Positions 1 through 64,000 of a DNA stretch of 64,000 nucleotides are shown piece by piece. The notes below the pieces were generated by a model. The model was not told the origin of the DNA. It searched no databases and saw only the letters and a program-made list of their open reading frames with translations. The stretch spans positions 1 to 64,000 of the forward strand of contig DXHX01000131.1 of the NCBI GenBank assembly GCA_019113205.1, in the 5' to 3' direction. Source of the DNA: Candidatus Pseudogracilibacillus intestinigallinarum (GTDB lineage Bacteria; Bacillota; Bacilli; Bacillales; Amphibacillaceae). How positions within the stretch are numbered: position 1 is the stretch's first letter; every line of letters starts with the position of its first letter. Made by a program: the position numbers and the translations under genes.

Positions 1-119
1 TCTCCATACCATAAGTTTAATCCTTCTGATTTATATACTGTTTCACGTTCGATTGCTTCTTTTTCTAACAATTGAATATGTGGTCGTGTTTCCTGTCTTT
101 CCATTGTTACAACTGACAT
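1..119 (-). CDS. pstB: Phosphate ABC transporter ATP-binding protein PstB (5' end only)
   Basis: Only the first 39 codons are in the window; the rest lies beyond base 1. The visible protein begins MSVVTMERQE and reaches NLWYG, the segment that opens the nucleotide-binding domain in PstB proteins (LNLWYGxxxAL). No Walker motif is in view, so the call rests on this short match and on its place directly after pstA. The ATG has a strong AGGAGGAG ribosome site just upstream. PstB would be the cytoplasmic ATPase of the high-affinity phosphate importer PstSCAB. Confidence 0.85.
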   Translation of the reverse strand, partial: MSVVTMERQETRPHIQLLEKEAIERETVYKSEGLNLWYG

Positions 120-220
120 ACAATCTCCTCCTAGTAATCATAAAATATACTTCTATCCGTATTTATTTTCTCTACATTCGCATGATGCTTCACAACATAC
201 AAATATAATGCAACAGTCTT

Positions 221-1108
221 TCAATCAAATGTTTTTTCAAATTTATTTCGAATAAAAATAGCGGTTGCGTTTAGTAGAAATAGGACAATTAGTAATACGA
301 TAATCGTTGCCGCTGCTAAATTCGCATATTCGCGCACCATCGTCGAATCTAATGTCCAATAATAAATTTGGACTGGTAGCACTGTAAATTTATCGAAAAT
401 ACTTCCAGGAATCGGTATAAGTAATGCCGGAATTCCTATGACAACGAGCGGAGCTGTTTCCCCTATTGCGCGAGATAAAGATAAAATAGCACCAGTTAAA
501 ATTCCAGGTAACGCAATTGGCAAAATAACGTTTTGAATGGTTTGCCATTTGGTCGCACCAAGCCCATATGATCCTTCTGTCATATAATTAGGCACTGTAC
601 GTAAAGCCTCTTGACTTGCAACAATCGTAATTGGCAAAATTAATAATGCCATCGTTAATCCACCAGCTAAGACGATATTTCCTAATTGTAATGTACGGAC
701 GAAAATCGTCATTCCTAAAATTCCGTATACGATAGATGGGACACCAGCTAAGTTGCCGATATTCATTTGAATAAAATCACGTACTTTCCCTTGCTTCGCG
801 TACAATTCTAAATAAATAGCTGTCGCAACCCCTAATATCATCGTCACTGGTGCCACGACTAGCATTAACCAAAGTGTTCCAATTATTGCTCCGAAAATTC
901 CAGCTTTTTCTGGATCTGTCGATAATTTCCCAGTAACAAAATCCATATTTAAAAAAGCGATACCGTCTGCACATACACGATACAATAAAATAGCTAAAAC
1001 AATTAACGCAAATAATGTCGCACTTAAAAATAAACCTTTCGCTATATGATTGATTATAATTTTTTTATTCGTTCTTTTTTCTACTAAAACAGGATTTAAT
1101 TGTCTCAT
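221..1108 (-). CDS. pstA: Phosphate ABC transporter permease PstA
   Basis: Inner-membrane permease of the PstSCAB phosphate importer. The 295-residue protein has about six hydrophobic segments, starting with one at residues 25-45. It carries the binding-protein-dependent permease (EAA) loop near residues 175-215, with GLGATKWQTI and then SRAIGETAPL, the pattern shared by PstA and PstC proteins. Length is normal for the family. It lies 12 bp after pstC and about 100 bp before pstB, in an operon reading S-C-A-B, so it is expected to be induced by phosphate starvation from the Pho box upstream of pstS. Confidence 0.95.
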   Translation of the reverse strand: MRQLNPVLVEKRTNKKIIINHIAKGLFLSATLFALIVLAILLYRVCADGIAFLNMDFVTGKLSTDPEKAGIFGAIIGTLWLMLVVAPVTMILGVATAIYLELYAKQGKVRDFIQMNIGNLAGVPSIVYGILGMTIFVRTLQLGNIVLAGGLTMALLILPITIVASQEALRTVPNYMTEGSYGLGATKWQTIQNVILPIALPGILTGAILSLSRAIGETAPLVVIGIPALLIPIPGSIFDKFTVLPVQIYYWTLDSTMVREYANLAAATIIVLLIVLFLLNATAIFIRNKFEKTFD

Positions 1109-1120
1109 CTTTCACACACC

Positions 1121-2059
1121 TTATTCATATTGTGCTTTCCATTTTTTCGAAATATAATTCGCCAAAATGTTCATCAATAATGTAAAGACGAATAATGTTA
1201 ATGCGACTGCATATAAACTGTAATAAATTGTAGAACCGGCAGGTGCATCTCCCCCCGTCACTTCTACAATATAAGCCGTCATCGTCTGCATCGATTGTGT
1301 AATATCGAATGTAAAATTTTTCGTACTACCACTTGCTATCGTCACGATCATCGTCTCACCAATCGCACGTGAAGTCGCAAGAACAATAGAAGCAACAATT
1401 CCCGATAGGGCACCAGGAATAACAATTTTCGTAACAACTTCTAGTCTAGTTGCGCCCATTGCAAGAGCTCCGTCTTTTACAGCTGTCGGAACAGCATTCA
1501 TTGCATCTTCTGATAAAGAAGCAATCATTGGTATAATCATAATACCCATGACAATTCCTGGACTTAATATATTGGTAGATTCCAATCCTGGAATAATATG
1601 CTTTAACATTGGCGTGACAAAAGTAAATGCAAAAAATCCATACACAATAGTCGGAATACCTGCTAAAATTTCTAATGCAGGCTTTAACACTTTCCGTAAT
1701 TTTTTAGGTGCATATTCACTTAAATAGATAGCAGACATTAAACCAATTGGAATGGCTACAATTAGCGCAATGATCGTCGCAGTAAATGTACCGACTAATA
1801 ATGGTAAAACACCAAATGATGGATTTTCACTCAATGGTTTTAAATTCGTTGAAGTAAAAAACTCCCAAATCGGTACTTCTCGAAAGAAATGTACCGATTC
1901 AGAAAAGAGTATATAAATAATCCCGATTGTCGTTAAAATTGAAATACTAGTAAAGAGGAAAAGAAGTGTAGGAATCATCTTTTCCCCCTTCACTTTCCAC
2001 CTTTGTATGGCCGTTTCTTGTTTCATCAATTCTCGAACGTTCCATTGTTTATCTGACAA
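1121..2059 (-). CDS. pstC: Phosphate ABC transporter permease PstC
   Basis: Partner permease of PstA in the phosphate importer. The 312-residue protein has an N-terminal cytoplasmic stretch followed by about six membrane segments. The EAA loop (DGALAMGATRLEVV, then SRAIGETM) lies near residues 195-240. The start is a TTG with GGAGGG about seven bases upstream; no closer ATG fits. It starts about 20 bp after pstS ends, so the genes are very likely co-transcribed. Confidence 0.95.
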   Translation of the reverse strand: MSDKQWNVRELMKQETAIQRWKVKGEKMIPTLLFLFTSISILTTIGIIYILFSESVHFFREVPIWEFFTSTNLKPLSENPSFGVLPLLVGTFTATIIALIVAIPIGLMSAIYLSEYAPKKLRKVLKPALEILAGIPTIVYGFFAFTFVTPMLKHIIPGLESTNILSPGIVMGIMIIPMIASLSEDAMNAVPTAVKDGALAMGATRLEVVTKIVIPGALSGIVASIVLATSRAIGETMIVTIASGSTKNFTFDITQSMQTMTAYIVEVTGGDAPAGSTIYYSLYAVALTLFVFTLLMNILANYISKKWKAQYE

Positions 2060-2078
2060 GATGATTCCCTCCTACTAC

Positions 2079-3071
2079 TTACTTCAGTGAATCGATGATA
2101 GACAAGTTTTCATTTACTTCCTCATCTGGAATAGGTGCGAACCCTGTTTCACCTGCAAATTCGTTCATATTGTTTAAGACATACTCTGCAAAGTCTAATA
2201 CTTGTGGCTTTTCCTTTGCATTGTTTACATTTAAGTAAGTGAATACTGGTCGAGTAAAGTCTGCGTAATCTCCATCTTCTGCAATCGTATCTAGAGAAGG
2301 CTCTACCGCACCGTCACCGAAATCTACAGATACTGCTTGTAATTTATCTTGGTTGTTTACGTAATAACCAAACCCGAAAAATGCAATACCATTTTTGTCA
2401 TCTTCAATTAAATTTACTAACGTTGAATATTCTTGTTGTAAATCAATATCTGTTACTAAATCTTTTTCTTCTAAAACATTTTCAAAAAAGAATTCATATG
2501 TTCCATGATTTTCGTTTGGACCGTACGTATTTATTTTTTCATCCGGCCAATCTGGATTAATATCTGACCAATTCGTTACGTCTTCATCTGCTAAGAAAAT
2601 TTTCTTTAGATCCTCTGCTGTCATTTCTGTTGCCCAATCATTCTCTTTATTGACCACGAATGTTAAACCGTCTAATGCTACTTTTAATTCTTGTACGTCA
2701 ATCCCTAACTCTTCTGCTTTGGCTGCTTCTTCCTCTTTAATTTCACGTGAAGCGTCATTAAAATCTGTTCCATTTTCTACTAAAAACTTTTCAAAACCTG
2801 CACTCGTACCCGCACGGCTTACTTCTACTGATACATTTTCTTGTTCATTCACCATATATTCTTCCGCTAACTTCGCCATTAGAGGATAAACTGTTCCAGA
2901 TCCATCGATTACTACACTACCTTCTAATTGTTCTGTTCCTTCATTATTTCCATTTGCATCGCTGTTTGTACCATTGTTCGCATTACTGTCTTCTGCTTTT
3001 CCTTGGCATGCTACTAAAATTAGCACGAAAGCTCCTAATAAAATGGCTTTCCACATGTGATTCTTCCTCAT
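2079..3071 (-). CDS. pstS: Phosphate-binding lipoprotein PstS
   Basis: Extracytoplasmic phosphate receptor that delivers phosphate to PstCA. A lipoprotein signal with lipobox LVAC gives an acylated Cys at residue 22. It is followed by a Asn/Gly/Asp-rich linker to about residue 50, typical of Gram-positive lipoproteins. Phosphate-contacting segments are visible: DGSGT near residues 56-60 and SRAGTSAGF further on. It is the first gene of the pst operon. A GGAGAG ribosome site precedes the ATG, and a Pho box with a TATACT -10 lies 45-100 bp upstream. Confidence 0.96.
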   Translation of the reverse strand: MRKNHMWKAILLGAFVLILVACQGKAEDSNANNGTNSDANGNNEGTEQLEGSVVIDGSGTVYPLMAKLAEEYMVNEQENVSVEVSRAGTSAGFEKFLVENGTDFNDASREIKEEEAAKAEELGIDVQELKVALDGLTFVVNKENDWATEMTAEDLKKIFLADEDVTNWSDINPDWPDEKINTYGPNENHGTYEFFFENVLEEKDLVTDIDLQQEYSTLVNLIEDDKNGIAFFGFGYYVNNQDKLQAVSVDFGDGAVEPSLDTIAEDGDYADFTRPVFTYLNVNNAKEKPQVLDFAEYVLNNMNEFAGETGFAPIPDEEVNENLSIIDSLK

Positions 3072-3115
3072 ATTCTTCTCTCCTCTTTTTCATCCTCGTT
3101 TTTTGATTCACTTTC

Positions 3116-3169
3116 AGTATAAGGGGTGAATGTAAAGAGAATATGAAAGCAATGTAAAGAGAATGTAAA
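3116..3169 (-). promoter_or_regulatory. PhoP box and -10 element of the pst operon
   Basis: On the minus strand four TT(T/C)A(C/T)A hexamers sit in exact 11-bp register. On the plus strand they read TGTAAA at 3131, TATGAA at 3142, TGTAAA at 3153 and TGTAAA at 3164. This matches the known Bacillus PhoP box of TT(A/C/T)ACA repeats separated by about 5 bp. A TATACT -10 (plus strand AGTATA, 3116-3121) lies just downstream and there is no separate good -35, as expected for a PhoP-activated promoter. Regulation by PhoPR is inferred. Confidence 0.88.
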
Positions 3170-3228
3170 TTCAGAAAATAGTATATGCGGTTATTCCTTT
3201 ACACGATGATCTCTATAATTATCATCAA

Positions 3229-3267
3229 AAAAGGACTATGGCAAATGAATCTTTACCATAGTCCTTT
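3229..3267 (-). terminator. Terminator of the siderophore-uptake operon
   Basis: A 13-bp perfect inverted repeat (AAAAGGACTATGG with CCATAGTCCTTTT) encloses a 13-nt loop. It is followed on the minus strand by a run of six T. It sits 18 bp after the stop of the substrate-binding gene, so it ends the yclNOPQ-like operon. Confidence 0.85.
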
Positions 3268-3285
3268 TCGATTTTAACTGCTATC

Positions 3286-4254
3286 TTATTTTACTAAACT
3301 TTCTTCAATTTGGTTCGCCATTTCTTGAACCGAAATTAATCCTCCACCTGATAAGTACCAGAATTCAGGATCTAAATAATAAATGTCATCATTTTGGAAT
3401 GCTTTTGTACGTTCCATTAATTTATTTTCAACTACTTGTTTCGCCGAAGATTCTCCACCAACAACAGCACCACGATCGATTACATATAATAAATCAGGGT
3501 CTTGTTCTGTCACGTATTCAAATGATACGTTACTTCCGTGTGTAGATACTTCAATTCCTTCATCTACAGCTGGTACACCGAATACGTCATGGATAATTCC
3601 GAAACGTGAGCTAGGGCCATATGCACTAATCTTATCATCATTCGCTAAAATAATTAATGCGTTTTTATCAGCCTCTTCTGCTTTTTCATTTACAGAAGCA
3701 ATGGTATCATCAATTTCAGCTAATGCATCTTCAACTTCTGATTCTTTTCCAAACATTTCTCCAATAGTAGTTACGTTCTCAGTAAATGAGTCCATATAAT
3801 TTTCCGTATCTACTCCTATGAAAACAGTCTCCGCAATTTCTTGTAATTGATCATATACTTCTGATTGACGCCCAGAGATAAGGATTAAATCTGGATCAAG
3901 TTCTGCGATTTTTTCAAAGTCGGGCTCTTTTAATGAACCAATATTTGCATAGTCTTCTGATGCGAATTCATCAATATAACTTGGAATCACACCTGCTTGT
4001 GCAACACCAACTACTTTATCTTCTAAACCTAATTTTTTGAATGTATCTAACACACCAAAATCAAACACTACAACTTTTTCTGGGTTTTTTTCGATTTCAG
4101 ACGTTCCTAACTCGTGTTCGATTGTCATCGTTTCCGATGCTTCGTTATTGTTAGACGTATTATCATTTCCGTTGTTTCCACTATTATTTGAACCACAAGC
4201 TGCTGCAATTACCATGACAACTACCAATAATAAACTTACATATATTTTTTTCAT
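3286..4254 (-). CDS. yclQ: Siderophore (petrobactin-type) ABC transporter substrate-binding lipoprotein, YclQ-like
   Basis: Iron-siderophore receptor lipoprotein. The signal peptide ends at AAAC (Cys20) and is followed by an Asn/Gly-rich linker. The mature part has the bilobal periplasmic-binding (TroA/FepB) pattern, with VVVFDFGVLDTFKKLG near residue 63 and a long central helix rich in Glu. Sequence style and gene order (two permeases, ATPase, then receptor) match Bacillus yclNOPQ, whose YclQ binds petrobactin and its precursors. The ligand here is inferred from that match. Last gene of a minus-strand operon, 24 bp after the ATPase gene and followed by a terminator. Confidence 0.88.
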   Translation of the reverse strand: MKKIYVSLLLVVVMVIAAACGSNNSGNNGNDNTSNNNEASETMTIEHELGTSEIEKNPEKVVVFDFGVLDTFKKLGLEDKVVGVAQAGVIPSYIDEFASEDYANIGSLKEPDFEKIAELDPDLILISGRQSEVYDQLQEIAETVFIGVDTENYMDSFTENVTTIGEMFGKESEVEDALAEIDDTIASVNEKAEEADKNALIILANDDKISAYGPSSRFGIIHDVFGVPAVDEGIEVSTHGSNVSFEYVTEQDPDLLYVIDRGAVVGGESSAKQVVENKLMERTKAFQNDDIYYLDPEFWYLSGGGLISVQEMANQIEESLVK

Positions 4255-4278
4255 TGAATTATATACCTCACATATTTT

Positions 4279-5034
4279 TTAGAAATAGACACAAATTCTT
4301 TGGTCTTCAATTTCTTTAATTTCAATATCCATATCATAAATTTCTTTTAACACACATGAATCAATGACATCACAAGTATGGCCTTGCTTAACGATTCTTC
4401 CATCTTTTAAAGCGACAATTTCATCTGAATAACATGAAGCGAAGTTAATATCATGGATGACAATAACAATTGTTTTGCCTAACTCATCACAAAGTCTACG
4501 TAATGTCTTCATAATTTGTACGGCGTGTCGCATATCTAAGTTATTTAATGGTTCATCCAGTAAAATATATTCTGTATCTTGAGCAAGTACCATTGCGATA
4601 AATGCGCGCTGGCGTTGTCCACCACTTAATTCATCTAGAAATTTATGCTGAATATCTGCTAATTCCATGTATGCAATTGCTTCATCTACCTTTTTCCAAT
4701 CCTCACGCTTCAAGTTTCCTTTTGAATATGGAAAACGCCCAAAGGAAATAAGCTCTCTTACAGTTAACTTTACATTCATCGAGTTCGATTGTTTTAAAAT
4801 TGAGATTTTACGCGCAAGTTCACTATCTTTTGACTTGCTTATATCTTCTCCATCAATCGTGATGATCCCTTCGTCTTTTGCAATGAGCCTACTAACCATA
4901 GAGATTAACGTACTTTTACCTGCTCCATTCGGTCCAATAAACGATGTTATTTTCCCTTTTGGAATTGTTAATGACACATCATCAATAACTTTTTTGTTGT
5001 TATACGTTTTAAATACACTTTTTATATCTACCAT
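4279..5034 (-). CDS. yclP: Iron-siderophore ABC transporter ATPase, YclP-like
   Basis: Cytoplasmic ATPase of the FecCD-type importer. Walker A GPNGAGKST is at residues 34-42, the signature LSGGQRQR starts at 136 and Walker B LLDEP is at 158-162, with a switch His in VIHDINFA. At 251 residues it is a full-length FepC-type subunit. Its start overlaps the end of the upstream permease by 7 bp, which indicates translational coupling. It is expected to be iron-repressed with the rest of the operon through the Fur box near 6.99 kb. Confidence 0.92.
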   Translation of the reverse strand: MVDIKSVFKTYNNKKVIDDVSLTIPKGKITSFIGPNGAGKSTLISMVSRLIAKDEGIITIDGEDISKSKDSELARKISILKQSNSMNVKLTVRELISFGRFPYSKGNLKREDWKKVDEAIAYMELADIQHKFLDELSGGQRQRAFIAMVLAQDTEYILLDEPLNNLDMRHAVQIMKTLRRLCDELGKTIVIVIHDINFASCYSDEIVALKDGRIVKQGHTCDVIDSCVLKEIYDMDIEIKEIEDQRICVYF

Positions 5035-5978
5035 GATTTATTCTCCTTTAGAATTAAATAGATGAAGTAAATTCCACCAACGAAATTTATAATAACACTT
5101 AATGTCGTTTCAAACGTAAAGATCTTTTCAACAATAAATTGACCACCTATTAATGCGATAATGCTAATTAATACAGAGCCTAAGATAATGTATAAATGCC
5201 TGTAAGTCTTCATAAACTCGTAAGCAATGTTTACGACGAGTAAGCCTAAAAATGTAATTGGACCAATCAAAGCTGTTGCAATAGAGATTAAAATCGCAAC
5301 GACGATTAATAGTCGTTTTACAACAAAGTCATAGGGAACACCTAAGTTTGTTGCGTGGTCCTTTCCTAAAGCTAATACGTCTAAGTATTTATAGTATCGA
5401 CTAAAGTAAATGACAACCCCTATCATCAAGATAATAGATAGATAAACGAGGCTCGTATTTACATTGTTTATACTTGCAAACATCTTATCCTGCGCAACCA
5501 TGAACTCATTTGGATCAATGAGCACTTGCATGAAAGATGTAAAACTACTAAAGAATGTTCCTAAAATCATCCCGATTAATAAAAGAAAATATATATTTGC
5601 ATTTTCTCCTTTAAATAATAATCGGTAAAATAATAGAGAAAATAACACCATGACACCTATTGATATTAGATAATTCAGTTGGCTGTTCATCATGACTAAT
5701 GAACGAGAGCCAAAAATAAAAATGATGAATGTTTGCGTTAGTAAATATAGGGAATCAATTCCCATAATACTAGGCGTTAAAATTCTGTTATTTGTTATCG
5801 TCATGAAAATAGTTGTCGAAAATGCGATTGCTCCACCAGTTAAAATGATGGCGACAACTTTCATAACCCTTCTCGGTAATACGTAATCTATATTACCTGT
5901 TAGGTCATAAAAAATATATAGTAGCGCTAGGGATAATGCAATAATAGCAAGAATGATTGTCTTTTTTTTATAACCCAT
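5028..5978 (-). CDS. yclO: Iron-siderophore ABC transporter permease, YclO-like
   Basis: FecCD-family permease of 316 residues with eight to nine predicted membrane segments. The family segment PITFLGLLVVNIAYEF near residues 235-250 corresponds to the conserved GPIxFVGLxxPHxxR region. It is the second of two different permeases, which should pair as a heterodimer. It overlaps the first permease by 11 bp and the ATPase by 7 bp, a tight operon arrangement seen in yclNOPQ-type loci. Confidence 0.88.
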   Translation of the reverse strand: MGYKKKTIILAIIALSLALLYIFYDLTGNIDYVLPRRVMKVVAIILTGGAIAFSTTIFMTITNNRILTPSIMGIDSLYLLTQTFIIFIFGSRSLVMMNSQLNYLISIGVMVLFSLLFYRLLFKGENANIYFLLLIGMILGTFFSSFTSFMQVLIDPNEFMVAQDKMFASINNVNTSLVYLSIILMIGVVIYFSRYYKYLDVLALGKDHATNLGVPYDFVVKRLLIVVAILISIATALIGPITFLGLLVVNIAYEFMKTYRHLYIILGSVLISIIALIGGQFIVEKIFTFETTLSVIINFVGGIYFIYLILKENKSW

Positions 5979-6921
5979 ATTTCCTTCTCCTTAATAGTAG
6001 GTAGATGAAAATACCACTTCCAATAACACCTACTGTTAAATTGATCGGAACTTCATATGGATAAATAATCACTCTACCAATAATATCACATACGAGCACA
6101 AACAATGCCCCTAGCAAAGCCGTATGTATTAAGTTGTTTTTTAAATGGTCTCCTTGGTAAATCGTCACAATATTTGGCACGATTAGCCCGAGAAACGGGA
6201 TAACACCAACAGATAGCACGACAGATGCTGTAACAAATGCCGATATGATTAAACCGATATTTACAATTTGCCGATAATTTAAACCTAAATTTTTGGAAAA
6301 CTCTTCTCCCATTCCAGCTATCGTAAACTTATTTGCATATACATATGCGATAATGAGTGTCGGAATACTAATATATAAAAGTTCATAGTTCCCACTCATA
6401 ATCATAGAGAAGTCACCTTGCATCCATGAGGTCATATTTTGAATAAGATCATTTTTATATGCAAAGAAAGTGGCCATTGAATCGATAATACTACCGAACA
6501 TGAGCCCGACTAATGGAATAAACACGGGATCTTTAAATTTAATTTTCTCTAAAATTTTCATAAAAACAAACGTACCAATTAATGCAAATCCAAAAGATAT
6601 AGACATCTTTAGTAAAGGACTTGCTGCGGTAAACCACATTAATGATACGAGTACTCCGAAACGAGCGGCATCCATTGTACCTGCCGTTGTCGGGGATACA
6701 AACTTATTTTTACTTAGTTGTTGCATGATAAGACCGGCAATACTCATACTTGCTCCTGCAATTAAAATACTGACAAGTCTCGGCAACCGGCTTACGAGTA
6801 AAACTTCGGCTTGTTCTTCTGTTAATTTAAAAATATCTAATGGTGTGACGTCCGATACACCGATAAAAATCGATATAAATGACAATATTACCAATGGAAT
6901 AACTAAATAACGTAGTTTCAT
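5968..6921 (-). CDS. yclN: Iron-siderophore ABC transporter permease, YclN-like
   Basis: First gene of the siderophore-uptake operon and a 317-residue FecCD-type permease. Family hallmarks are SRLPRLVSILIAGASMSIAG near residues 44-63 (the RxPR...GxxLxxxG region) and GVIPFLGLIVPNIV near residues 230-243. About nine membrane helices are predicted. It partners the next permease in the membrane. A Fur-like box and a sigma-A promoter lie 60-120 bp upstream. Confidence 0.9.
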   Translation of the reverse strand: MKLRYLVIPLVILSFISIFIGVSDVTPLDIFKLTEEQAEVLLVSRLPRLVSILIAGASMSIAGLIMQQLSKNKFVSPTTAGTMDAARFGVLVSLMWFTAASPLLKMSISFGFALIGTFVFMKILEKIKFKDPVFIPLVGLMFGSIIDSMATFFAYKNDLIQNMTSWMQGDFSMIMSGNYELLYISIPTLIIAYVYANKFTIAGMGEEFSKNLGLNYRQIVNIGLIISAFVTASVVLSVGVIPFLGLIVPNIVTIYQGDHLKNNLIHTALLGALFVLVCDIIGRVIIYPYEVPINLTVGVIGSGIFIYLLLRRRKYGL

Positions 6922-6981
6922 TTTTATCTTATCTCTCTCTATTTATCATCATTCTAATTTAAGTATTGTTCTAAATAAGAA

Positions 6982-7042
6982 TGAGATTCATTATCAATTA
7001 GGTTGTCGAATAAAGTATAGCACAAATAAAAAAGTGGCGCAA
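6982..7042 (-). promoter_or_regulatory. Promoter and Fur box of the siderophore-uptake operon
   Basis: Reading the minus strand, TTGCGC (7037-7042) and TATACT (7014-7019) are separated by exactly 17 bp. About 18 bp past the -10 lies TGAGATTCATTATCA (6982-6996), which matches the 7-1-7 Fur consensus TGATAATnATTATCA with two mismatches. The position over the start of transcription fits repression by iron-loaded Fur. Both the promoter and Fur control are inferred from sequence only. Confidence 0.7.
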
Positions 7043-7295
7043 TACATTATCACCATTTTTCGCATGTCTTTTTATAAGGCAGTGATAAAATGCACCATCC
7101 ATCAGGCCCTAATGCTGTTAAACATTGATGTATCGGGTGATATTTATTTTGCCATGCTCGTTTGAAATTACATAAATGTTACTGAGAAAGAACTGTATCT
7201 TCTTTCATTTCATCTTCCCTATTTAATATTTCACCGCATTCTATTCAGTTTCTTTGTCGATATATACATTTCATGTTAGCTAAAAAAACACGCAC
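7043..7295. other. Gene-free stretch between the siderophore operon promoter and the dsbA-like gene's terminator
   Basis: No convincing intact gene is present. On the minus strand an ATG at 7208 with an AGGGAA ribosome site opens a frame that is closed by TAA after nine codons. The same frame then stays open for 42 more codons (to TGA at 7050), including ALGPDGWCIL. This could be a decayed small gene or chance. No RNA structure stands out. Confidence 0.25.
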
Positions 7296-7341
7296 AAAAA
7301 CGATCAAGTTTATATTTCCATCATAAACATGATCGTTTTTT
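7296..7341 (-). terminator. Terminator of the dsbA-like/fni unit
   Basis: A long inverted repeat: AAAAACGATCA then GTTTAT pair with ATAAAC then TGATCGTTTTT, with one A-A mismatch and a short loop. On the minus strand the stem ends in TTTTT. It lies 37 bp beyond the stop of the DsbA-family gene. Confidence 0.85.
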
Positions 7342-7377
7342 GGTAAGTAAAGACTTGTTATGTCCCAAGCGCCTTTA

Positions 7378-8097
7378 CTATTCCTTCCCGTAGCATGTAT
7401 CACCATCACAGTAAGTCGTGGCACATACGGGAGCATTTTTATCAAGTTTTACTTTTTCGGCATTTTCTTCATCCCATATTTGTTGTAGGACTTTAAGAAA
7501 CACTTCTTCACTTTGTGCCCCTGCCACAGCATGGACTTCATTAAAGACGAAGAATGGAACACCTTCCACTCCCATCTCTTCCGCTACTAACTGGTCTTCC
7601 TTTACTGCATTCGTATATTTACGACAATTCAATAAACGAACAACATGTTCATTCTCAATTGCAGATGCTTCTGCAATATTGATTAATACTTCTTCCAAAC
7701 CGATATTTTCTAATTGAGAAAAATATGTTTCGAATAATTGTTCCACTACTTTCGAATCTTTCCCATATGTTTCTGCTAATTTCACAAGTCGGTGTGCTTC
7801 AAAAGTATTCGTATGATTGATTTTGTCCAAGTGGATTTGCACATCATACTTGCTACCCATTTCGGCAATGGCAGCCATTTTAGACAGTGTTCTTTCTTTT
7901 GGAAGTTGTAATTTATCCATTAACAATTCAATTACTGTTCTTTCATTATGTACTTCCGCTTCTGGATCCAATTGAAAGCATTTGTATTGAATCGTCACAT
8001 GTTCCCTATGTTCAAAGTTCTCTAACGCTCGTTGGAATGCCTTTTGTCCAATATAGCAATACGGACAAACAAAGTCAGACCATATTTCTACTTTCAC
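7378..8097 (-). CDS. DsbA-family (FrnE-like) thiol oxidoreductase
   Basis: A 239-residue cytoplasmic DsbA-fold protein of the FrnE/2-hydroxychromene-2-carboxylate isomerase branch. It opens MKVEIWSDFVCPYCYIG, placing the redox motif CPYC at residues 11-14. The cis-Pro loop VEGVPFFVF lies near residue 180. No signal peptide is present, so it is not a secreted DsbA. The C-terminus holds three extra Cys in a CATTYCDGDTC stretch. The start is GTG with GAGGTGG upstream. It follows fni by 37 bp and is probably co-transcribed with it. Function in disulfide handling is inferred from the motif; the substrate is unknown. Confidence 0.88.
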   Translation of the reverse strand: MKVEIWSDFVCPYCYIGQKAFQRALENFEHREHVTIQYKCFQLDPEAEVHNERTVIELLMDKLQLPKERTLSKMAAIAEMGSKYDVQIHLDKINHTNTFEAHRLVKLAETYGKDSKVVEQLFETYFSQLENIGLEEVLINIAEASAIENEHVVRLLNCRKYTNAVKEDQLVAEEMGVEGVPFFVFNEVHAVAGAQSEEVFLKVLQQIWDEENAEKVKLDKNAPVCATTYCDGDTCYGKE

Positions 8098-8134
8098 TTT
8101 CCCACCTCATCAAACAAACAAAACGTTGTACAAA

Positions 8135-9181
8135 TCAATCTAATAATGACTGTCCATTTATCTTCATACGTTTTGTATTTTTTAATTCCTCAATCGTTGA
8201 TACACCAATACCAAACATGGTCATTTTTAATTCAAATTCAATTTGATCCATTACTTCTAATACTTCCTCAACAGATTGTGTCGCTGCTTTCAATAGAGCA
8301 CGAGCATAACCAATCACATCGGCACCGATTGCAATTGCTTTTGCTGCATCTACTCCTGTTTTCATCCCACCACTTGATACGATTGGTGTTTCCGGTAAAT
8401 GGGACCTAACAGAAACGATACAATCCTTCGTTGGAATACCCCAATCATTGAACGCTTCTGCTGCACGCTTACGTAAATCATCTTCTGTTCTTAGTTTTTC
8501 AACTTGACTCCACGATGTTCCACCTGCACCAGCAACATCAATATATGAAATACCTACATCGTATAATTTTTTCGCAACCGTACCGTCAATACCGAAACCT
8601 ACTTCTTTTACCCCTACTGGAACAGATAAGTTTTTACACACTTCTTCAATTTTCGGTAATAAATGTTCAAAGTTTAAATCGCCACCATCTTGTACGACTT
8701 CTTGTAAACTATTTAAATGAAGAACAAGTGAATCCGCTTCTGTTCTTTCGACAATTCTTTCACAATGGTCTACACCGTAACCATAATTAAATTGCACTGC
8801 ACCTAAATTGGCAATAAGTGGCACTGTTGTAGCATATTTGCGAATTAAAAAAGAAGTTTCATGTGCATCACTTTCTAATAATGCACGTGTAGAACCGAGC
8901 CCGATTGCCCACCCTTTTTCTTCACTAGCTAACGCTAAATTTATATTAATTTTCGATGCTAATTCCGAACCACCTGTCATGGAACTTACTAAGAACGGGG
9001 CCTTTAACGTTTTACCGATAAATGACGTCGCAAGATCAATATCATGAAAATTGATTTCTGGAAGTGCATTATGGATGAAAGAAATTCCTTCCAAACCTGT
9101 CGTCTTATTTACACCTTCTACTGCATCTGTTAAACAGAGTCGAATATGTTCTGTTTTTCTTACATTAATATCTGCTTCCAT
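8135..9181 (-). CDS. fni: Type 2 isopentenyl-diphosphate delta-isomerase
   Basis: FMN- and NADPH-dependent enzyme interconverting IPP and DMAPP for isoprenoid synthesis. The 348-residue protein has the TIM-barrel motifs of the family: RKTEH at residues 8-12 for substrate phosphate, SSMTGG at 66-71 for flavin, and VSSGGMKTGVDAAKAIAIGAD near the C-terminus for FMN phosphate. The frame extends eight codons further upstream, but GAGGGTG is placed for the internal ATG at 9181, so that start was chosen. Placement next to a DsbA-like gene says nothing clear about its role. Confidence 0.95.
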   Translation of the reverse strand: MEADINVRKTEHIRLCLTDAVEGVNKTTGLEGISFIHNALPEINFHDIDLATSFIGKTLKAPFLVSSMTGGSELASKININLALASEEKGWAIGLGSTRALLESDAHETSFLIRKYATTVPLIANLGAVQFNYGYGVDHCERIVERTEADSLVLHLNSLQEVVQDGGDLNFEHLLPKIEEVCKNLSVPVGVKEVGFGIDGTVAKKLYDVGISYIDVAGAGGTSWSQVEKLRTEDDLRKRAAEAFNDWGIPTKDCIVSVRSHLPETPIVSSGGMKTGVDAAKAIAIGADVIGYARALLKAATQSVEEVLEVMDQIEFELKMTMFGIGVSTIEELKNTKRMKINGQSLLD

Positions 9182-9298
9182 GAACAACACCCTCATTCTT
9201 TTCATAATTAAACAATCTATATTTAGTGTACGTTTTTCACATTTAGATTGAAAGAAATATGTTTATAAAGCGATGGCTTCTTTTAGTAATATACTTCC

Positions 9299-10114
9299 TT
9301 ATGATTTTTTCTCAATCTCATTTTGATCGTCTTGTGACCATTCTTTAAAGCCACCTGCATATAATTTCACATTTTTAAAACCAGCTTCTTTTAATGCGAC
9401 GACATTGATACATGCGGAATTTCCTGTTCCACAAGAGACAATATGTTCTTGTTTTTCTTTAACCGATGCAAATTGTTTTTGCAATGATGTAGATGACCTC
9501 CACCGACCATTTGCATCCATCACATTTTTCGCAGGAAAGTTTTGTGCGCCTTTAATATGGCCGTCCTTCCCATACCCTGAAGCTGTTTCTCCACTATACT
9601 TTTCATAAATACGAGCATCGATATGCACAGACTTTTTCTCTTCTAACTGTGCTTTTACTTCATCGATTTGAACGAGCAAATCTTGTTGCAACTGTACATC
9701 AAACACGGTCTTGTCACGTTCGATTACCTCATCAGTCCATTCGTATCCCGCTTCTTTCCAAGCACGTGCTCCCCCATCTAAAATATATACTTCTTCATGT
9801 CCTAAATAAGTAAGTAATACATATGCTTTCGATGCTGCACGATGATTTCCTTCATCATATAGAAGAATAGCCATTTGACGATTGATTCCTTTTTCTTCTA
9901 ATGTCGTTTTTATTTGTTCTATCTCAGGAAAGAAGGAATCTTTTCCGCTTATATCTTCTTTGAAATCTAAATAAACAGCCCCCGGAAGATGTTGATGCTT
10001 ATATGCTTCTTTTCCTGTTCCATACACTTCATCTTTTATACGTACATCTACTGGAATAATAGATTGCGTCATTACTTTTTTCTGTGCTTTTTCAGCAGAT
10101 AAAATAATTGTCAT
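9299..10114 (-). CDS. Thiosulfate/3-mercaptopyruvate sulfurtransferase (second copy)
   Basis: Two-domain rhodanese of 271 residues. The N-terminal rhodanese domain (about 10-125) is catalytically dead (YDEGNHRA loop). The C-terminal domain carries the active loop CGTGNSAC at residues 228-235 with nucleophile Cys228. The CGxG form is closer to mercaptopyruvate than to classical thiosulfate sulfurtransferases. The open frame extends 38 codons upstream inside tag, but AAGGAGAG seven bases before the ATG at 10114 fixes the start. That ribosome site lies in the last codons of tag, so the genes are coupled. Confidence 0.9.
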   Translation of the reverse strand: MTIILSAEKAQKKVMTQSIIPVDVRIKDEVYGTGKEAYKHQHLPGAVYLDFKEDISGKDSFFPEIEQIKTTLEEKGINRQMAILLYDEGNHRAASKAYVLLTYLGHEEVYILDGGARAWKEAGYEWTDEVIERDKTVFDVQLQQDLLVQIDEVKAQLEEKKSVHIDARIYEKYSGETASGYGKDGHIKGAQNFPAKNVMDANGRWRSSTSLQKQFASVKEKQEHIVSCGTGNSACINVVALKEAGFKNVKLYAGGFKEWSQDDQNEIEKKS

Positions 10115-10115
10115 A

Positions 10116-10694
10116 TTAGTTCTCTCCTTGTTTTTTATACAAAAAGCATTGTTTTGTATGGTCTTGAATGATGCCAACTGCTTGTAAAAAGGAATAGCAA
10201 ATAACAGGGCCAACAAAGGAAAAGCCACGTTTTTTCAAATCTTTACTTAATTTTGTCGATAAGGTGGAAGAGGCTGGTACTTCTGAAGAGTTTTCCCAAT
10301 CATTTACGATACTTTTCTCCCCGACAAAGGTCCAAATGTATTGATGGAAGGAACCGAACTCCTCTTGGATATATAAAATTGCCTGTGCATTTTGAATGGT
10401 TGCACGAATTTTTCGCTCATTTCGAATGATCCCTTCATTTTTGAGCAATTTATTCACATCTTCTTCTGTATATGTTGCAACGGTTGCAATATCAAAATGC
10501 GCAAATGCTTTGCGATAGTTTTCTCTTCGTTTTAATATCGTTATCCAGCTGAGCCCAGCCTGTGCTCCTTCTAGCGTAATCATCTCAAACAAATACGCAT
10601 CATTAAAAAAGCGTTCCATATTGCCCCATTCTTCATCATGATAAATTTCATATAAGGGGTCCTTCGTTACCCACGCACACCGCTGTTTTTCCAT
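10116..10694 (-). CDS. tag: DNA-3-methyladenine glycosylase I
   Basis: Base-excision repair enzyme removing 3-methyladenine from alkylated DNA. The zinc ligands that define Tag are all present: Cys6, His19 (in YHDEEWG), His179 and Cys183 (in DHTKQC). The catalytic Glu lies at about residue 43 in ITLEGAQAGLSW. At 192 residues it is normal length. Its ATG directly follows the stop of the upstream sulfurtransferase gene and its stop is one base from the next ATG, so it is the middle gene of a very tight three-gene operon. Confidence 0.95.
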   Translation of the reverse strand: MEKQRCAWVTKDPLYEIYHDEEWGNMERFFNDAYLFEMITLEGAQAGLSWITILKRRENYRKAFAHFDIATVATYTEEDVNKLLKNEGIIRNERKIRATIQNAQAILYIQEEFGSFHQYIWTFVGEKSIVNDWENSSEVPASSTLSTKLSKDLKKRGFSFVGPVICYSFLQAVGIIQDHTKQCFLYKKQGEN

Positions 10695-11528
10695 TTATGA
10701 TTCCTTCGTTTCTATATCATTTTCTTCATATGATATCCAATCACTAAAACTTCCAACATATAGTTTTACATCGTCAAATCCCGCTATTTGCAATGCAAGC
10801 ACATTAGGACACGCCGAAATACCTGAGCCACAGGAAGTGATAATTGTATCGTATTCCTTTAAGTTAGCAAAATGTGCTTGTAATGCCTCTTTCGACTTCC
10901 AATTACCGTCTTCATCTAGTATGTCAGCCCAAAAGAAATTTTTAGCCCCTGGAATATGTCCTGCTTTATCATATAATGGTTCTGTTTTACCAAGATAACG
11001 ATTTTTCGCTCTTGCATCTAATAATACTTCTGTATCCATATTACGATCGCGAACCTCTTCCATCGTTATAATTAGGTCATGTTGAACATTAGGGGTAAAA
11101 TTACCTTCCCTTCGTTCTTTCGTTTCAGACGTTACAGGATAAGTCGCATGTTTCCACGCTCGAAAACCACCTTGTAAAACGTATACATTTTCTATACCGA
11201 CATAACGTAGGACAAACCAAGCACGTGGTGCAAACATCTCGTTGCCTTCATCGTAGACGACAACTGTTGAATCATTGTTTACCCCTAGTTGACGCAATTT
11301 TTTTGAAAACGTCTCAACGTCTGGTAGTGGATGATTGCCGCCATGCGTTCGTACTTCTCCTGATAGATCCTTTTCCAAATGAATATATTGTGCACCGACA
11401 ATATGTTCTTCCATATATGCATAATAACCATCATCCGGTCTTGCTAAATTAGAACGTGCATCCAATATGATGACATTTTCATCAAACAATTTTTCTCTTA
11501 ATGTTGCTACATCCATTAAATAACGCAT
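10695..11528 (-). CDS. Thiosulfate/3-mercaptopyruvate sulfurtransferase (first copy)
   Basis: Two-domain rhodanese of 277 residues, a paralogue of the gene two places downstream. The inactive N-terminal domain has the LDARSNLARPDDGYYAYMEE start region. The C-terminal domain has the active loop CGSGISAC at 233-240 (nucleophile Cys233). It transfers sulfane sulfur from mercaptopyruvate or thiosulfate to thiol acceptors, probably in the cytoplasm since no signal is present. First gene of the sulfurtransferase-tag-sulfurtransferase operon, with GAGGGG six bases before the ATG. Confidence 0.9.
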   Translation of the reverse strand: MRYLMDVATLREKLFDENVIILDARSNLARPDDGYYAYMEEHIVGAQYIHLEKDLSGEVRTHGGNHPLPDVETFSKKLRQLGVNNDSTVVVYDEGNEMFAPRAWFVLRYVGIENVYVLQGGFRAWKHATYPVTSETKERREGNFTPNVQHDLIITMEEVRDRNMDTEVLLDARAKNRYLGKTEPLYDKAGHIPGAKNFFWADILDEDGNWKSKEALQAHFANLKEYDTIITSCGSGISACPNVLALQIAGFDDVKLYVGSFSDWISYEENDIETKES

Positions 11529-11674
11529 GAAAATCCCCTCTCCTTCTGTTCTCTAATCGTTTATTCCTTATTCTATCATATTATATACACAAATTTTGCG
11601 CACAATTACACACTTATGATTGCATTCCGTTTTCATTATGTGAGAAAATACATAAGGTAATGGAGGTAGAAAAA

Positions 11675-12667
11675 ATGAAAAAATGGATTGTGTTATGTGT
11701 GAGCGCAATATTATTGCTTAGTGCTTGTAGTAATAATGAAGAAGCAACAAAACAAGCAAACACAAATGAAGCAACTGAAAACAATAACGAAACAACTACA
11801 AACGAATTAACAGAAGAAACGATCGTAAAAGGTGAGGAAGGAGATGCCGTTCCAATGATTCAACAGGCACTCATCGACATCGGTTATGATGTAGAGGAAA
11901 CAGGCGTATTAGACAGTTATACTGTATGGGCATTAACAGATATGCAATTACAATTGGAAGATATTGCTACGACTGGGATATACGATAAAGCAATGAAACA
12001 AGTTATAGAAGAACAATTGGATCAAACAACAGTAGAACCAGCAGCAAAACTTGACCGCCCTGATTCCAATGATCATCTTTCATTAGCAATTGACAACCCT
12101 TATGAAGTTTTAGCATTAGTGAATAAATCCAATGCACTACCAGAAGGGTTTGAACCTGAAGATTTAACGGTCCCAGATGTTCGTTTTCCTTTTGAGGAAG
12201 ATGACCCGAAAAAACAGTTACGAAAAGTTGCTGCAGACGCTTTAGAAGAACTATTTGAGGCGAGTGAAGCAGAGGGTTTAAACCTGTTCGCTCAATCAGG
12301 GTATCGTTCATATGATCGTCAAGTAGCTGTATTTGCAGCGAATGTCGAAAAACATGGAGAAGAACATGCGAATACATATAGTGCACGTCCCGGTGAAAGT
12401 GAACACCAAACGGGTTTAGTTATGGATGTGACGACAGATGAGGTCGGCTTTGATTTAATCGTTGAATTCGGTGAAACAGATGAAGGTAAATGGTTAAAAG
12501 ACAATGCACATGAATACGGCTTTATTATTCGCTACCCTGAAGGAAAAGAAGATATTACAAAGTATCAATATGAACCGTGGCATTTACGTTATGTCGGGGA
12601 ACAAGCTGCAACTGAAATTTATGAAAAAGAAATGACATTAGAAGAATATTTAGAAGCGAAACAATAG
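11675..12667 (+). CDS. D-alanyl-D-alanine carboxypeptidase lipoprotein (M15B, VanY/LdcB-like) with peptidoglycan-binding domain
   Basis: Cell-wall peptidase of 330 residues. It has a lipobox LSAC (Cys18), a Thr/Asn/Glu-rich linker to about 48, a PG_binding_1 repeat at about 50-112 and an M15B catalytic domain from about 140. Zinc and catalytic signatures are complete: SGYRSYDRQ at 208-216, SEHQTGLVMDV with His244 and Asp251, and EPWHLRYVG with His303. It should trim the terminal D-Ala from peptidoglycan stems outside the membrane. The ATG at 11675 is preferred over an upstream one because GGAGGT lies just before it. A single gene ending in a strong terminator. Confidence 0.93.
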   Translation: MKKWIVLCVSAILLLSACSNNEEATKQANTNEATENNNETTTNELTEETIVKGEEGDAVPMIQQALIDIGYDVEETGVLDSYTVWALTDMQLQLEDIATTGIYDKAMKQVIEEQLDQTTVEPAAKLDRPDSNDHLSLAIDNPYEVLALVNKSNALPEGFEPEDLTVPDVRFPFEEDDPKKQLRKVAADALEELFEASEAEGLNLFAQSGYRSYDRQVAVFAANVEKHGEEHANTYSARPGESEHQTGLVMDVTTDEVGFDLIVEFGETDEGKWLKDNAHEYGFIIRYPEGKEDITKYQYEPWHLRYVGEQAATEIYEKEMTLEEYLEAKQ

Positions 12668-12713
12668 AAAAATAGCTTAGGAGAACAAGATAATGTTTTC
12701 CTAAGCTATTTTG
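12668..12713. terminator. Bidirectional terminator
   Basis: A stem of about 14 bp (AAAATAGCTTAGGA with TCCTAAGCTATTTT) has T-runs on both strands. It lies between the convergent D,D-carboxypeptidase gene (plus) and DUF2269 gene (minus). Confidence 0.85.
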
Positions 12714-12736
12714 ATTATGTATGGTCTTTTCATAGA

Positions 12737-13189
12737 TTAAAATGGTTTTGTAATCATGAGTAAAATAATAATAAGGAAAATGATATTCGTCATTCGCTCA
12801 TAAAAAAATAGTTCCTTTGCTAATACTTCATACGTGTCTGGAATTTCTTGAATACGGTCATCCGCTAATATTTCCTTAATCGGCTTTGCACGTGGTGATA
12901 AAACAAGTGGGCCTGCAGCTAATGCTACTAAAAATAAAACTAGACTAATAAGAAACCAATATTGTGAAAATAAATATGGATTCATGATGCCCATCCCTAA
13001 TCCTGTTAATAACAGCAATGTACCACCAACCATGACAAAATGGTGAATTCTATTTCGAATATGATATGCATGTCTTAATTGCCTCATATCTTTTGCATTT
13101 GTTACAATATAAATCATTACAAATCCAGGTCCCAGTCCTAATATTGCAGCGAAAACGTGTATAATAACGAGCAAATCGTATAAACTCAT
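12737..13189 (-). CDS. DUF2269-family membrane protein
   Basis: Small integral membrane protein of 150 residues with four predicted helices. It begins MSLYDLLVIIHVFAAILGLGPGF, which is typical of DUF2269, and continues through YHIRNRIHHFVMVGG. Several His residues sit near the membrane faces (His11, then HAYH and HH), as in small heme or redox membrane proteins, but no function is established. GGAGGT eight bases upstream of the ATG at 13189 decides the start; the frame runs 20 codons further up. Convergent with the carboxypeptidase gene; monocistronic as far as can be seen. Confidence 0.75.
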   Translation of the reverse strand: MSLYDLLVIIHVFAAILGLGPGFVMIYIVTNAKDMRQLRHAYHIRNRIHHFVMVGGTLLLLTGLGMGIMNPYLFSQYWFLISLVLFLVALAAGPLVLSPRAKPIKEILADDRIQEIPDTYEVLAKELFFYERMTNIIFLIIILLMITKPF

Positions 13190-13276
13190 AAAAAAGTACC
13201 TCCATCGTTGTGCATTAAGTTTACTACTTAATGTGTATGAATTCAACAAATGAAGGTATGCATATATTTCGTTTTC

Positions 13277-14164
13277 TTAAAAGTTTTCCCCGATATATTT
13301 ATCTAAAATTTGATCGATTTGTTCACCGTACATTTCCCCAAATAAGTTTAAATGAGCCATCAAATAATATAATTGATAAAGTGGTTTAATATCTTCATAT
13401 TCTTTTCTTAATGGATAATTTTCATTATAAGCTTCGTAAAATTTGCTCGGAAATCCACCAAACAATTCTGTATATGCAAGCTCAAAATGACGGTCACCAT
13501 ATAAAAACGATGGATCGACAATATATGGTTCTCCCCCAGGACCGACAATCCAGTTACCTGAATATAAATCCCCGTGTAAATGAGACGGTTCCACAAAACT
13601 TGGAATCCATTCATCTAGCGTTTCTAGTAACTTTTCTAGTTGTTTACGACGTTTCCCTTCAATATTACCAGTTTCAATCCCTTGTTCTAATTGAGAACCT
13701 AATCGTTTATCACGGTAATATTCTAACCAGTTTGCATTTAATTCATTTGGTTGTGGCAATAGTCCGATATATGTATCAGAATCGAACCCATGCAAACGGC
13801 CAAACGATTTATGCAGATCTGCTAGTTTTCTCCCTAATGTTTCTTCTGTTTTATCTGTTTTTCTTCCTTCAATCCATTCTAATAATAAAAATCCTCTTCC
13901 CGGTTGGTCTGAATACGATAAAAAGCTCGGCACGGAAATAGTGTTCGTCTCTTTTAATAGACGTAACCCTGTCGCCTCACTTTTAAAGAAAAATTTCGGT
14001 GCGTTCGCATGGAATTTCATGAAAAACTCCGCATCGATTGTCTGCACATAATATGCTTCATTAATCGATCCACCTTTAATTTTCTTAATCGTTTGAACTT
14101 CCGAATAATCACGACCATTTTCTAATGCTATTCGAACTAATTTTTCCATTTCGTTATTTTTCAT
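13277..14164 (-). CDS. Fructosamine kinase family protein (FN3K-like)
   Basis: Aminoglycoside-phosphotransferase-fold kinase of 295 residues. Lys50 lies in EFFMKFH, the Brenner-type loop HGDLYSGN is at 197-204 (Asp199 catalytic) and the metal-binding IVDPSFLYGDRHFE at 215-228. The last two motifs are characteristic of fructosamine-3-kinases, which phosphorylate ketoamines on glycated proteins or free amines so that they break down. The start overlaps the upstream deaminase gene by 11 bp, so translation is probably coupled. The real substrate in bacteria of this group is not established. Confidence 0.85.
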   Translation of the reverse strand: MKNNEMEKLVRIALENGRDYSEVQTIKKIKGGSINEAYYVQTIDAEFFMKFHANAPKFFFKSEATGLRLLKETNTISVPSFLSYSDQPGRGFLLLEWIEGRKTDKTEETLGRKLADLHKSFGRLHGFDSDTYIGLLPQPNELNANWLEYYRDKRLGSQLEQGIETGNIEGKRRKQLEKLLETLDEWIPSFVEPSHLHGDLYSGNWIVGPGGEPYIVDPSFLYGDRHFELAYTELFGGFPSKFYEAYNENYPLRKEYEDIKPLYQLYYLMAHLNLFGEMYGEQIDQILDKYIGENF

Positions 14165-14612
14165 GTTTCTGTACCCACAATCTCATTGGATTTTGTTGGC
14201 CTTCTTCTAATGACATATATTGCATCACGATTCCACTTGATTCGTTTGGCTTTGTGAAATCTTGATACATTGCCTTAGAAGCTCCTAAGCCTATATTCGT
14301 TGCTTCATCTACAGATTGACTATAATAAATATCTGTAACCCCAACGAAATGCATTGATGTTAAGCATATGGGACAAGGTTGTCCGCTCGCATACATCGTA
14401 CAATTCGACAAATCATTTGTTTGTAATGTTTTCTGTGCATGACGAATCGCATTTAACTCCGCATGACTACTTCCGTCAAATGTACTATGTAACTCATTGA
14501 TACCTTCTGCAATAATTTTCCCTTCTTGCACGAGGACTGCACCAAATGAACTTCCACCTTGCGCTACATTTTCTACTGCTAGTTGTACCGCACGCTCCAT
14601 ACATTGACCCAT
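14154..14612 (-). CDS. Nucleoside deaminase (cytidine/guanine deaminase-like)
   Basis: Zinc deaminase of 152 residues in the CDA fold. HAE at 50-52 supplies one zinc ligand and the catalytic Glu, and PCPIC at 79-83 supplies two Cys ligands. The layout (HAELNAIR, then SGQPCPICLTSM) is closest to guanine deaminase and tRNA/nucleoside deaminase-like proteins, but the exact base is not clear. It starts with GGAGGG six bases before the ATG. It lies upstream of and overlaps the FN3K-like kinase gene by 11 bp, which forms a two-gene unit of unknown joint purpose. Confidence 0.82.
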   Translation of the reverse strand: MGQCMERAVQLAVENVAQGGSSFGAVLVQEGKIIAEGINELHSTFDGSSHAELNAIRHAQKTLQTNDLSNCTMYASGQPCPICLTSMHFVGVTDIYYSQSVDEATNIGLGASKAMYQDFTKPNESSGIVMQYMSLEEGQQNPMRLWVQKHEK

Positions 14613-14713
14613 CCGTATCCCTCCAAGAGCGTTTACATACTTTCATCTTATAACAAAATCCAATCAGTTTCCATCCAAATAATATATAAGATTTATGTAT
14701 CACAATGTATTAA

Positions 14714-15754
14714 TTATTCAAATGACAAAGCCATATCTCCCTCTTTAATCCAGCCAATTTTCCGTAAATACATCGTGCAAAGCACACTAATAACAATCGG
14801 TGCAAGAATATGAAGCATTAAAACTTGAATGAACACTGTCCATGTAAAGCCCATCGTTTCAAATGCCATTATTTGTCCAACGAAACCACTCGTTCCCATT
14901 CCTGCTCCTGCCGTATTGTTTTCCATCATAAAAATAGCTGTCCCTATCGGTGCAAGAATCGCTCCCGCCATAGTCGGTGGAATTAATATTGCTGGGTTTT
15001 GGATGATGTTGGCAACTTGTAACATCGATGTTCCGATTCCTTGTGCAAGAAATCCTCCAATCCCATTTTCACGATAGCTAGCGGCAGCAAAACCGACCAT
15101 TTGTGCAGAACAACCGATGACAGCCGCTCCAGCTGCTAAACCGTCTAAAGATAACATAAAGGCAATCGCAACACTGGAAATCGGTGCCGTCAATGCCCAT
15201 CCCATTAAAACAGCTACGATAATCCCCATAATGAATGGCCTTTGTGTAGTAGACCAATTAATCATTTCTCCTAACCAAAGCATTCCTTGTTGAATGGGGA
15301 TTCCGATGAACTTTCCTGTTATATAGCCGATAAAAATTGTCGTAAATGGAGTAACAATAATATCGACACGAGTAGTTTGATATACCAATTTCCCCATCTC
15401 TGTAGCCATTAATGCTGCAACATAGCTTCCCGCCGGTCCACCTAACTCTGCCCCAAACGCTCCTGCAAAAAGTGCCGAAAATAACACTAATGGTGGTGCT
15501 TGTAAACCATATGCAATTGCAACACCAATCGCTCCTCCCATAATTTTATTATCCATCGCAAACGTACCCATTTCTATGAACATCGGACCGATATTTGCGA
15601 TATTATATAATGTTAATTGCTCCCCTACTGTTTTCATCATAAGACCGATAATAAGTGATGAAAACAATCCTAATGCCATATAGCTTAAAGCCGTTATAAA
15701 ATAGTCGTTCGGTGATAGTGTGACACCTTTTTTCTTTACGTAATTTTTCATCAT
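14714..15754 (-). CDS. PTS_EIIC_2-family membrane transporter
   Basis: A 346-residue, strongly hydrophobic protein of about ten membrane segments, rich in Gly and Ala. It matches the style of the PTS_EIIC_2 family (YALQAPP-type loop GLQAPPLVLFSALFAGAFGAELGGPAG near residues 83-109). No IIA or IIB domain is fused to it and none is encoded nearby, so a real sugar-PTS role is uncertain. Two adjacent ATGs start the frame; GAGGGG is better spaced for the second (15751). It stands alone between the deaminase and a divergent nitroreductase gene. Confidence 0.72.
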   Translation of the reverse strand: MMKNYVKKKGVTLSPNDYFITALSYMALGLFSSLIIGLMMKTVGEQLTLYNIANIGPMFIEMGTFAMDNKIMGGAIGVAIAYGLQAPPLVLFSALFAGAFGAELGGPAGSYVAALMATEMGKLVYQTTRVDIIVTPFTTIFIGYITGKFIGIPIQQGMLWLGEMINWSTTQRPFIMGIIVAVLMGWALTAPISSVAIAFMLSLDGLAAGAAVIGCSAQMVGFAAASYRENGIGGFLAQGIGTSMLQVANIIQNPAILIPPTMAGAILAPIGTAIFMMENNTAGAGMGTSGFVGQIMAFETMGFTWTVFIQVLMLHILAPIVISVLCTMYLRKIGWIKEGDMALSFE

Positions 15755-15915
15755 ATACCCCTCTTTACAGTTGTCTTGTCACTAGTATTATGACGTATAA
15801 ATGAAAACATTTCTAATAGAAACCCTTAGTACAACAACATTTGCTATTTTAAGCCCTTTCCTATATAATTTGTGACGGAAACTTCGGTTTATTCAATGAT
15901 TAGGAGGAGTTTTAA

Positions 15916-16473
15916 ATGAACGAATTACAACAATCTGCAATTGCAAAAATCATTCGTGAACGCCGTTCGATTAAGAAAGGATACAATGATAAAAAGGTTG
16001 AAGAAGTTACTGTACGTGCATTATTAGACCAATCTATTTGGGCGCCGACACACGGCATGCGCGAACCTTGGCGCTTTATTTTTATCGATAAAGATATGTT
16101 ACCAACTTTTGCGAAAAAAGTTAGTTTAACTTATAAAGAAGATATGCAAGAAAATCGTGAAAACTATTTAAATGAACCAAATGCTATTTTAGTAGCTATT
16201 ATGGAAGAACCAGAAAAACAGAAGCAATGGGATGAAAACTTCGGCGCTATAGCTAGCTTCATTCATAATTTCTCATTACTAGCTTGGGAACAAGAGTTAG
16301 GAGTTTGTTGGAAAACGAACCCTCATATATACGATCCAAAGGTAAAGGAAATTTTAGATGTCGCAGAAACAGAGAAAATTGTCGGCTTCATCCATTTAGG
16401 ATATTTTGATGAAGCACCAGAAGTTAAGCCTCGTACGGACATCGATGAGAAATTAACTGTTTATAAAGGATAA
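15916..16473 (+). CDS. Nitroreductase-family flavoprotein
   Basis: FMN-dependent NAD(P)H oxidoreductase of 185 residues. The N-terminal IIRERRSIKKGY is the phosphate-binding segment of the fold, followed by WAPTHGMREPWRFI near residues 43-56. The C-terminal end gives VGFIHLGYFDE, the usual GF..LGY strand. The short length places it with YdjA/YfhC-like enzymes rather than with long NfsA types. The physiological substrate is unknown. It has a strong AGGAGG site and a promoter-bearing gap to the divergent neighbour, and is monocistronic. Confidence 0.88.
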   Translation: MNELQQSAIAKIIRERRSIKKGYNDKKVEEVTVRALLDQSIWAPTHGMREPWRFIFIDKDMLPTFAKKVSLTYKEDMQENRENYLNEPNAILVAIMEEPEKQKQWDENFGAIASFIHNFSLLAWEQELGVCWKTNPHIYDPKVKEILDVAETEKIVGFIHLGYFDEAPEVKPRTDIDEKLTVYKG

Positions 16474-16484
16474 GATCAAACGTG

Positions 16485-16909
16485 AAGTTGGATATTCATA
16501 CTTGTTCGAGCATGTAATATGAAGTATTCAATCTTCATATGTACTTAAACATGGTACTCCGACTTCTTAAAGGTGGTTCTTTGTCAAATAGTGCTGGTGA
16601 CCCTCTTAAAGTCATGTAATATTTAATTGTGTTGAGCCAATAGATAGCCAATAAAAATAGCATGAATATGTCACCTCGAAAATGTACTCCGCTTTCCGCG
16701 TGTGGCTGATAAACCAAGCTCAAGTGCTGCCTTCCCTTGTCTTATCTAGTCCTTTTTTACGGCAGGAATCTACGTACATTTCCTACGTTTCATCTAGCTG
16801 TTTACATGCTAATTTCCTCCTCCTTTGTTGCTTAAGCTTTAAGGAAGGAGGGTTTTTTCCACTAACACCATATATTGTAGAGCCTTACATGTATGACAAT
16901 ATCCAACTT
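16485..16909 (+). terminator. Split terminator-like hairpin around a MITE
   Basis: AAGTTGGATAT at 16485-16495 and its perfect complement ATATCCAACTT at 16899-16909 (followed by more T) form terminator arms 11 bp past the nitroreductase stop. CATAC/GTATG and CATGTAA/TTACATG extend the pairing. The arms are 400 bp apart because a MITE-like repeat (16575-16884) lies between them. A second hairpin, ATATGAAG with CTTCATAT (16517-16540), lies inside. Reading it as an interrupted terminator is inference. Confidence 0.5.
16575..16884 (+). repeat. MITE-like dispersed repeat, copy 1
   Basis: One of three related 295-328 bp copies in the window (others at 36173 and 49057, same orientation). It starts GGTTCTTTGTCAAATAG and ends CATATATTGTAGAGCC. 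These ends are imperfect inverted repeats of the type GGCTCT...GTGTTGGTG. Inside are ACTCCGCTTTCCGCGTG and GGCAGGAATCTACGTA, which recur in the other copies. It holds no real coding frame. This copy is the most diverged on the right, with an altered middle before TTTTTTCCACTAACACC. Confidence 0.75.
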
Positions 16910-17036
16910 TTTAATCCTATCATTACTGACGGAACTCTATTTATTAGAATTACGAAAAGTATGATGAGGATATGTTGAACAAATTCATTCAGTGTACGCA
17001 ATCTGTTTAAATTTTTGAAATATTTCATCTTTGCTA

Positions 17037-17065
17037 TTGACAAATGTTTCGAGATTTATTATGAT
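17037..17065 (+). promoter_or_regulatory. Sigma-A promoter of the trp operon
   Basis: TTGACA at 17037-17042 and TATGAT at 17060-17065 with an exact 17-bp spacer. It lies immediately upstream of the first T-box, so it should drive the leader and trpEDCFBA. The 150 bp between the MITE and this site show nothing else. Confidence 0.85.
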
Positions 17066-17084
17066 TATAATCAAATCTTATACA

Positions 17085-17348
17085 TATGCAACGAGAAAGA
17101 AGAGTAATCTATCGTAAACACTTTAGAGAGCTAGTGGTTTGGTGAGAACTAGTGTGGCACATAGATGAATGGACTTTCTGGCATTTAAACCGAACGAGTT
17201 TTCACTTCAGTAGGCTTTAACGATTTAGTCTCCCGTTATATGAGACGAATAGATATATATCTATTCACCAAAGTGAGCAAATAATATTGCTAATAAAGGT
17301 GGTACCGCGATCCTCGTCCTTTTCTTATGGATGGAGGTGTTTTTTTAT
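17085..17348 (+). ncRNA. T-box leader 1 (Trp) upstream of trpE
   Basis: tRNA-sensing transcription attenuator. Visible parts, in order: AGAGAG with the apical loop region GGTTTGGTG; a specifier loop ATGAATGGA with UGG (Trp) at 17170-17172, closed by AAAG/CTTT; the T-box core AAGGTGGTACCGCG at 17296-17309; and a terminator (CCTCGTCC with GGATGGAGG, then T7) ending at 17348. Uncharged tRNA-Trp should stabilise the antiterminator and allow read-through. Its discriminator-pairing bulge is UGGU. It is the first of two tandem leaders. Confidence 0.92.
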
Positions 17349-17387
17349 GCCACATTTCTATAGAATAACTTCATATATATTTATAAA

Positions 17388-17682
17388 TCGCAAAGTAAGA
17401 AGAGTACATTTTTAAGAAATATTAAAGAGAGCTAGGGGTGGTGGGATCCTAGTATGTGGATAAAGATGGAATGGGCTTACGAGAGAATCTTTGAACGACG
17501 GCTTTTAGTAGGAGATTCCGTTATTCCGACGTTATACGGATAGAATATCGAATACAAACAAATGTATTCCGTATTTGAAAACGAGATAAAGGGAAGTTTA
17601 TATCCCCCTTTAAAATGAGGTGGCACCACGGTCTATCATCGTCCTCTACAAACATATATATGTTTGTAGAGGACTTTTTTTA
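17388..17682 (+). ncRNA. T-box leader 2 (Trp) upstream of trpE
   Basis: Second complete T-box. It has an AAGAGAGCTAGG / GGTGGTGGGATCCTAG apical stem and a specifier loop GGAATGGG with UGG (Trp) at 17472-17474, closed by GTAAG/CTTAC. The core ATGAGGTGGCACCACGG is at 17615-17631. A very strong terminator, GTCCTCTACAAACAT with its exact complement, spans 17641-17674 and is followed by T7. The tRNA-acceptor pairing bulge is UGGC, unlike UGGU in leader 1. It ends 20 bp before trpE, so transcription must pass both terminators to reach the operon. Confidence 0.93.
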
Positions 17683-17702
17683 TTTTTAGGAGGAAATAAG
17701 AA

Positions 17703-19088
17703 ATGATTAAACAACAAAACACATATACATCTTTAAAGATAAATGCTGATACATTAACACCTGTAGGAATATTTAAACGATTAGAAGGTACAAAAAAGTT
17801 TTTATTAGAAAGTTCCTTCCAACATGAAAGGAAAGGGAAGTTCTCTTATGTTGGTGCGAATCCTTACGAGGAAATAATCGGTTACGGTACGACAACGACT
17901 GTACGAAACTTGGAAACAAACGAAACGTCGACATATGAGATGCACGTTTTGCAATATTTTAAAGAACATTTCCCAAAAATAAATGCAGACTTACCGCTAC
18001 CTTTTTCTGGTGGGGCTATCGGTTACATCGGTTATGATGCCATTCGCCCTTTCACAAATATCGGTGCCGAAAAGGAAAATGACTTGGAAATGCCTGATTA
18101 TCATTTCATGGTATATGACACGATTATCGCTTATGAACACCGGACAGAAGCCGCTCATATTATCGCATTAAATACGAATGAAGAAACAGAGCCTGAAATC
18201 GATCGTCGTATTCAAAACATCGAAAGGCAATTAAAAAAAGAAATGACGATTGAGGATCCAACGATTGCTCCTTTCGAATTTACATCAACGGTTGAAAAAA
18301 ATGCCTTCATCGACAGAGTAAATAAAGCAAAACATTATATCGAAAAAGGGGAATGTGAACAAATTGTTTTATCACAGCGAATGGTTGCAACGATTACAGA
18401 CGACCCATTTTCAATTTATCGAAAATTACGGACGGCAAACCCTTCCCCATATATGTTCTACATTGATTTTGCAGATTATCTCATTATCGGTGCATCACCT
18501 GAAAGTCTCGTTCAAACTACGGGAAGAACGGTCGTGACAAACCCGATAGCAGGAACAAAGCCAAGAGGCAAAAATGAAGCGGAAGATGCAATGATTGCCT
18601 ATGAATTGTTACAAGATCCAAAAGAAGTTGCTGAACACGATATGCTCGTCCAACTAAGTAAAGATGATTTGCACCCTATTTGTAAACAAGGAAGTATTCA
18701 AGTTCCGGTATATAAAGATATCGTAAAGTATGAACATGTCATGCATATCGTCTCCGAAACACACGGAATATTAAAAGATCATTTAACGAGTTTTGATGCA
18801 TTGGTCGCTTGTTTACCTGCCGGAACGGTATCAGGTTCTCCAAAAATTAGAGCGATGCAAATCATTAATGAATTAGAAGATGAACGACGCGGATTTTACG
18901 CTGGTGGAATTGGCTACATTACGTTTAATCACGATATAAATATTGCGATTGCGATCCGTTCACTCATCATTAAAGATGAAAAAGCATATGTGCAAGCTGG
19001 AGCAGGAATCGTCCAAGATTCTATTGCAGAAAACGAATATATGGAAACTTTGCATAAGGCAAAGTCATTAACGAATTTAAAAAATTAG
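17703..19088 (+). CDS. trpE: Anthranilate synthase component I
   Basis: Catalyses chorismate plus ammonia/glutamine to anthranilate, the first Trp step. The 461-residue chorismate-binding protein has the Trp feedback motif LLESS at 34-38, NPIAGTKPRG at 280-289, HIVSE and PAGTVSGSPKIRA towards the C-terminus. The usual MLVDLxRNDLxR(V/I)C segment reads MLVQLSKDDLHPIC (314-327), which is unusual. No trpG is in the operon, so the glutaminase subunit must be encoded elsewhere, probably pabA in a folate locus as in other Bacillus. Good AGGAGG site. Confidence 0.95.
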   Translation: MIKQQNTYTSLKINADTLTPVGIFKRLEGTKKFLLESSFQHERKGKFSYVGANPYEEIIGYGTTTTVRNLETNETSTYEMHVLQYFKEHFPKINADLPLPFSGGAIGYIGYDAIRPFTNIGAEKENDLEMPDYHFMVYDTIIAYEHRTEAAHIIALNTNEETEPEIDRRIQNIERQLKKEMTIEDPTIAPFEFTSTVEKNAFIDRVNKAKHYIEKGECEQIVLSQRMVATITDDPFSIYRKLRTANPSPYMFYIDFADYLIIGASPESLVQTTGRTVVTNPIAGTKPRGKNEAEDAMIAYELLQDPKEVAEHDMLVQLSKDDLHPICKQGSIQVPVYKDIVKYEHVMHIVSETHGILKDHLTSFDALVACLPAGTVSGSPKIRAMQIINELEDERRGFYAGGIGYITFNHDINIAIAIRSLIIKDEKAYVQAGAGIVQDSIAENEYMETLHKAKSLTNLKN

Positions 19089-19101
19089 GAGGAGTTTTCT
19101 C

Positions 19102-20130
19102 ATGAGAGATTATCTTGAAAAATTAATGCAAGCGAATGATTTAACGATGGATGAAATAGGTCATGTGACGAATTTATGTTTAACAGAAGATATCCCAAAT
19201 ACGCAAATAGCTGCATTTTTAACGGCACTTCGTATAAAAGGGGAAACCCCAGAAGAAATCGCAGGAATCGCTCAAGTCATTCGAGAACAATCTGTCATGA
19301 GTGATATCCAACTAGCAAATGTGATGGATAACTGCGGTACTGGTGGAGATCGTTCGAACAGTTTCAATATTAGTACGACATCTGCATTCGTATTAGCAGG
19401 TGCTGGTATTCCTGTAGCAAAACATGGCAATCGCAGTGTATCAAGTACAACCGGAAGCGCAGACGTGTTGGAACAGCTCGGTGTATCTTTAACGATGACG
19501 AAGGAACAAATCGAGACGACATTAAAGGAAAACAATATCGTCTTTTTATTTGCACCACATGTCCATGCAAAATTAAAACCATTTATGCAAGTGAGACAAC
19601 AACTAGGATTGCCAACGATTTTCAATTTAATTGGTCCTTTAACAAACCCTGTAGAATTAGATGCTCAACTAATGGGGGTATATGACCGCACAAAATTAAC
19701 GACGATCGCGAAAGCATTAAGAACATTAGGTAGAAAACGCGCTCTCGTCCTGAACGGTGCAGGAAATATGGATGAAGGATCACTCGCAGGTGAGAACCAT
19801 CTTGTTCTTCTAGAGGACGGAAAGATCCAATCATTTACAGTACACCCGAATGATGTCGGTTTACCTGTTTACGATAACGAAGCTATTCGTGGCGGGGATG
19901 CAAAACAAAATGCAGAAATTTTACGAAGTGTCCTAAACAATGAACCGAGTGCATATTTAGATACAGTTTTATTTAATGCTGCATTAGGGTTATTTGCAAA
20001 CGGAAAGGCAAGGACGATTATAGAAGGAATTGACATTGCCAAAGAAAGTATTCAATCCGGAAAAGCGCTTCATGCTTTAAATTATTTAATCAATGTGAGT
20101 AACAATGAAACTCATTCTATAATTTCTTAA
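19102..20130 (+). CDS. trpD: Anthranilate phosphoribosyltransferase
   Basis: Transfers phosphoribose from PRPP to anthranilate. The 342-residue protein shows the family loop CGTGGDRSNSFNISTTSA near residues 77-94 for PRPP and anthranilate, KHGNRSVSSTTGSADVLEQLG after it, and HPAM-type region FLFAPHVHAKLKP near residue 155. All catalytic motifs are intact. It starts 13 bp after trpE behind an AGGAGG site, second gene of the trp operon. Confidence 0.97.
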   Translation: MRDYLEKLMQANDLTMDEIGHVTNLCLTEDIPNTQIAAFLTALRIKGETPEEIAGIAQVIREQSVMSDIQLANVMDNCGTGGDRSNSFNISTTSAFVLAGAGIPVAKHGNRSVSSTTGSADVLEQLGVSLTMTKEQIETTLKENNIVFLFAPHVHAKLKPFMQVRQQLGLPTIFNLIGPLTNPVELDAQLMGVYDRTKLTTIAKALRTLGRKRALVLNGAGNMDEGSLAGENHLVLLEDGKIQSFTVHPNDVGLPVYDNEAIRGGDAKQNAEILRSVLNNEPSAYLDTVLFNAALGLFANGKARTIIEGIDIAKESIQSGKALHALNYLINVSNNETHSIIS

Positions 20131-20143
20131 AGAGGTGATAATG

Positions 20144-20932
20144 ATGACAATATTAATGAAAATTTTACAAAAAAAAGCAAAAGAAGTGCAACAAATAAAT
20201 CGCGAAACATTCCCAACAAATGAGTATAAAAAAGTACCAACTTTTTACGAAACGATTCGAGTAAATCATAAAATGGGTGTCATTGCAGAAATTAAACGTG
20301 CTTCCCCGTCCAAAGGAATGATCAATGAACATGTTGACCCTGTTCAACAAGCAAAATTATATGAACAGCATGGGGCTAGCGCCATTTCTGTATTAACTGA
20401 TACCCCCTTTTTCAAAGGGACGATGGAAGATTTACAAAATGTACGTGCAGCAGTAAATATTCCGATTCTTTGCAAAGATTTTATCATCGACGAAATTCAA
20501 ATTGATCGTGCAAAAGCATATGGGGCAAATATTATTTTACTCATCGCGGCAGCACTCGACGATGCACATTTAAGACGGTTATATGATTACGCGATAAGTT
20601 TAAACTTGGAAGTACTTTGTGAAGTTCATAATGAAGAAGAAATGGAACGTGTTTTACAGCTTAACCCAAGATTAGTCGGTGTGAATAATCGTGATTTAAA
20701 AACATTCCATGTCGACCTTCAAACGACTAATCGTTTGGCAAAAATGGTACGTAATAATGATATTATTTTTATTAGTGAAAGTGGTATTGAAACTGGGGCT
20801 GATGTCGCCATAGTGAAAGATGCTGGAGCAGAAGCCATTTTGGTTGGGGAGACACTCATGCGTGCAGCAAATGTTGCCAATAAAATGGAGGAATTCCAAT
20901 TACCATTTGAAGAAAAGAAGGGTGTTAAATGA
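20144..20932 (+). CDS. trpC: Indole-3-glycerol-phosphate synthase
   Basis: TIM-barrel enzyme closing the indole ring on carboxyphenylamino-deoxyribulose phosphate. Key segments: EIKRASPSKG (catalytic Glu and Lys), VLTDTPFFKG, CKDFIIDEIQ, GVNNRDLKTF and SESGI. It is 262 residues from the chosen ATG. A GTG and two ATGs lie close together; AGAGGTG is best spaced (six bases) for the ATG at 20144. Its last codons overlap trpF by an ATGA. Confidence 0.95.
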   Translation: MTILMKILQKKAKEVQQINRETFPTNEYKKVPTFYETIRVNHKMGVIAEIKRASPSKGMINEHVDPVQQAKLYEQHGASAISVLTDTPFFKGTMEDLQNVRAAVNIPILCKDFIIDEIQIDRAKAYGANIILLIAAALDDAHLRRLYDYAISLNLEVLCEVHNEEEMERVLQLNPRLVGVNNRDLKTFHVDLQTTNRLAKMVRNNDIIFISESGIETGADVAIVKDAGAEAILVGETLMRAANVANKMEEFQLPFEEKKGVK

Positions 20933-21540
20933 ACGTAAAAATATGTGGCATCACATCGATAGAAATGGCAAATGTTGTGGAAGAAAACGGTGCAAATTTT
21001 ATCGGATTTGTATTTGCACCGAGCAAAAGACAAGTATCGACAGAAAAAGCAGCAGAAATTGCCAATACTTTAGGAAAAACGATTAACAAAGTCGGCGTGT
21101 TCGTGAATGAAACGAAAGAAAATATTTGTCACATCGCAGAACAGGTCGGATTAGATTATATTCAACTACACGGCGATGAGACTGCGGCGTTTGCAACGTC
21201 CCTACCATATCCTGTTATAAAAGCATTCTCAAGTGAAAAAGTGACGAATGAATTAATTAACCATTATCCAGCTGACTACATTTTAATCGATAGTCCACCG
21301 CAGGAATTTAGAGGTGGGTCTGGTGTCACATTTGATTGGTCGACACTCAATCAATTCGATATAGATAGAAGCAAACTCATTTTAGCAGGTGGCTTAACGA
21401 TCGATAATGTTGCACAAGCACGAGCACAAGTACAGCCATATGCTGTCGATGTATCAAGTGGCGTCGAAACGAACGGAATAAAGGACGCAAAGAAAATTGA
21501 ACAATTTATTACTTTAGCGAAAAAGGATGGATCACAATGA
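20929..21540 (+). CDS. trpF: Phosphoribosylanthranilate isomerase
   Basis: Amadori isomerase converting phosphoribosyl-anthranilate to CdRP. The 203-residue TIM barrel has VKICGIT at the start (catalytic Cys in the first strand), [22 protein letters not shown], and [10 protein letters not shown] with the later phosphate site DVSSGVE. It overlaps both trpC and trpB by 4 bp (ATGA), indicating coupled translation. Confidence 0.96.
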
Positions 21541-22733
21541 CAACATATTCAATGCCAACAAAAGATGGAAAGTACGGTACATTCGGCGGACAGTTCGTTC
21601 CTGAATTATTAATGCCTGCATTATTAGAATTAGAAGCAGCATACGAGGAAGCCATAAAAGATGAGAATTTTATGGAGGAATTTCACAGTTATTTAAAAGA
21701 CTATGTCGGTCGTGAAACACCATTGTATGAAGCAACAAACTTCGCCAAAGCAATCGGTGATGTACGCGTCTTTCTAAAACGAGAAGATTTAAACCATACA
21801 GGTGCACATAAAATTAATAACTCCCTCGGGCAAGCATTACTCGCAAAACGAATGGGCAAGAAAAAAATTGTAGCCGAAACTGGTGCAGGTCAACATGGTG
21901 TTGCAACTGCAACTGTTTGTGCATTACTTGATTTAGAATGTATCGTTTTTATGGGTGCCAAAGATGTCGAACGCCAAGCACTGAATGTCTTCCGCATGGA
22001 ATTACTCGGCGCTAAGGTTGTCGGCGTGGAACAAGGAAGTAGTACATTAAAAGATGCAGTAAATGAAGCGTTACGCTATTGGGTTGCGAATGTAGAGGAT
22101 ACACATTATATATTAGGTTCTGTCGTTGGTCCACATCCATTTCCAAAAATTGTTCGAGACTTTCAATCAGTCATCGGAAACGAAACGAAAAGTCAAATAA
22201 CCGAACAAATCGGTCAGATGCCTAATCATGTCATTGCGGCAGTCGGTGGTGGAAGTAATGCAATGGGGATGTTTTATCCGTTCATCGATGAGGCAAATGT
22301 TCAGATGTACGGGGTGGAAGCAGGTGGATTGGGTGTTGCAAAAGGGAAACATGCCGCCACCTTATCTGTTGGAGAAACGGGTATTTTACACGGTACAATG
22401 ACAAAACTACTGCAAGATCATAACGGACAAATTCAAGAAGCATTTTCTATATCAGCTGGATTAGATTACCCGGGCGTTGGACCAGAACATAGTCATCTGA
22501 AAGAAACGAACCGTGTAACATACGATGCGATTAACGACGAAGATGCATTAAAAGCCTTTCAATTATTATCCAAAACCGAAGGCATCATCCCAGCTTTAGA
22601 AAGTGCTCATGCTGTTGCATATGCAAAAAAATTAGCTAAAGAAGTACATCCAGGAGACATTATCGTCATTTGTCTATCAGGTCGTGGGGATAAAGATGTA
22701 CAACAAGTGAAAGATAGATTGGAGTCGAAATAA
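21537..22733 (+). CDS. trpB: Tryptophan synthase beta subunit
   Basis: PLP enzyme joining indole to serine. The PLP lysine lies in [11 protein letters not shown] near residues 81-91, the phosphate-binding GGGSNAMG loop near 230-237, and the C-terminal SGRGDKD closes the site. It is 398 residues, the standard TrpB1 length. It overlaps trpF by 4 bp and abuts trpA with no gap, as expected for subunits made in equal amounts. Confidence 0.98.
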
Positions 22734-23531
22734 ATGGGTAAAACAAAAATAGATCATTATTTCCAGGAAATTCAACAACGTAATGAAAATTTATTTGTAC
22801 CATATATCGTTGCCGGTGATGGTGGATTAGAAACATTAAATGATCGGATTCAATTTTTAGAAGAAAGTGGTGCTGCTGCCATTGAACTCGGAATCCCATT
22901 TTCAGACCCTGTTGCTGATGGTCCAACGATTCAAGAAGCGAGCATTCGTGCATTAGAGCATGGTACAAGTTTACGCAAAGTATTAGATACGATCGCGCCA
23001 AAAAAAGAACATCGTCACGTGCCTATCGTATTAATGACCTATATTAATCCGATTTTCGCTTATGGTGTGGAACAATTTGCAGCAGATTGTAAACGAGTCG
23101 GTGTCGATGGGATTATCGTGCCTGACATCCCAATGGAGGAAGAGGAATTAATTGCCCCAAGTCTTGCGGCAAATGATATTGCATATATTCGTCTAGCCGC
23201 ATTGACGAGTACAGAAGACCGTTTAAAAAAGATTGCAGCACAGTCTGAAGGATTTTTATATGCTGTTTCTGTTACAGGAACGACAGGAGAACGAGCGAAT
23301 CATGATGCACGTGTAAGTGATTATTTACAAACATTAAAAAAATTCAGCAATGTGCCAGTATTAGCCGGGTTTGGTGTGGCTAATGCAACACAAGCTAGAG
23401 AATTAAGTAGCCACGGGGATGGAGTCATCGTCGGAAGTAAAATCGTTCAACTTTTTCATGAAGAAAAAGCGACAGAAGTACGTACTTTGATCCAAGAAAG
23501 TTTACCAAAAAAACAACGATTGACTAATTAA
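22734..23531 (+). CDS. trpA: Tryptophan synthase alpha subunit
   Basis: Cleaves indole-3-glycerol phosphate to indole, which is channelled to TrpB. The 265-residue TIM barrel has catalytic Glu in AIELGIPFSDPVADGP near residues 46-62, VPDIPMEE with the second acidic residue, and the phosphate site GFGVANATQA and GVIVGSKIV. The ATG directly follows the trpB stop codon. Last gene of the operon; a terminator follows 11 bp later. Confidence 0.97.
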   Translation: MGKTKIDHYFQEIQQRNENLFVPYIVAGDGGLETLNDRIQFLEESGAAAIELGIPFSDPVADGPTIQEASIRALEHGTSLRKVLDTIAPKKEHRHVPIVLMTYINPIFAYGVEQFAADCKRVGVDGIIVPDIPMEEEELIAPSLAANDIAYIRLAALTSTEDRLKKIAAQSEGFLYAVSVTGTTGERANHDARVSDYLQTLKKFSNVPVLAGFGVANATQARELSSHGDGVIVGSKIVQLFHEEKATEVRTLIQESLPKKQRLTN

Positions 23532-23542
23532 ATCTCTACATG

Positions 23543-23598
23543 AAATCGCCTCAGATATGCTTTTAATGGAAGCGTGTTTCTGAGGCGATTTATTTTTT
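23543..23598 (+). terminator. Terminator of the trp operon
   Basis: A 13-bp perfect stem, AAATCGCCTCAGA with TCTGAGGCGATTT, is followed by ATTTTTT. It starts 11 bp after the trpA stop and reaches the stop of the convergent ThiF-like gene. Confidence 0.88.
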
Positions 23599-24622
23599 AA
23601 CTTAAATATCGATGATATAATGTTTTAGCGTAATCTGTATCATTCGTGCCATGAATAAGTGCACGCCCATCTTTAAAAAGGACGAGCCGTTCTTCTCCAA
23701 TAGTACATGATAATAAAAATGGATTTAATTCTATTTTTTCTGACACCTTTTCTAAACTACTCGCAGTCCGTTGTAAATTTCTTTCTTGTAATGTAGGCGG
23801 TCTAATTTGAACAGCGTTACGACCACATAATACGGCTGATTTCGTCTGTTCATCAAATGTTAAAAATGGATAGGTTGCTCCTTCTCCACATGAAGGGCAA
23901 TCATGCTTTTTCATTTTATCTACCTTCATTGAAACCATCTCATTTTGCCACACATCAAATGAAATAAATGTTCCTCTTAATGCCGCTTCATTTCCCGTTA
24001 AAATTTTTAATGCTTCTGTCGTTTGGTGTATGACAACTTGGCTTGCTGCCGGTTGAATAATTCCAGCTGTATCACACGTTGGACCACCAATCGGAATTTT
24101 CCCTAAAATACAATGCAAACAAGGTGTCTGCTGACGACGAATCGTATAGCTTACCCCATAACTTCCGACACACGAACCATAAATCCACGGAATATTATAT
24201 TTCATTGCAATATCGTTCATCATCATGCGGATATCAAAATTATCTGTTGCGTCTAAGATAAGATCGACTCCATCTACGAGCCATTCAAGCTCTACAGGAG
24301 TAACATCTAAAATGTGAGCAACAATCTCTACCTCTGAATTAATTGCAGTTAAACGTCTTTCAGCCGCGATTACTTTTGGAAGGCGTTCTGTTGCATCCTG
24401 TTCTGTAAATAAATGTTGTCTTTGTAAATTACTCCATTCTACATAATCGCGATCGACAATTGTTACTTTACCAACCCCAGCACGCACTAAACTTTCCGAA
24501 CTTAATGTCCCTAACGTCCCTACTCCGATAATAAGGACGTGCTTTTTTTGTAATGTTCTTTGGCCTTTTTCTCCAATTGGTGCAAATAATGTTTGCCTCG
24601 AATAACGGTCCATTTTCCTCAC
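23597..24622 (-). CDS. ThiF/MoeB-family adenylyltransferase (E1-like)
   Basis: Activates the C-terminal Gly-Gly of a ubiquitin-like sulfur carrier (ThiS or MoaD). The nucleotide loop GVGTLG is at 33-38, IVDRDYVEWSNLQRQ at about 55-69 binds ATP, DATDNF is at 124-129, and PTCDTAGI holds the conserved Cys183. Zinc-binding CxxC pairs are at 168/171 and 242/245. The C-terminal 90 residues are not a rhodanese. ThiF and MoeB cannot be separated from sequence alone and no thi or moe neighbour is present, so no symbol is given. Start is GTG at 24622 or ATG nine bases later. Confidence 0.88.
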   Translation of the reverse strand: MRKMDRYSRQTLFAPIGEKGQRTLQKKHVLIIGVGTLGTLSSESLVRAGVGKVTIVDRDYVEWSNLQRQHLFTEQDATERLPKVIAAERRLTAINSEVEIVAHILDVTPVELEWLVDGVDLILDATDNFDIRMMMNDIAMKYNIPWIYGSCVGSYGVSYTIRRQQTPCLHCILGKIPIGGPTCDTAGIIQPAASQVVIHQTTEALKILTGNEAALRGTFISFDVWQNEMVSMKVDKMKKHDCPSCGEGATYPFLTFDEQTKSAVLCGRNAVQIRPPTLQERNLQRTASSLEKVSEKIELNPFLLSCTIGEERLVLFKDGRALIHGTNDTDYAKTLYHRYLS

Positions 24623-24675
24623 ACTTTCCTTTATTTAGTTTCTTACATATCCCTTCTATATGACAAAATCAACGA

Positions 24676-25419
24676 TCAATATAAGTCCTCTTCCCTTTCC
24701 AAATGATCCATTGCACGCTCGACAAAAGACAATACTTCATCAGAGATTGGAAAGAGTCCTGTATCTTCTACAGGTAATTTTCTTATTTCCCAAAACTTAT
24801 CCATCAAAGTTGTATTGCCTTGAAAATCGTCCTGTGCAAACGCCATTAATGTTGAGACGATTTGCAAAGCCTCTTCCGACTCTGGTGCTATGTCGCGCTT
24901 AATACACCACTCAATTCTATGTAAAAAGGACATATATGCTTGTGTTTGTTCGTTATGATTATTCAATTTCGGCATCGTCCGTTGCAGAAATTCCTGTTCA
25001 TCCTTTTCAAAATAATCGAGCCATTTTTTATTATTATTTTCTTCCGCATGATATACGATCGTTGATATTTTTTCCCAAGATAATTGCTCATTCAAATCTA
25101 ACATATGAATAAGCGATGTTGTATGAGATATACTCATTTCTAATTTAGCTTGTTGCTCTCGTAAATAATTATAATGTGACATGAGTATTTGTTTGTACGT
25201 AAGTTTTTCAAGTACTTCATGAATATCATCCAACGGTAAAGATAACTTTTTCAAAATAATGATTTTTTCTAATTTGATTAGATCTTCTTCCGCATAAAAC
25301 CGCTTTCCATTCTCATCCCGAAAACTAGGTTTCAATAGCTTAATTTGGTCATAATATCGTAGCGTTCGAACAGAAATGCCCCTTTGTTTTGCAACTTCAC
25401 CAGTAGTCCATAAATTCAT
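24676..25419 (-). CDS. MerR-family transcriptional regulator
   Basis: 247 residues. The N-terminal winged helix is classic MerR (TTGEVAKQRGISVRTLRYYD at about 5-24, then the wing), followed by the dimerisation helix to about residue 110 (LEKLTYKQIL...LREQQAKLEMSI). The C-terminal 130 residues are helical and Glu/Trp-rich, resembling the ligand-binding TipAS-like region of Mta/TipA regulators, though this is only a resemblance. It is divergent from the CPBP protease gene. A MerR-type promoter with a 19-bp spacer faces that gene, so the pair very likely forms regulator and target. Confidence 0.88.
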   Translation of the reverse strand: MNLWTTGEVAKQRGISVRTLRYYDQIKLLKPSFRDENGKRFYAEEDLIKLEKIIILKKLSLPLDDIHEVLEKLTYKQILMSHYNYLREQQAKLEMSISHTTSLIHMLDLNEQLSWEKISTIVYHAEENNNKKWLDYFEKDEQEFLQRTMPKLNNHNEQTQAYMSFLHRIEWCIKRDIAPESEEALQIVSTLMAFAQDDFQGNTTLMDKFWEIRKLPVEDTGLFPISDEVLSFVERAMDHLEREEDLY

Positions 25420-25440
25420 TCTATCTCCCCTAATTTGTTC

Positions 25441-25471
25441 TTGCAGGTTACGTTACGTCATCTGTTATCTT
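25441..25471 (+). promoter_or_regulatory. MerR-type promoter/operator of the CPBP gene
   Basis: TTGCAG (25441-25446) and TATCTT (25466-25471) are separated by 19 bp, the over-long spacer on which MerR activators work by untwisting DNA. The spacer contains GTTACGTTACGTCA. This resembles Mta/TipA-type operators, which carry related TAACGT-like dyads between the -35 and -10. The site lies between the divergent MerR gene and the CPBP gene. Confidence 0.72.
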
Positions 25472-25506
25472 AAAATTATAACATATTTAAGAAAGAAGGA
25501 AGATGT

Positions 25507-26208
25507 ATGAAAAAGAAACCATTTCATTGGGAAGAGACGAATATATGGGGAATGAAAGAATTGACGATACTTTTACTCATAGAGTTTATTGTCGTCATTG
25601 GCTGTATAAAATTTGTCTTGTCTCCTCTATTGATGCACTTGTTTAAAAACGAATTATACGCTGGGGTATTTACAGGAGTATTAATGGCTTTCGTACTTAT
25701 AGGAAGTACTTATATCATTGCTTTACGACCGAAAAGTCTTTCATGGATGGAACTAGGTGTCACACCTTTCAAGAAAAGAGCCTGGAAAATGATTCTTTTA
25801 AGCACTCTCACTGTCATAATTGGGGTTATTATAATAACTATTGTCACAAGTTTACTCGGTGGCACATGGGAAAATGAAAAAACAGATGCATTGGAACAAC
25901 ATATTTCCGTTTCTTCGTTTCTAATTGCATTCATTTCTGCCGCAATTATTTCGCCAATATATGAGGAGGTTTTTTATCGTGGATTTTTATTTCGATGGTT
26001 CCGTACTCGAACCAACTTTATAACCGCTTCATTATGTAGTTCCATTATTTTTTCCATTGCACATATTCCAACATATAATGTCGTTCCTGTTGCATGCTTT
26101 ACTGGATTTGTTTTTGCCTATGTATATGAAAAAACAGATTCCATTTGGCCTTCCGTTTTCGTCCATAGTTTATCAAATGGAATCATGTTATTACTAACGA
26201 TAAGTTAA
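25507..26208 (+). CDS. CPBP-family intramembrane metalloprotease
   Basis: Multi-pass membrane protein of 233 residues with about seven helices. The CAAX-protease/bacteriocin-processing motifs are all present: EEVFYRGF with Glu153, Glu154 and Arg158; FSIAHI with His186; and FVHSLSNG with His220. Such proteins process peptides or confer bacteriocin self-immunity, but no bacteriocin gene is nearby. Expression is probably switched on by the divergent MerR regulator through the 19-bp-spacer promoter 35 bp upstream. The signal sensed is unknown. Confidence 0.88.
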   Translation: MKKKPFHWEETNIWGMKELTILLLIEFIVVIGCIKFVLSPLLMHLFKNELYAGVFTGVLMAFVLIGSTYIIALRPKSLSWMELGVTPFKKRAWKMILLSTLTVIIGVIIITIVTSLLGGTWENEKTDALEQHISVSSFLIAFISAAIISPIYEEVFYRGFLFRWFRTRTNFITASLCSSIIFSIAHIPTYNVVPVACFTGFVFAYVYEKTDSIWPSVFVHSLSNGIMLLLTIS

Positions 26209-26270
26209 TTCATCATTCTTAGCTACCTGTAAACTATTATTATATGTTTCTATAACCTTTTTACAAGAAG

Positions 26271-26308
26271 GATGGCAAACATTGTATAAACCTACGATGT
26301 TTGCCATC
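26271..26308. terminator. Hairpin between convergent genes, possible terminator
   Basis: A 12-bp perfect inverted repeat (GATGGCAAACAT with ATGTTTGCCATC) lies between the convergent CPBP and YheO-like genes. Neither side has a clear T-run, so termination here is only probable. Confidence 0.5.
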
Positions 26309-26336
26309 TCACTTTACTCCTATCATTAAGAAGATA

Positions 26337-26963
26337 TCATTCTTTTATTTCTCGTAAATAGTTGTAAATGGTATATCTTGATATGTTCATTTTTTCTGCA
26401 ATCGTTGGAATTCCTTTATGAATCGAGAATGCACCTTTTTCATTTAAATATTTAATCATCTCTACACGGTCATTCTTTCTCATGAAAGCAACAGGTTTTC
26501 CGATATATTCAATCGCTTCAGAAAATAATTCTTCCAATTTATGCTCTAAATTTTCATCATTACTAACAGCAGCGATATCCATACTATCTCCAACATTAAT
26601 TAATTCGGAAACGACGTTATGCACCATCAACATATTTGTATAATCATAATTAATACCTAATGCGAAGTGATACCCATCCCCTTTTGCATGAAATGTAGAT
26701 CCTTTTATAAAATGATTGTTTTTCGCAATCCCTTTTTTATTTACTAAATCTACACCTTTATAAACTTCCGCTAATTCCTTTTTTCCTAAAATACTTAAAC
26801 TATCCCCTACTTCCCTTTCGGTAACATGTCCATTTGTAATATATACGATGGAAGATGTTTCCTTTTCAATGTCATGAATAACTGTTTCGCAATTACTCCC
26901 AAACATCATGGCAATTCCATCTGCCACTCTCTTTAATAAATCTAATGTTTCTTCTCGACTCAT
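26337..26963 (-). CDS. YheO-like PAS-domain DNA-binding regulator
   Basis: 208 residues with the two-part layout of YheO/DauR proteins. A PAS-like N-terminal domain (about 5-115; FGSNCETVIHDIE and GSTFHAKGDGYHFALGINYD) is followed by a C-terminal helix-turn-helix (about 168-208; GIPTIAEKMNISRYTIYNYLRE). Homologues act as transcription regulators, some in D-amino-acid metabolism, but no target is visible here. It stands alone in the minus orientation; the 5' gap toward the spore-coat gene is AT-rich. Confidence 0.82.
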   Translation of the reverse strand: MSREETLDLLKRVADGIAMMFGSNCETVIHDIEKETSSIVYITNGHVTEREVGDSLSILGKKELAEVYKGVDLVNKKGIAKNNHFIKGSTFHAKGDGYHFALGINYDYTNMLMVHNVVSELINVGDSMDIAAVSNDENLEHKLEELFSEAIEYIGKPVAFMRKNDRVEMIKYLNEKGAFSIHKGIPTIAEKMNISRYTIYNYLREIKE

Positions 26964-27108
26964 GCTTGTCCACCACCTATGTGCCCCGTGTTGTCTAAAT
27001 CTTCAATCAATTGATTAGAATTATTATACATAAAAATTTATAAACATTCAACAATATGTATAATTTTTACACATTTTACTCAAATTACTCTTTTGTAGAC
27101 GATAAAAC

Positions 27109-27137
27109 AACCTTAAATTCACACATTCCATAAGATA
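27109..27137 (+). promoter_or_regulatory. Sigma-K-like promoter of the spore-coat gene
   Basis: AACC at 27109-27112 and CATAAGATA at 27129-27137 with a 16-bp spacer fit the late mother-cell sigma-K pattern (mACm, about 16 bp, CATAnnnTA). It lies 31 bp before the coat-protein ATG, as expected for a coat gene. Based on consensus match only. Confidence 0.55.
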
Positions 27138-27168
27138 GTAGTGAAAATGATAGAAAGGAGTGTTGAGT

Positions 27169-27750
27169 ATGAGTTGCCAAAATGAATTTCCTTGTTGGCA
27201 GGAAAGACCAAATACAAGACCTAGCACAAGTGGAGGTTGTGTGGAGGACACAGTTAGAAGAATTATCGATGCACAAAAGAAGGCGGCTTCAGATGATGCA
27301 GGCAGATGTATTACGAGTTGTGATCAATCCATTGAAGATCTACTTTCTCCTTCGCACACACATCGTCCTACTAGGTATACGACAATTCCATTTATGTTAC
27401 AATGCAAAGACAACTGTAGCACGTTTGTAGCTTCTGGCTTTACTAGTAGAGATACTCGTGGTGACCGTGATCACCATTTCCGTTGTGTTAGTTCCCCTGT
27501 ATTTAAAGTACGTGGCTTTGTACGTGGCAATGAACATTGCGTGCGCTTAGAACTACTTGAACCTATTTATGAACGAGGACAGGGGCCAGGAGGAGACGAT
27601 GATGGTTGTTCCAAACATTCTATTTGTGGCACATTCGGAAACCGTCCGATTCGTAATTTCCGCTATACAGGCGTTTGTATTACAGTTGACTTACGCTGTT
27701 TCTGTGGTATTACTTGTTTAGACCCTATCACACCTGCACCAGTTCGATAA
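27169..27750 (+). CDS. CotY/CotZ-family spore coat or exosporium protein
   Basis: Cysteine-rich structural protein of 193 residues. It begins MSCQNEFPCW and carries the CVEDTVRRIIDAQ segment near residues 24-36 that is typical of CotY/CotZ/ExsY proteins. Cys are spread through the chain (for example FMLQCKDNCSTF, GCSKHSICGTFG, CVTVDLRC-type end with CFCGITCL), consistent with disulfide cross-linking in the outer spore layer. AAAGGAG eight bases before the ATG at 27169 sets the start. A sigma-K-like promoter lies upstream. CotY, CotZ and ExsY cannot be told apart here. Confidence 0.88.
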   Translation: MSCQNEFPCWQERPNTRPSTSGGCVEDTVRRIIDAQKKAASDDAGRCITSCDQSIEDLLSPSHTHRPTRYTTIPFMLQCKDNCSTFVASGFTSRDTRGDRDHHFRCVSSPVFKVRGFVRGNEHCVRLELLEPIYERGQGPGGDDDGCSKHSICGTFGNRPIRNFRYTGVCITVDLRCFCGITCLDPITPAPVR

Positions 27751-27825
27751 TGTGAGCAGATAAACAGTCATTATGAAATAATCCTTGTATGATAGTAGTA
27801 ACAAGTATAAAAAGGCGGTAGAAAA

Positions 27826-28164
27826 ATGAGCACATTTGCAGCACTTCATACAATGGAGGAGATCGATTCATTCATTACAGAAAATGAACTTGCATTTATT
27901 TATATTACGATGCCGAACTGCAGTGTTTGCCACGGGTTGTTACCACAAATTGAAGCGATGTTTAAGCAATTTCCCAACATTGCAACTAGGCAAGTCGATG
28001 CAGCGGAAGTACAAGAAATTGCTGGACGGTTCGAAATATTTACTGCACCTGTTTTACTATTGTTCGTTGATGGAAAAGAATATCTTCGAGAAGCAAGGAT
28101 TGTTCAAACAGCAAAACTCGAAGCACAAGTGAAGCGATTATACGAAAACTTTTATGAGAATTAA
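27826..28164 (+). CDS. Thioredoxin-like protein
   Basis: Small thioredoxin-fold protein of 112 residues. The redox motif is CSVC at 32-35 (in TMPNCSVCHGLLP) rather than the classical CGPC. The cis-Pro loop is FTAPVLLLFVDGK near residues 73-85. No signal peptide is present, so it is cytoplasmic. It follows the Cys-rich coat protein by 75 bp on the same strand and shares its terminator. A link to disulfide handling in spores is possible, but the intergenic gap could also hold its own promoter. Confidence 0.85.
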   Translation: MSTFAALHTMEEIDSFITENELAFIYITMPNCSVCHGLLPQIEAMFKQFPNIATRQVDAAEVQEIAGRFEIFTAPVLLLFVDGKEYLREARIVQTAKLEAQVKRLYENFYEN

Positions 28165-28190
28165 TCGAAAAAGGACTACGACAAAAATCT

Positions 28191-28246
28191 GTGAACTACA
28201 AAAAAGGGAATTTCAGTACCACTCAATGTACTGAAATTCCCTTTTC
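28191..28246. terminator. Bidirectional terminator, hairpin-repeat copy 1
   Basis: An 18-bp perfect stem (AAAAGGGAATTTCAGTAC and complement, 28202-28245) has T-runs on both strands. It separates the thioredoxin-like gene from the convergent ABC operon. GTGAACTACAAAA next to it and the stem itself recur inverted at 55579-55633, and a variant occurs at 36124-36170. Confidence 0.88.
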
Positions 28247-28308
28247 ATTATATTTGTTCCCTTTGTCATTTCATAACGAATAAATGGTAGCTTTTGGTCC
28301 GCACCACT

Positions 28309-29526
28309 TTACTCCTTTATATACGCTTCATTAATATATATTTCTAGAAATTCATTCATCTGTTGACGATTTTCCACCGTTAATTCACCAACATATTTTT
28401 TATCTAACGTATTTGTATCCAAAACAGCTATTTTTGCTGTGTCATCATTATACATAAAGGTCGGAATGTAATATAGTTCCCCATTTATTACCTCTATATA
28501 ACTACCTTGTGCATCATCATATGATAACCCTTCATCAAAAATAAGTTTTGATATCATCTCGCCATTTTCTACATTATATTTCATTAATGCAGCTTTACCA
28601 TCTTTGTCTTGTAAGAAATAGAGATCCTTGGCATCTGCTTGTACGGGAACACCACCTTTTACTTCTTTCTCTACCTTTATTTCCTTTTTCTTTTGTGATG
28701 CAACATCTATATGCATGACTGTATTTAATTTCATACTACTTGAACCATCTTCTGAATAAATTTCATTTGAATCTACTAGATAGAGTGACCCTTTATCTTT
28801 ATCTGCCACTAATACATTCGCATAGGCAAAACCTTGATCGTCCTCTAACGCATTAACCGTATGGATCGATGTCGTGTTTTCTAATTGTTCATTTTCCATA
28901 TCAAATGTATAAATCACTACTTCTTCGGCATAATTCCCATATTCACTTGAAACAACAGCATCTTCTTTATAATTTACAGTCGTAACAAATATTTTGCCAT
29001 CTTCATAATACACATTTCGTATATCTAAATACCAATAATCTAAAACATCTGGAATATCAACAGTAAGTTTTGTCACTTGTTCAGAAGCCCTATCTAATAA
29101 ATGTACTTCAAATTTTTCTGGTGCCATTTCCCAATTCATACTAGAGAATCCAACATATGCAACAATCTCATCTGACTCAAAAAAATATGAATCATAATTA
29201 TCCTTCCCACGCATAAAAGATGGATATTTTTTATTTAATCGTTCCATCTGTTCTGAAGAAAATCCATCTAATCGTTCTAACCAAGGTAGATCCGCTTCAT
29301 AGGTCGTACCACTTTTGTCATATTTAAATGTCTCATCAAAAAAATAATTCCCTGTATTAATGGACCCGAAAATGGCTAATGATTCTACTAAACTTGCATC
29401 ACCTTCTATATGATGAAATTTTATTTGTGGAAAGCTTGCAGTCATTTCCTTGCCTGAAATAAAGAAAACGGTATATATAACTACAATCATCACTGCTACA
29501 CTAATTAATTTCATATACTTTTTCAT
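28309..29526 (-). CDS. Membrane-anchored extracytoplasmic protein of an ABC exporter operon
   Basis: Not recognised as a named family. It has 405 residues: one N-terminal membrane segment (about 6-24, no lipobox Cys) followed by an all-beta-looking, Tyr/Asp-rich outer domain. Repeated strand pairs such as EVVIYTFDMENEQL, KGSLYLVDSNEIY and NGELYYIPTFMYND suggest a beta-propeller. It is the last gene of gntR-ATPase-permease-this gene, 12 bp after the permease. It is probably an accessory or sensor of the exporter, in the way YtrF-like proteins accompany YtrBCDE, but that is inference. Confidence 0.6.
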   Translation of the reverse strand: MKKYMKLISVAVMIVVIYTVFFISGKEMTASFPQIKFHHIEGDASLVESLAIFGSINTGNYFFDETFKYDKSGTTYEADLPWLERLDGFSSEQMERLNKKYPSFMRGKDNYDSYFFESDEIVAYVGFSSMNWEMAPEKFEVHLLDRASEQVTKLTVDIPDVLDYWYLDIRNVYYEDGKIFVTTVNYKEDAVVSSEYGNYAEEVVIYTFDMENEQLENTTSIHTVNALEDDQGFAYANVLVADKDKGSLYLVDSNEIYSEDGSSSMKLNTVMHIDVASQKKKEIKVEKEVKGGVPVQADAKDLYFLQDKDGKAALMKYNVENGEMISKLIFDEGLSYDDAQGSYIEVINGELYYIPTFMYNDDTAKIAVLDTNTLDKKYVGELTVENRQQMNEFLEIYINEAYIKE

Positions 29527-29538
29527 GATATTGCCCCC

Positions 29539-30369
29539 TTATACCGTTACTTTCTTATTAATTAAATAACGACTTAATACGAGTGATAATATTAATACGA
29601 TACTACTCGAAAGTAGGACGAGTAGGATAACTTCTTTTCCATAAAAATAATTATATCCGATAAAAGTGACACTCCATAATGGAGCTAGCATAATCAAACA
29701 TGCGATACCAATATTTAAAAGAGCATACACATTCCCGATGATTCGATAACTTCTTTCGATTAAAATACTCGTAAAAAATACAACCGTTACAACAATACCG
29801 ATAAACTGATAAAAGATAAATTCCGTAAAATCTGTCGGTAATAACATATAAGTAATGTCTAATTGATATACAACCGACATAAGATCAAGTTCAGAGCGAT
29901 ATATTTTCGGAATAATAAATGCAATAACTTTTGATTGAATAGCCATTAAAAATAACTGAAACGCCATTAACCCTAAACCCGTTATAAAAATAGTCGCTAA
30001 TTTTGCATAAAAGACATTCATTCTCGATGTTGGTAATGTGAGCAGACGATAAACAAAAGTATTTTTCCCAATCCAATCACGGTACCAAATAAAAAATGTA
30101 TAAAATAAAATGCTAATTAATCCAATGAATAATGGCCCTAAAAAATATAAATTATATGTCACATCCAATAAACCGAACGGTTCCATTTGTTCCGTAATCG
30201 CATTTTGTCCAGCACCTTGATTCACCAACTCGTTAATTTGCTTTTTATACAATAAAGATGAAACAATCGCTCCTCCAATTTGGAAAACGAACATACATAC
30301 AAATATACCGATATATAATTTAAAAAAACGATTAAATTCAAAGTTAAATAGTTTTAAAAATGATTTCAT
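29539..30369 (-). CDS. ABC-2 type permease
   Basis: 276 residues with six predicted membrane helices, opening KSFLKLFNFEFNRFFKLYIG as many ABC-2 permeases do. A large outside loop lies between helices 1 and 2 (about residues 38-70). No conserved substrate motif is recognisable. It overlaps the ATPase gene by 4 bp, so one permease polypeptide (as a homodimer) with one ATPase would make the transporter. Exported substrate unknown; a GntR/YtrA-type regulator suggests a cell-envelope stress role. Confidence 0.82.
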   Translation of the reverse strand: MKSFLKLFNFEFNRFFKLYIGIFVCMFVFQIGGAIVSSLLYKKQINELVNQGAGQNAITEQMEPFGLLDVTYNLYFLGPLFIGLISILFYTFFIWYRDWIGKNTFVYRLLTLPTSRMNVFYAKLATIFITGLGLMAFQLFLMAIQSKVIAFIIPKIYRSELDLMSVVYQLDITYMLLPTDFTEFIFYQFIGIVVTVVFFTSILIERSYRIIGNVYALLNIGIACLIMLAPLWSVTFIGYNYFYGKEVILLVLLSSSIVLILSLVLSRYLINKKVTV

Positions 30370-31055
30370 GGACGATAAACCTCCCTCATCACATCAATAA
30401 TGGACTTTCCTTCCTCTTCCCTGACTGTTTCGGCATTAAATTGCTCTACTACTATCCCATTATCTAATAAGACAACTTGATCAATTAAATGTTCAATATC
30501 TTGGATTTCATGTGTCGTAATAATAACCCCACGGTCTTCGATTAAATGGCTTGTAAAAACGTCTGCAATTTGTTCCCTACTAAAAATATCAATTCCCGAA
30601 AAAGGTTCATCCATTAATATATAATCCACATCTAAAGCTAACCCTAAAATCATATTTACCTTTGCTTTATTCCCTTTTGATAAATGCTGTATTTTTTCAT
30701 CTTTAGTTAATTTAAAAAATTCCAGCAATTCTTTCGCACGCTTTTCATTCCAAGCAGTATAATAATCTTGCATAAAAAGAAATGCATCCTCTATGCGCAT
30801 CGTAGATAACATTGTGATCGTATCTGGAATATAAGCAATCTTCTCATATGTTTTTTTCGTTAACTTCGCTCCATCGATTAAAATTTCCCCGCTTTTTATC
30901 GGCGTCAAATTCATGATGGCGTTTAAAATCGTCGTTTTTCCCGATCCATTAATTCCGACTAAACAAGTAATTTCACCTTTATTCGCTGTAAAACTAGCCC
31001 CGTTTAATACTTGTTTTTTTCCATACGACTTTTTTATATTTTTCACTTCAATCAT
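30366..31055 (-). CDS. ABC transporter ATPase (YtrB-like)
   Basis: ATP-binding subunit of 229 residues from the chosen start. Walker A GINGSGKTT is at 34-42 and Walker B YILMDEPFSGID near 145-157, with an H-loop TTHEIQD. The signature motif, normally LSGGQ, reads LSKGNKAK, a form seen in exporter ATPases of the YtrB/CcmA type. GGGGG eight bases upstream favours the ATG at 31055 over one six codons earlier. It overlaps the end of the gntR gene by 8 bp and the permease by 4 bp. Confidence 0.9.
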   Translation of the reverse strand: MIEVKNIKKSYGKKQVLNGASFTANKGEITCLVGINGSGKTTILNAIMNLTPIKSGEILIDGAKLTKKTYEKIAYIPDTITMLSTMRIEDAFLFMQDYYTAWNEKRAKELLEFFKLTKDEKIQHLSKGNKAKVNMILGLALDVDYILMDEPFSGIDIFSREQIADVFTSHLIEDRGVIITTHEIQDIEHLIDQVVLLDNGIVVEQFNAETVREEEGKSIIDVMREVYRP

Positions 31056-31419
31056 CTTTTTCGCCCCCTTCATAATGTGTTTCTAACATAGGAATAACAT
31101 CTTTTAATGGTATTTGTAATGTTTCGATAGTCGATACAAATGAAACGACTGCATCTTGTAGCAATGCATCTTTTGCTTCTTGAATGATTTTTTCATTCGT
31201 CGTCACTTTACTCGGTAAATTCCCCTCTGTATAGATCAATCCCAATTCCTCCATCTCTTTATATGCACGTTGCACCGTGTTCGGATTAATTTTCAATGTA
31301 TTTGCTAACTCTCTTCTTGAAGGTATTTCCGTTCCAGGCTCTAATACGCCACTTGCAATTCTTTCTTTAAAATAACGAATCACTTGTATGTACACTGGTT
31401 CACGACTATTTAATTCCAT
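31048..31419 (-). CDS. GntR-family (YtrA-type) repressor
   Basis: Short GntR regulator of 123 residues from the ATG at 31419. The winged helix covers about residues 1-70 (SREPVYIQVIRYFKERIASG, then PSRRELANTLKINPNTVQRA), followed by a short dimerising tail without a ligand domain, as in the YtrA subfamily. The open frame extends 32 codons upstream, but these codons cross a palindromic operator, and MELNSREPVY aligns with the start of YtrA-type proteins. A TTG at 31425 is a possible alternative. First gene of the ABC operon; it probably represses its own promoter. Confidence 0.87.
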   Translation of the reverse strand: MELNSREPVYIQVIRYFKERIASGVLEPGTEIPSRRELANTLKINPNTVQRAYKEMEELGLIYTEGNLPSKVTTNEKIIQEAKDALLQDAVVSFVSTIETLQIPLKDVIPMLETHYEGGEKDD

Positions 31420-31447
31420 ACGCAATATACTCACCCCTTCTTCATAC

Positions 31448-31582
31448 TGTATGAATCCCTTCATACAGCCAACATAAAAAATTAGTGTATGAACCGACTC
31501 ATACACTTCGCCCAAGAAAATACGTGTACTATCCGATTAATACGCTATGTGTATTATAGAGGTAATACAGTATAGATGTCAA
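31448..31582 (-). promoter_or_regulatory. Promoter and three palindromic operators of the GntR-ABC operon
   Basis: On the minus strand TTGACA (31577-31582) and TATAAT (31553-31558) with an 18-bp spacer form a strong promoter. Three perfect inverted repeats share the TGTAT/ATACA theme: TGTATTA-N6-TAATACA (31550-31569) over the -10; AGTGTATGA-N6-TCATACACT (31484-31507) in the early transcript; and TGTATGAA-N4-TTCATACA (31448-31467). The AGTGTA...TACACT form agrees with known YtrA-type operators. Autorepression is inferred. Confidence 0.78.
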
Positions 31583-31638
31583 TATTTATTTCTAACATGT
31601 TATAATATGCTCACATACTACTCATAAAGGAGATTACA

Positions 31639-32400
31639 ATGAAGTTTATATCATGGAATGTCAACGGACTACGTGCCGCCGTTAGAAAAGGATTTATTGA
31701 CTTTTTTGAAGAGATCGATGCAGACTTTTTTGCTGTACAAGAAATTAAATTACAAGCAGGACAAATAGATTTAGATTTTCAAGGTTATGAATCTTATTGG
31801 AATTATGCAGAACGTAAAGGATATGCTGGTGTTGCTATATTCACAAAGCATACCCCCTTATCCGTACAATATGGGTTAAATGATGAAAATGAACAAAAAG
31901 AAGGTAGAATCATTACACTAGAATATGAAGACTATTACGTTGTCACTGTTTATACACCAAATTCACAACGTACATTAGCAAAATTAGATGTTCGCTTACA
32001 ATGGGAAGATGAATTTTATACTCATCTATTAACATTAGACGAAAAGAAGCCTGTCATCCTATGTGGTGATTTAAATGTTGCACATCACCCGATTGATTTG
32101 CGCAATGATAAGGCAAATGAAGGAAATTCTGGTTTTACAATAGAAGAAAGAGAGAAGTTTTCTCGTTTATTAGATGCTGGTTTTATCGATACATTACGCT
32201 ATTTCGAGCCTAAGACGGATGGGTTATATACGTGGTGGAGTTATATGAAAACTGTTCGAGAGCGAAATATTGGATGGAGAATTGATTATTTTTTAACATC
32301 TAGTAGATTAGAAGAAAAATTACTCGCCGCAACAACATATCCACATATTTTTGGGAGTGATCACTGCCCGATTGGATTAGAAATCATATTAGAAAACTAG
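31639..32400 (+). CDS. exoA: Exodeoxyribonuclease III (AP endonuclease)
   Basis: Base-excision repair AP endonuclease of 253 residues. The exonuclease-endonuclease-phosphatase motifs are intact: SWNVNGLRAA near 5-14, VQEIKLQ with the metal Glu near 34-40, GDLNVAHHPIDL near 141-152, WWSYM, and the end motif GSDHCPIGLEI. No N-terminal extension. Divergent from the GntR operon with a good GGAG site, and monocistronic since a terminator follows directly. Confidence 0.95.
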   Translation: MKFISWNVNGLRAAVRKGFIDFFEEIDADFFAVQEIKLQAGQIDLDFQGYESYWNYAERKGYAGVAIFTKHTPLSVQYGLNDENEQKEGRIITLEYEDYYVVTVYTPNSQRTLAKLDVRLQWEDEFYTHLLTLDEKKPVILCGDLNVAHHPIDLRNDKANEGNSGFTIEEREKFSRLLDAGFIDTLRYFEPKTDGLYTWWSYMKTVRERNIGWRIDYFLTSSRLEEKLLAATTYPHIFGSDHCPIGLEIILEN

Positions 32401-32415
32401 TCTCACACTATCGTC

Positions 32416-32458
32416 AAAAAGCTTGTATGCCCATATTTAGAGCATACAAGCTTTTTTT
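32416..32458. terminator. Bidirectional terminator
   Basis: A 15-bp perfect stem, AAAAAGCTTGTATGC with its complement, has T7 on the plus strand and T5 on the minus strand. It ends exoA and the convergent permease gene, whose stop codon overlaps the stem edge. Confidence 0.9.
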
Positions 32459-33773
32459 AAGACTTTTCGTATGTTTTACCTACCCGATCCCAATCCATCA
32501 TATTTTCTAATATTAAAGCAATAATAATTCCAACTAATAATCCATTACTCATAAACGGACGAATAAACGTTGGAATGGATTCAAAATAAGATGCTGGAAA
32601 TGTCATAATAACGACTCCGGCAAATAGCGGAATTGCCGAACGGTACACATTCAATGTATTAAATGACATTCCTTTAAAGAAATCAATAGATGAATTAAAC
32701 AATTGTAAATAAGCGACGAATAAGACCGCACTACCGATACTTAAAGGCAAGGTGGAGAAGAACGTTCCAATTGGCGGAATGACACCCATAAGGAAAAATA
32801 GAAAACTACCAATAATAAATGGTAACTTATCGTATATATTCGTCTGTTTTAAAAACCCGATGGAAGATACGAAAGGAGCATATGGTACGAGACCAAAAAA
32901 ACCTGCACCGACCGTCGCAACTCCTGTTACTGTAAATGACTTACGATAATCTTCGTTCGTCGTCGTTTGTCGAAACATCTCATCTGTTCCTTTTAAAGCA
33001 CCGAATGTATTCGACGTATTCAATAACCCAGCTAAAACAGCCGTTAAAATAACCCCTGTATCCCATGTCATTTTCCCAAAAGGAAACAATGGAATAGCGC
33101 TTACATTTTCTGACGTCGCAGCTGATGGAGAGCCGAAAAAAATGACATATAAAATCCAACCGATAATAATACCGATCAACAGCGCGTAACTTCGAACACT
33201 TGCTGGCGACTTAATACTGATGACGATAACAAGTAATGCGATGAATATGGCTAATCCCGCTACCGGTAAATTAATTGTCGCTGTTTCTGCAGCTTGACCG
33301 AACGGAATTCCGAGCATACCTTTTAAAAATATTTGTATGAGTGTAATACCTAACAAAAGCATAAACACACCCATCACACCCGGATTAAATAGTTTTGCTA
33401 TGTAAGGTCCTATGCCTAGTAAACCTATTAAAATCGTAATGACCCCTGAAATGATAACTCCAATTGCAAGACTACCACCTAAAACATGTAATGGCATTCC
33501 TTGGGCAGAGGCGGTTGCAACAAGCGTTAAAAAGATTCCCCACCATAAACCAGATTGTCCATCTAAAATCGGACGTCCATGACCGAAAAAAACTTGCCCT
33601 AAACATGCGAGCCCAGTAATAATGAATGAAAACTGTAACAATGGAACGATTTCTGCTTGCGTCATCCCAAATGCTTCCCCCACTGTAATGGGAATGATCA
33701 CGATGTTGGCAAAAATAAAAAAGAACCACTGTATGCCAGCAATCCAATTCTTTGTATCCTTTAATCCTTGCAT
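32457..33773 (-). CDS. NCS2-family purine/uracil permease
   Basis: Nucleobase symporter of 438 residues with about 12-14 membrane helices. It begins WIAGIQWFFFIFANIVIIPITVG, the typical first helix. The family motif region around helix 10 (AGLLNTSNTFGALKGTDE, with TFGA in place of Q-N-NT) suggests a YwdJ-like purine permease rather than classical UraA. Substrate cannot be assigned. Monocistronic. The 296-bp upstream gap contains an imperfect direct repeat (TATCTAG...ATAATAAATT, twice between 33869 and 33919) and no recognisable purine riboswitch. Confidence 0.85.
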   Translation of the reverse strand: MQGLKDTKNWIAGIQWFFFIFANIVIIPITVGEAFGMTQAEIVPLLQFSFIITGLACLGQVFFGHGRPILDGQSGLWWGIFLTLVATASAQGMPLHVLGGSLAIGVIISGVITILIGLLGIGPYIAKLFNPGVMGVFMLLLGITLIQIFLKGMLGIPFGQAAETATINLPVAGLAIFIALLVIVISIKSPASVRSYALLIGIIIGWILYVIFFGSPSAATSENVSAIPLFPFGKMTWDTGVILTAVLAGLLNTSNTFGALKGTDEMFRQTTTNEDYRKSFTVTGVATVGAGFFGLVPYAPFVSSIGFLKQTNIYDKLPFIIGSFLFFLMGVIPPIGTFFSTLPLSIGSAVLFVAYLQLFNSSIDFFKGMSFNTLNVYRSAIPLFAGVVIMTFPASYFESIPTFIRPFMSNGLLVGIIIALILENMMDWDRVGKTYEKS

Positions 33774-34070
33774 ATATACTCCCTCTCTCTTTTAACGAAG
33801 TAATGCCTTCCATTTTAACATAAAATGAACCATAACTTAAGTAAATATTCAGATTATTTGTAAACTGCTTATCTAGCATTTATAATAAATTGTAAATTAA
33901 CTATCTAGTATAATAAATTTTACATAAATCGTTCTTTCATCCCTGTTCATTTTATGTAAATTCTGGCATAATATTAGTTTACAACTTGATTTTATAGAAA
34001 AATTGTAGTAATATTGTTATTTGCCCAAGGAATCACTATAAAAGAATTGTAAAATTTGAGGTGAAAAAGG

Positions 34071-36098
34071 ATGAAGAATTTTATTTCTTCTAAAATGGGA
34101 TTTTTTACAGTTGCAGCAGTATTGATCTGGATTAAATCATATGTTGTTTATTTAACAGAATTTAATTTAGACGTACAAAATACGTTGCAACATTTTCTGT
34201 TATTGATTAACCCAATAAGTTCGACATTAGTCTTTTTAGGAATTGCCTTATTTGCAAAAGGACGTAGGGTCGGTGGGTTTATCATTATCATTCATAGTTT
34301 TATGAGTTTACTATTGTATGCAAATGTCGTATTTTATCGATTTAACACTGATTTCATTACATTACCTGTATTAACACAAACTGGTAACTTCGGAAGTCTA
34401 GGTAGTAGTATCGCTAACTTAATGCAGTGGACAGACTTATTTTATGCGTTAGACATTATCATTTTGATCTTATTATTCAGATCAAGTCGTCAAATCTGGT
34501 CGAGCGAACGTATGAAATTAAAACGTCCTGCAATTATTATCGCTACTGGACTCGTTGTCTTCTCTATTAACTTAGCATTAGCAGAAGCAGATCGTCCACA
34601 GTTACTAAAGAGAACTTTTGATAGAAACTATATCGTTAAATATTTAGGTGCATATAACTTTACAATTTATGATGCCATCCAAAACGTAAAGTCTTCTACG
34701 GAACGTGTGTTAGCAGATAGTAATGATATTACAGAAGTACAAAATTATACAAACAATAAATATGCAGAACCAAACGAAGAATTATTCGGAATTGCAGAAG
34801 GTAAAAATGTAATTAAAATTCACTTAGAATCATTCCATTCGTTTTTAATCAATATGGAAGTGAACGGAGAGGAAGTAACACCTTTCATCAACTCATTAGT
34901 AAATGATGAAAAGGAAGACTATACGTATTTCGAAAACTTCTTCCACCAAACAGAGCAAGGTAAAACAGCAGATGCTGAATTAATTATGGATAACTCTTTA
35001 TACGGCTTACCACAAGGTAGTGCTTTCGTTACGAAAGGTAAAAATACGTATCAAGCATTACCGGCTATTTTAGGGCAAGAGCAAGGGTATAAAAGCTCCG
35101 TACTACACGGGGATAGTAAATCTTTCTGGAACCGTGATGAAATTTATAAAGAGTTAGGTGTTGATTATTTCTTTGATGAAGCTTTTTACGATATGAGTGA
35201 AGAACAAGTTATCGGATATGGGCTAAAAGATAAGCCTTTCTTCAAAGAATCAATGCCTATTATCGAAGCGATGGAAGAACCATTTTATGCACACTTTATG
35301 ACATTAACACATCACCATCCATATTTAATTGATGAAGAAGATGCAACAATTGATCCAACAGATACGAATGATGGTTCTGTTGATCGATACTTCCAAACAG
35401 CTCGTTATTTAGATGAATCATTAGAACAATTTGTAAATGATTTAAAAGAAGCTGGGTTATATGACGACTCCGTTATTATGATATACGGAGACCATTATGG
35501 TATTTCCGAAAATCATACGAGAGCATTATCCGAAATTTTCGGTGAAGAAATGACACCATATAAATACGCAGAATTACAACGTGTACCATTCATATTAAAA
35601 GTTCCTGGGTTAGATGGAAAAGGTACCGTTTCTGAATATGCTGGTCAAGTAGATGCAATGCCTACTTTATTACATCTATTAGGAATCGATGCGAAAGACT
35701 ATGTTTTATTTGGTACAGATTTATTCTCTGAAGAACATGATGATCTCGTTCCATTTAGAAATGGTGATTTCTTTACAGAAGATTATGCGATGGTAAAAGG
35801 AATATTTTACGATAACCATACTGGAGAAGAAATTGAACCGACAGAAGAACTGGAAGCATTGAAGGAAAAAGTAGAACATGAGTTAGCTATGTCCGACAAA
35901 GTGTTACAAGGGGATTTACTAAGGTTCTATTCACCAACAGACGATTGGAAACCGGTAGATACCAATGATTATTTCTATGATATTAACCAATTTACAGTAC
36001 CAGATGAGCTAAAAGAAAAATGGCTCGATACAGATACAGAGGAAGATACAGACATAGAAACAACAGAAAACAAAAATTCCGATGAAGATGAAGAATAA
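34071..36098 (+). CDS. ltaS: Lipoteichoic acid synthase (LtaS-type)
   Basis: Polymerises glycerol phosphate from phosphatidylglycerol outside the membrane. 675 residues: five membrane helices within about 10-170, an ALA-type cleavage region at 169-171 (LALAEAD), then a sulfatase-like domain. Metal and catalytic residues are visible: Glu253 in HLESFHS, catalytic Thr299 in QGKTADAE, and YGDHYGIS near 475-482. The C-terminal 30 residues are Asp/Glu/Thr-rich. Which paralogue it is (LtaS, YfnI, YqgS or YvgJ) cannot be decided from one sequence. Monocistronic with its own terminator. Confidence 0.9.
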   Translation: MKNFISSKMGFFTVAAVLIWIKSYVVYLTEFNLDVQNTLQHFLLLINPISSTLVFLGIALFAKGRRVGGFIIIIHSFMSLLLYANVVFYRFNTDFITLPVLTQTGNFGSLGSSIANLMQWTDLFYALDIIILILLFRSSRQIWSSERMKLKRPAIIIATGLVVFSINLALAEADRPQLLKRTFDRNYIVKYLGAYNFTIYDAIQNVKSSTERVLADSNDITEVQNYTNNKYAEPNEELFGIAEGKNVIKIHLESFHSFLINMEVNGEEVTPFINSLVNDEKEDYTYFENFFHQTEQGKTADAELIMDNSLYGLPQGSAFVTKGKNTYQALPAILGQEQGYKSSVLHGDSKSFWNRDEIYKELGVDYFFDEAFYDMSEEQVIGYGLKDKPFFKESMPIIEAMEEPFYAHFMTLTHHHPYLIDEEDATIDPTDTNDGSVDRYFQTARYLDESLEQFVNDLKEAGLYDDSVIMIYGDHYGISENHTRALSEIFGEEMTPYKYAELQRVPFILKVPGLDGKGTVSEYAGQVDAMPTLLHLLGIDAKDYVLFGTDLFSEEHDDLVPFRNGDFFTEDYAMVKGIFYDNHTGEEIEPTEELEALKEKVEHELAMSDKVLQGDLLRFYSPTDDWKPVDTNDYFYDINQFTVPDELKEKWLDTDTEEDTDIETTENKNSDEDEE

Positions 36099-36123
36099 GT
36101 CTGGTATAATATCCAGTGAAACA

Positions 36124-36170
36124 GAAAAAGGAGTTTCAGTAAATTAATTTTTACTGGAACTCCTTTAACT
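36124..36170 (+). terminator. Terminator of ltaS, hairpin-repeat copy 2
   Basis: AAAGGAGTTTCAGTAAA pairs with TTTACTGGAACTCCTTT (one mismatch) around TTAA and is followed by AACTTT. The sequence is a variant of the hairpins at 28191 and 55579. MITE copy 2 begins two bases after it. Confidence 0.8.
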
Positions 36171-36172
36171 TT

Positions 36173-36467
36173 GGCTCTTTATTAAATCATGTTGATGACC
36201 CTATTCAATATTTAATTGTGTCGAACCAATAAGAATAGCGTGAATATGTCACTTCGGAAATATACTCCGCTTCCCGTGTGCGGCTGCTATGCTAAACTCA
36301 GGCTTTTCCTCACGTAGGAGTCCACGTTCATTTCCTACGTTTCATATGGCTGTTTACATGCTCGTTTTTGACAACTTTAATTCAAAAGAGAAATTCACTT
36401 GTTTTCTATTTATATGCATAAAAAGTGCCAGTGGATTTTTTTCCACCGACACCAAATATTTTGAGCC
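36173..36467 (+). repeat. MITE-like dispersed repeat, copy 2
   Basis: Starts GGCTCTTTATTAAATCATG and ends AAATATTTTGAGCC; the two ends are imperfect inverted repeats. It shares ATTTAATTGTGTCGAACCAAT, TACTCCGCTT, TAGGAGTCCACGT and the end hairpin TGCCAGTGGA...TCCACCGACACC with copies 1 and 3. It has no coding capacity. It fills the space between the ltaS and ilvA terminators. With the two terminators it accounts for the whole 36099-36534 gap. Confidence 0.8.
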
Positions 36468-36470
36468 TTA

Positions 36471-36516
36471 AAAGCACCCCTTAAGTTAGATTTCATGCTA
36501 TCTTAAAGGGTGCTTT
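36471..36516 (-). terminator. Terminator of the ilv-leu operon
   Basis: AAAGCACCCCTTAAG pairs with CTTAAAGGGTGCTTT (one mismatch), with TTTT following on the minus strand. It lies 19 bp after the ilvA stop and 3 bp from the end of MITE copy 2. Confidence 0.78.
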
Positions 36517-36534
36517 CCAATCATTCGTATTTTA

Positions 36535-37506
36535 TTATGCGATATGCTGATTTGCCAGTTGCTGGATGAGTGGAATCTTATCAATATCAAAGTTCCCACC
36601 ACTTACAACAATTCCACAATGTCTCGACTTTATATAGTCTTTATGTGCGAATAATGCTGCTAAAGCTACTGCACCAGCACCTTCCATTAATGTTTTGTTT
36701 CTTTCTAACATATATAAAATCGCGCTTGCAATTTCTTCTTCTGTCACTGTTACAATATCATCCACATATTGATGAATAAGCGGAGAAGTGAGTTCACCTG
36801 GTTGTTTAACGGCAATTCCTTCTGCTATTGTATCAGCACGATAAGGTGAGTTTGGTGTCGTTTGATGGAAGTCATGGTACATTGGACAGATCATTTCAGA
36901 CTGTACACCGACAATGCGAATGTTTTTATTCACATGTTTCGCTGCAACAGCCATACCGCTAATAAGTCCACCACCACCGATAGGGACGATAAACGTATCA
37001 ATTCGATCTTCCTGCCTTAACGCTTCCATCGCAATTGTTCCTTGACCGGCCATAATGTCATAATCATCAAATGGATGTACATATGTCGCCCCCGTCTCTT
37101 TTTGACGGATCATGGATGCTTCATATGCTTCTTGGAAAGAACTTCCGACTAAAACTACTTCCGCACCATAATTTTGTGTTGCTTCCACTTTACTATGCGG
37201 TGTTTTTTCTGGCATAAAAATAGTAGCTTTTACTCCTAATTTTCTTGATGCATATGCAACTCCTTGTGCATGGTTTCCAGCAGACGCTGTAATTACCCCT
37301 TTATCAAGTTGTTCATTCGTTAATTGCATCAATTTAAATGTAGCACCTCTAAATTTAAATGCACCTGTCTTCTGTTGGTTTTCCATTTTAAAATACACTT
37401 TTTTCCCGACAATCTGATTCGTCGTCTCTGATGTGATCAATGGCGTCGAATGTACAATCGGCTTCAAACGCTCTAACGCTTTATAAATTTTTTCTCCCGT
37501 TAACAA
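36535..37506 (-). CDS. ilvA: Threonine dehydratase, short TdcB-type, at the end of the ilv-leu operon
   Basis: PLP enzyme making 2-oxobutanoate from threonine for isoleucine synthesis. The PLP lysine is Lys51 in KTGAFKFRGA; SAGNHAQG and PIGGGGLISG follow. At 323 residues it lacks the C-terminal ACT-like regulatory domain of allosteric IlvA, so feedback control by isoleucine may be absent. The start is unclear: the frame's first usual start is TTG at 37506 with poor spacing, whereas AGGGAG is well placed for an ATT at 37515. It follows leuD by about 40 bp, which supports a biosynthetic role. Confidence 0.85.
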   Translation of the reverse strand: MLTGEKIYKALERLKPIVHSTPLITSETTNQIVGKKVYFKMENQQKTGAFKFRGATFKLMQLTNEQLDKGVITASAGNHAQGVAYASRKLGVKATIFMPEKTPHSKVEATQNYGAEVVLVGSSFQEAYEASMIRQKETGATYVHPFDDYDIMAGQGTIAMEALRQEDRIDTFIVPIGGGGLISGMAVAAKHVNKNIRIVGVQSEMICPMYHDFHQTTPNSPYRADTIAEGIAVKQPGELTSPLIHQYVDDIVTVTEEEIASAILYMLERNKTLMEGAGAVALAALFAHKDYIKSRHCGIVVSGGNFDIDKIPLIQQLANQHIA

Positions 37507-37548
37507 ATCCCCAATGGTTACACACTCCCTAGTTCCACTTACTTTATT

Positions 37549-38133
37549 TTATAGTCTAGTCTTTTCATATGCAGAAATTTTATCCTCAAGTTGCAAAGTT
37601 AAAGCAATTTCATCCCAACCGTTCAATAAATTTTGACGGTGGTATTCTGGTAAATCAAATGCAAATTCATTTCCATCTTGATCTGTTATTGCCTTCTTCT
37701 CAAGATTCACAGACAATTTTAATGTACCTTCTTCTGCTTCTTTTAACCATTTATTAATTTGCTCTTCTTCTACTTTAATTGGAACGAGTCCATTTTTAAA
37801 TGAGTTATTGTAAAAAATATCTGCAAAACTCGGAGCAAGGATAATTCTAAAGCCATAATCCAGTAATGACCATGGAGCATGCTCTCTAGATGACCCACAC
37901 CCGAAGTTTTCTCCTGTCACCAAAATAGATGCATCATCATATTTTGCATCATTTAAATTAAAATCCGGTCGTTTATTACCATCATCATCAAATCGCCAAT
38001 GGTAAAATAGAAACTGTCCAAAGCCTGTTCTTTCAATTCTTTTTAAAAATTGTTTCGGAATAATTTGGTCAGTATCGACATTCGTACGATTTAATGGATA
38101 AACGAGACCGTGATGTTCTTTTATAGGTTCCAT
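37549..38133 (-). CDS. leuD: 3-isopropylmalate dehydratase small subunit
   Basis: Swivel-domain subunit of isopropylmalate isomerase, partner of LeuC. 194 residues with PLNRTNVDTDQIIPKQFLKR at about 13-32 and GENFGCGSSREHAPWSL near 74-90, the substrate-binding motif. It follows leuC by 27 bp in the usual leuBCD order. Confidence 0.97.
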   Translation of the reverse strand: MEPIKEHHGLVYPLNRTNVDTDQIIPKQFLKRIERTGFGQFLFYHWRFDDDGNKRPDFNLNDAKYDDASILVTGENFGCGSSREHAPWSLLDYGFRIILAPSFADIFYNNSFKNGLVPIKVEEEQINKWLKEAEEGTLKLSVNLEKKAITDQDGNEFAFDLPEYHRQNLLNGWDEIALTLQLEDKISAYEKTRL

Positions 38134-38160
38134 TGTACAACATCCTTTCCTTCCCGTAAA

Positions 38161-39555
38161 TTATTGATACGTGCGAACATCGACAAATTTACCTTCAATC
38201 GCAGCTGCAGCTGCCATTTCTGGACTTACTAAATGTGTTCTAGCACCATTTCCTTGTCTACCTTCAAAGTTACGGTTTGATGTAGATGCACAACGTCCTC
38301 CAGAAGGAACAATATCTTCGTTCATTCCTAAACACATACTACATCCTGCATCACGCCATTCAAATCCAGCTTCCCTAAATACTTTATCGATGCCTTTTTC
38401 TTCTGCTTCCATTTTTACTAAAAATGACCCTGGTACAACAATTGCTTTCACACCGTCTTTTACTCGTTTGCCAGCAACAATTTGGGCTGCCTTTTCTAAA
38501 TCTGATAAACGCGAATTCGTACATGAACCAATAAACACGTGATCAATTTCAATGGATGTCATCGGTTGGTTTTCTTCTAAGCCCATATATTCCAGCGCTA
38601 ATCGTACTTCTTCTTTATTTGGCGCAGTATCAATGGTTGGAGTTGCACCACTTACAGGTACACCCATTCCAGGGTTTGTTCCCCATGTTACTTGTGGTTC
38701 TACTTCCTCTGCATTGATTGTTAATGTTTTATCATATGTTGCACCTTCATCTGTCGCTAGTGCTAACCATTCATTTGCCACTTCATCAAACGCTTCCCCT
38801 TTTGGAACGTGACGACGACCTCGTAAAAATTCGATTGTTTTTTCATCTGGACTAATTAATCCTGCTCTTGCTCCGGCTTCGATCGACATATTACAAATCG
38901 TCATACGCTCTTCCATAGAAAGATTACGAATGGCTTCTCCTGTATATTCTACAATATAACCAGTTCCCATTTTCACGCCGTATTTTGCGATAATTGCTAA
39001 AATTAAGTCTTTAGCAGTTACACCTGGACCAAGATTGCCTTCCACTTTTAGGTTAAGTGTTTTTGGCTTATTTTGCCATAATGTTTGTGTCGCAAAAACA
39101 TGTTCTACTTCACTCGTTCCAATACCGAATGCAATAGCTCCAAACGCTCCATGTGTCGATGTATGACTATCTCCACATACAATAGTTTTTCCTGGTTGTG
39201 TTAATCCTAATTGTGGTCCAATGACGTGTACAATTCCTTGATCAGGGTGATGCATATCTGCTAGTTCAATTCCGAACTCTTCACAGTTTTTTGCTAAAGT
39301 ATCAATTTGTAATTTTGCAATTGGGTCGCTAATTTCATCACGATTTAATGTCGGTACGTTATGATCCATCGTCGCAAATGTTAAATCTGGTCGACGAACC
39401 TTTCTATTCGTTAAACGTAATCCTTCAAATGCTTGAGGAGACGTTACTTCGTGAATAAGATGTAAATCAATATATACTAAATCTGGTTTTCCTTCTTCTT
39501 CATGGACGATCTTTTGTTCCCAAACTTTTTCTATAATTGTTTTAGGCTTCGCCAT
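38161..39555 (-). CDS. leuC: 3-isopropylmalate dehydratase large subunit
   Basis: Aconitase-family iron-sulfur enzyme of leucine synthesis, 464 residues. The three [4Fe-4S] ligands are present: one in GSCTNSR (about residue 345) and two in CSMCLGMN (about 405 and 408). [15 protein letters not shown] near residue 130 is also conserved. It converts 2- to 3-isopropylmalate together with LeuD. It starts 15 bp after leuB ends. Confidence 0.97.
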
Positions 39556-39570
39556 AAGAACACCTCCACC

Positions 39571-40635
39571 TTATGATAAATGACGAATAACCGCTTCTGT
39601 CATTTCTTTCGTTCCAACAACTTTTCCACCTTCGATTTGTAAATCTTTCGTGTGGTATCCTTCCTCTAATGCTTTTTCTACAGCAGTTTCGATATCTGTC
39701 GCTTCTTTATCCATATCAAATGAATAACGCAATAACATCGCTGCAGATAAAATGGTTCCAAGTGGATTTACGATACCTTCACCTGCAATATCGGGAGCAG
39801 AACCGTGTACAGGCTCATATAACCCAATTGTTTCTGATAAACTAGCAGAAGGTAACATCCCAATAGATCCAGTTAGAACTGACCCTTCATCACTTAAAAT
39901 GTCTCCAAACATATTTTCTGTCACGATGACATCAAAATATGTCGGTTCTGTAATTAGGCGCATTGCCGCAGAGTCTACTAACATATGTTCCACATGAACA
40001 TCTGGATAATCTTTCTTTTTCTCCTCTACTATCTCTCTCCAAAGACGGCTAGATTCTAAGACGTTTGCTTTATCTACTGAAACAAGATGTTTTTTCCTTA
40101 ATTGCGCACTTTCGAATCCTTTTTCTACGATTCTTTCAATTTCATCACGACGGTAAAGCAATGTATCGACCGCAACTGTTCCATTTTCTCTTCGTTCACG
40201 TGGCGTACCGAAGTATAATCCACCTGTTAGTTCACGAACAATATAAATATCACTACCATTAATAACCTCTTCTTTTAATGGTGACGCATGTAACAATGGG
40301 TCAAATCCTTTTATTGGTCGTATATTCGCAAATAAATTTAATGCTTTACGAATTTTTAATAAACCTTGTTCAGGTCGTACATCAGGTGGCAAGTTATCCC
40401 ATTTAGGACCACCAATCGCACCTAATAAAATAGCATCCGATTGTAAACATACATTGACTGTTTCTTCTGTTAATGGTTCTCCATATTTATCATATGATGT
40501 TCCACCGATATCATGTTGTTCAAATTCAAATGTATGGCCGTGTTTTTCAGCAATTTTTTCTAACACTTTTACTGCTTCACTTGTTACCTCATGTCCAACC
40601 CCATCTCCTGGGAGTACAACTATTTTCTTCACCAT
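39571..40635 (-). CDS. leuB: 3-isopropylmalate dehydrogenase
   Basis: NAD-dependent oxidative decarboxylase of leucine synthesis. 354 residues from the ATG at 40635, with VLPGDGVGHEV at the start, GGPKWDNLP, the catalytic YFDVIVTENMFGDILSDE region and EPVHGSAPDIAGEGIVNP for NAD. An in-frame TTG nine bases earlier is too close to the AGGAAGG site to be the likely start. It is the first leu gene in this operon; the usual leuA before it is missing. Confidence 0.95.
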   Translation of the reverse strand: MVKKIVVLPGDGVGHEVTSEAVKVLEKIAEKHGHTFEFEQHDIGGTSYDKYGEPLTEETVNVCLQSDAILLGAIGGPKWDNLPPDVRPEQGLLKIRKALNLFANIRPIKGFDPLLHASPLKEEVINGSDIYIVRELTGGLYFGTPRERRENGTVAVDTLLYRRDEIERIVEKGFESAQLRKKHLVSVDKANVLESSRLWREIVEEKKKDYPDVHVEHMLVDSAAMRLITEPTYFDVIVTENMFGDILSDEGSVLTGSIGMLPSASLSETIGLYEPVHGSAPDIAGEGIVNPLGTILSAAMLLRYSFDMDKEATDIETAVEKALEEGYHTKDLQIEGGKVVGTKEMTEAVIRHLS

Positions 40636-40644
40636 TTGATTCAA

Positions 40645-40835
40645 TCCTTCCTACACGATTCATGTTCATTTCCCTAGTAAAGATCATTTATTTATCATCA
40701 TGTAATGTATGTCACATTAGACGAAACGCTTCTTGCGGAGAATATCGAAGTATCATTCGATGAAGGGTACTTCTAGTAGAGTAGAAGCAAAGAGGAAGGA
40801 TATTATATCCTACCTCTTTCTCCCATCGATTACGC
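40645..40835 (-). other. leuA-less gap between ilvC and leuB with a hairpin
   Basis: About 190 bp where 2-isopropylmalate synthase (leuA) normally lies. It holds a strong hairpin at 40789-40819 (AAAGAGGAAGGATAT with ATATCCTACCTCTTT, one mismatch) and a small one, CTTCTA/TAGAAG, at 40770-40787. No long T-run follows, so the large hairpin may be a weak terminator or an RNA-processing/stability element between ilvC and leuB. No recognisable leuA remnant was seen. Confidence 0.6.
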
Positions 40836-41882
<1,047 letters not shown>

Positions 41883-41923
41883 TTATTTTGGCGATTTTTA
41901 AGCCGTCGCCAAAATAATTTTCG

Positions 41924-42448
41924 CTATACTGTAAACTGGTTAATTTCAGCAATATGAGCTGGCTGTGGTTGGTGTCCACGCAAAAATGCTGTCACACCTG
42001 TTTTAGATAACTCTTTAATACCATAAGGTTTCAATAATGCAATTAATGCATCAATTTTTTCCGGTTTTCCTGTCACTTGAATCGTAATACTATCTTTACT
42101 AATATCAATGACCGTTGCACGGAAAGGTGTAATCAATCCTTGGATTTCATTACTTAATTGCGGAGAACTTGCCACTTTAATAAGTGCTAATTCTCGAGCA
42201 ACGATCGATTTATCTGTTATATCCGAAACTTTAATAACATCAATTTGCTTATTTAATTGTTTTGTTAACTGTTCTGCTTTTTGATCGTCACTTACTTCTA
42301 CGACTAATGTCATTTTTGAAATACCTGGTGTTTCGGTTTCTCCAACAGAAATACTTGAAATATTAAACTGTCTACGTTGCAACATGCCTGTTACACGGTT
42401 TAGTACTCCACTTCTATTTTGAACCGTAGCTGTTATAATACGTTTCAT
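41924..42448 (-). CDS. ilvN: Acetolactate synthase small (regulatory) subunit
   Basis: ACT-domain subunit conferring valine feedback on IlvB. 174 residues: an N-terminal ACT ([21 protein letters not shown] at the start) and a C-terminal domain from about 80. It overlaps ilvB by 4 bp (ATGA), so the two subunits are coupled. Confidence 0.96.
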
Positions 42449-44184
42449 TTCGTCACCCCTATCATTTCTTGAATTCCTTTTCCAGGAGCAATCATTGGAT
42501 AAACTTTTTCCTTCTGAATGATTCTGAAGTCAGCTACAACTGGTCCGTCATATTCAAACATTTCTTTTAATGCGGCTTCAACATCTTCTTCTTTTTCAAC
42601 TTTCATTCCTTTTAATCCATAACTTTCCGCTAACTTAACGAAATCTGGATTTATATCTAGTAATGATTCTGAATATCTTTCATCATAAAATGTTTCTTGC
42701 CATTGGCGAACCATTCCTAATGCTGAGTTATTCATGATTATTACTTTTACTGGTAAGTTCCATTGCTTTAATAGTAATAATTCCTGTAAATTCATTTGGA
42801 ATCCTGCATCTCCGTTAATGGAAACGACTAATTCATTTGGTCGACCAAACTGTGCACCGATGGCTGCAGGAAATCCGAATCCCATCGATCCTAATCCACC
42901 TGATGATGCCCAATTATGTGGTTTATCTAATGTATAATATTGAGCTGCCCACATTTGATGTTGCCCAACGTCCGTCGTAACAATCGCCTCTCCATTTGTT
43001 GCTTTATGGATTTTCTGTAATAAACTTTGTGGCGAGATTGCTTCATCAGATAAATCATGCCATAATGGATAATCTTTTTTGTTTTGTGCGATTTTTTCCA
43101 TCCAAGCTTCATGGTTCGGTTGTTTAATATCTTTCTTTAATAAAGCTTCTAAAGCTAATTTCGCATCTGCTACAACTGGAATTTCCGTTGGAATGTTTTT
43201 CCCGATTTCAGCTGGATCAATGTCAATATGTGCTACTTTTGCCGTCGGAGCAAAATGTTGTAAATTCCCTGTTAAACGGTCATCAAAACGTGCACCGATA
43301 TTGATGAGTAAATCACTTTCATATACAGCCATATTTGCTGTATATGAACCGTGCATTCCTGCCATTCCTAATGATAGATCATTTGATCCCGGGAAACTCC
43401 CCAAGCCTAATAATGTATTTACAACCGGTAAACGGTATTTTTCTGCAAACTGTTTTAATTCTTTTGCAGCATCCGCAAATAATACACCTGCACCAGCTAA
43501 TAAAACTGGACGCTTCGCCTTTTCAATTGCATCAGCTACTTTGACGATTTGTAGAGGATTCGGCTTTGTTGTTGGTTGATATCCAGGTAAATAGAAATCT
43601 GTGTTAAACTCTCCGCTCGGCAATGCTTCGGAAATGTTTTTCGGAATATCAATAACAACTGGGCCCGGTCTTCCTGTTGTCGCAATATGAAATGCTTCTT
43701 TTACAACACGTGGTAAATCTGTCACATCGTCCACTTGATAATTATACTTCGTAATCGGCGTCGTAATCCCTAACACATCTGACTCTTGGAATGCGTCTGT
43801 TCCAATAACATGGTTTGCTACTTGTCCTGTAAATATAACTAAAGGCAATGAATCCATCATCGCATCAGTAATACCTGTAATTAAATTGGTAGCCCCTGGA
43901 CCTGATGTCGCAATTACAACTCCTGGTTTTCCTGTTACACGAGCATATCCTTCCGCAGCAAAAATTGCCCCCTGCTCATGTCTTGTTAAAATATGTTTGA
44001 ACGATGCATTTGCACGATAAAGTGCGTCATAAATTGGTAATACAGCACCACCCGGATACCCGAAAACTGTGTCCACTTCCGCCTCAACTAATAACTCCAT
44101 CAATAAATCTGCACCTGTTCTCACTTCATTTGTTGTCTTTGAAGGTAGTGTTTGTTTTGGCTTTGCCTCTGCTTTCAATGTCAT
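42445..44184 (-). CDS. ilvB: Acetolactate synthase large (catalytic) subunit
   Basis: ThDP enzyme starting branched-chain amino acid synthesis. 579 residues from the chosen start. [15 protein letters not shown] near the N-terminus, [15 protein letters not shown] (catalytic Glu) and the ThDP motif GDAGFQMN followed by NN are intact. The frame begins 16 codons earlier, but AAGGAGG lies just before ATG 44184. That spacing is only two bases, so the TTG at 44178 (eight bases) may be the true start. First gene of the operon, downstream of a T-box. Confidence 0.95.
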
Positions 44185-44274
44185 TTCCTCCTTAAAAATA
44201 TCTTCCTTAAAACAAAGTCTATATTGAAACAATCGTCATACATTTTTTCCTTTTTCTCCCTCATCCTCCACTTC

Positions 44275-44600
44275 AAAATAAAAAACTCTTTTCTCCACAA
44301 ATCTCCTAAAAGATTATGGGGAGAAAAGAGTATCTTTTCACGGTACCACCCAAAAATTCATAGCATTCCTCACGAAAGCCATCTTACAGACTTTTTTAAA
44401 AAGTCTATTGTTGGTAACAGGTATATATCATATACCTGGCTATGCCTAATAAATATAATCGTTCAGCATAACACTCAAGGATGATGTCGGAATAAGTAGT
44501 GTTTCTAGGCTTCCAGCAACCCTAGATCTCTGGGAACACGATGGGCTTAATCCTTTTTTCCTGTCATCGATTTATTTGTATGAATTATCTTACAATTGTT
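44275..44600 (-). ncRNA. T-box leader of the ilv-leu operon (Ile specifier)
   Basis: On the minus strand: Stem I with CCCAGAGATCTAGGGTTGCTGG and a specifier loop closed by AAGGA/TCCTT. The loop reads GACATCA, giving AUC (Ile) at 44483-44485 by alignment with the two Trp leaders in this window. The core TTGGGTGGTACCGTGAA is at 44338-44354 (UGGU, fitting a tRNA ending ACCA). A terminator ACTCTTTTCTCC with complement is at 44285-44331 and is followed by T6. Uncharged tRNA-Ile should permit transcription. The specifier call is less certain than the T-box itself. Confidence 0.85.
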
Positions 44601-44628
44601 AATAATATAACTTATTTCGTTATACGTT

Positions 44629-44657
44629 ATTATAAATTAACTAACATAAATATTCAA
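44629..44657 (-). promoter_or_regulatory. Sigma-A promoter of the ilv-leu operon
   Basis: On the minus strand TTGAAT (44652-44657) and TATAAT (44629-44634) lie 17 bp apart, about 30 bp before the T-box leader. Confidence 0.8.
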
Positions 44658-44721
44658 ACATTTCGAAATTGCTATAAGAAATAATATATCCCTATAAATT
44701 ATCCTTGAAAACAAATATCTG

Positions 44722-44736
44722 AATTAACAGAAAATT
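44722..44736. promoter_or_regulatory. CodY-like box upstream of the ilv-leu operon
   Basis: AATTAACAGAAAATT matches the palindromic CodY consensus AATTTTCnGAAAATT at all but two positions. It lies about 65 bp upstream of the -35. In Bacillus subtilis the ilv-leu operon is a CodY target, so control by branched-chain amino acids and GTP is plausible. The rest of 44737-44892 is AT-rich with no other feature seen. Confidence 0.6.
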
Positions 44737-44892
44737 TACTTTAAAGAAAAAAACATCGTAAATGAATGAATATTAAAATCATACAATGTTTTCAATCTTT
44801 CGTCAATATGTTTGTTGCCTTTTTCACAATTTTTATACATTTATCCGAAAAACATCATGATTTACTTTGCATATCCTTTTGCTAAACGACGA

Positions 44893-45519
44893 TTATGTCG
44901 GTTCTTCTACAAAGGTTGTGTCTTCTAAACGATATACACGATTGGCAATTTTTTTAACTTCGTGTGGATTATGTGTCACGAATATAACGGGAATTTTCCA
45001 CTGTTCGTGTAAAGTACGCAATTGTGTATAACTCGTCTCTTTCGTTCGTTCATCTAATGCAGAGAATGGTTCATCTAATAAAAGAATTTGTGGCTCCATT
45101 GCATAGGCACGTAATAATGCCGTACGCTGTTTTTCCCCGCCCGAGATTTCACGTGGGTATTTATCTAATAAATGTTCCATATGCAATGCACGAATCCATT
45201 CTTGTGTTCTGTTTTCATTTTGCATACTATATGCTATGTTTTCCCAAACTGTTTTATGCGGAAATAAAGCATAATCCTGAAATACGTAGCCAACTTTTCT
45301 TTGTTGCGTCGGAATAGACGATTTACCATCTTGTGTAAAAATTTGATCTCGAAATTTTATATACCCATTATCTGGAGTCACAATTCCGGCAATCATATTT
45401 AAAAAAGTTGTTTTTCCAGTACCAGATGGACCGATAACAGCAATGATTTCATTGCCAATAGTACATGTAATTTGTAATGTTTTGTGAGGCAATCTTTTCT
45501 CCACGTCAATTGTAAGCAT
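44893..45519 (-). CDS. modC: Molybdate ABC transporter ATPase, short form
   Basis: ATPase of the molybdate importer. Walker A GPSGTGKTT is at 30-38, signature ISGGEKQR near 124-131 and Walker B LLLDEPFSALDERT near 143-156. At 208 residues it stops after the ATPase core and lacks the C-terminal TOBE/MOP domain that binds molybdate in long ModC proteins. It follows modB by 10 bp with an AGGAG site. Ion specificity (molybdate or tungstate) is inferred from the operon. Confidence 0.88.
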   Translation of the reverse strand: MLTIDVEKRLPHKTLQITCTIGNEIIAVIGPSGTGKTTFLNMIAGIVTPDNGYIKFRDQIFTQDGKSSIPTQQRKVGYVFQDYALFPHKTVWENIAYSMQNENRTQEWIRALHMEHLLDKYPREISGGEKQRTALLRAYAMEPQILLLDEPFSALDERTKETSYTQLRTLHEQWKIPVIFVTHNPHEVKKIANRVYRLEDTTFVEEPT

Positions 45520-45529
45520 ACATTTTCTC

Positions 45530-46213
45530 CTATTGTTTATGTTTCATCATATGTTTCCTACTCCACCAGTTCAACCAATAAATCGCAATAAAACCAATAA
45601 TGACAATCGTCGCTACCCAAAACTTCGCAACGTCCATCTCTCCTGACTCGACCGCAAAATAAATAGCAATCGGAATGGTATCCGTTACATTCGGTATGTA
45701 CCCAGCAATCATCAATGTCGCACCAAATTCACCTAACGCTCGTGCAAATGCTAATACAACTCCAGAAAGCAAACCCGGCCACGCTAGTGGAAAGGAAATC
45801 GTCCAAAATACATTCCAACGTGATTTTCCTAATGTATATGCAACATATTCTAAATTACGATCATACTGTTGAAAGGCTGCAACAGCACTTTGATACATAA
45901 GCGGAAAGGAAACGACGATGGCTGCAAGCAACACACCATACCAAGTAAAAACAATTTGTACATCGAACTGTGCAATGAGCCACTTCCCGATAAAGCCATT
46001 TTTTCCAAATAAATATAACAAACCAAACCCAACGACTGTTGGAGGCAATACTAAAGGTAGCATAATGATTGCTTCTAAAACACTTTTTCCGAAGAAGTCC
46101 TTTTTTGCCACTAAATAAGCAATCATCATCCCGATGATAAATACGAAAACCGTCGAGATAAGTGCTGTTTTTAATGATAACCAAAATGGGAATAAATTTA
46201 TTTGTTCCAACAT
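45530..46213 (-). CDS. modB: Molybdate ABC transporter permease
   Basis: Membrane channel of the molybdate importer. 227 residues with five to six helices. The EAA region YVAYTLGKSRWNVFWTISFPLAWPG and the ModB-typical ARALGEFGATLMIAGYIP lie in the C-terminal half (about 120-175). Start just after modA, within the same short operon. Confidence 0.93.
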   Translation of the reverse strand: MLEQINLFPFWLSLKTALISTVFVFIIGMMIAYLVAKKDFFGKSVLEAIIMLPLVLPPTVVGFGLLYLFGKNGFIGKWLIAQFDVQIVFTWYGVLLAAIVVSFPLMYQSAVAAFQQYDRNLEYVAYTLGKSRWNVFWTISFPLAWPGLLSGVVLAFARALGEFGATLMIAGYIPNVTDTIPIAIYFAVESGEMDVAKFWVATIVIIGFIAIYWLNWWSRKHMMKHKQ

Positions 46214-46219
46214 GTCTTT

Positions 46220-46978
46220 TTATATCCCTTCAAATCCGTAAGCTTTTTTTATTTCATTTGCCTCTTTATCTAATAACCATTGTATAAATTGCTCTATCGC
46301 TTCTTTATTTTCTACAGTCGTCGTCATACCGATCGGATAAACAACTTCATCATGCAATGCTCCATCTATTTCTTCGATGATTTCCACATCATCTGATAAT
46401 AGGGCGTCTGTTTTATATACAACCCCAACATCTACATTCCCAGTTTCTACGTACGTTAATGCTTGTCGCACATCATTCGTATAGACAAATTTGTCTTGCA
46501 AGTCATCCCATAATTCGACCCCTTTGAAAAATTGCTGTGCATACGTACCTGCTGGAACAGTTTCCGGATGCCCGATTGCAATTTGCTCAACGGAGTCATC
46601 TTCTAATGTTTGAACATCTTCATATGCAATAGTAGCTTCGTTTCCTTGAATAAGAACTAAGGAGTTATATAAAAAAGGTGTGACTGTTTCTTTTTCAATA
46701 AGCTCTCCCTCTTGTAAATGGGTCATCCATTTTTCATCGGCCGAAATAAAAACATCCGCATGTGCACCTTGCTCAATTTGTTTGGCTAATTTTCCAGAAC
46801 TGCTAAATTGTAATTGTATGTCAACATTGTTCGCTTCCTCGTAAAGCTGTTTCATTTCCTCTAATGGTTCTTTTAAGCTTGCTGCAGCTAATACGGTAAT
46901 AGTTTTTTGCTCGTCCTGTTGACAACTTGTTAAGACAAATATACTAAAAATAACGACTAAACAAATGACTCGCTTCAT
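46220..46978 (-). CDS. modA: Molybdate-binding lipoprotein
   Basis: Receptor of the molybdate importer. 252 residues from the ATG at 46978, where GAGGGG lies seven bases upstream and a lipoprotein signal begins (lipobox LTSC). The longer frame would start inside the mnaA terminator. Family segments: VLAAASLKEPLEEM (anion-binding Ser), FSSSGKLAKQIEQGAHADVFISAD and GNVDVGVVYKTDAL. First gene of modABC, with its own promoter 29 bp upstream. Confidence 0.93.
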   Translation of the reverse strand: MKRVICLVVIFSIFVLTSCQQDEQKTITVLAAASLKEPLEEMKQLYEEANNVDIQLQFSSSGKLAKQIEQGAHADVFISADEKWMTHLQEGELIEKETVTPFLYNSLVLIQGNEATIAYEDVQTLEDDSVEQIAIGHPETVPAGTYAQQFFKGVELWDDLQDKFVYTNDVRQALTYVETGNVDVGVVYKTDALLSDDVEIIEEIDGALHDEVVYPIGMTTTVENKEAIEQFIQWLLDKEANEIKKAYGFEGI

Positions 46979-47006
46979 ATTTACCCCTCTTAACTCTTTT
47001 CTTTTG

Positions 47007-47035
47007 ATTATAACTTTAGAAAATTCCACTGTAAA
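47007..47035 (-). promoter_or_regulatory. Promoter of modABC
   Basis: Minus strand TTTACA (47030-47035) and TATAAT (47007-47012) with a 17-bp spacer. It sits directly after the mnaA terminator. No molybdenum-cofactor riboswitch or ModE-like palindrome was seen. Confidence 0.75.
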
Positions 47036-47040
47036 TAAAA

Positions 47041-47073
47041 ATATGCCCCAGTTTTCAATAAACTGAGACATAT
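47041..47073 (-). terminator. Terminator after mnaA
   Basis: On the minus strand ATATGTCTCAGTTT pairs with AAACTGGGGCATAT (G-U pairs included) around a five-base loop, then TTTTATTT. It is 20 bp past the mnaA stop and separates it from modABC. Confidence 0.83.
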
Positions 47074-47093
47074 GTATGGCAATGATGACCATT

Positions 47094-48212
47094 TTATTTA
47101 GATGTATAATACTCTTTTATAATTTGAACAATTCGTTCAGACGCTTTGCCATCCCCATATGGATTTGCGGCTTTCGCCATTTCCATATAAAGCGTTTTAT
47201 CCGATAATAATTCATTCGCTAGGCGAAATATCGTCTCTTCATCTGTTCCAGCTAACTTTAATGTCCCTGCTTCAATTCCTTCTGGACGTTCTGTCGTGTC
47301 CCTCATAACGAGTACTGGTTTTCCTAGAGACGGGGCTTCTTCTTGTATTCCACCAGAATCCGTTAAAATGAGATGTGCTCGTCCCATAAAATTATGGAAA
47401 TCTAATACAGATAATGGTTCAATGAGTGACACACGATCGTCATCTCCTAACACTTCATCAGCAGTGCGCTGCACAACTGGATTTAAATGAACTGGATATA
47501 TAACATGAATATCATCGTATGTTTCTACAAGACGTTTTATCGCTCGAAACATATGACGTAAATTATCACCTAAATTTTCTCGACGATGCGCTGTTAACAA
47601 TACAATACGTTTATCTGTTAATTGATCTAACAAAGGATGACTGTAATGATCAACAACTGTTGTATCTAATGCATCAATTACAGTGTTCCCGGTAACGAAT
47701 ATGGAATGTTCCTTTTTCCCCTCTTCACGCAAATGATTTGCGGCCTTTTCTGTCGGTGAAAAATGCAAATCAGCTAACACACCAGTTAATTGACGATTCA
47801 TTTCTTCTGGATATGGAGAATATTTGTCCCATGTGCGAAGGCCTGCTTCCACATGACCGATATCTACTTGATGATAAAAAGCTGCAAGTGATGCTGCAAA
47901 AGTTGTGCTCGTATCCCCATGTACTAACACAATATTTGGTTGCACCTCTTTAATGACATCCTCTAAACCGAGTATTGCTCTCGACGTTATCTGGGATAAT
48001 GTTTGGTTCGGTTTCATCATGTTCAAATCATAATCTGGTTGAATATCAAAAATTTCCAGCACTTGATCTAACATTTCACGATGTTGGGCAGTTACACAAA
48101 CAACCGATTCAAACGTTTCGTCATGACGTTCCAATGCTTTAACAAGTGGTGCCATTTTAATTGCTTCTGGTCTCGTACCGAATACAGAAAGTACTTTAAT
48201 TTTCGTTGACAT
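47094..48212 (-). CDS. mnaA: UDP-N-acetylglucosamine 2-epimerase (non-hydrolysing)
   Basis: Interconverts UDP-GlcNAc and UDP-ManNAc for wall teichoic acid and other envelope polymers. 372 residues. Substrate and catalytic regions are intact: VFGTRPEAIKMAPL at the start, VHGDTSTTFA, GHVEAGLRTWDKYSPYPEE and TDSGGIQEEAPSLGKPVLVMR. AAGGGG is best spaced for the second of two adjacent ATGs (48212). It follows upp by 18 bp, the usual Bacillus order, and was read as co-transcribed. Confidence 0.95.
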   Translation of the reverse strand: MSTKIKVLSVFGTRPEAIKMAPLVKALERHDETFESVVCVTAQHREMLDQVLEIFDIQPDYDLNMMKPNQTLSQITSRAILGLEDVIKEVQPNIVLVHGDTSTTFAASLAAFYHQVDIGHVEAGLRTWDKYSPYPEEMNRQLTGVLADLHFSPTEKAANHLREEGKKEHSIFVTGNTVIDALDTTVVDHYSHPLLDQLTDKRIVLLTAHRRENLGDNLRHMFRAIKRLVETYDDIHVIYPVHLNPVVQRTADEVLGDDDRVSLIEPLSVLDFHNFMGRAHLILTDSGGIQEEAPSLGKPVLVMRDTTERPEGIEAGTLKLAGTDEETIFRLANELLSDKTLYMEMAKAANPYGDGKASERIVQIIKEYYTSK

Positions 48213-48230
48213 CATGATCCCCTTTTCCAA

Positions 48231-48860
48231 TTATTTTGTACCAAATAAACGGTCTCCTGCATCTCCTAATCCCGGTACAATATATCCATCTTCGTTTAAC
48301 TTCTCATCCATCGCCCCTAAATATATATCAACGTCTGGATGATTATGTTTAATTAATTCCACCCCTTCAGGTGCTGCAACTAAACACATTAGTTTAATGG
48401 ATTTTGCTCCACGTTTCTTCAATGATTCAATTGCGTCATTTGCTGAGCCACCCGTTGCCAACATTGGGTCTAAAACGATTAAAATACGCTCTGAAATATC
48501 TGACGGTAATTTAATAAAATATTCTTCTGGTTGTAATGTTTCTGGATCACGATATAAACCGACATGTCCAACACGTGCTGCAGGTAGTAAGTTAAGCATT
48601 CCGTCCACCATTCCTAAACCTGCACGTAAAATCGGAATTAACCCAATCTTTTTCCCTGTTAACACTTGTGCTTTACTCGACGTTACCGGTGTTTCAACTT
48701 CAATCTCTTTCATTGGCAAATTACGCGTAATTTCAAAGCCCATTAACATCGATACTTCATCGACTAATTCTCTAAATTGTTTTGTTCCTGTGTTTTTATC
48801 ACGAATATATGTTAATTTATGCTGGATTAATGGATGATCTAAAATATGAACTTGTCCCAT
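48231..48860 (-). CDS. upp: Uracil phosphoribosyltransferase
   Basis: Pyrimidine salvage enzyme making UMP from uracil and PRPP. 209 residues with [17 protein letters not shown] at the start, the PRPP loop [15 protein letters not shown] near 128-142 and the C-terminal uracil site [22 protein letters not shown] six bases before the ATG. The first gene of upp-mnaA, with a promoter just upstream. Confidence 0.97.
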
Positions 48861-48896
48861 TGTTTTCCACCCTTTCCATTGTTGTATATCGTTACT

Positions 48897-48925
48897 ATCT
48901 TACAGTTTTCTACCACGGTTGTCTA
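48897..48925 (-). promoter_or_regulatory. Probable promoter of upp-mnaA
   Basis: Minus strand TAGACA (48920-48925) and TAAGAT (48897-48902) with a 17-bp spacer, about 35 bp before the upp ATG. The 130 bp further upstream to MITE copy 3 are AT-rich with no other feature seen. Confidence 0.5.
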
Positions 48926-49056
48926 CCGATGAAACGCATTTCTTAAACTAATTTATTTTTGTGTAAATTTTGAAAATAGCTTCCTCTTCTCTATTAATGA
49001 AAATGGCAAATGGATTTTTTCACATACTGTCATCAGTTTCTTACATTCACAAAAAA

Positions 49057-49384
49057 GGCTCTTTATTGAGTCGTGTTGGTGATCCTCTTAAAGTTATTTA
49101 CTATTTAATTGTGTTAAGCCAATAAGAATAGCGGGAATATGTCACCTTGGAAGTGTACTCCGCTTTCCGCGTGCGGCTAATAAGCCAAGCTCAAGCTTTG
49201 CCCTCACTTGACTTATCTAGGCCTTTTCACGCAGGAGTCTACGTACTTTTCCCACATTTTATATAGCTGTTTACATGCTCGTTTTCGACAACTTTAATTC
49301 TAAAGGTACATTCACTTGTTTTCTATTTATGTACATAAAAAGGTGCCAGTGGATTTTTCCACTAATACCATATATTGTGGAGCT
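49057..49384 (+). repeat. MITE-like dispersed repeat, copy 3
   Basis: The longest copy. It starts GGCTCTTTATTGAGTCGTG and ends CATATATTGTGGAGCT, with end-inverted-repeat similarity. It contains ATTTAATTGTGTTAAGCCAAT, TACTCCGCTTTCCGCGTGCG, CGCAGGAGTCTACGTA and the end hairpin GGTGCCAGTGGA...TCCACTAATACC. It has no gene. It ends exactly where the glyA terminator begins; runs of six A flank both ends. It separates glyA from upp, which are adjacent in other Bacillus. Confidence 0.8.
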
Positions 49385-49423
49385 AAAAAAGGCTTCCGGT
49401 AAAAATATCTACCGAAAGCCTTC
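49385..49423 (-). terminator. Terminator of glyA
   Basis: AAGGCTTCCGGTA pairs with TACCGAAAGCCTT (one mismatch), followed on the minus strand by T6. It starts 36 bp past the glyA stop. Confidence 0.85.
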
Positions 49424-49458
49424 TTCTATTTTACTGATTTCCCATCAATTTCTATATA

Positions 49459-50694
49459 TTATGCGTATAATGGATGTTTTTTTGTTAACGCCGCAACTGC
49501 TGCACGAGCCTCATTTAACACTGATTCGTCATCAATGTTTTTCAATGTTTTTGCAATAATTTTCCCGACTTGGACCATATCTTCTTCTTTAAATCCACGA
49601 GTCGTTACTGCTGCAGTTCCTACACGTACACCACTTGTAATGAATGCTCCTTCTTGGTCAAAAGGAATCGTATTTTTGTTCGTCGTAATACCGATCGTAT
49701 CTAATGTTTCCTCCGCAACTTTTCCAGTTAAACCTAATTTAGAAACGTCTAATAAAACTAAATGGTTGTCCGTCCCACCTGAAACGATACGAACTCCTTC
49801 TTCCACAAGTGTTTCACCTAATACTTTAGCGTTCGCTCTAATTTGTTTTGCATACTGTTTAAAATCATCTGAAAGAGCTTCTTTAAACGATACTGCTTTT
49901 GCAGCAATAATATGCATTAATGGACCACCTTGAACTCCTGGAAATACTTGTTTATCAATTGCCTTCGCATATTCCTCTTTACATAAAATCATTCCACCAC
50001 GAGGGCCACGTAATGTTTTATGTGTTGTTGTCGTTACAAAATCACAGTAAGGTACTGGATTCGGATGTTCTCCAGCAGCAACTAATCCAGCAATATGTGC
50101 CATATCTACAAATAAATATGCATCTACTGCGTCCGCAATTTCGCGGAACTTTTTAAAGTCGATGGTTCTTGAATATGCACTCGCACCAGCAACAACCATT
50201 TTCGGCTTTACTTCTTTCGCTAACGCTAAAATCGCATCATAATCAAGTTGTTCAGTTTCTTTATCTACTCCATACTCCACAAAGTTAAATAACTTTCCAC
50301 TGAAGTTCACTGGGCTACCGTGTGTTAAATGACCTCCATGGCTTAAATTCATTCCTAAAACCGTATCTCCCGGTTCTAATACACTGAAATAAACTGCCAT
50401 GTTCGCTTGTGCACCAGAGTGGGGCTGAACGTTAACATGTTCTGCACCAAAAAGTTCTTTTGCACGATCGCGCGCTAAATCTTCTGCAACGTCTACATAT
50501 TCACATCCACCGTAATAACGTCTACCTGGATATCCTTCAGCATATTTGTTCGTTAATACAGAACCTGCTGCTTCCATTACTGCTTCAGATACAAAGTTTT
50601 CTGATGCAATTAGCTCAATATTATCTTGTTGACGTTTCTTCTCGTCTTCCATTGCATCAAATAGTTCTCGGTCAAATTCTTTTAAATGGTCCAT
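49459..50694 (-). CDS. glyA: Serine hydroxymethyltransferase
   Basis: PLP enzyme converting serine and THF to glycine and methylene-THF. 411 residues. Motifs: [12 protein letters not shown] near 24-35, the [15 protein letters not shown] loop, and the PLP lysine in [14 protein letters not shown] near 223-236. It follows the ywlG unit by a 160-bp gap that includes ywlG's terminator, so it has its own transcript. Confidence 0.97.
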
Positions 50695-50802
50695 TTATTT
50701 TTCGTTCCTCCTAGAAATGAAATATATACATATCATAACAAAAAATAATTCATTTTTACATAATAAATGCATAAAACTTCATTTTTTCTATGTTTTATGA
50801 CG

Positions 50803-50848
50803 AAAATCCGAACATTAACGGTTAATACACCGCTTCTGTTCGGATTTT
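50803..50848 (-). terminator. Terminator of the ywlC-ywlG side of the locus
   Basis: AAAATCCGAACA pairs with TGTTCGGATTTT across a 22-nt loop that can form extra pairs (TTAACGGTTAA). TTTT follows on the minus strand. It begins just 5 bp past the ywlG stop. Confidence 0.7.
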
Positions 50849-50853
50849 ATCAT

Positions 50854-51402
50854 CTATATATATACCGCTCTCGTGCCACCAATTAACTTCGGTCGTGTTT
50901 TGGCAATCGTCATATGTGCATTTCCTATAGAAGAAACAGATAAACGAACTGGGACTACGACATGTTTTAAATGCATGCCAATGAATGTGTCCCCTATATC
51001 GATGCCTGCATGTGCTTGAATTGCCTCCACAACAATAGGCTCATCCATATGCTCGTATGCATAAGTAGCCATCGATCCGCCAGCATCTCGAACTGGTTTT
51101 ACACTCACTTCTTCTAATGGATACTTCTCTAATATTTTCCGCTCTACGACTAAGGCACGATTTAAATGTTCACAACATTGAAAAGCTAAAAACACTTGTG
51201 CATTTTGTGCAAATCGTTGTACATGGGTGAAGATTTCTCTTGCTACCTCTTCACTCCCCGCACTTCCGATTGCTTCTCCAATCACTTCGCTCGTTGAACA
51301 GCCGACAACGAAGATTTCACCTGCACGGATTGCTTGCAGTGCGGACCAATCCATCATAGCTGCTTCCATGTCTTCTCGGACATTATTTAATATAGAGTTC
51401 AT
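50854..51402 (-). CDS. ywlG: UPF0340/TIGR01440-family protein YwlG
   Basis: Conserved Bacillales protein of unknown function, 182 residues. It is soluble, with no signal. It contains VVGCSTSEVIGEAIGSAGS near residues 32-50 and IGMHLKHVVVPVRLSVSSIG near 141-160, typical of the family, and a CCEHLNRALV segment in between. AAGGAGG upstream. It sits between rpiB and glyA, exactly as in Bacillus subtilis ywlF-ywlG-glyA. Confidence 0.9.
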   Translation of the reverse strand: MNSILNNVREDMEAAMMDWSALQAIRAGEIFVVGCSTSEVIGEAIGSAGSEEVAREIFTHVQRFAQNAQVFLAFQCCEHLNRALVVERKILEKYPLEEVSVKPVRDAGGSMATYAYEHMDEPIVVEAIQAHAGIDIGDTFIGMHLKHVVVPVRLSVSSIGNAHMTIAKTRPKLIGGTRAVYI

Positions 51403-51424
51403 GAAATGACCTCCTTATATGCAT

Positions 51425-51874
51425 TTAAGCTTCACATTGTTCTTCATATGCTGTAATTTTATTCACTCGATTTAAGTGGCGGCCACCTTCGAATTCTGTC
51501 GTTAACCATGTTTTCACGATTTCGTTTGCTAATCCAGGCCCAATTACTCGCTCCCCCATCGCTAACATATTAGAATCATTATGTTCCCTCGTTGCTTTCG
51601 CTGAAAAAACATCATGAACGAGAGCACAACGAATGCCCTTTACCTTGTTAGCAGAAATGGAAATACCAATACCTGTCCCACAAACTAAAATTCCACGGTC
51701 AAACTCGCCGTTAGCAACTCGTTCTGCTGGCCCAATACCATAATCTGGATAATCAACAGATGCAGTACAATCTGCTCCAACATCTTCATACTCATATCCT
51801 AATTCTTCTAATACGCTTTTCACTTCATTACGTAAAGTCATTCCAGCATGGTCGCCTGATATAATAACTTTCAA
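51425..51874 (-). CDS. rpiB: Ribose-5-phosphate isomerase B
   Basis: Pentose-phosphate isomerase of 149 residues. The phosphate/substrate residues lie in SGDHAGM near 6-12 and CGTGIGISISANK at 65-77 (Cys65 as catalytic base). HDVFSAKATREHNDSNMLAMG near 90-110 follows. The start is TTG with AGGAGG seven bases upstream. It is 23 bp before ywlG. Confidence 0.95.
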   Translation of the reverse strand: MKVIISGDHAGMTLRNEVKSVLEELGYEYEDVGADCTASVDYPDYGIGPAERVANGEFDRGILVCGTGIGISISANKVKGIRCALVHDVFSAKATREHNDSNMLAMGERVIGPGLANEIVKTWLTTEFEGGRHLNRVNKITAYEEQCEA

Positions 51875-51910
51875 AAAGAACTCCTCCTAAAATAAGCTTT
51901 GTTCTTCTTA

Positions 51911-53206
51911 TTATACATTAAATTGGCTAATTTGTTTGTTTAATTCCTCTGATTGAACCGATAATGCTTTTGCTAACTGTTCCACGTCTTGAATCGTTTT
52001 ATCTTGATCTGCTACTGCAGCACTAACCTCTTCTGTCGCAGCGGATGTTTCTTCTGAAATAGCTGCAACTTCTTGTGATTGTTGTACTGTCATTTGAATA
52101 AATTGTAATTGACGATTCACTAAATCTCGGATAGTCGTCACTTCATTTGCCACTTCTGTTACAGATGTAGACATATGTTCAATCGATGTATTCGTTAACG
52201 CTCCTGCCTCCGCTTTTTCCTGTGCATGTACGACATGTTCATTAATCTTTTTCACTACATTTGTCACATCGTTTTGTATCGAGCCAATTAAAGTAGAAAT
52301 TTGTTGCACTGCATTCGCACTTTCATCTGCTAATATACGTATTTCATCTGCGACCACCGCAAAGCCTTTTCCATGCTCTCCTGCCCTTGCCGCTTCAATC
52401 GACGCATTTAAGGCGAGTAAATTTGTTTGCTCTGCAATTTCGCCGACCATCGTAATAATAGATTCAACTTCTAAAGCATTTTCTTTTAAATGTTCCACAT
52501 CTTGTAACGATAAAGCTTGTTCCTCTGCCAGCTGTTGAATACCATAAACTAGTTGATGAACTACTTGTTTACTCTCTGATAACACACTTAACATTTCTGT
52601 CGCTTTATTTGTAGATGTTTCTGCTTTATGTTGTACTTCTTCCGCTAAAAGAGTCGCTTCCTCAATCGCCTCAACGGTTTGTTGAGTTGATTCCGCCGCA
52701 TTAACTGCCCCTGCAGATATTTCATTCGTTGCATCTGTAATCGCTCTTGAATGCTGTGTTGCTGTATCGACCACTTGTTTCATCTCTTCCACAGCACGAT
52801 CTGTGTTTGTAAAGTTACTATGTATATTATGTACCATACCTTGAATGTTTTTAAACATCATATCAACCGCAATACTTAACGCACGAATTTCATCATCTGC
52901 TTCCGGTATATGAATTTCTTGTTTTAAATTTCCCTTTGCTCCCTCTGTTGCTGCAGCCTCTAATTGCTGCAATGGTTTCGTTATAAACCTCGCCGCAACA
53001 AAAGCTAATATACCTGTCCAAATAATCCCTAATAAAAATGTCATCATAATAAAGATTTCTTCTTTCAATTGTACATACGGAGATATGAAATCGTAAATAA
53101 CATAAATAAAAATAGCACTACATGTATACGTAATAAAAGCTAATAGCGTTGTAAATAGTACTAATTTTTTTTGCAAACCAAATCGATATGCCTTTTTCAT
53201 TTGCAT
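51911..53206 (-). CDS. Methyl-accepting chemotaxis protein with almost no outer domain
   Basis: 431 residues. Two membrane helices (about 14-37 and 47-70) are joined by only about ten residues, so the protein has no extracellular ligand domain. A HAMP segment follows (to about 122), then a long coiled-coil signalling domain with the hairpin tip [21 protein letters not shown] (248-268 approx.). It must sense something within the membrane or cytoplasm, or act through partners. No second chemotaxis gene is near. It lies between ywlE and rpiB, which are neighbours in Bacillus subtilis. Confidence 0.92.
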
Positions 53207-53218
53207 GATCCTTCCCTA

Positions 53219-53668
53219 CTAATTAATCTTGCGTACTAGATGATCGATATATGTTTCTAATGTCTCCGCTGTCTCACGATAAATCAATACATCTCCCCCA
53301 AACGGGTCAGGAATATTATATCCACCTTGAAATAACGGAATCTTTTCTGTTGAAACATATTCAATTAATGTAAAAATCTTTTCTTTATACTGTGGAAATA
53401 GACGTAATAACACATGTTTATGATCCTCTGTCATCGTTAAAACAATATCGGCGGAATGCATATGATCCAACCGAATTGCTTCTGAACGGTGCGTAAAAGA
53501 AATACCCTTTTCTTCTAAAACTTGCATCGCGTGTTCATGGGCGGTCTCGTTTTCATTCGCAAATATTCCAACAGACTGTACTTCTATTTGTGGCAGTTTT
53601 TCCTTTAACATCGCTTCTGCCATCGGACTTCTACATGTATTACCTGTACAAACAAATAAAATATTCAT
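53219..53668 (-). CDS. ywlE: Protein-arginine phosphatase (low-MW phosphatase family)
   Basis: 149 residues. The P-loop CTGNTCRS at 7-14 has Cys7 as nucleophile and Thr11, the residue that selects phosphoarginine in YwlE (Ile in tyrosine phosphatases). The general acid lies in DPFGGD near 117-122. It opposes McsB kinase in marking proteins for ClpCP. The mcsAB genes are not in this window. GAGG ribosome site; 12 bp before the chemotaxis gene. Confidence 0.93.
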   Translation of the reverse strand: MNILFVCTGNTCRSPMAEAMLKEKLPQIEVQSVGIFANENETAHEHAMQVLEEKGISFTHRSEAIRLDHMHSADIVLTMTEDHKHVLLRLFPQYKEKIFTLIEYVSTEKIPLFQGGYNIPDPFGGDVLIYRETAETLETYIDHLVRKIN

Positions 53669-53758
53669 CTTTATTCCTCATCTTTCCTTATTCATTAATA
53701 TACCACAATAAAACAAACTTTTGAACTATATTTAAATTTATTTCGTAGGTCTTTAACC

Positions 53759-54301
53759 TCAAAATATAGCCATGAAATGTTTCCATCCTAAATAGATAAA
53801 TAAAATACCACTGAAAACATCTCCAAATATGCCAACCCTCCCCCGTAATAAATGTGCAAAGGTCAAACCGATAAATGACACAACCATCGCTGTTACACCA
53901 AACAAAAATATCATCGACATATGCTTCGTGCCTGCCAAGCCAAACGTAAGACCGACTGGGAAACTATCTATACTTACAAACATACAAACAAAAATCAGTT
54001 TCCAACCAGCGAAAAACGTCTGCTTTTTTTCCTCGAATATAGAAAACAATGTAAACAAACCAATCGTCGTAAAGATGACTGTATTTAAAAAGGCTGCTAA
54101 ATGATGAATAAATGGGAAAAGATATACACCAAATAACAACCCCGCTAAAGGAAAAGCACTATGAAAAATGCCGAGCATGACACTAACAGATACTTTTTGT
54201 TTTATTCTTTTTTCAACTAACCCTAAGGCGATTGCGACAGAAAAGCAATCCATACTTATTGCAAGTGCAACAGGCATCCATGAAATAAGATCATATACCA
54301 A
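53759..54301 (-). CDS. mntP: Manganese efflux pump MntP
   Basis: Small six-helix membrane exporter of 180 residues. The paired helix motifs with buried acids are present: AISMDCFSVAIALG (Asp18) and FVSIDSFPVGLTFG further on, the internal duplication typical of MntP/YebN. The start is TTG with GGGAGG nine bases upstream. No manganese riboswitch (yybP-ykoY) was recognised in the 60 bp before it. Same position as ywlD in Bacillus subtilis. Confidence 0.92.
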   Translation of the reverse strand: MVYDLISWMPVALAISMDCFSVAIALGLVEKRIKQKVSVSVMLGIFHSAFPLAGLLFGVYLFPFIHHLAAFLNTVIFTTIGLFTLFSIFEEKKQTFFAGWKLIFVCMFVSIDSFPVGLTFGLAGTKHMSMIFLFGVTAMVVSFIGLTFAHLLRGRVGIFGDVFSGILFIYLGWKHFMAIF

Positions 54302-54361
54302 ATTGTTAATCCTCCCTAATTTGCTTGTACAATGTATGCAAAATAGGGATAGATTAGAAGT

Positions 54362-55375
54362 TTACTTGTATACTATTTCTGTAGCTGCCCTCGTTAAACG
54401 ATCCATGATCGCTAAACCGACCCCTTCTACCGAAAAGGATTGCGAAACGACGACATCGAGTTGATCTTTCTTTAACGAACGTAAAGTATCATACAACATT
54501 TGTGCTATCTCTACGTCCTTATTTCCAATCACAATTTTATGTGCTGCTTCTATATTCTCGGCCATCTTTTTCGTCACAATGACACCGACTCTGTTTCCTT
54601 CTGCTTCATAACGGTCAACAATCTCCTGCAGTAGAGCATTGTTTTCTACTAATATGAGTGGCACTTCAGGTGCATAATGTTTATATTTGAGCCCTGGTGA
54701 TTTTGGTTTTTCCGTCTTTTCCTTTTTAGACAATGTACGTACTTCTCCCACAACGGCTTCAATAGCTTCTTTCGTTATCGCACCGACTCGGAGAATGAGT
54801 GGAACATCTCCCGTACAATCTATTACTGTTGATTCCACGCCAACCTCTGCTTCCATTGCATCGACAATGGCTGCAATTTTTCCATTTAAATCATCATATA
54901 CATGTGACGCTTTTGTTGGACTTGGTCTCCCCGACATATTTGCACTTGGCGCTGCAATCGGCAAGTCTACTTCTTTTAATAATCGTAAAGCGACATCATT
55001 ATTCGGAATCCGTATCCCTACTGTGTCCAATTTTGCGGTAACATTTGTTGCGACATTGTTTTTACGTTTTAAGACGTATGTAATTGGTCCAGGAGAAAAA
55101 GTCGTAATTAATGTGTCTACATAAGATGGATAAACTTGTACAAGTTCATTTAATTGCCCTTTAGTTGCGACATGAACAATTAACGGATTATCACTCGGTC
55201 GACCTTTCGCTTGGAAAATTTTTGCGATAGCCGCTTTGTTTGTTGCATCTGCACCTAAACCATAAACTGTTTCAGTAGGAAATGCGACAACTTCCCCAGC
55301 TCGTAATAAGGCTGCAGCCTCTTTTATATATGCTTCATCATTTTGTCCGTTCATTGTGAATATTTTTGTTTTCAT
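54362..55375 (-). CDS. ywlC: L-threonylcarbamoyladenylate synthase (Sua5/YwlC)
   Basis: First enzyme for the t6A37 modification of ANN-decoding tRNAs. 337 residues: a YrdC domain (about 10-205; FPTETVYGLGADATN, KGRPSDNPLIVH, APSANMSGRPSPT) and a C-terminal Sua5 domain (from about 225; SPGLKYKHYAPEVPL) that gates the active site. Full Sua5 type rather than short TsaC. GAGGG ribosome site. It stands between mntP and spoIIR. Confidence 0.95.
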   Translation of the reverse strand: MKTKIFTMNGQNDEAYIKEAAALLRAGEVVAFPTETVYGLGADATNKAAIAKIFQAKGRPSDNPLIVHVATKGQLNELVQVYPSYVDTLITTFSPGPITYVLKRKNNVATNVTAKLDTVGIRIPNNDVALRLLKEVDLPIAAPSANMSGRPSPTKASHVYDDLNGKIAAIVDAMEAEVGVESTVIDCTGDVPLILRVGAITKEAIEAVVGEVRTLSKKEKTEKPKSPGLKYKHYAPEVPLILVENNALLQEIVDRYEAEGNRVGVIVTKKMAENIEAAHKIVIGNKDVEIAQMLYDTLRSLKKDQLDVVVSQSFSVEGVGLAIMDRLTRAATEIVYK

Positions 55376-55578
55376 TTCGTTCCCTCACTTCTCCTTATAT
55401 TTTAGACGATATAACGATGTTTCACAAAAGATTAATCTAGAATATAATATACAAACCATCGCTACAAACGATACAAAGGAAAAACGAATAAAATGAAAGT
55501 GAATTTCTTTATTGGTTGAGACCGGCTCGTGGAATGCGAAGTAGATTTATGGAGCGAAGAAGTTGATCAAATAAAATG

Positions 55579-55633
55579 AAAAAGGAATTCCAGTACAAAT
55601 TAACTTACTGAAATTCCCTTTTGTAGTTCACTC
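55579..55633 (-). terminator. Terminator after spoIIR, hairpin-repeat copy 3
   Basis: AAAAAGGAATTCCAGTA pairs with TACTGAAATTCCCTTTT (two mismatches), with T5 following on the minus strand. Reversed, it reads GTGAACTACAAAAGGGAATTTCAGTA, matching the hairpin at 28191. The rest of the 55376-55578 gap has a short near-repeat (GCGAAGTAGATTTATGGA then GCGAAGAAG) and nothing else recognised. Confidence 0.8.
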
Positions 55634-55670
55634 GGTTTTATTCCATCCCCATTTCTTCCATGTTAGCTTA

Positions 55671-56252
55671 TTACGTTAACCCTAACCATTCGAAAAGGAA
55701 AATTTTCACTGTTTTCTTCTCTGTTTTTTCCTCTTCTTTATTCGCTTGCTCCATTTCAGCTTTTTCTTCTTTGGATAAATCTAAATAACATAAAGAAGGA
55801 AAAAGCACGCACCACCAGTTGTCCCCTTCTCCTTCGCCAAGCGTAATAAGAAGCGCCTCATAATCACCTGCAGGATACACATATTTTCCATACTTTTTCG
55901 TCGGAAATGGTACGTCTTTTTTAAACTGCACCGTAAAAGATAAACGTTCCCCTTCTTGCTCTAATGTATTTGCAATAATTTCCTCTACCTTTGGTAATAT
56001 TTCTTCCATTCGCTTGCGTGCCTCATCAATCGATGTCACTTGAGATATTTCAGTAGATAAATAGGCATTTACTTCGTCGCGAACGGTATATTTCATTTGT
56101 TGATCTTTCATATCATTACTATTCGCCAAAATACGTAAACGGATTGCGTCTTCCGGAATCATTTCTACAGCATAATCTGTCCCATGTACAGTCATCGGAT
56201 AAAACATCCCTAAAAAACAAATCGTTAAAAATAATAATGCGAATTTTCTCAT
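55671..56252 (-). CDS. spoIIR: Stage II sporulation protein R
   Basis: Forespore-made signal protein that crosses to the mother-cell side and triggers SpoIIGA to process pro-sigma-E. 193 residues: an N-terminal export signal/membrane segment (about 4-24), IRLRILANSNDMKDQQMKY near 37-56 (family signature), and GDNWWCVLFPSLCY near 140-153. GGGGG eight bases upstream supports the ATG at 56252 rather than a TTG five codons earlier. Its presence shows an endospore former. It has a Lys/Glu-rich tail before FEWLGL. Confidence 0.95.
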   Translation of the reverse strand: MRKFALLFLTICFLGMFYPMTVHGTDYAVEMIPEDAIRLRILANSNDMKDQQMKYTVRDEVNAYLSTEISQVTSIDEARKRMEEILPKVEEIIANTLEQEGERLSFTVQFKKDVPFPTKKYGKYVYPAGDYEALLITLGEGEGDNWWCVLFPSLCYLDLSKEEKAEMEQANKEEEKTEKKTVKIFLFEWLGLT

Positions 56253-56314
56253 CGTTTTTGCCCCCAACTGCTTTTAGGAACATTATGGACAGATAAGAAA
56301 AAGGTTATACCTCT

Positions 56315-57175
56315 TTAACGTAAAGTTGCTGAAATGATTCGATCTTTTCCATTAATATCAACGATTGTTTCGGTTTGTGCTGTTGGATATGTTTTTTCTA
56401 CTATATTTGTTATAGCCTTTGCTTGCTCATATCCGATTTCCATACAGATACATTCAATAGAAGGAATTTTTTTAGATTGTTCCATGATAGATTCATATGC
56501 ATATAATCCTTTATTCGGCGCAAAAAGTGCTACATGCGGATCATAATTTTTCACCGTATCTTCTAATTCTTCTATTTCCGCCTTATCGATGTAGGGAGGA
56601 TTTGAAACGATTATTTGCGGGTTTATATTTGCTTCTACTACCGGTTCTAAAAAACTTCCTTGCCTAAACGTAACATTCGCCCCCAAATTCGTTGCATTTT
56701 GTGTTGCAACTTGAAGGGCAGCCTCCGATATATCTGTCGCATATACTACTGCATTCGATAGCTCCAAAGCTAATGTCGTTGCAATAACACCTGATCCAGT
56801 GCCGATATCAACAATCGTTACTGTTTCGTCTTTATACTTCGATTCGATAAGTTGGATAAGATGATAAACTAATTCTTCTGTTTCAAAGCGTGGAATAAGT
56901 ACATGCTCGTTTACAGTAAATCGCCTTCCATAAAAATATTCATATCCGACTAAATGTTGCACAGGTATTCCCGTATCCACGTGCTCCTTCACATCGGACA
57001 TAAAGGCTCTATACTGCTTCTCTTCCATTTCATCCCGTAAAATCATATGAAACGTATCACTATCTACTTGTACATGATGTTCGATTAAAATTTTTGCGAT
57101 ATGGGGGTCGCGTCCATGTTTTTCTAAAAAAGAAGAAGCCCATGTTAGGACTTCATATACTTTTCTCGTATTCAT
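56315..57175 (-). CDS. prmC: Release factor glutamine methyltransferase
   Basis: Methylates the Gln of the GGQ motif in release factors. 286 residues: an N-terminal helical domain (to about 85), a Rossmann domain with IVDIGTGSGVIATTLAL near 113-129 for SAM, and NPPYID for the target Gln. The open frame extends 14 codons into prfA; the ATG at 57175 right after the prfA stop was chosen, although its ribosome site is weak, suggesting translational coupling. Enzyme and substrate genes are adjacent. Confidence 0.94.
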   Translation of the reverse strand: MNTRKVYEVLTWASSFLEKHGRDPHIAKILIEHHVQVDSDTFHMILRDEMEEKQYRAFMSDVKEHVDTGIPVQHLVGYEYFYGRRFTVNEHVLIPRFETEELVYHLIQLIESKYKDETVTIVDIGTGSGVIATTLALELSNAVVYATDISEAALQVATQNATNLGANVTFRQGSFLEPVVEANINPQIIVSNPPYIDKAEIEELEDTVKNYDPHVALFAPNKGLYAYESIMEQSKKIPSIECICMEIGYEQAKAITNIVEKTYPTAQTETIVDINGKDRIISATLR

Positions 57176-57176
57176 T

Positions 57177-58247
57177 TTATTCACTAACTTCCTGTAGACG
57201 ACTCGTTTGGTCTTCAATTAATAAAGCATCAATAATTTCGTCGATTTTTCCTTCGACAATTTGATCTAATTTTTTAATCGTTAAACCGATACGGTGATCT
57301 GTTACACGGTTTTGTGGATAATTGTACGTACGAATACGTTCCGAACGATCTCCAGTACCGACGGCAGATTTTCTTGATTCTGCATATTCCGCTTCAGCTT
57401 CTTGTTGATATTTGTCATATAAACGGGCACGCAACACTTTAAAAGCTTTTTCGCGGTTTTTAATTTGGGATTTCTCATCTTGACACGATACGACAATCCC
57501 TGTTGGTAAATGGGTTAAACGAACAGCCGAGTCTGTCATGTTCACGTGCTGTCCACCTGCACCACTTGCACGATACGTATCCACTTTTACGTCTTCATTA
57601 CGAACTTCTACGTCAACATCTTCTGCCTCTGGTAATACCGCAACTGTCGCAGTAGATGTATGAACACGTCCTTGTGCTTCTGTTTCAGGTACACGTTGTA
57701 CACGGTGTGCCCCGTTTTCGAATTTTAGCTTAGAATAAGCACCTGTACCATGAATCATGAAAATAATTTCTTTATATCCACCAACTCCCGTTGAGTTCGC
57801 TTCAATAACTTCTGTTTTCCAACGATTCGCTTCCGCAAAACGCGCATACATTCGATATAAATCACCAGCAAATAATGCAGCTTCATCCCCACCAGCTGCT
57901 GCTCTAATTTCAACGATAACGTTTTTGTCATCATTCGGATCTTTCGGTAATAATAATACCTTTAACTCTTCCTCTGATGCTTCTATATCGGATGTTAACT
58001 CTGAAATCTCCGCTTTAATCATATCTAACATATCACTGTCTGATTCACTCGCTAACATTTCTTTTGCGTCGTCTAATTCTTCCACACTCGTTTTATATTT
58101 ACGATATGCCGTAACAGCAGGTTCAAGATCGGATTGCTCTTTCGAATATTCTCTTAGTTTATTCGAATCACTAATTACTTCTGGGTCACTTAAAAGTTCG
58201 TTTAATTTATTGTACCGATCCTCTAATGATTGTAGTTTATCTAACAT
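57177..58247 (-). CDS. prfA: Peptide chain release factor 1
   Basis: Terminates translation at UAA and UAG. 356 residues. The codon-reading PxT tripeptide is PET in [14 protein letters not shown] near residues 184-197, and the catalytic loop GAGGQHVN lies near 226-233. Directly followed by prmC. tdk, which lies between rpmE and prfA in Bacillus subtilis, is absent here. Confidence 0.98.
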
Positions 58248-58392
58248 GTGTTTCCACCTCTTTTATACTTCCGTAAAATCAAGTTCCAATACTTAGTATA
58301 CACTATTTTCACGTTTCATTTATAGTAGGTATGTAAAAATGGTTCAACTTTATTGAATGTCATTCCTATACAAAAATCGGATTTTTTGTAAA

Positions 58393-58421
58393 TAAAAATC
58401 AGGCATAAATTTGCCTGATTG
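58393..58421 (-). terminator. Terminator of rpmE2
   Basis: AATCAGGCA pairs with TGCCTGATT around a five-base loop, then TTTTATTT on the minus strand. It lies about 40 bp after the L31 stop and before prfA. Confidence 0.85.
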
Positions 58422-58458
58422 TAATAGGTTACGATTGTATTTTTGTTTCTTATTTGTT

Positions 58459-58701
58459 TTACATGTTGTATTTCTTTTTGAATCGATCGACACGACCACC
58501 GGCTCTGTCTGCTTTCTGCTTTCCAGTGTAGAAAGGGTGTGTGTCAGAACTAATTTCAACACGAATGACTGGGTAAGTGTTACCATCTTCCCATTCCATT
58601 GTTTCTTCAGATGTTCTTGTAGAACCACTTAAAAATTTATAATCTGAACTTGTATCTAAAAAGATTACTTTTTGGTATTCTGGATGAATTCCGCTTTTCA
58701 T
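58459..58701 (-). CDS. rpmE2: 50S ribosomal protein L31, type B (zinc-independent)
   Basis: 80-residue ribosomal protein. It begins [24 protein letters not shown] and contains [13 protein letters not shown] and [10 protein letters not shown], typical of L31. It has no Cys at all, so it is the C-minus (type B) form that does not bind zinc. It occupies the place of zinc-type rpmE downstream of rho. In B. subtilis the type B form is Zur-controlled, but no Zur box was seen here. A good promoter lies about 75 bp upstream. Confidence 0.95.
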
Positions 58702-58774
58702 GTTTTTCCACCTCTTTTACAAAAAATGATTATTCACAATTATAAGTTAAACCTACCTAACCTCACATCTTGAT

Positions 58775-58803
58775 ATTATAACAGTATTAGGTATGTAATG
58801 CAA
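58775..58803 (-). promoter_or_regulatory. Promoter of rpmE2
   Basis: Minus strand TTGCAT (58798-58803) and TATAAT (58775-58780) with a 17-bp spacer, in the 116-bp gap after rho. It allows L31 expression independent of rho. Confidence 0.75.
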
Positions 58804-58817
58804 GTCTTTTTTTACTT

Positions 58818-60101
58818 TTATGAGCGTTGATTTCGCTTCATTTTAATTTCTTCCCCGATATCATCCAAGAATTGTTCGTTTGTTTTCGTTGCTTTCAAAC
58901 GCTTTAAAAATCGCTCCGTAAACTCATGAGAATCTTGCATTGATTTTCGAATCATCCACATTTTTTCTAAATGATCTTTCGAAACGAGTAACTCTTCTTT
59001 TCGAGTTCCTGAACGTAAAATATCGATTGCCGGGAAAATTCTTCTTTCCGCTAAGCTACGGTCTAAATGTAACTCCATATTACCTGTACCTTTAAATTCT
59101 TCATAAATGACATCATCCATCCGTGATCCTGTATCTACTAAGGCAGTTGCTAAAATCGTTAAACTTCCACCTTCCTCGATATTTCTTGCCGCACCAAAAA
59201 ATCGCTTCGGACGGTGAAATGCTGCTGGATCAATCCCTCCGGATAATGTACGTCCACTTGGTGGAATTACTAAGTTATATGCACGTGCTAAACGTGTAAT
59301 ACTATCCATTAATACGATAACATCGCGTTTATGTTCTACTAGGCGCATCGCACGCTCTAATACGAGTTCAGATACTTTAATATGACTTTCTGGTACTTCA
59401 TCAAATGTAGAACTAACTACATCAACATCTGGTGCAACAGAACGTTCAATATCTGTCACTTCCTCTGGACGTTCATCGACTAATAAAATGATTAGTTTTG
59501 CCTCTGGGTGGTTTTTCGAAATACTATTAGCAATTTCTTTAATAAGCATCGTCTTACCCGCTTTTGGTGGAGCAACGATTAATCCCCTTTGGCCAAAACC
59601 AACTGGTGTCATTAAGTCTATAATTCTCGTCGATACATTTTGTGGAGAATCTTCTAATGTCATATAGCGATCAGGATATAAAGCAGTTAAAGCTGGAAAA
59701 TGGACTCGTTCTTTTGCTGTTTCAGGATTATCGCCATTGACAGCATCCACGTGTAATAAACCGTAATAACGTTCATTCTCTTTCGGTGGTCGAACCTTTC
59801 CAGATACTTTATCCCCATTTCTTAAATCAAAACGACGAATTTGGGATGCAGAAATATAAATATCTTCCGCACTTGGAGAATAGTTAATTGGACGTAAAAA
59901 ACCAAAACCTTCTGAAGGGATCACTTCTAAAATCCCATCCATAAATAAATACCCGTCTTTTTCTGCTTGCGCTTTTAATATCGCAAAAATTAATTCCTTT
60001 TTTGTTAGTTTCGCATAATAGGAAACTTTATAATCTTTCGCTAATTTATAAATGTCTTTCAACGTCAAGCTTTCTAAATGAGAAATCGTTATTTCAGACA
60101 C
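58818..60101 (-). CDS. rho: Transcription termination factor Rho
   Basis: Hexameric RNA helicase. 427 residues from a GTG start. N-terminal Rho domain (about 5-50; [16 protein letters not shown]), cold-shock RNA-binding domain (about 55-120; [22 protein letters not shown]) and ATPase with Walker [11 protein letters not shown]-loop region and [18 protein letters not shown] seven bases upstream selects the GTG at 60101 over an in-frame ATG six codons earlier that lacks a ribosome site. Confidence 0.96.
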
Positions 60102-60348
60102 ATCATCACACCTATTCATTTATTTCTATTCGTATCTCTTTTAAAGTAATTTTGGTTGCTCTTTTTGATAGGATAACATGTTATATGTTGTTCATATGTA
60201 CACGTTTATTTATATAGGAGATTAAAAAGAATGCTTGTTTAAAAGAGGAGCCGAATGAAGAGTTCGTTGTAAAACTAGACCGTCTCTTGTCTATTTGTAT
60301 CATACAACTTTCTCTTCATATATTCAACTCTATCTGTAGAAGAAAATA

Positions 60349-61320
60349 TTAATCATTATCTAATACTAAATTTGGCTTTTTCTTTAAACTATGTTGACCG
60401 TCAATGAAACGAATCGTACCACTTTTCGCACGCATTACGACAGATTGTGTTGTCGCTCTTTGTCCTTTAAATTGAACACCTTTTAGTAATTCCCCGTCCG
60501 TCACACCTGTCGCAGCAAAAATGGCATCATCCCCAGGACAGAAATCGTCCATGTAAAACACTTTATTCAAGTCTGCAATCCCCATTTTTTTACAACGGGC
60601 AATTTCTTCTTCATTGGATGGTGCTAATTTCCCTTGGATTTCTCCGCCTAAACACTTTAAAGCAACTGCTGAAATAACGCCTTCTGGTGCACCACCAATA
60701 CCGAATAAAATATCTACTCCTGTATGGTCAAAACAAGTGTTGATTGCCCCTGCAACATCACCGTCTTGAATTAATTTAATTCTAGCACCTGTTTGACGAA
60801 TTTCTTCGATTAACCCTTGATGGCGATCACGGTTTAATACGACAGCTAATACATCTTCAATATCTTTGTTTTTCGCTTCCGCTACAGCACGTAAGTTTTC
60901 TTCCACTGATGCGTTAATATCAATCTTTCCAACCGCTTCTGGACCGACAGCAATTTTATGCATGTACATGTCTGGAGCATGTAATAAGTTACCACCATCT
61001 GAAATAGCAATAACAGATAAAGCGTTCCAAGAACCACGTGCAACGATACTCGTTCCTTCAAGTGGGTCAACAGCAACATCTACTAAAGGTCCTCTTCCAG
61101 TACCAAGTTTTTCGCCAATATAAAGCATTGGAGCTTCATCCATTTCTCCTTCTCCAATAACAACTGTACCACGCATTGGAATCGTATCAAAAACTGTACG
61201 CATTGCGGTTGTTGCTGCATCGTCCGCCTCGTTTTTTAAGCCTCTACCCATCCATCTTGCTGATGATAATGCTGCCGCCTCTGTAACGCGAACTAATTCA
61301 ATCGATAAACTTCTTTCCAT
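60349..61320 (-). CDS. glpX: Fructose-1,6-bisphosphatase class II
   Basis: Gluconeogenic phosphatase of 323 residues. Metal-binding residues lie in [15 protein letters not shown] near 57-71 and [13 protein letters not shown] near 84-96, with [12 protein letters not shown] later. In Bacillus this glpX copy lies between murA and rho, as here. AAGGGG ribosome site; follows murA by about 25 bp. No clear terminator follows; the 60120-60348 gap to rho shows no strong hairpin. Confidence 0.95.
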
Positions 61321-61345
61321 CGTTTAAAAATCCCCTTTTTATGAG

Positions 61346-62638
61346 TTATAAACCTTTCATACTAATCGTTTCATTCGATTCCATCACTTTTTCACGCCAA
61401 ATTTTCGCACCTAAACGACGTAAATTTTCAGTAATATCTTCATATCCACGATCTATATGATCAATTTCAGTAATTTCCGTAATGCCATCTGCCATTAATC
61501 CTGCAATGACTAATGCTGCTCCCGCACGTAAATCTGTTACTTTTACTTTGGCACCTTCTAGCTTTTCCGTACCTGTAACAATGGCAGCACTACCTTCTAC
61601 CTTCACTTTTGCATTCATACGGCGCAATTCATCAATATGTTTAAATCTAGCTGTATAAATCGTATCTGTAACGATACTTGTTCCTTTTGACTTCGTTAAT
61701 AGTGATGTGAAAGGTTGTTGTAAATCGGTTGGAAATCCTGGGTATACCAATGTTTTAATATCTACACTTTTCAACTTTTCACCAGGTTTAATAAGTAGTT
61801 GATCATTATGTTGCTCAATCGCTACGCCCATTTCACGCAATTTCGCTAACAATGATTCTAAATGTTCTGGAATCACATTATCAATGACTACTTCTTTCCC
61901 TTGTGCAGCTGCCGCAATAATATATGTACCCGCTTCTATTCTGTCAGGTATGATTGTATGTTTACAGCCGTGCAAGCGATCGACACCTTCAATACGAATA
62001 ATATCTGTTCCTACACCTTTAATTTTAGCGCCCATATTCGTCAACAATGTAGCAACATCAATAATTTCCGGTTCTTTAGCGGCGTTTTCGATCGTCGTTT
62101 TCCCCTTCGCTAACACTGCTGCTAACATAATATTAATTGTCGCACCTACACTCACTACGTCTAAATAGATTCGTGCACCACGTAATTCTTCGGCTTCTAA
62201 ATAAAGAGCGCCTTTTTCATTTTTCACTTTTGCACCGAGTGCTTCAAACCCTTTAATATGCTGGTCAATCGGACGTGGGCCTAAATAGCATCCACCTGGA
62301 AGACCAATTGCCGCACGTTTAAACTTCCCTAACATAGCGCCCATTAAATAGTACGATGCACGTAGCTTTTGTACTTTTCCATTAGGAAGAGGAATGGAAA
62401 CGACTGACGAAGGATCTATATGTATCTTTTGCTTCGAGTCTTGTACTACCTTTGCGCCAATATCTTCCAAAATCGATTGCAATGTATCTACATCAGAAAT
62501 ATTCGGTAATCCATCAAGTGTTACAGTGGAATCTGCCAAAATGGCGGCCGGGATTAATGCAACAGCACTATTTTTTGCACCATTGATCCTTACTTTCCCT
62601 TCTAACAGATGACCGCCTTCGATCATAATCTTTTCCAT
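61346..62638 (-). CDS. murA: UDP-N-acetylglucosamine 1-carboxyvinyltransferase
   Basis: First committed step of peptidoglycan synthesis (enolpyruvyl transfer to UDP-GlcNAc). 430 residues. Lys22-Asn23 lie in NGAKNSAV; the catalytic, fosfomycin-reactive Cys117 lies in [14 protein letters not shown]. By position (between tal and glpX) it corresponds to the second Bacillus paralogue, murAB (murZ). GAGGG ribosome site. Confidence 0.96.
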
Positions 62639-62668
62639 CCTAGTCCCTCACTTCTTTTCCTTGTGAAT

Positions 62669-63319
62669 TTACTGCTCTTGTGTTGCTGCCCAATCCGCTA
62701 AAAACTGTGCAATTCCTTTATCTGTTAAAGGGTGTTGTACTAAGCCGTTTAATACTTTAAATGGAACTGTTGCAATATGTGCCCCATTTAATGCTGCATC
62801 TGTCACATGTAGTGGATGACGAATCGATGCTGCAATAATTTTCGTATCAATCGCAAATTGATTAAAAATCGCTGAAATCGTCGCGATTAAATCCATTCCA
62901 TCATGTCCAATATCATCTAAACGCCCTAAAAACGGCGATACGTAAGTTGCACCAGCTCTTGCTGCAAGTAATGCTTGGTTCGCATTAAAAATTAACGTCA
63001 CATTTGTCGTAATATTTAAGTCACTTAATGCTTTTACTGCTTTTAAACCTTCCATCGTCATTGGGATTTTTACCGTAATGTTTGGAGCGATGGCTGCAAG
63101 TTCTTTTCCTTCCGCAATCATACCTTCTGCATCTTCTGCGATGACTTCTGCACTAACAGATTCAGCTGTTACTTCTGTTGTAATTTCACGAAGGCGATCA
63201 TGGAAGTCCACTCCCTCTTTTGCAACTAATGAAGGATTTGTTGTCACTCCCCCTAAAATTCCCAAAGCTTTCGCCTGACGAATTTCGTCAATGTTTGCCG
63301 AATCAATAAAAAATTCCAC
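62669..63319 (-). CDS. tal: Transaldolase (small, FSA/TalC type)
   Basis: Pentose-phosphate pathway aldolase of 216 residues, the short TIM-barrel form. The Schiff-base lysine is Lys84 in ITVKIPMT; the start [14 protein letters not shown] and the segment GGVTTNPSL are typical. Whether it acts as transaldolase or fructose-6-phosphate aldolase cannot be told for certain. Start is GTG with GAGGAG upstream. It follows fbaA by about 20 bp in the usual order. Confidence 0.93.
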
Positions 63320-63341
63320 TAATATCGCTCCTCTATTTTTA

Positions 63342-64000
63342 TTATTTTACTTGTCCGGATGAACCGAATTCACGCATTTTCTCAATGACTGTTTGCTTAA
63401 TTGCTTCACGTCCAGGTCCCATATATTTACGTGGGTCATATACTTCTGTATCATTATTTAAAATTTCACGAATTTTTGCCGTTTGTTGAATTTGGTTTTC
63501 CGTGTTCACGTTAATTTTTGCTGTTCCTAAAGAAATTGCACGTTGAATATCTTTTAAAGGAATTCCTGTTCCACCATGTAACACTAAAGGTACATCTGTT
63601 TTATTCGAAATCTCTTCCATTTCTTCAAAACCTAAATTTGGTTCGCCTTTATACGGTCCGTGAACAGAACCTAATGCGGGTGCTAAACAGTCAATATTTG
63701 TTTCATTTACTAATTGAACACATTCAGCTGGGTCTGCGTAAATAACACCATCTGCAATTACGTCATCTTCTTGTCCGCCGACAATTCCTAATTCCGCTTC
63801 GACAGATACATCGTGGAAATGTGCTAATTCTACTACTTTGCTTGTCGTTGCAATATTTTCCTCTAACGGTTTACTTGAAGCGTCAATCATAACAGAAGTA
63901 AATCCAGCCTGAATTGCTTTTGCACAAGCTTCAAAACTAGAACCATGGTCTAAGTGGATTGCCACTGGCACAGTAATATTACTTTCTTCCATGATTGCCT
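63342..64000 (-). CDS. fbaA: Fructose-1,6-bisphosphate aldolase class II (C-terminal part)
   Basis: Glycolytic zinc aldolase; the gene runs off the right edge. The visible 219 residues include [13 protein letters not shown] with the zinc His, [37 protein letters not shown] and INVNTENQ, all class II aldolase motifs. An internal Met at 63992 is not the start; the frame stays open to base 64000. The end [22 protein letters not shown] is typical of FbaA in Bacillus. Confidence 0.95.

Follow-up and report, generated by a model that had tools for sequence, protein, structure and literature searches.

The trp operon analyzed here, from Candidatus Pseudogracilibacillus intestinigallinarum, is very probably controlled by a standard tandem Trp T-box attenuator with two terminators in series, the leaders being ancient paralogues in a fixed order. 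Its anatomy is ordinary for trp operons of Bacillota, and we regard the tandem as a typical one whose asymmetry is inherited: the variable base N of the UGGN antiterminator bulge is U in the first leader and C in the second, which is the commonest state among the tandem leaders surveyed and spans many genera. What we add is modest, namely the conserved positional asymmetry and, at a suggestive level, its link to terminator strength; neither was found in the open-access papers searched, and older literature may already report the positional pattern.

Architecture of the Tandem Leader

Coordinates refer to the window, that is, the whole stretch of 64,000 nucleotides that was analyzed, and features are on its forward (+) strand unless stated. 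A promoter-like site of the sigma-70 type (TTGACA-17-TATGAT, 17037–17065; 11/12 in a consensus scan), predicted from consensus only, would serve the whole leader and operon. Between this single site and trpE lie two complete T-boxes of the same specificity, and the arrangement is thus a tandem one. Leader 1 extends from Stem I to the antiterminator at 17082–17324 (RF00230, 125.3 bits, E 2e-27, model positions 1–219) and leader 2 at 17382–17649 (RF00230, 123.2 bits, E 8e-27, model positions 1–219); both scores exceed the gathering score, and the full consensus architecture is present. The sequence and its place in the Rfam alignment identify a UGG (Trp) specifier in each leader, at 17170–17172 and 17472–17474, with trpE downstream. 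An earlier note on this DNA had described two complete T-boxes before trpE with UGG at these places and a separate terminator for each, and RF00230 together with direct reading confirms the leaders and specifiers, while a hairpin and a T tract were found for both terminators. The antiterminator bulges, UGGUACC at 17300–17306 (UGGU 17300–17303) and UGGCACC at 17621–17627 (UGGC 17621–17624), read exactly as that note had given them.

The two terminators are of unequal quality. Folding of terminator 1 (17312–17346) gives a weak, interrupted hairpin at 17312–17337 of about -9 to -10 kcal/mol (z -0.95) followed by a T tract at 17340–17346, whereas terminator 2 (17641–17681) is a clear one, supported by folding and by a terminator scan, with a perfect 15-bp hairpin at 17641–17674 (-23.4 kcal/mol, z -10.2) and a T tract at 17675–17681. 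The consensus terminator scan reported terminator 2 only.

The first gene of the controlled operon is trpE, an open reading frame (ORF) at 17703–19088 with TrpE relatives in 124 of the 146 family genomes. It is followed at 19102–23531 by close or overlapping ORFs that we take, from their sequences, to be trpD, trpC, trpF, trpB, and trpA; trpG is absent among the ORFs read downstream of the leaders.

Further T-boxes were seen in passing. One is a third T-box in the window (44314–44576, minus strand), which scores 73.6 bits, below the Rfam cut-off, has the bulge UGGU, and lies upstream of an acetolactate-synthase-like ORF. Another (L003:1501–1768, minus strand) has an apparent ATG (Met) specifier and lies upstream of an ORF resembling, as named by eye, SAM hydroxide adenosyltransferase (DUF62).

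Relation to Known Tandem Riboswitches

Among pathways controlled by contiguous riboswitches, and by tandem T-boxes in particular, tryptophan biosynthesis is described as the one most significantly regulated (PMC12452182). The tandem trp T-boxes described in Bacillota resemble ours in having two complete T-boxes, each with its own expression platform and a Trp specifier, upstream of the trpE operon; both must be relieved, and we see no essential difference between them and the leaders in the window (PMC12452182). In a search of that paper's main text, discriminators, wobble, and sensitivity did not come up. Tandem pseudo-cooperative riboswitches (PMC9481103) likewise consist of two entire switches, arranged one after the other and responding to the same ligand, with a steeper response expected, but T-boxes work through antitermination induced by tRNA, and in the window the two units differ in terminator strength and in the pairing of their bulges.

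None of the seven genus genomes yielded TRAP (PF02081), which makes it probable that the operon studied here is controlled through its T-boxes. Four other family members (G007, G010, G011, and G012) have TRAP as well as tandem trp T-boxes.

Predicted Pairing of the Bulges with tRNA-Trp

The sole tRNA-Trp gene found (L019:1501–1574, minus strand) has the 3' end ...CCCCT-G-CCA and therefore the discriminator G73. The earlier note had taken Bacillus tRNA-Trp to end in GCCA, and the gene now located bears this out. The search covered a 2.47-Mb draft genome of 175 contigs with 28 tRNA matches, in which a second copy may have been missed; the remaining matches are non-Trp, and a second tRNA-Trp with A73, which would have spoken against the pairing that the note proposed, was looked for in this draft and not found. 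Within the family, every one of the 29 tRNA-Trp genes that were read has G73; across the class, a degenerate pattern search for tRNA-Trp returned unrelated matches only. Given G73 and the bulges UGGU and UGGC, the note's further claim of a perfect fit for leader 2 and a wobble for leader 1 follows: against the encoded GCCA, and under the T-box model, U17303 would lie opposite G73 as G·U and C17624 opposite G73 as a Watson–Crick G-C pair.

The wobble in leader 1 is already known for Trp T-boxes. TBDB records, for 46% of Trp T-boxes, a U in the variable position facing a G discriminator, and adds that the G:U pair had been noted earlier (PMC7778990); the leader 1 bulge and its G·U belong to the same class. 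TBDB gives a pooled fraction, whereas in our survey the U falls mostly in leader 1 and the C in leader 2. Neither is the discriminator wobble confined to Trp: the serA T-box of the same genome (L010:1501–1725) has an AGC specifier and a UGGU bulge, though tRNA-Ser(GCU) has G73. The bulge of the serS T-box (L001) is UGGC, and serA and serS thus repeat the contrast between wobble and Watson–Crick pairing for another amino acid.

The base that follows the bulge (17307 and 17628 in the window) is the first of helix A2, to which a role as G-U steric sensor for the amino acid has been ascribed (PMC7583486). It is mostly A in leader 1 and G in leader 2 among Bacilli; in the window's genus it is usually G and then A, opposite to most Bacilli.

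Distribution of the Bulge Bases among Tandem Leaders

The survey drew on the regions upstream of trpE at 238 loci comprising the window's own genus, family, and class and named genome contigs. Leaders of two other genus members agree in core spacing and sequence with those of two named Pseudogracilibacillus records (L049 with L093 and L050 with L094), in keeping with a place of the window in that genus. Two T-box cores are carried by 159 of the 218 non-redundant upstream regions (Bacilli), and the tandem arrangement is present in five of the six other genus genomes, these being the five with a close trpE match. Among the 159 tandems, N of leader 1 and leader 2 is U/C in 108, C/C in 39, C/U in 9, and U/U in 3, counts that are approximate and not independent, with some species possibly counted both under a name and as a second genome. 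N is thus C in 147 of the 159 second leaders and U in 111 of the 159 first leaders, numbers that overstate the evidence when taken raw, the species being related. Single trp T-boxes carry U in 20 cases and C in 26. The comparison of bulge bases across related genomes that the earlier note had suggested therefore shows that the asymmetry recurs.

Terminator Strength and the Wobble Pair

The earlier note overlooked the difference in strength between the terminators, which at about -9 versus -23 kcal/mol in the window is much larger than one wobble pair. Terminator 1 of the window is of the same weak type as in the other genus members examined, where terminator 1 ranges from -9 to -12 and terminator 2 from -22 to -26 kcal/mol. 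Across the 159 tandems, for which a heuristic hairpin finder supplied the energies, the medians are -21.2 for terminator 1 and -24.7 for terminator 2, and terminator 2 is the stronger in 113. The nine C/U leaders are reversed, with medians of -23.8 for terminator 1 and -17.3 for terminator 2, the latter being stronger in three of the nine.

When the difference in terminator strength was regressed on that in wobble by PGLS, the slope was 3.6 kcal/mol per wobble (p 0.023), an exploratory result that is suggestive only, because several tests were made. With phylogeny allowed for, the mean difference between terminators 1 and 2 was not significant (p 0.13), nor was terminator strength on wobble for each leader separately with G+C as covariate (p 0.43 and 0.15); only the within-genome difference gave p 0.02. 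The association also fails inside the genus, where C-bearing first leaders (L051 and L052) have equally weak terminators. The PGLS result is suggestive of a tendency for the wobble to accompany the weaker terminator.

We also considered that the U of leader 1 is kept by pairing within its own terminator. U17303 can pair with G17339 in the window, but the sequence farther downstream is not conserved in L049 and L050, and this explanation was rejected.

Ancestry of the Leaders and Constraint on N

In a tree built from the 118 leader sequences of 59 tandems, a single label change parts all first from all second leaders, whereas label shuffles need at least 32. So clean a split implies that the duplication, or the separate origin, is old, and leaders 1 and 2 are ancient, clearly different paralogues in a fixed order, which have been neither homogenized nor re-ordered within the 59-tandem sample. 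An exchange of leader order in the C/U species was rejected, since their leaders also sort by position, which indicates that the bulge base changed in place there.

A TrpE tree covering 104 tandems served to compare both N positions (N1 and N2, in leaders 1 and 2) with two-fold synonymous C/T sites of trpE, of which 28 columns were used. N1 requires 15 changes and N2 requires 4, against 12 to 32 (median 21.5) for the synonymous columns. A two-state model puts the total rate at 6.20 in the synonymous columns, at 1.12 in N1, and at 0.38 in N2; the synonymous rate is rejected for N1 (p 4e-7) and for N2 (p 1e-34), which evolve about 6-fold and 16-fold more slowly, respectively, and the rate or equilibrium difference between N1 and N2 in this model on this tree is not significant (p 0.22). 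Being slower than synonymous C/T sites, neither position drifts freely, and N2 is held at C.

Mechanism and Interpretation of the U/C Asymmetry

From known T-box biology (PMC7583486), transcription would start near 17070 and encounter two successive intrinsic terminators on its way to trpE. In each leader, the UGG specifier would recognize uncharged tRNA-Trp, whose 3' end would pair with the UGGN bulge so that the antiterminator is favored; charged tRNA would leave the terminator in place. With two terminators in series, both leaders would have to be antiterminated for full operon transcription, keeping basal expression low. Such AND-type logic, which the earlier note had proposed, is the accepted expectation for tandem T-boxes, for which two uncharged tRNAs have been proposed as a requirement (PMC12452182). 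Leader 2 would join a strong terminator to a Watson–Crick bulge–discriminator pair and act as a stringent gate, and leader 1, in this lineage, would join a weak terminator to a tolerated G·U and probably act as a leakier upstream gate; the weakness of terminator 1 suggests this order of a leaky first and a stringent second gate in this lineage.

We lean slightly toward the U of leader 1 being a relic of its history that is tolerated and carries no regulatory meaning, U being the usual base since most tRNAs have A73, and G·U being sufficient. Trp T-boxes as a whole often have this pair (46%; PMC7778990), the serA T-box of the same genome likewise sets UGGU against the G73 of tRNA-Ser, and N of leader 1 has switched between U and C repeatedly. 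This explanation has to accommodate the roughly 6-fold slowing of that position relative to synonymous C/T sites, so that U and C are not freely exchanged, and AT-rich drift does not explain the C kept in leader 2. The same constraint on both N sites favors a functional difference, in which the G·U leader would have a lower affinity for the acceptor end, the two gates would respond at different levels of charging, and a staged response would have been selected; so do the prevalence of U-then-C across many genera (108/159) and the tracking of weaker terminators by the wobble. We nevertheless hold such a function to be doubtful: C/C is the second commonest state (39/159), and N of leader 1 has changed no fewer than 15 times along the tree, also within the genus, which together argue against a strict need for U, and single trp T-boxes carry either base about equally (20 and 26). 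Moreover, in a product-of-gates calculation with each gate hyperbolic and independent, the effective Hill coefficient is 1.19 for equal sensitivities and 1.05 for 30-fold unequal ones, so that in this simple model unequal gates would blunt rather than sharpen the switch and would at most spread the response out.

A different sensitivity of the two leaders, as the earlier note had suggested, is possible. The broader proposal that the gates are anciently specialized, leader 2 being stringent and leader 1 permissive, with bulge pairing co-tuned to terminator strength and a staged response kept across Bacilli, seems to us unlikely. That leader 1 senses another tRNA, one with A73 such as a tRNA-Trp variant, so as to form a two-input gate, is scarcely credible; UGGU would pair perfectly with A73, but both leaders have a UGG specifier, and the one tRNA-Trp found, like all 29 examined in the family, has G73.

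If the asymmetry is not functional, the case would show good tolerance of a G·U pair at the discriminator, a pair that should then not be taken as a sign of special logic. If the asymmetry is functional, tandem switches for the same ligand would not simply be two copies of one gate, and natural tandem T-boxes would offer a ready set for measuring how the discriminator base pair trades off against terminator strength.
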